The position numbers and the translations under genes are program-made. From the IMG/VR virus record IMGVR_UViG_3300036911_000027, positions 1 to 23,989 of that record: 23,989 nt of DNA; one strand, given 5' to 3'. The DNA is from a virus. A model generated the notes under the pieces. It made no database searches, was not told where the DNA came from, and saw only the letters and a program-made list of their open reading frames with translations. Below are positions 1-23,989 of the stretch, one piece after another (the stretch's first letter is position 1; each line of letters begins with the position of its first letter).

Positions 1-2
1 GA

Positions 3-218
3 ATAGATACCATTGAGACAAAACTTGATCGGGGTTTCGAGGGAGTTTCCGAAAAGTTCAAGGAACTTGCGACGCAAACCACTGATATTGCTATGCGACT
101 TGCGCGTGGGCAGGGCGCGCTTGGGTTCGCGAATCGACTCGCGACGTGGGTAGTCCCTGCGCTGGTCGGGGGACTGGTGACGCTGATTCTTTTCCACGCG
201 GGAGTGCTCAGGCCGTGA
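3..218 (+). CDS. Coiled-coil/single-TM small phage protein, 5' truncated
   Basis: Open from the window edge; the visible 71 residues begin IDTIETKLDRGFEGVSEKF and end at a TGA at 216-218. The first half is polar and heptad-like (a probable short coiled coil). It is followed by RLATWVVPALVGGLVTLILF, one hydrophobic membrane segment, and a short tail. This layout resembles the small coiled-coil/TM proteins of phage lysis cassettes (XhlA-like), and it sits just before the endolysin and holin genes, which fits. There is no family-specific motif, so function is inferred from topology and position only. The start lies outside the window. Confidence 0.6.
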   Translation: MDTIETKLDRGFEGVSEKFKELATQTTDIAMRLARGQGALGFANRLATWVVPALVGGLVTLILFHAGVLRP

Positions 219-278
219 GCGAGACACCAGAACGGAGGGCCGCCAGCGTCTCCGTGATCGGTTTGGGCCCCCCCCCTG

Positions 279-884
279 ATGGCAACTCATCCCCTATCCG
301 CCGCCGAACTACATCGCACTGTGGCAGCCGTTCAGGATGCCGCGGCACAGGGCGCCGTGCCGCCGGGCGGACGGGTCCACGCCGGCCACAGATCAGCCGT
401 GTGGGCGGCGGCGGCGGCACTCGGGATGAAACCCGACGCAGTGCTGCGGCGATGGCGGGCGGCCGAAGCGCGGGGGCTGACGGGCGCGGCCGATGCGCCC
501 CGAGACGGCACACAGCGGGACTACACGCCACCAGATGTACAAACTGACGACGCGAGCCTCGATGAGATCGTCAGCATCCTCGCTGCCGAACAGGCATGCC
601 AGGAAGCCGCTCGTCTTCTCGTGGCCGGAGTCAAGGTCTATTCGCCGATCGCCCACAGTCATCCTATCGCCGAACACGGCCACATCGACCCCTATTCGCA
701 CGCCATTTGGCTGAACGCCGACGCGCCGATGATGGAGTGCGCATGCGGCATGATCCAGTTGCGAGCATCTTGTTGGGATATTTCGTTCGGGATGGAGGAA
801 GAACGCAAGTTCTTTGCAGGTCGGCGCCTGCCAATTATTCCGATGACACCGGGCGTCGTGCCCGAAGAACTGGTGGAGGGGTGA
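279..884 (+). CDS. HTH-DUF1937 fusion protein
   Basis: A 201-residue protein with two unlike parts. Residues 1-70 look like the small helix-turn-helix protein common in siphoviruses (ELHRTVAAV, then AAAALGMKPDAVLRRWRAAE). Residues about 100-201 look like DUF1937, a nucleoside 2-deoxyribosyltransferase-like Rossmann fold: AARLLVAG, VYSPIAHSHPIAEHG and a late WDISFGMEEE. The first strand of DUF1937, usually YLASPY, is missing. A low-complexity linker (residues 70-98) joins the parts. The start is an ATG overlapping a TGA (TGATG) after a run of nine C at 268-276. A deletion that fused two neighbouring phage genes is the simplest explanation. It may retain DNA binding, but enzymatic activity is doubtful. 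Confidence 0.7.
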   Translation: MATHPLSAAELHRTVAAVQDAAAQGAVPPGGRVHAGHRSAVWAAAAALGMKPDAVLRRWRAAEARGLTGAADAPRDGTQRDYTPPDVQTDDASLDEIVSILAAEQACQEAARLLVAGVKVYSPIAHSHPIAEHGHIDPYSHAIWLNADAPMMECACGMIQLRASCWDISFGMEEERKFFAGRRLPIIPMTPGVVPEELVEG

Positions 885-885
885 T

Positions 886-1473
886 ATGGCGGCATCATCG
901 TTTGATCCATGGTGTGAATTTGCATTCGGCGTCAGCGAAACCTCACCAGGAGGCAAGGAGGGGGGCTTCAATGCCGACGATCCCTCGCGGGAAAATCCGA
1001 CGTGGCGTGGCATCGAGTTGTCTGAATGGCGCGATTGGCGTCACGACCAGACCCTAACCGCCGACGACATGCGCGATCTTCTTCGGCTGTCAGAAATCAA
1101 GGAGATTTCTCACGAGAACTACTGGAATGTGGTGAACGGAGATGGCCTTCCGGCAGGCGTGGACGTGCTGCTGTCGGATCACGCCCTCAACGCCGGTCCT
1201 GAGACAGCCGCGATACTCTTGCAGAGAATGTTGGACGTCCGAGTGGATGGGAAAATTGGTCCGATCACACTTCTGGCGCTCAGGGGATTTGGAACCCCAG
1301 GGCAGTCCATTATCAAGATTCGCAACAAGATGGAAGCCGATTACCGCAGTGATCGGAAATTCCCGGAGGATGGCAATGGTTGGCTTGCCCGCCTAAACAT
1401 CTGCACAGCACTGGCGATCAAATTGGCCGCAGCGGCTTCTATCGCTCCGATCGGTGCCGTGTCTCAAACTTGA
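886..1473 (+). CDS. GH108-family endolysin (muramidase)
   Basis: A 195-residue protein matching glycoside hydrolase family 108, phage N-acetylmuramidases that cleave the glycan of peptidoglycan at lysis. The catalytic glutamate is most likely E25 in KEGGFNADDP, followed by the GI of WRGIELSEW. The middle has the family's YWNVVNGDGLPAGVD, and the C-terminal PG_binding_3 part has LLQRMLDVRVDGKIGPITLLAL. The usual DPGGATN stretch is altered to DPSRENPTW. There is no signal peptide, so it needs a holin. The ATG follows a GGAGGGG ribosome-binding site one base after the preceding stop. The adjacent holin-like and spanin genes support the lysis role. Confidence 0.87.
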   Translation: MAASSFDPWCEFAFGVSETSPGGKEGGFNADDPSRENPTWRGIELSEWRDWRHDQTLTADDMRDLLRLSEIKEISHENYWNVVNGDGLPAGVDVLLSDHALNAGPETAAILLQRMLDVRVDGKIGPITLLALRGFGTPGQSIIKIRNKMEADYRSDRKFPEDGNGWLARLNICTALAIKLAAAASIAPIGAVSQT

Positions 1474-1490
1474 AACAACAGGAGAATCCA

Positions 1491-1913
1491 TTGAGTTTCA
1501 AAACGTGGGTGCAGCAGCCCTCTACCATCATCGGTATCAGTCTTTTCGTCGGCACTGCCGCCGGCGTTGTCACCTATCTGGTGAACGGCAACGCTATAAT
1601 GGCGCATGGGGTTGCGGCGGCAGTTTTCGGCGCCATCGCCATGGTGCTGCCGGAGGCGCCGACTACCCAGGCCGACATGAACAAGTTGGCCGGCGACATG
1701 ATTGCCGCCGTGGCGACAAAAAATTGGGCTGCTGCGTCTAGCATCATGGCGGACATTGCGGCCGTTGCGCACGACGTTCAGGCTATCAAGACTGCGCAGA
1801 CGACTCAAGTCGCCCGCGATACTCACGTCGATGCAGTGTCGGCAGAAAACCATACTGAACTCGTCGTCGGCCAGACGAAGATTGCTGAAACCATCAAAGG
1901 ACAAAATTCATGA
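1491..1913 (+). CDS. Holin-like membrane protein
   Basis: A 140-residue protein, read from a TTG that sits seven bases after a GGAG site; an upstream in-frame start at 1380 would overlap the endolysin by about 90 bases. Two hydrophobic segments near the N-terminus (STIIGISLFVGTAAGVVTYL and IMAHGVAAAVFGAIAMVL) are followed by a long polar, alanine-rich tail. Small two-TM proteins directly after an endolysin are usually holins, which form the membrane lesion that releases or activates the endolysin. No specific holin family motif is recognised. The stop overlaps the next start (ATGA). Confidence 0.6.
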   Translation: MSFKTWVQQPSTIIGISLFVGTAAGVVTYLVNGNAIMAHGVAAAVFGAIAMVLPEAPTTQADMNKLAGDMIAAVATKNWAAASSIMADIAAVAHDVQAIKTAQTTQVARDTHVDAVSAENHTELVVGQTKIAETIKGQNS

Positions 1914-2482
1914 ACCTCTCTCGCCGCGGCCTCGGGGGCATCTCTACCGCCGCGATCCTGACAGCCGCCGGTCTCGCGGCATGCACCACCACCACGACCA
2001 ATGGCGTGACCACCGTCACGATCAACACCAAGACCGTGGACTCCTACGCTCAGGTCGGAATTTCCGCTGTCGCGACGATGCTGTCCATCGCAGCGGTCGC
2101 GTCCGTCATCGGCGCCCCCGCCATCGTGATCATCAATGCCGCCAGCACGGCGCTGGCTGGCACGCTCAAGGCGCTCGACACAGCCACCAGCGGCAGCCTG
2201 ACCTTCACCTACGACGGCACCGGCGCCAAGGCGGCATTCGACTCCGTGCTCGCCGATGTCGGCACGGTCCTGACCGATATGCAGGAGAGCGTCGCACCGA
2301 TCGAAGCTAAGCTGTCATCGGCTGACGCATCCACCGTCGCCACCGTGATCAACGCAGTGGCTACCGCATACAATTTGCTGCAATCACTGATCTCGTCCGT
2401 CAGCTCGGTCAAGGCTCCCGCGACGGCTCCGATGTCCGAGGCCGCCATGTTCCGCGCCGTTGGCCTCCCGGCCGGGCATTGA
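1910..2482 (+). CDS. Putative Tat/Sec lipoprotein of the lysis block
   Basis: A 190-residue protein beginning MNLSRRGLGGISTAAILTAA, with a lipobox LAAC at about residues 21-25. The SRRGLGG stretch resembles a twin-arginine motif, so it may be a Tat-exported lipoprotein. The rest is alanine/threonine/valine-rich, with hydrophobic segments near residues 45-85, and no known domain was recognised. It overlaps the holin-like gene by four bases and the next gene by one, so it is part of the lysis operon. It could be a host-surface modifying lipoprotein or an accessory lysis protein; the sequence does not decide. Confidence 0.6.
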   Translation: MNLSRRGLGGISTAAILTAAGLAACTTTTTNGVTTVTINTKTVDSYAQVGISAVATMLSIAAVASVIGAPAIVIINAASTALAGTLKALDTATSGSLTFTYDGTGAKAAFDSVLADVGTVLTDMQESVAPIEAKLSSADASTVATVINAVATAYNLLQSLISSVSSVKAPATAPMSEAAMFRAVGLPAGH

Positions 2483-2697
2483 TGCTCACGCTTTGGGCCA
2501 AAATCAAGGCGTTCCTGCTCTACCTCGCCGGGTATCGTGCCGGCGACGCGGCACAGAGCGCAGTGGACAAGCAAGCGCAGACCACCGCGACGGTGGTCGC
2601 TCTGGAGGATAGGGAGAAGACCGATGACGCGGTGGCTGCTGCTAGCGATACTGCCGATCGCCGCGAGTTGTTCAACTGGGCCAGCCGTAGTCGCTAG
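2482..2697 (+). CDS. Rz-like inner-membrane spanin candidate
   Basis: A 71-residue protein starting at an ATG that overlaps the previous stop (TGATG). It has a short N-terminal hydrophobic segment (WAKIKAFLLYLAGYRAG) and a charged helical remainder, the layout of an i-spanin. The outer-membrane partner starts inside this gene in another frame (2624), the usual nested Rz/Rz1 arrangement. It is shorter than typical Rz proteins (about 90-150 residues), so the periplasmic coiled coil would be small. The assignment rests on topology and the embedded partner. Confidence 0.6.
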   Translation: MLTLWAKIKAFLLYLAGYRAGDAAQSAVDKQAQTTATVVALEDREKTDDAVAAASDTADRRELFNWASRSR

Positions 2698-2908
2698 CTG
2701 TCCCGACCCGTGCGCCGGATGGGAACCGATCCGACCTGCGGCGTCGGATATCGGGGCGATGTCTCCCGGCTTGGTACGGCAGGTGCTGGCGCATGACAAG
2801 CACGGAGCGGCAGTATGCGGATGGCGGCCGGAAGAATCACAAAATTTGTCTACTCTGGAAAATCGCGAGGCATCAGTGGAGGGGACGCTGCGTGCTGGGC
2901 GCTGGTAA
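2624..2908 (+). CDS. Rz1-like outer-membrane spanin lipoprotein
   Basis: A 94-residue lipoprotein whose ATG lies inside the preceding gene in a different frame, behind a good AGGGAGAAG site. The signal peptide MTRWLLLAILPIAASC ends in a lipobox-like AASC, so the mature protein starts at C16. The mature part carries the pattern seen in alphaproteobacterial phage Rz1-like proteins: WEPIRP, then VRQVLAHDKHGAAVCGW. With the i-spanin it would fuse the inner and outer membranes in the last step of lysis. The region after CGW (about 27 residues) is longer than I expect for the family. Confidence 0.72.
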   Translation: MTRWLLLAILPIAASCSTGPAVVASCPDPCAGWEPIRPAASDIGAMSPGLVRQVLAHDKHGAAVCGWRPEESQNLSTLENREASVEGTLRAGRW

Positions 2909-3362
2909 GGGCATGCCCGCGTTGAAAAACATTCTTGACCACGTAGTGCTTGCTCTATTCGTTCTGCTAGTCGGGGTTATTATCGTGCCGATTCTGGCGG
3001 CGTGGACCGTCGCGGCGGCGTTCCTAACCCTGATCGACCGAAGGTTTGGCATCAACGCGCTGATCCTGGACGACGAGGCATTGAATACCGTTTTGCTGGG
3101 GGCGCCATACGAAACTGTATCGCAACGTACTGCATGGTGCCGCAAGGACGGTGGCAAGCCGTGGGGATGGTTGGCTCGCATCGCATGCACGCTTTTGACT
3201 ATGGCGGGACGACTCGTCGGCTCGACCCAGGATCACTGCACTTGGGCGATTACTCCGGGGACTCCTAGCGGGTATCGCATCTGGCGGTGGAGCGGGGAGC
3301 CGCTGGAGATCGTGTTGTACGAGTTGAAAAAATCAGCCGGCAAAGGAGACGTTGATGCTTGA
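2892..3362 (+). CDS. Phage membrane protein, NAL...ETVS...HC family
   Basis: A 156-residue protein if read from the GTG at 2892, which sits eight bases after a GGAGGGG site; an ATG at 2913 is the alternative. It has one strong membrane segment (VVLALFVLLVGVIIVPILAA). The conserved soluble part runs GINALILDDEALNTVL, ETVSQRTAW, GWLARIACTLL and QDHCTWAI. The order NAL, ETVS, G-rich/W, then HC is found again in the protein at 4143-4427, so the two appear related. The family is common in proteobacterial phages beside lysis genes; function unknown. The stop overlaps the next start. Confidence 0.6.
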   Translation: MLGAGKGMPALKNILDHVVLALFVLLVGVIIVPILAAWTVAAAFLTLIDRRFGINALILDDEALNTVLLGAPYETVSQRTAWCRKDGGKPWGWLARIACTLLTMAGRLVGSTQDHCTWAITPGTPSGYRIWRWSGEPLEIVLYELKKSAGKGDVDA

Positions 3363-4110
3363 TTTTCCTGATCATCGTCTCGTCAAGCTCGGCCGTCGGC
3401 CGCCTCACGCAGGCATGATCGTGCCGAAGCTGGCGGACTTCCGGCGGCGTGCGCTGCCGCCTCCGCCGCCTACGTGCAAGCGCAGCGGCATTATCTCCGA
3501 ATGGGGAATGCACCTCAACGACGCCATCGGCGACTGCACCATTGCGGCAGCGGCGAACGCGATCCAGACGTGGACCGCCGCGAACGGCGCGCTCTGGCGC
3601 GTGGCCGACGCCATCGTCGAGGCGCGCTACGGCCAATCCGGCTATCGGCCCGGCAAGCCGGCGACCGACCAGGGTGCCGTCGAGACCGACGTGCTCGGCG
3701 CTTGGTCGCGGCATGGTTGGGACATTGGGCGGCAGGACGAGGACGTGACTCTGTGGGCGGCGCTGCAACCAGGCAACGACGCCGACGTGCGCGAGGCCAT
3801 CTATCACTTCGGCGGCCTCTACGTCGGGCTGCTGCTGCCCGATAGCGCCCAGAATCAGCCGGTGTGGGACGTCGGCAGCGCACCCGGAACTTGGGGCGGT
3901 CACGCCGTATGGGTGACCGACTACGATCAGGACGGCCTGGCCTGCATCACCTGGGACACGGTGCAGCGGATGACGTGGGCGTTCTGGCAGAAGTACTGCG
4001 AAGAAGCCTACGCGCTGCTCAACCGCGACTGGCTGAACACCTCGGCGGTATCGCCCACGCACCTGGATTTCGACGGGCTTGATGCGGCGCTGGGGGCGAT
4101 TGCGGCATGA
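3355..4110 (+). CDS. Papain-like cysteine peptidase-fold phage protein
   Basis: A 251-residue protein starting at an ATG six bases after AAAGGAG. The motif NDAIGDCTIAAAANAI carries a candidate catalytic C61, and WGGHAVWVTDYD carries a candidate H183; ITWDTVQRMTW follows with D201 where papain-like enzymes place the third residue. The spacing and order (Cys...His...Asp/Asn) fit a C1/C39-type papain fold. Proteins of this kind are encoded by many alphaproteobacterial phages, usually without a known substrate. Its place in the lysis block suggests a peptide or cell-wall crosslink target, but this is inference. No signal peptide is seen. Confidence 0.65.
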   Translation: MLDFPDHRLVKLGRRPPHAGMIVPKLADFRRRALPPPPPTCKRSGIISEWGMHLNDAIGDCTIAAAANAIQTWTAANGALWRVADAIVEARYGQSGYRPGKPATDQGAVETDVLGAWSRHGWDIGRQDEDVTLWAALQPGNDADVREAIYHFGGLYVGLLLPDSAQNQPVWDVGSAPGTWGGHAVWVTDYDQDGLACITWDTVQRMTWAFWQKYCEEAYALLNRDWLNTSAVSPTHLDFDGLDAALGAIAA

Positions 4111-4427
4111 ACGAGATTTAGCGTTACGCCGAGACCGTCGGCGTGATGACGGACGAGGAAATCAACGCGCTCGCTGGCGGCCTGCCGAACCAGACCGTCT
4201 CGCTGCGCTGCGCCGTCGCAAATCGGCAGGGCAAGCGGTGGGCACGCGTCATGTGCTGGTTCCTGTCGTGGGCTGTCCAGCGCGATCATTGCGAGCTGCA
4301 GTTTACGAACGCACCGTCGCCGTGGTGGGTGTACGTCCGCGCCGGCATCTGCTTTGCCGTCGCCATCAGGACAATCGTGTGGGCAGCACGATGGCTCATT
4401 CTCGCACTCTCCGTTTTGGTACTGTAA
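4107..4427 (+). pseudogene. Membrane protein related to 2892-3362, early amber codon
   Basis: An ATG at 4107 overlaps the previous stop (ATGA), the junction used throughout this operon. Its fifth codon is TAG (4119-4121), and the frame then stays open to 4427. Restart is possible at GTG 4143 or ATG 4146, with no evident ribosome-binding site, giving about 94 residues. The body has INALAGGLPNQTVSLR, RWARVMCWFL and DHCELQF, the same NAL...TVS...W...HC order as the protein at 2892-3362, then two hydrophobic segments. Either the gene is interrupted by a point mutation (amber), it restarts internally, or the base is a sequencing error. Confidence 0.55.
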
Positions 4428-4433
4428 CGGACG

Positions 4434-4874
4434 CTATTCGACACTCGCGTCCACCGCGTCGCACGCGCTTTCCATAAGACGCACCATCTCGCCCGCCCCC
4501 GGCGGGGCATCGATCCAGACGATCTCGCAGAGCGTGTAGCCCGAATCTCCGCCGCCATGGAAAGTCACTCCGCTGCTGCGATCAGCAGCGTCGTCGGATT
4601 CCATGTCATCCGCAGCGATGCGAGCGATGAAACGCGGCCGACGCGTGTGGATAAGGTATTCCCTATCGCTCGCGCCATCGCCGAGAATCCAGTCGTCGAA
4701 CGGATGCCGCTGATCCAGGTCGAGCGGATCGGCAACGCCCATCAGGTTGCGGATTTTTGCCGCAATCTCCTCCGGAATCGGCCGGGAACCCGACGCCCAG
4801 AATCGAATGGAGCGGGCGTTCACACCCAGCGCGCGGGCAAGCGGCGACTGCCACTCGGGCCCGTAGAGCGCCAT
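4434..4874 (-). CDS. HTH-type phage regulator, LYGP-W family
   Basis: A 146-residue protein, last gene of the leftward operon that begins at 5513. The N-terminus (ALYGPEWQSPLARALGVNAR, then RFWASGSRPIPEEIAAKI) is a Cro/C1-like helix-turn-helix, with the recognition helix around NARSIRFWASG. The C-terminal half (residues 70-146) is polar, with IVWIDAPPGAGEMVRLMESA at the end, and has no known domain. Proteins with this N-terminus are common in proteobacterial phages and are thought to bind DNA. It converges on the lysis block with only about 6 bases between the stops. Confidence 0.7.
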   Translation of the reverse strand: MALYGPEWQSPLARALGVNARSIRFWASGSRPIPEEIAAKIRNLMGVADPLDLDQRHPFDDWILGDGASDREYLIHTRRPRFIARIAADDMESDDAADRSSGVTFHGGGDSGYTLCEIVWIDAPPGAGEMVRLMESACDAVDASVE

Positions 4875-4893
4875 GCCACAGGCGTGCAGTTCG

Positions 4894-5280
4894 TTAGTAT
4901 CCGTCGTATTCCTCCCGCCGCGCCTGCCGGACGGCCCGCGCTACATCGCCCCGAGCATGCTTCTCGCTGGCCACCAGCCGCCGCGCGGCTTCATCTGGCC
5001 AGGGCTGGCGCCATGTACCGTTTCGATACACGTTCCGGCCCTTGCGTCGGATCGTCGTTCCAGCCGCCAGCGGCTCGACGCCGGAAGATGCCAGAACCCC
5101 CAGCGTGAACGTGTGTTGCTGTCGGTCGGCGCCGTAGCTTTCACGAATAACCCGCGCCTCGACGAGGCGCTCGCCCAGGAACTGCGAGCGCCGAAAGGAG
5201 CCACCGAATACGCCCTCCGAGAACCGGATCGTATCGCCGGCGACCACATCGCCAGTGCATGGACTTGAGAAGTCGTCCAT
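4894..5280 (-). CDS. Conserved phage protein with RKGRN-x-YRNG motif
   Basis: A 128-residue protein whose ATG overlaps the upstream stop (TGATG on the minus strand). It begins MDDFSSPCTGDVVAGDTIRF and has EARVIRESYGADRQQHTFTL, a glycine/basic RRKGRNVYRNGTWR and a C-terminal KHARGDVARAVRQARR. The QHTFTL...RKGRN...YRNG pattern recurs in phage proteins of unknown function; the tail is strongly basic and could bind nucleic acid. No enzyme motif was recognised. A longer in-frame version reaching 5691 would overlap the 77-residue gene entirely and is unlikely. Confidence 0.7.
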   Translation of the reverse strand: MDDFSSPCTGDVVAGDTIRFSEGVFGGSFRRSQFLGERLVEARVIRESYGADRQQHTFTLGVLASSGVEPLAAGTTIRRKGRNVYRNGTWRQPWPDEAARRLVASEKHARGDVARAVRQARREEYDGY

Positions 5281-5513
5281 CACGCGGCCCTCCGCGTGCT
5301 CAGATAGCCATCGATCATGCCGGAAGCGATGCGTTTCGTGAGAACAAGGCTGGTGTTCAGAACGAACTCGCTTGCCTGTGTCTCGTCGCCGCCTTTCACG
5401 ATCAGGCCGGCCAGGAACCAGCACTGCTTCGGGCTGGCTGGCTCGCGGTCGATCATGTCGGCGCGGTCGGCGGCCCGATCGACGAACTTGGCGAGAATTT
5501 TCTGATCCATCAT
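5280..5513 (-). CDS. Small phage protein with SPKQ-WFLAGLI motif
   Basis: A 77-residue protein, first gene of the leftward operon after the promoter at 5569-5597. The start (MMDQKILAKF) is preceded by an AAGGA site. The central ASPKQCWFLAGLIVKGG is the conserved signature of a small phage family of unknown function, in which residues around SPKQ precede a short helix. Its stop overlaps the next start by one base, so the three genes are probably co-translated. Confidence 0.65.
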   Translation of the reverse strand: MMDQKILAKFVDRAADRADMIDREPASPKQCWFLAGLIVKGGDETQASEFVLNTSLVLTKRIASGMIDGYLSTRRAA

Positions 5514-5564
5514 GGCGGCGGTCCTTGCTGACCTTCCGAGCGGTCCTGTGACCGGCTCTATGCC

Positions 5565-5580
5565 GTCCTATATATAGGAC
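5565..5580. promoter_or_regulatory. Perfect palindrome over the -10 box, possible operator
   Basis: GTCCTATATATAGGAC is a perfect 16-bp palindrome centred on the leftward -10 box and 6 bases before the lipoprotein start at 5587. A dimeric repressor bound here would block the leftward promoter. Which protein binds, if any, cannot be read from the sequence; the HTH protein at 4434-4874 in the same operon is one candidate. Confidence 0.5.
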
Positions 5581-5597
5581 ACCCCAATGCACGTCAA
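5569..5597 (-). promoter_or_regulatory. Leftward promoter with TTGACG/TATATA boxes
   Basis: On the minus strand a TTGACG box (5597-5592) and a TATATA box (5574-5569) are separated by exactly 17 bases, a near-consensus sigma-70-type promoter. It would drive the operon 5513-4434. The -35 box lies inside the start of the divergent lipoprotein gene, so the two units cannot be fully independent. The -10 box is the core of the 16-bp palindrome at 5565-5580. Confidence 0.7.
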
Positions 5598-6015
5598 TGG
5601 GAAAATGCGGCTGGCGCTGATTTTTTGCCTCTTTCTGGCATCCTGCGGCGCGCAGCAGGCTCGCGAGGCCCGGACATGGGCACCAGGCCACACGCTCGCG
5701 GACCTTGAGCAGTGCATGGGGCCGCCCGACAAGGCGGACGTCCGCGACGGCACGACGGTGGCGATGTGGAGCTATGTCGAACCATCGCGCAGCATGGCGT
5801 TGCCGCTCGCCGATTTGGCGTTGCTGCCTGTATCACTGCCGATCAGTCTGGCAGGCGCCGGGTCCACATCCCTGAGCACCTCCGGTGACTGCCGCGCCAT
5901 AGCAACGTTGCGAGACTGGCATGTGGTGTCCCTGCGCTATGCGGGTGCTGATGACGGCATTACCGGGCACGATGCGGTCTGCGCTCCGATCGTGCGTGGC
6001 TGCCTGCGGCCCTGA
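5587..6015 (+). CDS. Putative small lipoprotein
   Basis: A 142-residue protein with a short signal peptide (MRLALIFCLFLASC from the internal ATG at 5605) ending in a lipobox LASC. The mature part has LADLEQCMGPPDKADVRDG and WSYVE, a pattern like the BamE/SmpA-type lipoproteins where a cysteine-glycine-P-P turn precedes a small beta sheet; this is a weak resemblance. Start choice: ATG 5587 has AGGAC six bases upstream, while ATG 5605 gives a cleaner signal peptide. It is a lone rightward gene between leftward operons, typical of a moron gene expressed from its own promoter. Confidence 0.65.
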   Translation: MHVNGKMRLALIFCLFLASCGAQQAREARTWAPGHTLADLEQCMGPPDKADVRDGTTVAMWSYVEPSRSMALPLADLALLPVSLPISLAGAGSTSLSTSGDCRAIATLRDWHVVSLRYAGADDGITGHDAVCAPIVRGCLRP

Positions 6016-6236
6016 CATGACGGAGGCTGATGTCCCGACACGATGACGGCCGCGGGGTTGCCCCCACGACCACCTAAGACCTGATCGCGAGCCGCAATCG
6101 GCTCGCGGGGGTCGGGAAAGACGTGGTAGTCCTCGCCGACGATCACGGCGTCGATCTTGTCCGGAGATAGACGCGGGGCATTCAGTCCCTTGGTCTTGAT
6201 CTCGGCCTCGATCGCTTGGTCGTTAAACACTCTCAT
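5937..6236 (-). pseudogene. N4 Gp49/Sf6 gene 66-like protein, C-terminally lost
   Basis: Residues 1-42 from the ATG at 6236 (MRVFNDQAIEAEIKTKGLNA, PRLSPDKIDAVI, EDYHVFP) match the start of the N4 Gp49/phage Sf6 gene 66 family. The family normally continues with an NGF-TVTGESA region and a helical end. Here the text after VFP is unrelated, low-complexity and basic, and it runs 79 bases into the convergent lipoprotein gene. Two hairpins sit just after the conserved part. The gene looks like a 3'-truncated remnant. An AAGGGAC site lies just before the start. Confidence 0.6.
6086..6107. repeat. Perfect 9-bp stem hairpin
   Basis: CGCGAGCCG and CGGCTCGCG flank a CAAT loop. A second small GGGG/CCCC hairpin lies at about 6054-6066. 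Neither is followed by a U-run on either strand, so intrinsic termination is not well supported, although the place (between the convergent lipoprotein gene and the truncated Gp49-like gene) is where a terminator would be expected. Confidence 0.5.
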
Positions 6237-6305
6237 GTCCCTTGTTTCCAACTGCCGCGGAATTGCGGCAGGCCATCGGGAAGCTCGCTGAGCAGCGCTA
6301 GGCCG

Positions 6306-7658
6306 TCAGTCCTTCCAGGGGTCGAATTCGCCTTCCCCGGCCATGACCACGCCGACCGGGCGCAGGGTATGCAGCACCCGGACACTGTCGGCACACGCCG
6401 ACAGGACATCCGGCAGCCGGCGATAGGCCATCGGGCTTTCGTCGAGATCGCCGCCGATCAGCGTGACGCCGCGCTCGCGCAACCAGGAGTCCATCTCCGG
6501 CCGGGCGAAGCGTCGCTTGGCTTCTTTCCTGCCGAACAAGCGCCCGGCACCGTGTACCGTGGAGTAGAGCGCTGCCTTCGATTGCTCGCTCTCGACGCCC
6601 TCAAGGATCACGGCGTCGTCGCCCATGGAGCCACCGACGAAACCACGCTGGCCGGGGAAGGCGGGAGTGGCGCCCTTGCGAACAACCCAGAGATCACGAT
6701 CGGCGTGCCGCTCGCGCCAGGCATAGTTGTGGTGGTTGTGCACGGTATCCGTCACGGTTCCACCAATGATCCGGCGGACACGCTCGCACACCCATTCCCG
6801 CCCGGCGTAGGCGTAGCGCCCGGCAAGCTTCATCGCGGCGAGGTAGGCACGCCCGACGTCGGAGTCCTCGTCCACGATGGCGGGCGGAACGTTCATGCCG
6901 TCCTTGCCTCCCGCCAGCTTCAAGTACTTCGTCGCGGTGGTGTGGCCGAGGCCACGCGAGCCGAAATGGACCCCAATCCACACCAGGCCGCTCTCGTCGC
7001 GCAGCAGATCGACGTAGTGGTTGCCGCCACCGACCGTGCCGAGCTGCGCCGCCGCCTTCGGCCGGTACTCCTCCATCCCGGAGGCCGCCCACGCTTCGGT
7101 ATCGTCCAGCAGCTCGTGCTCGACTCTCTCGCCGTTCGGCCGTCCGATGCCGAATGAGACGACGTGCGCAATGTCGGCCATGATCGCGCCGACCCGATCC
7201 TCGATGGTCGAGAACGGAACGTCGAGCCGTACGGCCATGTTGCCGCAGCCGATGTCGAATCCCACGCCAGAGATGGAAACCTGCCGCTCATAGGCAACGA
7301 CGCCGCCAACGGGCTGCGCATAGCCGAGATGGCCATCAGCACAGATCACGCCGGCCACGACGTTGCCGACCTTCATGCAGTTCCGCATCTGCTCGATGGT
7401 GGCGTAGTCGTGTGCGCCGAGGACGGTAAGCGGGCCATCCTGGTATTGCGGCGCCTGCGGGCGAAGACTGGCGTTCTCCGCTGCCAGTGCAGACTGCTCG
7501 CGGGCATTCTGCTCGACGCGGGCATCGCCGCGGTACAGGCACCACGTCGGCATGCCGCGCGGCTTACCGGGAACGGTGACACGGTCATCCGGGTTCTTCC
7601 CGGCCGCCATCGCCAGTTCCCGGGCGCGCGCCTCAAGTGGGTCAGTCCTGTTTCTCAT
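6306..7658 (-). CDS. rtcB: RtcB-type RNA ligase with N-terminal phage extension
   Basis: A 450-residue RtcB, the Mn/GTP-dependent ligase that joins 2',3'-cyclic phosphate (or 3'-phosphate) and 5'-OH RNA ends. The metal and nucleotide motifs are complete: GVGFDIGCGN (D135, C138), GGGNHYVD (H214), VHFGSRGLGH (H231), VHNHHNYAWRE (H307) and HGAGR, whose H369 is the guanylylated residue. Residues 1-50 are an extra domain (ARELAMAAGKNPDDR and GMPTWCLYR) resembling a small free-standing phage protein. The ATG at 7658 has a GGAAGAGAG site. In a phage, RtcB could repair tRNA or rRNA cut by host anticodon nucleases; this role is inferred. Confidence 0.92.
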   Translation of the reverse strand: MRNRTDPLEARARELAMAAGKNPDDRVTVPGKPRGMPTWCLYRGDARVEQNAREQSALAAENASLRPQAPQYQDGPLTVLGAHDYATIEQMRNCMKVGNVVAGVICADGHLGYAQPVGGVVAYERQVSISGVGFDIGCGNMAVRLDVPFSTIEDRVGAIMADIAHVVSFGIGRPNGERVEHELLDDTEAWAASGMEEYRPKAAAQLGTVGGGNHYVDLLRDESGLVWIGVHFGSRGLGHTTATKYLKLAGGKDGMNVPPAIVDEDSDVGRAYLAAMKLAGRYAYAGREWVCERVRRIIGGTVTDTVHNHHNYAWRERHADRDLWVVRKGATPAFPGQRGFVGGSMGDDAVILEGVESEQSKAALYSTVHGAGRLFGRKEAKRRFARPEMDSWLRERGVTLIGGDLDESPMAYRRLPDVLSACADSVRVLHTLRPVGVVMAGEGEFDPWKD

Positions 7659-8020
7659 GTTCTCTCTTCCCAATTTCGGGTCGCTTCAGGCCGCCGGCCC
7701 TTGGGCCAGCCCTTGCCAATACCTTCATTCGCGACGGAACCGCCAGCATCGAACATCACTGTCATGGCGCGTGGAGGGAGATTGCGTGGCTTGGTCGCAT
7801 CCCAGCGACGACCAACCCGCCATTCCTCTCGCACCCACAGGCGATCCCCAGGCTTGACCCTCTGCCATGGCGACGGCCGTTCAACGATCACGACCGTCGG
7901 CTCGCCAACCCGAACCCGGCGCCTCACCTGCTGAATTGCCAGCCGGCGCGTCTGCGTTTTCCGGCCGGCAGACAGCGCGCGGATCATGGGCGCGCTGAAG
8001 ATGATGGGACGATCGACCAT
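7655..8020 (-). CDS. Shortened ASCH-like phage protein
   Basis: A 121-residue protein whose ATG overlaps the upstream stop (TGATG). The N-terminus RPIIFSAPMIRALSAGRKTQ plus TRR, and the later PGDRLWVREEWRVG, match a phage family with an ASCH/PUA-like RNA-binding fold. Family members usually run past 180 residues and end with a PSIHMPRWASR segment, which is absent here; after DAGG the sequence ends in a short basic tail. The gene is probably truncated. Its 3' end overlaps the RtcB start by four bases, so the RNA-related genes are translationally coupled. Confidence 0.65.
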   Translation of the reverse strand: MVDRPIIFSAPMIRALSAGRKTQTRRLAIQQVRRRVRVGEPTVVIVERPSPWQRVKPGDRLWVREEWRVGRRWDATKPRNLPPRAMTVMFDAGGSVANEGIGKGWPKGRRPEATRNWEERT

Positions 8021-8532
8021 CACCCGTTCCTCGTGCCGCGCCGGTTCAGCGCCCGGACGATCATGTCGATGCCTTGGTCGTGCCACCGTTTGATGGCTTT
8101 GTGGTCAGCACCAAGCAATGTGCCCAGTCGGCGCCACGAATACAGATGCCGCCCTGTGACCGGGCTAACCAGGCACCGGGAACCGATGATCCGGCGCAGC
8201 ACATATCGGTCACGGGGAATGAGCGAGATCCAGGATAGCGCATCGTCCATCAGGTCGATCGACCCTGCCGATGGAGGGCGTGGGCGGAGGCGGTCGGCAT
8301 CCGCATCGGCGGCATCGACCGCCATGCGCATGACCTCCATAGAGGCGTGCAGCAGGTGGATGTTGTGAGGGCCGGCCGGGAGCGCGAGCAACGTCCGGCC
8401 AGCATCAGACAGACGGCTGACGATGTAGCGGGCGTCAACCGTCTCGGGTGCGGATGGCGCGGCTCCATCGCTCGCCCACCGTAGATCAGTGCGCCGCTCC
8501 GGGTTGCGCGCCTGCGCGAGATCGTCACTCAT
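8020..8532 (-). CDS. DUF6362-like phage protein
   Basis: A 170-residue protein starting at an ATG with AAGGAAGG upstream. The C-terminal half has the family outline: IDLMDDALSWISLIPRDRY, then SWRRLGTLLGADHKAIKRWH and VRALN. The second stretch reads as a helix-turn-helix (GADHKAIKRWHDQGI), so DNA binding is plausible. Proteins like this recur in alphaproteobacterial phages near replication and regulatory genes, with no tested function. It overlaps neighbours by one base on each side. Confidence 0.65.
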   Translation of the reverse strand: MSDDLAQARNPERRTDLRWASDGAAPSAPETVDARYIVSRLSDAGRTLLALPAGPHNIHLLHASMEVMRMAVDAADADADRLRPRPPSAGSIDLMDDALSWISLIPRDRYVLRRIIGSRCLVSPVTGRHLYSWRRLGTLLGADHKAIKRWHDQGIDMIVRALNRRGTRNG

Positions 8533-8636
8533 CACCTTCCTTCTCCCAGCAGCATGACGCCGGCGACGATGAGAGCGACCGCCACCGCGAATGCGACCGC
8601 GGAGCCGGCGAAGTGGCGATTGATCCAAGGGAGCAT
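8532..8636 (-). CDS. 34-residue membrane peptide
   Basis: ATG at 8636, two bases after the upstream TAG, and a TGA that overlaps the next start (TGATG). The peptide is MLPWINRHFAGSAV followed by one hydrophobic span (AFAVAVALIVAGVMLL) and GEGR. The exact fit between two genes, with the operon's usual overlap, argues that it is real despite its size. Function unknown. Confidence 0.55.
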   Translation of the reverse strand: MLPWINRHFAGSAVAFAVAVALIVAGVMLLGEGR

Positions 8637-8638
8637 GG

Positions 8639-8989
8639 CTACGCGGCCCGCTTCTGCGGTACCGCCGCGGGCTCTGCCGACAGCGCCTTGCCGACGGCAT
8701 GCTCCAGCACTGCGACGTAGCGGTTGCCGTCATCGGTCTTGATGACCTGGATCATGCGGGGGTCCCGCGGGTCGATCTTGCGCCGCACGAGGCTGAGCGC
8801 GCAAAGCCGGTCCAGCGCGCGGGTGACGGGAGACTTCGCGCGCCAGCCGAGCCGCTCGGCTAGGTGCTTCACGCTCAGCAGTTCGCCGGTGCAGTACACC
8901 TCGGCGAACACCGCGAGCTGGCGCGAGCTGAGGTCGTGCTGCGCGGCCTGGGCGGCGATCGTCCGGACAATGGTCAGAGGCGATGTCAT
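8639..8989 (-). CDS. MarR-like winged-helix regulator
   Basis: A 116-residue protein whose ATG overlaps the GcrA-like gene's stop (ATGA). The body is a winged helix: LSSRQLAVFAEVYCTGELLS, KHLAERLGWRAKSPVTRALD, RLCALSLVRRKIDPRDPR and IQVIKTDDGNRYV. The last part is the wing with the D-P-R-D-R-R-like salt pattern of MarR proteins. It is shorter than chromosomal MarR proteins (about 140 residues), lacking much of the dimerisation helices. It probably controls phage genes; no ligand site is evident. Confidence 0.75.
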   Translation of the reverse strand: MTSPLTIVRTIAAQAAQHDLSSRQLAVFAEVYCTGELLSVKHLAERLGWRAKSPVTRALDRLCALSLVRRKIDPRDPRMIQVIKTDDGNRYVAVLEHAVGKALSAEPAAVPQKRAA

Positions 8990-9702
8990 GCCGGAAGCCC
9001 TCCTTGTACAGCGGGCGATGCGGCAGCAATCCAATGCGTCGCCGCGACAGGATCGACGTGCAGCGCGGGCTCGCCCCTGGCGCGGCGCTGTTCGTTGAGC
9101 TGGGCGATGGCATGCTGTGGCGAACGGGCGACGATGCCGACCCGGCGGGCCTCGCGGGCAACATCGTCCCACGACACCTCCTGGGCGAAAGGCCAGACCT
9201 TCACGTAGGCGAGGCGCGCGTGCTCGGCGCAGTACGGCTTGCCCGGCAGTGTTCCTGCCTCGCAGAAGTGGAAGCCGCGAGTGCCGGGCTCGCCGACCGG
9301 CCAGCAGCAAAGACCGCAGGCGCGCGGCTTGAACACGGTCGGCTTCGGCGGCGGCTCCGGAGTGGGCGTCTGCCGCTCGCGCTGGGCGACGACTGTGGCC
9401 GGGACAACCGGCACCATGCTCGGCAGCACCGGCAGTGTCAGCACCGGCGGCTTGCTGTGCGGGAGTCGCTGGGCCGGAGTTGTACGGTGCCCCTTGATCG
9501 GCGATGGCCGGCCGGGCAGCCCGAGACGGTGCACCATGCCGACCACCGCGTTCTTCGAGCGGTGCATCAGCAGCGCGATCGCACCGGACGAGCTGGGGCC
9601 GCTCCACAGTTCGCGGAGACGCGTCTTCTCCTCGTCGGTCCAATCCCCGCCGTGCAGCGGCGAGGCGTCGGCCGGGGAGACCGACGCCGCCGAGTAGCTC
9701 AC
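8986..9702 (-). CDS. GcrA-family transcription regulator
   Basis: A 238-residue protein starting at a GTG that overlaps the upstream stop (GTGA) behind a GGGGGGAAG site. Residues 20-66 form the GcrA DNA-binding domain (WTDEEKTRLRELW, SKNAVVGMVHRLGLPGRP). A proline-rich linker follows, then the conserved C-terminal part: CGLCCWPVGEPG, FHFCEAG, LPGKPYCAEHARLAY. In Caulobacter, GcrA binds the sigma-70 holoenzyme and activates promoters carrying methylated GANTC. A phage copy could redirect host RNA polymerase or sense methylation. The last 60 residues are an extra helical tail not seen in the short chromosomal form. Confidence 0.85.
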   Translation of the reverse strand: MSYSAASVSPADASPLHGGDWTDEEKTRLRELWSGPSSSGAIALLMHRSKNAVVGMVHRLGLPGRPSPIKGHRTTPAQRLPHSKPPVLTLPVLPSMVPVVPATVVAQRERQTPTPEPPPKPTVFKPRACGLCCWPVGEPGTRGFHFCEAGTLPGKPYCAEHARLAYVKVWPFAQEVSWDDVAREARRVGIVARSPQHAIAQLNEQRRARGEPALHVDPVAATHWIAAASPAVQGGLPA

Positions 9703-11540
9703 GGCTTCCCCCCGGCGATCTCGGCACGGCGATGCTGCTTGGCGTCCCGGATCTGCTGTGCCAGCCCGGCGTCGGCCGCTTCCAGGCGCCGCATTTGCGA
9801 CTGGTGCGCGACGTTGCTCTCGATGTCGTCCAGGTCGCCGAGCTTCTTGCAGGCCCGGATGTCGGACAGCATGCCCTGGGCCATGACGTTCCAGTCCGGG
9901 CCCGACGGCTGCGGTGCCGCGGGCTGCTGCTGCTGGGCCTGTTGCTGCCCGGCGCCCTGGGGCTGCTGCGGCGCCGAGAGCGCGCTGCGGCGATCGGCGA
10001 GGATGTGCTCGGCCCCGTGCTTCGTCACGCTGGGCAGCTTGGCGCGCACCGGCTCCTGCTCGGTCCACCAGGCTGTGAGGTCATCGAGATCCGTGATCTG
10101 GTCGGCCGACGCCTTCAGGGCCACGAGGTAGCCGGCGAGATCGAACCGGTTGCCCTTCTGCGGCAACTGGACGCAGCGCGACACCTTCTCCTGGGTTTGC
10201 TGCGGGGCCTGCTGCTGTCCGGCGCCGTCGGCCGGCCGTGGCTTCACCAGCGCGTCCAGTTCGGTCAGGATCTTCGCCGCCTCGGGGTTGGCCTTGCGGG
10301 CGTCCTCGATGGCATCGGCATTGTTCTCCAGGAACGTCGGCAGGTTGCCGATCGTCATGGCACGGTTGACGAAACTCCGGGCGAACACGACGGGATCGCG
10401 GTAGTAGGCAGTGCGGTCACCGTCCATCTGCAGCTCGCCGAACTCGTCCACGACGTAAGCCTCGAAGGTCGGGGCCGGCTGTTGAGGCTGCTGACCGGCG
10501 CTGGGCTGCGCGTTGTTGGTGGGCTGTTGCTGGGTCTGCTGCGGAGCCGAAGGCTCTGCCGGTCCGTTGGCGGGATGCCCGGCCGGAGGTCCGTCGGTGG
10601 CAGCCGCCTGCTGCTGGACGTCCTGGCGGGGCTGCCGCGGTTCGGCATTTCCGCCGGATTGCGCCGAAGGTGCCCGCGAGCTCGCCGTCATGACCAGGCC
10701 GGGATGCGTCTGCTCGCTCGGCCTGGTCTGCACGATGCCGAGCGCCTGAGCAGACGCACGGAATTGGTCCAGGCCCTCGCCGCGCACCGCCTCCGACAGC
10801 CCGGTGATCTGCTCGATGGTCAGGGCTTCGATCGCGCGCCGGTCGAGCGGGATGCCCTTGCGGGCGGCGAACTGCAGGACACCGACGCGCTTCTCCTCGA
10901 TTACGCTGCCGGTGATAACCTCATCTTTTCCCAGCGCGAGCTGCTGCAGCTTCCACTGGATCTGCACGTCCTGCGGGATCAGCGCGAGCACGCCGTTTCG
11001 GTACGCCTTGCTTTGCGCGATCGTCGCATAGTGCGGCCGATCGTAGAGATTGCCCTCGCGCGTCGTCTCGTAGCGCAGTTCGCGGCGGATCATCTGCACC
11101 GCGTTGCCGGCCTTGATGTCTTCAACCTCGCAGACCGCCTCGAAGAAATCGGGCTCGTCGGCCAGCTCGGGAATGCGGGAGCATTCGACGTGCATCGGTA
11201 CGCCGGGCGCCGGATAGCTGGTGAAGGTCAGCAGTGCGCCCGTCTTCTGCACGCTGCCGAGCAGGCGATGCTTGAGGCCACCGTAGTGGGCGGCGAGATG
11301 GCGGGCACCGATGACGGAGATGCCGGCAACGGGGTCCTTCTGCCCCTTGATCGGGAAGGAATAGACGAACTTGGACGAGCCGGCGCCATGCAGGATCTCG
11401 GTGGCGATCAGGGCATTGTCCCTGGCATCCATGACGTGCCAGACATCAGGGTCGAAACCGCCACCACCGCTGCGGACCGCTTCAAGAAACTGGCCCTGGG
11501 CGCGCGTCGGTGCCAGGGCGAAGGCGTTTGATCCACTCAT
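9699..11540 (-). CDS. Large phage protein with Q-rich linkers, possible recombination role
   Basis: A 613-residue protein. Residues 1-290 are a compact conserved-looking domain: VWHVMDARDNALIATEILHG, FVYSFPIKGQ, GARHLAAHYGGLKHRLLG, DIKAGNAVQMIRRELRYETT and RPHYATIAQSKAYRNGVLAL. Three glutamine/proline-rich linkers follow, around residues 290-365, 445-465 and 535-565, separating short charged helical pieces. The N-terminal pattern (AIAQSKAYRN, IPQDV) recurs in phage proteins beside exonuclease and coiled-coil genes, the setting of single-strand annealing modules. I could not assign it to RecT, ERF or Bet by motif, so that role is inference. ATGA overlap with the DnaQ-like gene upstream. Confidence 0.6.
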   Translation of the reverse strand: MSGSNAFALAPTRAQGQFLEAVRSGGGGFDPDVWHVMDARDNALIATEILHGAGSSKFVYSFPIKGQKDPVAGISVIGARHLAAHYGGLKHRLLGSVQKTGALLTFTSYPAPGVPMHVECSRIPELADEPDFFEAVCEVEDIKAGNAVQMIRRELRYETTREGNLYDRPHYATIAQSKAYRNGVLALIPQDVQIQWKLQQLALGKDEVITGSVIEEKRVGVLQFAARKGIPLDRRAIEALTIEQITGLSEAVRGEGLDQFRASAQALGIVQTRPSEQTHPGLVMTASSRAPSAQSGGNAEPRQPRQDVQQQAAATDGPPAGHPANGPAEPSAPQQTQQQPTNNAQPSAGQQPQQPAPTFEAYVVDEFGELQMDGDRTAYYRDPVVFARSFVNRAMTIGNLPTFLENNADAIEDARKANPEAAKILTELDALVKPRPADGAGQQQAPQQTQEKVSRCVQLPQKGNRFDLAGYLVALKASADQITDLDDLTAWWTEQEPVRAKLPSVTKHGAEHILADRRSALSAPQQPQGAGQQQAQQQQPAAPQPSGPDWNVMAQGMLSDIRACKKLGDLDDIESNVAHQSQMRRLEAADAGLAQQIRDAKQHRRAEIAGGKP

Positions 11541-12139
11541 CGGGGTTCAACCTCCGCGAATTCGGAATCGAGGCAGGTGTCGATCAGCCGGACGGCCATC
11601 ACCAGCTCAGCGCCGTCGATCTCAGCCCCCTGACCGTGCGGGATGTCGGTACCGGCGAAGTACTGGTGCGCCTCGCTCATCTTCGGCCACTTGAAGCCAC
11701 CGCCCGGCTGCATCTTCGGCACGCGCACGATGTTGGTGGAGCGCCGCATCGCACATTCCACCTCCATGTCTGGCCAGATCACGCCGAGGTCAGCCGCAGT
11801 CCGGCGCAGCACGCGCGTATGGAACTCGGCGTTGTACGCGACGAAACGCTCCGAGACGGCCGCGTAATCCAGGAACCGGCGCAGCACCACGGCCTGCGGC
11901 TGGCCATACTGCGTCACGTAGACGCCATCGAGTCCGGCGTGGAACAGCGTTTCACCGTCGAGCGTCCAGGACGCCTCGGGCTTGACGAACAACACCTCGG
12001 GTGTCGCCTCACCGCCCGCGCTGTCCGCCTTGAGCAGAGAGAGACGCAGCAGGTGTGGCTGTTGCGGCGCATCGGCAGGCAGCTCCCAGAGCCACGGGCC
12101 GGTGACGTCGCAGTGAAAGTAGGTGGTGGTCAAAGCCAA
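11537..12139 (-). CDS. DnaQ-fold exonuclease-like protein, altered active site
   Basis: A 200-residue protein that follows the DnaQ (DEDDh) 3'-5' exonuclease outline: a first strand YFHCDVTGPW, VKPEASWTLDGETLFHAGLD, the Exo II region YNAEFHTRVLRR, a TNIVRVP segment, FKWPKMSEAHQYF, and GAEIDGAELV at the Exo III position. The key acids look changed: FDTETTG of the family is FHCDVTG here, NxxFD is NAEFH, and the HD of the last motif is missing, leaving one D. It may have lost nuclease activity and serve as a binding subunit or decoy. The start ATG 12139 is inside the previous gene by ten bases. Confidence 0.65.
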   Translation of the reverse strand: MALTTTYFHCDVTGPWLWELPADAPQQPHLLRLSLLKADSAGGEATPEVLFVKPEASWTLDGETLFHAGLDGVYVTQYGQPQAVVLRRFLDYAAVSERFVAYNAEFHTRVLRRTAADLGVIWPDMEVECAMRRSTNIVRVPKMQPGGGFKWPKMSEAHQYFAGTDIPHGQGAEIDGAELVMAVRLIDTCLDSEFAEVEPR

Positions 12140-12465
12140 ACTCTCCTCTCAAAGATGATGGCCGGCCCGGCGATTGCTGGAAGCGTTTCGGGATCCGTGC
12201 CGGGTTGGCACTTGAGCGAGTACGCGCGGTAGATCGCGGTCGCGGCGTCGTTCCGTGGCAGTCCCTTGTCTTGGAAATCCTCATCGACGAACATGTCTGC
12301 CGGCTTGCCGTTGTGCAGAACCGTGACGTGTTCGAGCTTGCCGCCGTCAAGCAGCGGCCTGATGAGATCGCGGATGCGGTCGTAGCCGGGATCATGCGGC
12401 CAGTCGACGTCGCGCCGCTCCGGCTCGGCTTTGCCGGGCAGGTAGATGCCGTATGGCGTTTTCAC
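12130..12465 (-). CDS. DUF3846-like phage protein
   Basis: A 111-residue protein. It carries VDEDFQDKGLPRNDAATAIY followed by PAIAGPAIIFERR, matching the DUF3846 outline (a N/D-E-x-G-x-x-x-GLP-x-N-x-x-A-T-x-x-Y core and a terminal I-x-G-x-A-x-x-F strand). The middle DLIRPLLDGGKLEHVTVLHN would be the first alpha/beta unit. Function is not established; such genes travel with phage replication modules. ATGA overlap with the upstream coiled-coil gene. Confidence 0.6.
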   Translation of the reverse strand: MKTPYGIYLPGKAEPERRDVDWPHDPGYDRIRDLIRPLLDGGKLEHVTVLHNGKPADMFVDEDFQDKGLPRNDAATAIYRAYSLKCQPGTDPETLPAIAGPAIIFERRVWL

Positions 12466-13313
12466 CGCACGACCGCCCTCTGTTCGGATACCCAGCGGAT
12501 GCCCGGGATGATGCTGCGGCTGTTCTTGTCGCGGGCGAGTGCGTCGAGAATGGCCTTGTTCGGTACTAGCAGGTTCGAGGGCTGCGTGCCCGCAGCCACG
12601 GCGCGCACGAGTGCCATCAGGCCGCCAGTGGCGGGATCCTCGGCCCAGCTCCAGCGCGTCCGCAGGCTGGTGGTGGTACCGAGGTCGCCGCGGACGCGAC
12701 TCAGCGCCGCAGGGCTCGCCGCAGCAGCAGCGTGCATGTCCTCGGCCGCCTGCTCGGCTTCGATGGCGCGGTCCATCGTGGCGACGTCACCGCTGCGCTC
12801 GGCCATTGCCGCGAGGTTCGCAGCTTCTTCCCGCTTGCGTTGGGCCTCTTCCTCGGCCGTCTTGCGGGCCGCATCGGCGCGGTCCTTGGCGTACTTGTCG
12901 ATGTGACTCATGACGCCGGCCCGCGCGTTCTTCAGCGGATCAATCAGCGCCGCCCACCAACTGTTGACGATGCCGGTAGCCTGACGGATCGGGGCGCCCG
13001 ATTCCATGCGGGCGGTATCGAGCGACTTGATCTCGTCGCCGAGCTGCCGCGCGAAGGCCGAAGCGCGGCCTTGCGTCTCGTCGTCCTTGATGCCGTCTGG
13101 GTTGGCGGCAAGGAAGCGCAGGTTGGCGGCCATCAGTTCGCCGCCGCGCTTCCGGCGGTCGCCGTAGCCGGCCTCCATGTTGTCGCTCAACCACTCCGGT
13201 GCCAGCACGACCGCGAGGTCGATGTAGGCATGACGGCTGTTGTCGCCGATCGTCGCCGTGGCTTCGCTGATGGCCTCGGTGACAGTCGCGGCAATCGTTT
13301 CCTGCGTTCCCAT
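12462..13313 (-). CDS. Coiled-coil phage protein next to recombination-type genes
   Basis: A 283-residue protein starting at an ATG with a GGAGAGAG site. Residues about 120-195 form a long, charged, alanine-rich coiled coil (AKDRADAARKTAEEEAQRKR onward). The C-terminal part has SLRTRWSWAEDPATGGLMAL, then SIIPGIRWVSE, a layout (basic residue, then W, then a small alpha/beta end) common to phage proteins found beside single-strand annealing proteins and exonucleases. Exact role unknown. Confidence 0.65.
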   Translation of the reverse strand: MGTQETIAATVTEAISEATATIGDNSRHAYIDLAVVLAPEWLSDNMEAGYGDRRKRGGELMAANLRFLAANPDGIKDDETQGRASAFARQLGDEIKSLDTARMESGAPIRQATGIVNSWWAALIDPLKNARAGVMSHIDKYAKDRADAARKTAEEEAQRKREEAANLAAMAERSGDVATMDRAIEAEQAAEDMHAAAAASPAALSRVRGDLGTTTSLRTRWSWAEDPATGGLMALVRAVAAGTQPSNLLVPNKAILDALARDKNSRSIIPGIRWVSEQRAVVR

Positions 13314-13326
13314 CTCTCTCCTGTCC

Positions 13327-13662
13327 TCAGTAAACGGGGGGTAGCTGCGCCAGCACGATCGGCTCGCGCGGCTTCGCGCCGGGGTGTGCCGGCGCATAGC
13401 GCTCGGCGAAGCCCCGGACGCGCTGCATGTGCTCGTACTCGGCCCGGTCGATGACGTGGCCGCTGAGCCAGATCTCGAACACCTTGGGGGCATGCGCGGG
13501 ATCGGCCGCGGCTTCGAGCCGCTCGCCGTTCAGTTCGGCCCACCACAGGCCGGCTTCGTGGCGGATCGCCGCCGGAACCCAGGGCCCGCGGCGCACCAGG
13601 CGGCAACGGAAGAGCCCGGGCTCCGGCTGATCCACACGGCGCGGCGGCATGTTGTCACGCAT
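13327..13662 (-). CDS. Phage protein with GPWVPAAI motif
   Basis: A 111-residue protein. The N-terminus EPGLFRCRLVRRGPWVPAAI and the later GLWWAELNGE, then RAEYEHM and the terminal REPIVLAQLPPVY, form a pattern repeated in small proteins of proteobacterial siphoviruses. The strongly beta N-terminus followed by a helix suggests a small, possibly nucleic-acid-binding domain, but no function is known. ATG 13662 has AAGGAG ten bases upstream and overlaps the preceding gene by eight bases. Confidence 0.65.
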   Translation of the reverse strand: MRDNMPPRRVDQPEPGLFRCRLVRRGPWVPAAIRHEAGLWWAELNGERLEAAADPAHAPKVFEIWLSGHVIDRAEYEHMQRVRGFAERYAPAHPGAKPREPIVLAQLPPVY

Positions 13663-14062
13663 GGACCGGGAACTCCTTCGCGACCGCCTGCACGACGCGG
13701 TAGACTTCGCGGGCCTCCTCGATGCTGCGGATCTCGGCAGTGTGGTACTGCCGGCCGAGGCGTTCCGAGATCAGCACGTAGACTTCTCCGCGCTGCATCC
13801 GGCCGCTCTGCCAGAGCGGGTCGAGGATGCGGTGGATGTGCCGCCTGGCACCCTTGATCTCCGGTGTCGGGATCACGCCGAGCGGGCGCGTCGGGTTGTT
13901 TGTCTTGTGGTGGCAGCCGACGAAGTTGCGGCAGACATCGCAGCGCCAGAACGGCAGTTCCGCAAGATCGGCGCGGCCTGAGTAGACTTCGGCACCATTC
14001 GTCAGGCGCGCGGAGACCGTCTTGCCGCAGCCGCAGCACCAGATCTTGCGGGGGGTGGGCAT
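13655..14062 (-). CDS. DUF3268-like zinc-finger protein
   Basis: A 135-residue protein with two zinc knuckles: WCCGCGK (residues 8-13) and WRCDVCRNFVGCHH (around 39-51). The segment GAEVYSGRADLAELPFW followed by VGCHHK and GARRHIHRILDPLW matches the DUF3268 family of phage and bacterial zinc-finger proteins. The rest (residues 90-135) is helical and may bind DNA or RNA. It overlaps the next gene by eight bases. Confidence 0.72.
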   Translation of the reverse strand: MPTPRKIWCCGCGKTVSARLTNGAEVYSGRADLAELPFWRCDVCRNFVGCHHKTNNPTRPLGVIPTPEIKGARRHIHRILDPLWQSGRMQRGEVYVLISERLGRQYHTAEIRSIEEAREVYRVVQAVAKEFPVHA

Positions 14063-14066
14063 CAGT

Positions 14067-14885
14067 TCACGTGCTCCGGCACCGTCTCGACCGCGAGCTC
14101 GGAGGGGTCGGCTTCGAGTTGCCCGAGATCCGTGTCTCGAACATCGCCGTGGCGGTGCGCTGATCGCGGCGCCGGAACAGCGCGTCCATCGCCAGGCCGG
14201 TCGCGACGGTGGTCAGGATCATGCAGCGATCGGTGGCGGAGCGATCGGCCAGCTCCTTGACGATGCGCTCGGTGATGTCGCCAGCCAGCTTGGCGTTGGC
14301 GAGAGCCGGCCCCGACAGCAAGCGCGTCGCTTCCTCGCGCATCGGCAGCCGGGCCACGCCCGCCGGCAACTCGCTCGTCCCCGGAGCCTGAGGTGCCAGG
14401 GTCCGCGCCACCACGGCGAGGGACTGCGCCAGCAGCTTCGCGTCATGCACCCCGATCGGCAGCCCGACGACGCCGTGTGCCTCCAGGGTGTCGCGGTAGC
14501 TGATCAGCAGGGCGGCGCAGCGCTCAACCTGCTCCAGTTGCTCGGCCACGATGTCGAGATGGATCGCCGTCAGCCGGAGCCGTTCGCCGGACGGCGCGAT
14601 GCGGCGGTCACACATCCGCGCCGCCTCGTTCAGCGCCTCCACGTCGGCGCGCAGCACGCGCGGGTTCAAGGGGGCCGCGGCCGCGGTGCAGACCTCGGGC
14701 TGCGCAGTCTGCGCGCTGCTCGCGTGGCCTTCCGGTTCCACGCGATCCGCGATCGCGGCCACGATCTCCGGCAGTTCGTCGGTGACCACCAGGGTGCGCG
14801 CAGCAGCAACGGGAGCGGCGCGAAGCCCTCGCGCGAGCCGGTCCAGTGCCTCGTGGATTGGGCGCGCGGGAAGGGCGGGAGTCAT
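14067..14885 (-). CDS. Unrecognised helical phage protein
   Basis: A 272-residue, alanine/arginine-rich protein with no domain I can name. Most of it is predicted helix by composition (ALDRLARGLRAAPVAAARTL; LDIVAEQLEQVERCAALLIS; AKLLAQSLAVVARTLAPQAP). The last 25 residues (SRSRRCRST end) are basic and low-complexity and may reflect a shifted 3' end. The start overlaps the upstream 60-residue gene (ATGA). It sits in the early operon, so a regulatory or host-takeover role is possible, without evidence. Confidence 0.55.
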   Translation of the reverse strand: MTPALPARPIHEALDRLARGLRAAPVAAARTLVVTDELPEIVAAIADRVEPEGHASSAQTAQPEVCTAAAAPLNPRVLRADVEALNEAARMCDRRIAPSGERLRLTAIHLDIVAEQLEQVERCAALLISYRDTLEAHGVVGLPIGVHDAKLLAQSLAVVARTLAPQAPGTSELPAGVARLPMREEATRLLSGPALANAKLAGDITERIVKELADRSATDRCMILTTVATGLAMDALFRRRDQRTATAMFETRISGNSKPTPPSSRSRRCRST

Positions 14886-15064
14886 GCCGCGGCCTTGTGG
14901 CCGGCGTTCCGTGCGCGGCGGCGTGCCAGCAGTGCGTTGCGGCGGGCGAGGTGAACCTGGCGCCCGGCCTCCTGGCGCTCGGCCTTGGCAGTGGCACGCG
15001 ATGCGGCGCGCATGCGTTGCCGGGTCATCACGCCGTCAGAAGGGACGGGCTCATCATGGAACAT
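14882..15064 (-). CDS. Small arginine/alanine-rich basic protein
   Basis: 60 residues, about a third arginine or lysine (MTRQRMRAASRATAKAERQ, LARRNALLARRRARNAGHK). An AGGATAT site precedes the ATG and the stop overlaps the next start by four bases. Its composition suggests nucleic-acid binding, or a ribosome- or RNA polymerase-targeting early peptide; nothing more specific is visible. Confidence 0.5.
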   Translation of the reverse strand: MFHDEPVPSDGVMTRQRMRAASRATAKAERQEAGRQVHLARRNALLARRRARNAGHKAAA

Positions 15065-15099
15065 TGCGGATATCCTGCGTTGAGACTGGCGGGGATGGA

Positions 15100-15576
15100 T
15101 CAGGCCGCGGCGCGCGACTTCGCCGCCTCGGCGCGGTAGCGGCGTGCGGTGGCGATCCCGGACGAGATCAGCCGCAGCCCGTCGAGCACGCCGCCCAGCT
15201 CACCGAGGGCGCTGGCCATGTCGGTCTGGGCGTCCACGTAGGCGCCGGCGACATCCTCATCGGCATCGCCGGCGGCGCTGGCTTCGACACCGAGATCGTG
15301 CTCAACGGGCAGCAGCAGCTTCTTCGCCTGGTCGATCAGCTTGCTGGCCTCAGCGATGGCGACCGGCAACGGCTTCAGGTCGGCGCTGGCATCGCGCGCA
15401 GCGGTCAGAGCGGTGATGGCGTCGTCCATGTGCTCGGGATCGATGATGGTGCAACCGCCGCCAATGCTGCCGCCGTGCAGGTAGACGCTGCCGGTGCGAT
15501 AGATGCTGGCCGTGCAGGCGCCGACCATGATGTCAGTGATTTCCGACCGAACGGTGTCGGTGACGTTGGTGTCCAT
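15100..15576 (-). CDS. Unrecognised early phage protein
   Basis: 158 residues from the ATG at 15576 with a GGGAGA site. The N-terminal third is beta-like and glycine-rich (ITDIMVGACTASIYRTGSVY, LHGGSIGGGCTI); the rest is helical and acidic. No domain was recognised. An in-frame ATG 33 bases upstream, at 15609, lies in the inverted-repeat end of the Mom cassette and would add MYIIPQNREIV. Before insertion of the cassette this gene would have followed directly after the gene at 16276-16653. Confidence 0.55.
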   Translation of the reverse strand: MDTNVTDTVRSEITDIMVGACTASIYRTGSVYLHGGSIGGGCTIIDPEHMDDAITALTAARDASADLKPLPVAIAEASKLIDQAKKLLLPVEHDLGVEASAAGDADEDVAGAYVDAQTDMASALGELGGVLDGLRLISSGIATARRYRAEAAKSRAAA

Positions 15577-15587
15577 GACGATCTCCC

Positions 15588-15593
15588 TATTCT
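15588..15593. repeat. Left direct repeat TATTCT (target-site duplication)
   Basis: TATTCT flanks the left inverted repeat directly. The same hexamer follows the right inverted repeat at 16274-16279. The repeat can be read as 7 bases (CTATTCT) if one C of the end is assigned to the target. Confidence 0.7.
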
Positions 15594-15618
15594 GGGGAAT
15601 TATATACATTACTCCCTC
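15594..15618 (+). repeat. Left terminal inverted repeat of the cassette
   Basis: Pairs with 16249-16273 (23 of 25 identical as inverted copies). Read on the minus strand it is GGGAGTAATGTATATAATTC plus CCC, so it carries a Shine-Dalgarno-like GGGAG and an outward-facing ATG in frame with the next gene. The unit is also partly self-complementary (GGGAGT with ATTCCC). Confidence 0.75.
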
Positions 15619-15624
15619 GCTCCC

Positions 15625-16259
15625 TCATAACGCTGCCCATTGTGGTTTTGGATATGCCAACGCTTCCAAGCCCAACCTTTTAGCCTTTGCACGACCAGAT
15701 TTATTCAATGCTCGCCAATAGAGATGCTTGCCGTCATCCCAATGCGGTTCAATCGTGTGATCCGGCAACCGGATGGCTAATTTCGTTGGGGAACTCGTTC
15801 CCCAACGAGAGTTACAAGATCGACAAGGATGGAAAACTCCGTTAATCATCAGGCCGTCCTGTCGCCGTTCACGCTGCCCCGCATAAGCCCATGAAGCCGC
15901 TTGGTAGATGCCCCGTGGTGCCCATGCGTGGCATCGGCGAACGACACCAACAGGTCCATGGCCTTCCTACGGGCCAGGAAACGCACGGTCGCAGCTATCA
16001 GGCCGGTCAACGATACCGCCGCGTCATCCCGGCGCACCAAACGCGATAATTCCCAGACATCTTCGGACCATCGTGTCGGCGGGATAGAAAAGAAGCACGC
16101 GGCTATCACTTGACCTTGATCTCCGAACAGTCCGCCATCCGCATGCCAAGTCCCAACGCATTGCAAGTTGGCAGGCACACGGCCGCTGTAGTGAAATCGT
16201 TCCACCAGTTCAGACGCTTCGGCCACTAGACCGATTCTGAAATGATTAGAGGGAGTCAT
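15625..16259 (-). pseudogene. Mom-like DNA-modification acyltransferase, frameshifted
   Basis: Mom of phage Mu converts adenine to a carbamoylmethyl form and protects phage DNA; the family has a GNAT fold. The first frame from ATG 16259 has FHYSGRVPANL, WELSRLVRRDD and VSFADATHGHHG (to about residue 117). The next frame continues exactly where the family would: IYQAASWAYAGQRERRQDG, then CNSRWGTSSPTKL and GKHLYW through YPKP, ending at 15625. One extra G in the run of four at 15911-15914 would join the halves as HHGGIYQ and give 211 residues, close to Mu Mom. The start codon lies inside the right inverted repeat. The gene is broken as written, unless read by frameshifting or mis-sequenced. Confidence 0.75.
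15783..15808. repeat. 12-bp inverted repeat inside the Mom-like gene
   Basis: TCGTTGGGGAAC, a TC spacer, then GTTCCCCAACGA. The arms are perfectly complementary. It lies over the codons for RWGTSSP. It includes the GGGGAA/TTCCCC element also present at the cassette ends, and would form a strong hairpin in the transcript. Confidence 0.6.
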
Positions 16260-16273
16260 CTATATAATTCCCC
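16249..16273 (+). repeat. Right terminal inverted repeat of the cassette
   Basis: Inverted copy of 15594-15618. On the minus strand it supplies the ATG ACT CCC that begins the Mom-like gene, preceded by AATTATATAG. The TATATA could act as a -10 box, and the AGGGG of the upstream stop/flank region could be a weak ribosome-binding site. Confidence 0.75.
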
Positions 16274-16653
16274 TATTCTGCGGCCAGCAGCGCGGCCGGC
16301 GTCTCGCGCCGCGCCAGATCGACGACACGCTGCAGGCGCCGCTGCTCTCGCATCGCATCGTGCACGGGGGCCAGCACGAGGCGGCGCTGCCAGTACCGGA
16401 GCGCCCGTAGCGCGAGCCGGACCTCTTCGCTGGCCTCGTAGTGCCGGCCTTCGTAGATCGCGTCGCGGACCCATTGCCGGGTCTCGCGGACCCGGCGCGC
16501 GGCGAGCGACTGGTAGGTGTCGCTCCGCGGAAGCCCCGTGGCCGGCAACTTCGCCGGGTCGAGGTCGCCGGCGAACTCAGGATAAGGCCGCGGGATCACC
16601 ACCAGCGGCGGGGCCGGCTGGGCTTCAAGAGCGGTGCAGAGGCCGGTGAGCAT
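16273..16653 (-). CDS. Unrecognised helical phage protein
   Basis: 126 residues, arginine-rich. The N-terminal part has PPLVVIPRPYPEF and GLPRSDTYQSLAARRVRETR; the rest is helical (EASEEVRLALRALRYWQRRL). No domain was recognised. It starts one base after the previous stop and ends at the TAG that abuts the cassette's right end. It is the second gene of the leftward early operon. Confidence 0.6.
   Translation of the reverse strand: MLTGLCTALEAQPAPPLVVIPRPYPEFAGDLDPAKLPATGLPRSDTYQSLAARRVRETRQWVRDAIYEGRHYEASEEVRLALRALRYWQRRLVLAPVHDAMREQRRLQRVVDLARRETPAALLAAE
16274..16279. repeat. Right direct repeat TATTCT (target-site duplication)
   Basis: Second copy of the hexamer at 15588-15593. It includes the last bases of the upstream gene (complement of GAA TAG), so the insertion occurred at that gene's stop codon without changing its protein. 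Confidence 0.7.
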
Positions 16654-16654
16654 C

Positions 16655-16852
16655 TCAGGCGACCTCTGATGTCACGAACTGGCCGAACCCCAACCCGCGC
16701 AGCGCCGTCTCCGTGGCCCGTTGCGCCGCATCGCGATCGGTGTCCGACCAAGCGCTGCGCCCGCCGCGACGCGCGGAACGGTTCGCGGCGTCTGTGCCGG
16801 CCGAATGGGCGATGCGGAGAGCGGCCTGGAGGGTGAGATCGGGACGTGACAT
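16655..16852 (-). CDS. Small first gene of the leftward early operon
   Basis: 65 residues (MSRPDLTLQAALRIAHSAGT start, RDAAQRATETALRGLGF in the second half), mostly helical, with no known domain. It is preceded by a GAGGAGA site in a leader of about 24 bases from the predicted start of the leftward promoter. As the first product made after induction it could be an anti-repressor or antiterminator, but the sequence gives no direct sign of either. Confidence 0.6.
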   Translation of the reverse strand: MSRPDLTLQAALRIAHSAGTDAANRSARRGGRSAWSDTDRDAAQRATETALRGLGFGQFVTSEVA

Positions 16853-16882
16853 CGGGGGTCTCCTCGTCGCGGGAGCGAGGGG

Positions 16883-16911
16883 ACACTAAGCGACGCCTAG
16901 CGAAACGTCAA
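16883..16911 (-). promoter_or_regulatory. Leftward early promoter (PL-like)
   Basis: On the minus strand TTGACG (16911-16906), a 17-base spacer, and TAGTGT (16888-16883). Transcription would start near 16876 and enter the operon at 16852. Operator 16886-16900 covers the spacer and -10 box, and operator 16911-16925 touches the -35 box, so a bound repressor would block it. Confidence 0.7.
16886..16900. promoter_or_regulatory. Operator 1
   Basis: CTAAGCGACGCCTAG, an imperfect 15-bp palindrome of the type CTAxGC...GCxTAG. It overlaps the -10 box and spacer of the leftward promoter, and is the mirror partner of operator 4. Confidence 0.65.
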
Positions 16912-16925
16912 TAGGCACAGCCTAG
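16911..16925. promoter_or_regulatory. Operator 2
   Basis: ATAGGCACAGCCTAG, the same palindrome type, 25 bases centre-to-centre from operator 1 and touching the leftward -35 box. Confidence 0.6.
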
Positions 16926-16958
16926 CGAGATTGTCCTTTTTGCGTACCGGAGTCGCAC

Positions 16959-16973
16959 CTAGCGTTTGCCTAT
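16959..16973. promoter_or_regulatory. Operator 3
   Basis: CTAGCGTTTGCCTAT, the inverted counterpart of operator 2, ending at the rightward -35 box. 48 bases separate the centres of operators 2 and 3. Confidence 0.6.
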
Positions 16974-17001
16974 TGATATTCCGCTAGGCATCGCTTAGTG
17001 T
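16973..17001 (+). promoter_or_regulatory. Rightward early promoter (PR-like)
   Basis: TTGATA (16973-16978), a 17-base spacer, and TAGTGT (16996-17001), the mirror image of the leftward promoter. The predicted start is around 17008, at the ATG of the next gene (17009), so its message may be leaderless. Operators at 16959-16973 and 16984-16998 flank and cover it. Confidence 0.7.
16984..16998. promoter_or_regulatory. Operator 4
   Basis: CTAGGCATCGCTTAG, inside the rightward spacer and -10 box and 25 bases from operator 3. Together with operator 1 it forms part of a 22-bp inverted repeat (16881-16902 and 16982-17003) with one mismatch. Confidence 0.65.
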
Positions 17002-17008
17002 CCAAGGC

Positions 17009-17224
17009 ATGCAAAGTGAGATCGTAAAGCGGGCGATCGCGGCAGCCGGCGGTCCCACGGCCCTCGCGAGGGAGTTGGGGATCAGGATGGAGTCGCTCTA
17101 TTCCTGGGAAGACATCCCACCCAAGCGCGTTGCCGCAGTGGCCTGCGCCAGCGGCATCCCGCGTCACGAGCTGCGTCCGGATCTGTGGGATGCGCCCGCC
17201 ACCGAATCGCGTGAGGCCGCCTGA
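17009..17224 (+). CDS. YdaS/Cro-like HTH regulator
   Basis: 71 residues: IVKRAIAAAGGPTALARELG, IRMESLYSWEDIPPKRVAAV and the closing PRHELRPDLWD. The AGG-x-TALA-x-x-LG helix-turn-helix and the terminal ELRPDLW are the hallmarks of YdaS-type Cro-like proteins. It is the first rightward gene, beside four operators, so it is the leading candidate to bind them. No larger CI-like repressor with a peptidase domain is encoded divergently, so the switch may depend on small HTH proteins only. The TGA overlaps the next ATG. Confidence 0.8.
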   Translation: MQSEIVKRAIAAAGGPTALARELGIRMESLYSWEDIPPKRVAAVACASGIPRHELRPDLWDAPATESREAA

Positions 17225-17478
17225 TGCCGCCGCTGCATGCACGTCTGGCCGCCCTGCTGCAGGACGCCGCCCAGGCGCGGCACGGTGTTGCCGCACTGGC
17301 GCGCGAATTGGGAATCAACGCGTCGCAGCTCTCCTACCTCATCCATGGCCGCCGATTCGTTTCCGTCGAGCAGGCCATCGCCATCGAGCGTGTGCTGGGC
17401 GTGTCGGCGCGCGAGCTGCTGGTCGAGGCGTGCGTGTCGCGCGTCGATGAAGAGCTGGCGAAGCGAGGTGTGACATGA
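17224..17478 (+). CDS. XRE-family HTH protein
   Basis: 84 residues: GVAALARELGINASQLSYLI, HGRRFVSVEQAIAIERVLGV and SARELLVEACVSRVDEELAK. This is a compact XRE/Cro-like helix-turn-helix with the recognition helix SQLSYLIHG, of the HigA-type (VSVEQAIAIERVLGVSARELL). It is the second gene behind the rightward promoter and, with the YdaS-like protein, probably part of the genetic switch. No toxin partner is evident. The stop overlaps the next ATG (ATGA). Confidence 0.75.
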   Translation: MPPLHARLAALLQDAAQARHGVAALARELGINASQLSYLIHGRRFVSVEQAIAIERVLGVSARELLVEACVSRVDEELAKRGVT

Positions 17479-17609
17479 CCGCGGGTATCATCGTCGTCCT
17501 CATCATCGTCTCGTATTGCGGGTTCTGCGTCGCATGTGAGCGGCAGCGGGAGCGTCGCGTGGCCGAGACCCGGCGACGCGCGGACGACCAGGGCTGGGTG
17601 CAGCGGTGA
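17475..17609 (+). CDS. 44-residue membrane peptide
   Basis: ATGA overlap with the HTH gene. MTAGIIVVLIIVSYCGFCVA is a single membrane span, followed by a charged tail (CERQRERRVAETRRRADDQG, then WVQR). The overlap chain and clear topology support it; the function is unknown. Confidence 0.55.
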   Translation: MTAGIIVVLIIVSYCGFCVACERQRERRVAETRRRADDQGWVQR

Positions 17610-17677
17610 TCACTGCCCTCATGCTGGTGCCATGGCTCTGCGCCGTCGGCGCCTTGCGGTGGGTGACGTGGGACTGA
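17606..17677 (+). CDS. 23-residue hydrophobic peptide
   Basis: A GTG overlapping the previous stop (GTGA); the peptide MITALMLVPWLCAVGALRWV plus TWD is one membrane span. Very short, so confidence rests on the overlap alone. Confidence 0.35.
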   Translation: MITALMLVPWLCAVGALRWVTWD

Positions 17678-17754
17678 TCCCCGCCATTCTGCTGGCCGAC
17701 GTCGCCTGCATCGGGGCCGCGGTGCTTGCCCTGGCGTGGCTGTTCGGGGGCTAG
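17668..17754 (+). CDS. 28-residue hydrophobic peptide
   Basis: A GTG at 17668 inside the previous frame (an ATG at 17632 would give 40 residues). VGLIPAILLADVACIGAAVL and ALAWLFGG form one membrane span. Third in a row of overlapping tiny membrane peptides. Confidence 0.4.
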   Translation: MGLIPAILLADVACIGAAVLALAWLFGG

Positions 17755-18276
17755 CAGCGTCGCACCATGTTCCCCTTCGCCACACACAGACTCCGGCCGA
17801 CTGGTGCTACTCCATGCGATGCGGCCCGGTGTGTGACGCGCGTCAGCGGGGGGCCGCTACCCGGTAACGCCGGGCGTCCCGCTGGCGTCGTTTCCGCGTG
17901 CGTGGCCGCGGTCATTCGCCACGCTGGCGTCTCCTCCCCCAACTCGCGGCCGGTCGCAGGGCCGGCCGCACTTTCCCATTGCCACCCGAGGCACACGAAC
18001 GGCAACCACGCGGGCTTCCTCACCTCTCCCGCGCTGCTGCTGCTGCGACCCTCGGCGCCCGGCGCGGTGCGTGTGGCCGCGTCGGGACCAACCCCTCGGT
18101 ACGATCGTGTAGCCGCAGCGCCTGTTGCCGCGACTGCATCATCCCACCGCGCGTGCCGGCGCCCGTCCATGCTCCCCAGCACCGGGCGCCTGCCGTTGTC
18201 TACCGTCGCCAAAGTCTGTGCACCGACCTCCATCCTTCGTTGCTCCCGTCTCGCTGCCAACGGCCGACGCACGATT
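17755..18276. other. About 520 bases without a recognisable gene
   Basis: One forward frame stays open, but its product is proline/arginine/serine-rich, lacks any conserved motif and has no usable ribosome-binding site, as expected of non-coding GC-rich DNA. A short forward stretch around 17781-17862 reads DWCYSMRCGPVCDARQRG in another frame, which looks protein-like but has no start. No large inverted repeat, iteron array or tRNA-like fold was found by eye. It is the only long gap in an otherwise overlapping gene string. Confidence 0.5.
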
Positions 18277-18507
18277 CCCGCCACTCTCGAAAGCATCACG
18301 GTCAAGGACGGCATCAAGGCCGCCCTGACGATGTCGAAGTTCGAGGAGCGGCGACACGAGCTGATCGACTGCCAGGGGGCGCGCGTGCTGATCGTGGTGG
18401 CCGACCCCGAGGAGTACGAGGGCGAGCGCAAGCCGGCGCCGATCACGCCGGACCAGCCCGAGATGCCGCTGGGCGACACGTCGCCAATGAACGAGGCGCC
18501 GATCTGA
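18199..18507 (+). CDS. Small phage protein before the helicase, start unsure
   Basis: The conserved-looking part starts near 18277: PATLESITVKDGIKAALTMS, KFEERRHELIDCQGARVLIV and VADPEEYEGE, then a proline-rich tail. It forms a mixed alpha/beta domain of about 50 residues with no known function. No good ribosome-binding site precedes any start (TTG 18199, ATG 18331, or the far ATG 17767), so the 5' boundary is a guess and may have been changed by a deletion or fusion. The stop overlaps the helicase ATG (TGATG), tying it to that gene. Confidence 0.5.
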   Translation, partial: STVAKVCAPTSILRCSRLAANGRRTIPATLESITVKDGIKAALTMSKFEERRHELIDCQGARVLIVVADPEEYEGERKPAPITPDQPEMPLGDTSPMNEAPI

Positions 18508-19895
18508 TGGTCCGCCTGCGCCCGTATCAGGAGGCCGCAGTCCAAAGCCTCCGGCAGGCGTACATGACAGGGGCCGCCGCGCCCCTGCTGTGTGCTGCCA
18601 CGGGTTCGGGCAAGACCGTGGTTTTCTCCGCCGTGGCGCTCGGCGCCTACGGCAAGGGCAACCGGGTGCTGATCCTGGCGCACCGCGCCGAGCTGATCCG
18701 CCAGGCCAGCAACAAGCTGCGCGACGCCGGCGTGCCGCACGGCATCATCGCCCCGGGTTATCCCGAGACCGACGATATGGTGCAGGTCGGCTCGGTGCAG
18801 ACGGTGGCGCGCCGTCTTGCGCGGCTGCCGCGATTCGCGTTGATCGTCATCGACGAGGCGCACCATTCCGTCGCCGGCCAATACCTCGCCATCATCAAGT
18901 CGCAGCCGCAGGCCAAGCTGCTCGGCGTCACGGCGACGCCGGAACGCCTCGACGCCCGCGGCCTCGGTATCGCCGCCGGCGGCGTTTTCGATCGCCTGGT
19001 GATGGGCCCGCAGGTCGCCGAGCTGGTCGCGGCGGGCTATCTGACGCCGACGCGCGTCTGGGCGCCGGTCACGGGACCGGACCTGTCCGCAGTGCGCACC
19101 ATTGCTGGCGACTACGATGCCCGCCAGCTCGCCGCGGCGATGGACAAGGCAGCCATCACCGGCGATGCGGTGCTGCACTACGCCCGGCATGCGCCGGGCC
19201 TGCCGTGCATTGCGTTCTGCGTCTCGGTGCAGCACGCCAAGGACGTCGCCGAGGCATTCCGCGCCGCCGGCTGGCGTGCGGTGGCGGCGCACGGCGAGAT
19301 GCGGCCGGCCGAGCGCGATGCCGCACTCGGCGGCCTGGCCCACGGCAGCGTGCAGGTGGTGTGCGCGGCCGATCTGATTTCCGAGGGACTCGATGTCCCC
19401 GCGGTTGGCTGTGTCACCCTGTTGCGGCCGACCCAGAGCCTGTCGCTGCATCTGCAGCAGATCGGCCGCGGCCTCCGCCCGATGCCGGACAAGACGCACC
19501 TGGTGGTGCTGGACCACGCCAACAACACCGCCGCGCATGGGTTCGCGGAGACGCCACGGCAATGGTCGCTGGAAGGCCGCAGGCATCGCCGCGCCGTGCC
19601 GGCGATCCGGCAGTGCCCCGCCTGTTACGCCGTCTTTCCTCCGCAGCATCGTTGTCCGTGCTGCGGACATGAGTTTACCGCGGCGGCCAGCAGCCCCCGC
19701 GAAGTCGAGCGCCGCGCCGGCGAGTTGGCCGAGCTGCGCCCGGAAGACGTGCAGCTCAAGCGCACCAGCCTCGACGCGCTGCTGGCCGAGGCGCACTCGC
19801 TGCACGACATGCACAATCTTGCGCATCAGCTCGGCTACAAGCCCGGCTGGGCGTGGATGCAGTGGCAGCGGCGACTGCAGCGGAGAGCGGCATGA
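18507..19895 (+). CDS. SF2 DEAH helicase with C-terminal zinc ribbon
   Basis: 462 residues. Helicase motifs in order: RPYQ (Q-like, 5-8), Walker A ATGSGKT (31-37), DEAH (116-119), TATPER (142-147), then in the second RecA domain SEGLDVPAV and QQIGRGLRP (motif VI). A four-cysteine zinc ribbon (CPACYAVFPPQHRCPCCG) follows, then a helical tail with LGYKPGWAWMQWQRR. This is the phage-type relative of RadD/UvsW-like SF2 helicases that unwind branched DNA during replication and recombination. Start by TGATG overlap; a longer in-frame version back to 17898 reads non-conserved sequence. Confidence 0.88.
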   Translation: MVRLRPYQEAAVQSLRQAYMTGAAAPLLCAATGSGKTVVFSAVALGAYGKGNRVLILAHRAELIRQASNKLRDAGVPHGIIAPGYPETDDMVQVGSVQTVARRLARLPRFALIVIDEAHHSVAGQYLAIIKSQPQAKLLGVTATPERLDARGLGIAAGGVFDRLVMGPQVAELVAAGYLTPTRVWAPVTGPDLSAVRTIAGDYDARQLAAAMDKAAITGDAVLHYARHAPGLPCIAFCVSVQHAKDVAEAFRAAGWRAVAAHGEMRPAERDAALGGLAHGSVQVVCAADLISEGLDVPAVGCVTLLRPTQSLSLHLQQIGRGLRPMPDKTHLVVLDHANNTAAHGFAETPRQWSLEGRRHRRAVPAIRQCPACYAVFPPQHRCPCCGHEFTAAASSPREVERRAGELAELRPEDVQLKRTSLDALLAEAHSLHDMHNLAHQLGYKPGWAWMQWQRRLQRRAA

Positions 19896-20800
19896 TCGAG
19901 ATTGCCATCACCGGCGTTCCGAACCACATCACGGTTGGGCTCGACCCTGATCTGCAGGAGCTGGTCGAGCGCTTCCTGACGCGCCTCCCAGCGCCAGACC
20001 CGGCGCATGGCGTGGTCACCGTGGCCGATGCTGCTGTCGCGAAGATCGCGGCGGCTGATCTCACCACGCCCGACAAGGTCGCTCCGCCGACGCCACCCGA
20101 CGCACCAGAACAGCACGATGAGATGGCGCCTCCGCCAGCGCCAGTGCCGAAAGTTCCGAACGTCCTCGGGGCCGCGATGCAGGTCGTCGTGCGTCCGGCA
20201 ACCCAGAAGAGCCCCGGACCTCCGGTAAAATGGACTCCCGAGCGTGTCGCACTGGTGGAGCAGAAGTGGGGCGACGGTCTCTGGGAAGACGCCATCCTGC
20301 CGGAGGTCAACAAGCTGCCCGGCCCCCATATCGAAACCTCGAAGGCGGTGTGGGTCGTCATCAAGAAGTGCCACTTCAAGCGGCGCCCGGGCTGTGTGCC
20401 GGATCCGCGGAAGTCGCCCGTCCTGGCGTCGGACCAGAAGGCTGCGATCCCGGAACCACAGCCGAACGCGGCAGCACCAAGGGCCGCCGAACCCCCGCCG
20501 ATCACTTCGGGGACGAAGCCGGTTTCCCCGGCACCTGAGATCACGGCGGCACCTTCCCCGGCGCCGGTTGTGCTGCCGCTTCCGCGGCCGTACGGCCGCA
20601 TCGAGATCGGCTGGAACCAGGCCACAGCGCTGGCGCGGAAGATTGGCCTGCCGCGCTTCAATGGCGACATGGAAGGGCTGAACCAGCATCGCCGGAAGTG
20701 GCGGCTACCCGAGTTCGTGCTGGTCGAGCCGTTTGGACCTGGCTCAAGCCCGAGCGGTCTGGCGCCCGCGAAGACGGCGGAGCCGGACAAAGCGGCATGA
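19892..20800 (+). CDS. Phage protein with Myb/SANT-like central domain
   Basis: 302 residues from the ATG overlapping the helicase stop (ATGA). The central part KWTPERVALVEQKWGDGLWE followed by VWVVIKKCHFKRRPG resembles a Myb/SANT or GcrA-like helical DNA-binding unit. It is bracketed by two long proline/alanine-rich linkers (residues about 60-110 and 185-235). The C-terminus GWNQATALARKIGLPRFNGD, then LNQHRRKWRLPEFV, could be a second small DNA-binding part. Function unknown. It overlaps the methyltransferase remnant by four bases. Confidence 0.6.
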   Translation: MIEIAITGVPNHITVGLDPDLQELVERFLTRLPAPDPAHGVVTVADAAVAKIAAADLTTPDKVAPPTPPDAPEQHDEMAPPPAPVPKVPNVLGAAMQVVVRPATQKSPGPPVKWTPERVALVEQKWGDGLWEDAILPEVNKLPGPHIETSKAVWVVIKKCHFKRRPGCVPDPRKSPVLASDQKAAIPEPQPNAAAPRAAEPPPITSGTKPVSPAPEITAAPSPAPVVLPLPRPYGRIEIGWNQATALARKIGLPRFNGDMEGLNQHRRKWRLPEFVLVEPFGPGSSPSGLAPAKTAEPDKAA

Positions 20801-21297
20801 CATACCGACCGATCTCCGATGAATGGATCCTGGCGCGCCCGCGTCTGCGAGAAGGCGCGAAGCTGTTCGGTGCCTACCCGGGCGGCTATCTCGAACGCGC
20901 CCGCGCGTTGCTCGGGGTCCACATCAACGATCCGGTCCTGCACGGGAACCTCTTTCAGGAGTGGTGCGAGGCGTGGTCGCGAGAATGTCTCCGCGTTCTC
21001 AAACCCGGCGGGCACTTCGTCGCCTTCGGTGGCTCGCGCACCTACCATCGGCTTGCTTGCGCTGTTGAGGACGCGGGCTTCGAGATACGCGATCAAATTC
21101 AGTGGATTTACAAAACTGGATTTCCGAAGTCGCGCGCTTCGCTGAAACCGGCGCATGAGCCGATTGTATTGGCCCGCAAGCCGATGATTGGCACCATCGA
21201 CGCCAACGAATTGAGCGCCGGGTTGCTCATGTCTCTGGAACCGATGCGCCGTTGTTCGCGGCTGCAAAATGAGTGGAAAAGGGAGTCATGTATATAG
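20797..21297 (+). pseudogene. Chimeric, shortened DNA methyltransferase remnant
   Basis: 166 residues from two sources. Residues 1-48 (LARPRLREGAKLFGAYPGGY, LERARALLGVHINDPVLH) match the start of a phage methyltransferase-like protein. Residues 50-130 (FQEWCEAWSRECLRVLKPGG, HFVAFGGSRTYHRL, AGFEIRDQIQWIYKTGFPKS, LKPAHEPIVLARKP) match the core of phage adenine/cytosine-N4 DNA methyltransferases. The catalytic (D/N/S)PP(Y/W) motif, which should precede FQEWC, is absent. The target-recognition part between GFPKS and LKPAHEP is also gone. The stop lies inside the repeat at 21281-21305. The 3' half is lower in GC than its neighbours. Almost certainly inactive. Confidence 0.7.
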
Positions 21298-21305
21298 TTC
21301 CCTAT
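21281..21305 (+). repeat. Third copy of the cassette end
   Basis: GGGAGTCATGTATATAGTTC plus CCTAT. Over the 23 bases shared with the minus-strand reading of 15594-15618 about 20 are identical. It holds the stop of the methyltransferase remnant and the ATG of the next gene. No partner end was found upstream. Confidence 0.6.
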
Positions 21306-21746
21306 CCGAAGTACGTCCGTGGCCCCGCGTTCTCGCCGTCGCTGCCGGTTCCGGATGCCCTCTACTACCAGGACGGTGACTGGCACGAGATGATGCCGGC
21401 GCGGCGGTGCCCGCTGCCGGAGTACGTGCCGGATGTCGTCGCCGGGGCATCGGCGCCGATCCAGCTTACGAACTGGAAGATCCGGGCGCTGCGGCTGGCG
21501 ATTCTGCTTGGCGAAACCGGCTACCTGACCCGCGACGATTTCCGCGCCGTGGACGTCGATATCCGCCGCTGGATCGATGGCTCCCGCTGGCTGGTACCGG
21601 ATCCGGCCGGCCGTGGCTTCATCGCCGGACCTCGGCTGCCCGACTTCAAAGGCCAGCATCCCAGGGTCTGGGAAGAGATCAAGGCCGTCCCGAAGAAGTG
21701 GCAGCGGCGACAGGCCCCGTTGCGATTCGCTGGAGAAGCGGCATGA
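21288..21746 (+). CDS. Conserved phage protein of replication module
   Basis: 152 residues starting MYIVPYPKYVRGPAFSPSLP, with a helical middle (LTNWKIRALRLAILLGETGY, then FRAVDVDIRRWIDG) and a basic end. The start codon lies in the cassette-end repeat, with GGGAG just ahead, so the repeat may have supplied the translation start. An upstream GTG at 21273 has no ribosome-binding site. The LRLAILLGETGYLTRDDF segment could be a helix-turn-helix. Function unknown. ATGA overlap with the next gene. Confidence 0.6.
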   Translation: MYIVPYPKYVRGPAFSPSLPVPDALYYQDGDWHEMMPARRCPLPEYVPDVVAGASAPIQLTNWKIRALRLAILLGETGYLTRDDFRAVDVDIRRWIDGSRWLVPDPAGRGFIAGPRLPDFKGQHPRVWEEIKAVPKKWQRRQAPLRFAGEAA

Positions 21747-21949
21747 GCGCCAGCAACCTAATACCGCTTCCGATACGAGAGGTGCCCCGCAGCAGTCCGT
21801 ACGACGAGTTCTGCGCGGCCCGGCGCGCAATGGTGGCGGCGTTCCGTCGTTGGCTGGCCGCCGCCCCGGAAGGCTACCAGGTCACGGCGGAGATCGACGT
21901 TACCGCTGCGGGGATGCGTCAGATCTTCACGGCGGAGGGGCAGAATTGA
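21743..21949 (+). CDS. Small helical phage protein
   Basis: 68 residues (LIPLPIREVPRSSPYDEFCA, RRAMVAAFRRWLAAAPEGYQ, TAEIDVTAAGMRQIF). Four-base overlap upstream and a TTGA overlap downstream place it in the replication operon. No known domain. Confidence 0.55.
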   Translation: MSASNLIPLPIREVPRSSPYDEFCAARRAMVAAFRRWLAAAPEGYQVTAEIDVTAAGMRQIFTAEGQN

Positions 21950-22332
21950 GCGAGTCCGAGCTGCAGGCCCACATCCGCCTCGCCATCGGCCGGGTACCGC
22001 ACGCCCGGTTGTTCCGCAACAACCGCGGCCTGTTCTGGGCCGGCAAGGTGATCGCCTCCACGGAGGATACCGTCACGCTGTTGCATCCGCGCCGGCAGGA
22101 ATGCGGACTCTTGCAAGGAGCGTCCGACCTGATCGGCTGGACGAGCGTCGTGGTTACCCCGGACATGGTCGGACATCTCGTGGGGCTGTTCACCGCCGGC
22201 GAGGTCAAGCCGCGCGGCGGTCGCTTCGAGATGGGACAGCGCGAGTTCCTGGCCGCGGTCGCGGCCGCCGGCGGTCTCTCGGCGGTGCTGGGCTCCGACG
22301 ACGATGCCCGGCGACTGGTGCGTGCAGCATGA
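21946..22332 (+). CDS. VRR-NUC domain nuclease
   Basis: 128 residues from a TTG overlapping the previous stop. The order of motifs is that of VRR-NUC, a PD-(D/E)XK-type fold used by structure-specific nucleases such as FAN1: SESELQAHIRLAIG, LFRNNRGLFWAG, GASDLIGWTSVVVTP (catalytic D), GLFTAGEVKP (E-x-K) and QREFLAAVAAAGGLSAVLGS. All the acidic and lysine positions are present. Phage versions are thought to act on replication or recombination intermediates (Holliday junction-like). The neighbouring SF2 helicase and RecA-fold ATPase support that role. Confidence 0.83.
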   Translation: MSESELQAHIRLAIGRVPHARLFRNNRGLFWAGKVIASTEDTVTLLHPRRQECGLLQGASDLIGWTSVVVTPDMVGHLVGLFTAGEVKPRGGRFEMGQREFLAAVAAAGGLSAVLGSDDDARRLVRAA

Positions 22333-23090
22333 TCGTCCCCGAACTCCCGGCTGACATGATCGAGGAGGCAGCCGAGCTGCTGTGCATGGGCCAGGGCGGG
22401 GGCCGCGCGGCCTGGCTGGATCTGGTATCCGCCCTGCCTCTCGAGACCGCTGATGCCTACGCCCCGGCCGTGGTCGCAGTGGTTTACCGGCGCCGCCCGG
22501 AGCAGGCCGCCCGTGTTGCGGCGTGGCCCAAGGACCCCGCCGACATGATGCTGCACGGCTACCCCGACCCGCCGCCACTCGCCGGCGTGCTGGCACTCGC
22601 GCATGATTGGCCGATCCGCTCGAAGCTTCGCCGCGACGAGCAGGCACGGCGCCAGCGCGAGTACGACGCCGTCACCCGGCTCGAATCGCCGCGCCGTACC
22701 CGCTGGCTGCGCGAGCAGTTGCTCGGCTACGCCGTGATGTGTGCCACCTGCGCGCTGTTCGGCGTGGAGTGGCCGGACGGCGCCGATGAAGTTGTCGGTG
22801 CGGCGGTCCGCCTCGGTGCGCAGGTCGACCTGCCGGACACCTCAGCGCGCCAGGCCGGCGCCGCGATCTGGTGCGAGGGCAACGATGTCGCACGGCGTTT
22901 CCACGATACCCTACGGCGCCGGATCTGGCCGCTTTGCGCCAGCCGGGAACCGGGTGAGCAGATCCTTTCCGCAGCCGAGGCGGTGCACGAGCGGTTCGGC
23001 GGCTGGCTCGTGCCCAGCGACGCGCTCATCGAGGAGTGCCGCCGGGTCGCAGCGCAGACAATGAGGCGCAGGCGCCATGCAGTCCGCTGA
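22329..23090 (+). CDS. Unrecognised phage protein of replication module
   Basis: 253 residues starting at an ATG overlapping the VRR-NUC stop (ATGA). The sequence is helical with a conserved-looking middle (LRRDEQARRQREYDAVTRLE, RRTRWLREQLLGYAVM) and a second helical half with IWPLCASREPGEQILSAAEA. The two halves may be repeats of one helical domain. No catalytic motif was recognised. Its place between a nuclease and a RecA-fold ATPase suggests a replication accessory, perhaps a loader or primase partner; inference only. Confidence 0.55.
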   Translation: MIVPELPADMIEEAAELLCMGQGGGRAAWLDLVSALPLETADAYAPAVVAVVYRRRPEQAARVAAWPKDPADMMLHGYPDPPPLAGVLALAHDWPIRSKLRRDEQARRQREYDAVTRLESPRRTRWLREQLLGYAVMCATCALFGVEWPDGADEVVGAAVRLGAQVDLPDTSARQAGAAIWCEGNDVARRFHDTLRRRIWPLCASREPGEQILSAAEAVHERFGGWLVPSDALIEECRRVAAQTMRRRRHAVR

Positions 23091-23989
23091 TCCGATCTGG
23101 GGCAGCAAGCCCCGACTTTCGGTGGTGCACGACCAGGACACGCCCCCGCTCGTATTGCGTCCGGCACGGTTGCCCGACCCGCATACGATCCCGCCGCGGC
23201 AGTGGCTCTATGGCACGCAGCTCCTCCGCGGGTTCGTCACGGTGCTGGTGGCGCCCGGTGGCACCGGCAAGTCCATCTACGCCATGACCGTCGCGGTTTC
23301 CTGCGTGCTGGGCCGCGGCCTATTACGAGACCACGTGTTCGCCTGTACCAACGCAGCAGTGCTCAACCTGGAGGACCCGCTCGACGAGCTGGACCGCCGC
23401 CTCGCCGCGATCCTGCTGCAGCACAACGTCGACGAGACCGATGTCGCTGGTGGGCTCTTCATGCACTCGGGCGAGGACCGCCCGGTCACCATGGCGGCAA
23501 TCTCGGAGGACGGCTTCAGCATCATCCACCCCGACGAGGTCGCGCTGATCGAGCAGATCAAGATGCACGAGATCGGCGTGCTCGTGGTTGACCCATTCGC
23601 CGAGTCCCACAGCCTCGAAGAGAACAGCAACCCTCAGATGGTCAAGGCGGCGGCGGCGTGGCGACGCGTTGCCCGCGCCACGAACTGCGCCATTTTCCTG
23701 ATCCATCATGTGCGCAAGGGCGCGGTGTCGGACATCGACGCGGCGCGCGGCGCCAAGGGCCTGACGGACAGCGCCCGCGTCGGTCTCATCATGTCGCCGA
23801 TGGGCGAGGATGACGGCAAGGACCTTGCCATCGCGCCAGAAGACCGCTGGCAGTACGTGCGGCTGGACAACGCCAAGGCCAACATGGCGCCGCGTGGCAA
23901 CAAAGCGACGTGGCTCAAGCTGGAACAGGTAAAGCTGGGCAACGGCACCCAGGACTACCCCAACGGCGACACCGTGGCGGCCATGGTCG
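23077..23989 (+). CDS. RecA-fold AAA ATPase (RepA/DnaB-like), 3' truncated
   Basis: 304 residues are visible, open at the window edge. Walker A is APGGTGKS (59-66). A LNLEDPLDELDRRLAAILL segment follows, as in RepA/AAA_25 plasmid and phage helicases (the LEDP motif), then Walker B IGVLVVDPFAESH, and IFLIHHVRKG with the sensor-like H. This family forms hexameric replicative helicases or helicase-primases that unwind DNA at the fork. The start ATG overlaps the previous gene by 14 bases. The C-terminal part lies outside the window. Confidence 0.85.
   Translation, partial: MQSADPIWGSKPRLSVVHDQDTPPLVLRPARLPDPHTIPPRQWLYGTQLLRGFVTVLVAPGGTGKSIYAMTVAVSCVLGRGLLRDHVFACTNAAVLNLEDPLDELDRRLAAILLQHNVDETDVAGGLFMHSGEDRPVTMAAISEDGFSIIHPDEVALIEQIKMHEIGVLVVDPFAESHSLEENSNPQMVKAAAAWRRVARATNCAIFLIHHVRKGAVSDIDAARGAKGLTDSARVGLIMSPMGEDDGKDLAIAPEDRWQYVRLDNAKANMAPRGNKATWLKLEQVKLGNGTQDYPNGDTVAAMV

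Follow-up and report, generated by a model that had tools for sequence, protein, structure and literature searches.

The transposase-free unit at positions 15595-16272 of the window, the 23,989-nucleotide stretch of viral DNA analysed here, is very probably a mobile insertion cassette (MIC) of a phage-borne IS1595 lineage, which would be moved in trans and whose cargo would preferentially consist of DNA-modification genes. The IS1595 branch to which it belongs is, as far as its sequences tell, widespread, and carries DNA-modification genes between unrelated phages.

The element in the window and its insertion site

A preliminary description of this DNA had placed 25-bp inverted repeats at 15594-15618 and 16249-16273, and these are present, 92% complementary, where shuffles of the window gave an expectation of 0 matches. 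The hexamer direct repeats and 680-bp unit of that description gave way to a target-site duplication (TSD) of 8 bp, CTATTCTG, with a left copy at 15587-15594 and a right copy at 16273-16280, so that the element proper covers 678 bp, beginning with GGGA and ending with TCCC (the element and both duplication copies are given without strand). The left terminal inverted repeat (TIR) is GGGAATTATATACATTACTCCCT (15595-15617, plus strand) and the right one GGGAATTATATAGATGACTCCCT (16250-16272, minus strand), whose ATG starts the cargo gene. The low internal GC content that had been noted is 0.54 versus 0.70 in the flanks, and CTATTCTG agrees with the position preferences of the family's target duplications.

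Removal of the element together with one 8-mer yields, on the minus strand, the junction GCCGCAGAATAGGGAGATCGTCATGGAC, which reads upstream stop TAG, SD AGGGAG and ATG and bears out the natural operon junction that had been claimed. The duplication leaves these signals intact: its right copy includes the TAG (minus strand) that terminates the upstream phage gene (16273-16653, minus strand; weak match to a MerR-type HTH), and the downstream phage gene (15100-15576, minus strand) keeps its SD and start. Two further contigs of the window phage, L064 and L184, are 99.98-99.99% identical to the window without gaps and carry the same insertion. A search with the window's flank protein returned only contigs of this same phage, all with the insertion; no exact empty site was found for the window insertion or for that of L029, and the cassette DNA had no match among phage and plasmid records.

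Two other features of the window phage were recorded. At 16884-17000, within an AT-richer gap ahead of a small HTH-like gene, lies a 42-nt inverted repeat (83%) in which TAGGC-type motifs recur and which resembles the operators of a phage repressor, and at 6306-7673 the phage encodes an RtcB-type tRNA splicing ligase (phrog_1075, E 3e-73).

The sole gene of the element belongs to the Mom family (PF25680, E 7e-10; phrog_1384). The statement that the unit holds one Mom-like gene and nothing else is thus right as to content, but a one-base frameshift at CACGGGGC (about 15907-15917) divides it into an N-terminal part (15852-16259, minus strand; PF25680 10-118 of 202; phrog_1384) and a C-terminal part in another frame (15628-15912, minus strand; PF25680 120-202 of 202; phrog_1384). 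The family domain is therefore matched in two frames, with no intact reading frame. A deficit of one base, or a -1 slip at CACGGGGC, accounts for the split, and such a slip would unite the two parts. The frameshift is identical in all copies seen (window, L064, and L184), and because L064 and L184 share both insertion and frameshift, a base-calling error in a single assembly cannot explain it. The gene may be decayed, or may need a -1 shift.

A third copy of the end, which had escaped the preliminary description, lies at 21281-21302 (minus strand) and is solo; no partner end was detected, whether sought by TSD or by sequence. A remnant of an N6/N4 DNA methyltransferase (20797-21297, plus strand) runs into it. 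A full-length homologue of 374 aa adjoins the same end in L105, and the window methyltransferase is without about 575 bp of this homologue, including the DPFAGSGTTG motif; it is probably inactive. The window phage seems once to have possessed a pair of DNA-modification units, each damaged today, and because both cargo genes are damaged their activity in this phage is doubtful.

Could the window copy then be a dead relic, a decayed autonomous element with a Mom pseudogene that is neither mobile nor useful? The frameshift, the second unit with its truncated methyltransferase and single end, and the lack of a cognate transposase in the MAG all favour this reading. However, both ends of the Mom cassette match the family consensus and its TSD is perfect, so that the cassette could be moved in trans; the -1 slip would unite both Mom parts; and cargo-only cassettes recur elsewhere at different sites. 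Overall, we consider a dead relic a serious but somewhat doubtful possibility.

Distribution of the family and target duplications

The search pattern was derived from the window's end and therefore misses divergent branches; with it, at least 119 stretches were found in viral contigs. A tighter pattern gave 109 viral-contig stretches, whereas genome contigs of bacteria and archaea, 257 Gb in all, gave 12; 'viral' here follows the IMG/VR classification, with terminase, capsid, and endolysin genes in the flanks as additional support. Among the 12, L135 has the length and insertion of viral contig L052, and L140 has the insertion of L029. The end was present in 2 of 397 genomes of the window's family.

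The matches listed comprised, after removal of duplicates, 104 distinct elements with two ends, almost all of them from viral contigs. Of these elements, 51 encode an IS1595-family transposase plus passenger DNA and 53, ranging from 171 to 1483 bp, encode none. Both sets have the end consensus GGGAATTATATACATGACTCCCT of about 23 bp in common and share nothing beyond it. Directly outside the ends, an 8-bp repeat (at most one mismatch) was found in 77 of 103 elements (75%), compared with 1.1% in a control with left and right sides swapped, and the duplication was exactly 8 bp in 57 of the 77. These target duplications are 83% AT (0.83) versus 0.44 in nearby flanks.

Every end forms an imperfect palindrome containing TATATA, an SD-like AGGGAG, and an ATG on both strands, and solo copies exist, such as the one at 21281-21302, which would suit regulatory sites (promoter, operator, or SD/start-codon modules) repeated around phage genes. 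Against this, duplications of 8 bp flank 77 elements, a transposase of the fitting family lies inside half of the elements, the same elements were found at unrelated sites, and no excess was seen among reading frames that run outward from the ATG (16/59 in frame 0, 17/59 in frame 2). A regulatory origin of the repeats is consequently very unlikely, and as the main explanation it is refuted by the target duplications, although an extra promoter role of the ends is possible. Fusion of the ends to downstream genes via the outward ATG was also rejected, with no excess over the control frame.

Two members of the family deserve separate mention. The element at L174:3426-3596, 171 bp long with two ends and perfect 8-bp repeats, contains no ORF of 60 aa and is a true MITE of the family. 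At L072:477-1956, two cargo-only cassettes adjoin each other with one common 8-bp repeat (CTATATTG), as if the second had inserted into the duplication of the first.

The transposase of the autonomous siblings

A full-length element with a transposase had been proposed as a check on the preliminary reading, and 51 such siblings with the same end consensus came to light. Their transposase is about 306 aa long and belongs to the IS1595 family (PF12762, E 1e-38; PF12760; NF033547, E 3e-56), and all autonomous members hold a further 387-1666 bp beyond its ORF. In a maximum-likelihood tree, 46 sibling transposases, a few of them from genome contigs (L133, L141), formed one clade (100/99, all bootstraps) versus 14 cellular ones; the clade stands apart only relative to this cellular set, which consisted of best hits in one class and the MAG's own transposases. 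The cellular IS L205 has the outer 13-14 bp of the end, GGGAATTATATACA, in common with the family together with an 8-bp TSD, so that the lineage finds its place next to IS1595 elements of cells, and it may belong to the ISNwi1 subgroup (TIR ggnnatTAT).

An automatic end search around cellular relatives of the transposase gave mostly no recognisable ends, and a comparison with 50,697 phage records returned distant relatives only, at most 35.5% identical. Neither a cognate transposase (best own match 34% identity) nor further ends were found in the window's MAG, which is 81% complete. The host chromosome was rejected as the source of the transposase, since none of its own IS1595 transposases exceeds 34% identity and no other copy of the end exists in the MAG.

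Cargo of the cassettes

The proposal that other cargo should occur between the same ends was borne out by methyltransferases, PAPS-reductase-like proteins, and further genes. A DNA methyltransferase (N6/N4, C5, Dam, MT-A70) or Mom is encoded by 13 of 50 transposase-free elements, the hits having been assigned to these 13 from single scans and the beginnings of translations, with family lists that are counts without names. A PAPS-reductase-like protein is encoded by four of the 50 and a PTPS/QueD-like protein by one. Among 129 flanking genes of comparable length on the same contigs, one was a DNA methyltransferase (Fisher P 2e-7 versus 13/50), and DNA-modification cargo is thus about 30 times commoner in the cassettes than in flanking genes. 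Autonomous members carry, among other passengers, C5 and N6/N4 methyltransferases, Mom, Lar restriction alleviation, and QueC-like and PAPS-reductase-like proteins. Many other cassettes hold small genes of unknown function, so that DNA modification is a bias, not a rule.

Most cassettes are nearly filled by one ORF, and the cargo gene begins at the end's ATG in L024, L030, L131, L179, L068, and L081 as well as in the window. Some members measure just 171-340 bp, as short non-coding MITEs with genes inside by chance would, but the single ORF that nearly fills most cassettes and the roughly 30-fold frequency of DNA-modification cargo make that reading exceedingly improbable.

Mom counters host restriction. 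Orphan phage methyltransferases do so as well (PMC9892861 and references there), and for the remaining cargo we infer the same role.

PAPS-reductase-like genes recur as cargo (L006, L110, L118, L166, L170, L173, L028, and L131), several of them in phrog_424, and a weak DndC match in L173 hints at DNA sulfur modification. TnpB/OrfB-type genes stand alone between IS1595-type ends at L023:2751-3928, L162:2001-3178, and L165:3382-4534 (PF01385 and PF07282 in two members); here one transposon's accessory nuclease is the cargo of another. Two recurrent proteins of unknown function, of 186 aa (L005:2244-2801 and L032:6336-6893) and 188 aa (L067:1008-1571 and L072:485-1048), were found at different sites and are candidates for new counter-defence genes.

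Mobility and a proposed mechanism

An autonomous element of 1561 bp is present in L052, L145, and L156 at 99.7-99.9% identity, with three different TSDs and no detectable similarity between the flanks. Cargo-only cassettes also recur at different sites (L005 and L032, 80%; L067 and L072, 75%), an indirect pointer that the window element, too, may be mobilised in trans, and the cargo-only L166 matches the cargo part of the autonomous L170 at 77-87%. The methyltransferase cassette of L030 and L194 is absent from the relative L195, whose two flanking genes are about 20 nt apart; this site is syntenic with L194, not base-for-base equivalent. The empty site that had been called for therefore exists as a relative without the sibling cassette, but not as an exact empty site of the window insertion. 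Likewise, movement between phages, as originally suggested, is seen for sibling elements and not for the window copy, which occurs only in contigs of the same phage. On one phage contig (L169) an autonomous element is accompanied by two cassettes, and L045 holds both a methyltransferase cassette and a Mom cassette.

The mechanism put forward in the preliminary description, a cargo element whose transposase is supplied in trans, appears well supported by the other cargo, the transposase-bearing siblings, and the cassette-free relative, as well as by the TSDs, the cargo bias, and the recurrent elements. Two ends of about 23 bp (GGGAATTATATACATGACTCCCT) would enclose a cargo gene, often providing its start codon from the inner TIR, and would be recognised by the IS1595-type DDE transposase of an autonomous sibling, resident either in the same phage or in one that co-infects. 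The cassette would then be inserted into an AT-rich 8-bp target, which would be duplicated, and the cargo, preferentially for DNA modification, would shield the genome of the phage against restriction by the host. Transposition, supply in trans, transfer at co-infection, and selection by restriction are all inferred here from sequence comparisons.

We lean towards the broader view that environmental phages share a dedicated transposon system, in which a clade of IS1595-type transposases that circulates chiefly among phages moves interchangeable anti-restriction cassettes between unrelated phages at co-infection, the cassette pool comprising methyltransferases, Mom, and probably PAPS-reductase-like and 7-deazaguanine genes. 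If true, this shared system would be the transposon counterpart of a gene-cassette pool for counter-defence. Among phages, genes for DNA modification, orphan methyltransferases included, have a patchy distribution, and their movement is mostly attributed to illegitimate recombination. With its 23-bp ends and exchangeable cargo, a transposon of this kind would offer a concrete, testable route that accounts for such patchiness. The end together with the 8-bp TSD may also serve as a search signature for further phage counter-defence genes among cargo of unknown function.

Comparison with known systems

The window element has the IS-type inverted repeats, passenger gene, absence of transposase, and 8-bp TSD (CTATTCTG) of a MIC, and the 51 siblings provide the cognate autonomous IS with the same ends. 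The 8-bp direct repeats are those of the IS1595 family, whose DDE transposase with zinc ribbon is found in the siblings (PF12762, PF12760, NF033547) and not in the window copy, which is therefore a non-autonomous IS1595 derivative. The siblings combine transposase and passengers in one element as transporter IS (tIS) do, and the window copy does not. With 678 bp and a Mom-family gene, the window element is not a MITE, a class that is short and non-coding.

Searches of open-access literature returned no description of an IS1595 branch that is phage-borne and has DNA-modification cargo, which is weak evidence as most subscription journals lie outside that literature. The general kind, a MIC moved in trans by its IS, appears already in what PMC3913671 and PMC3129680 say of such elements, so the earlier remark that no element of this kind had been described holds only for the phage-borne, DNA-modification version. 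The MIC231/IS231A pair of Bacillus cereus is described in PMC3913671, which cites Chen 1999 and De Palmenaer 2004 for MIC231, as mobilisable in trans by the IS231A transposase. As in that account, IS inverted repeats here enclose a passenger gene in the transposase's place; unlike it, our elements belong to another IS family, reside in phage and not bacterial DNA, carry other cargo, and include autonomous members that also have passengers.

IS1595 members with passengers (tIS; Siguier, Gagnevin and Chandler 2009), as cited in PMC3129680 and PMC12888890, resemble our elements in the family transposase (PF12762, PF12760, NF033547), the 8-bp duplication, and the passengers. The present lineage differs from known IS1595 elements in its separate clade on viral contigs, its distinct inner TIR half (ATGACTCCC), its many transposase-free members, its anti-restriction cargo, and the 387-1666 bp of extra DNA in all autonomous members. 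Integron gene cassettes in phages are likewise mobile and include DNA methyltransferases (PMC9892861), but they use attC sites and a tyrosine integrase without target duplication, whereas the elements described here use inverted repeats and a DDE transposase. Finally, the window cargo belongs to the same family as Mom of phage Mu (PF25680, phrog_1384) but, unlike it, is frameshifted and forms the only gene of a transposable cassette.
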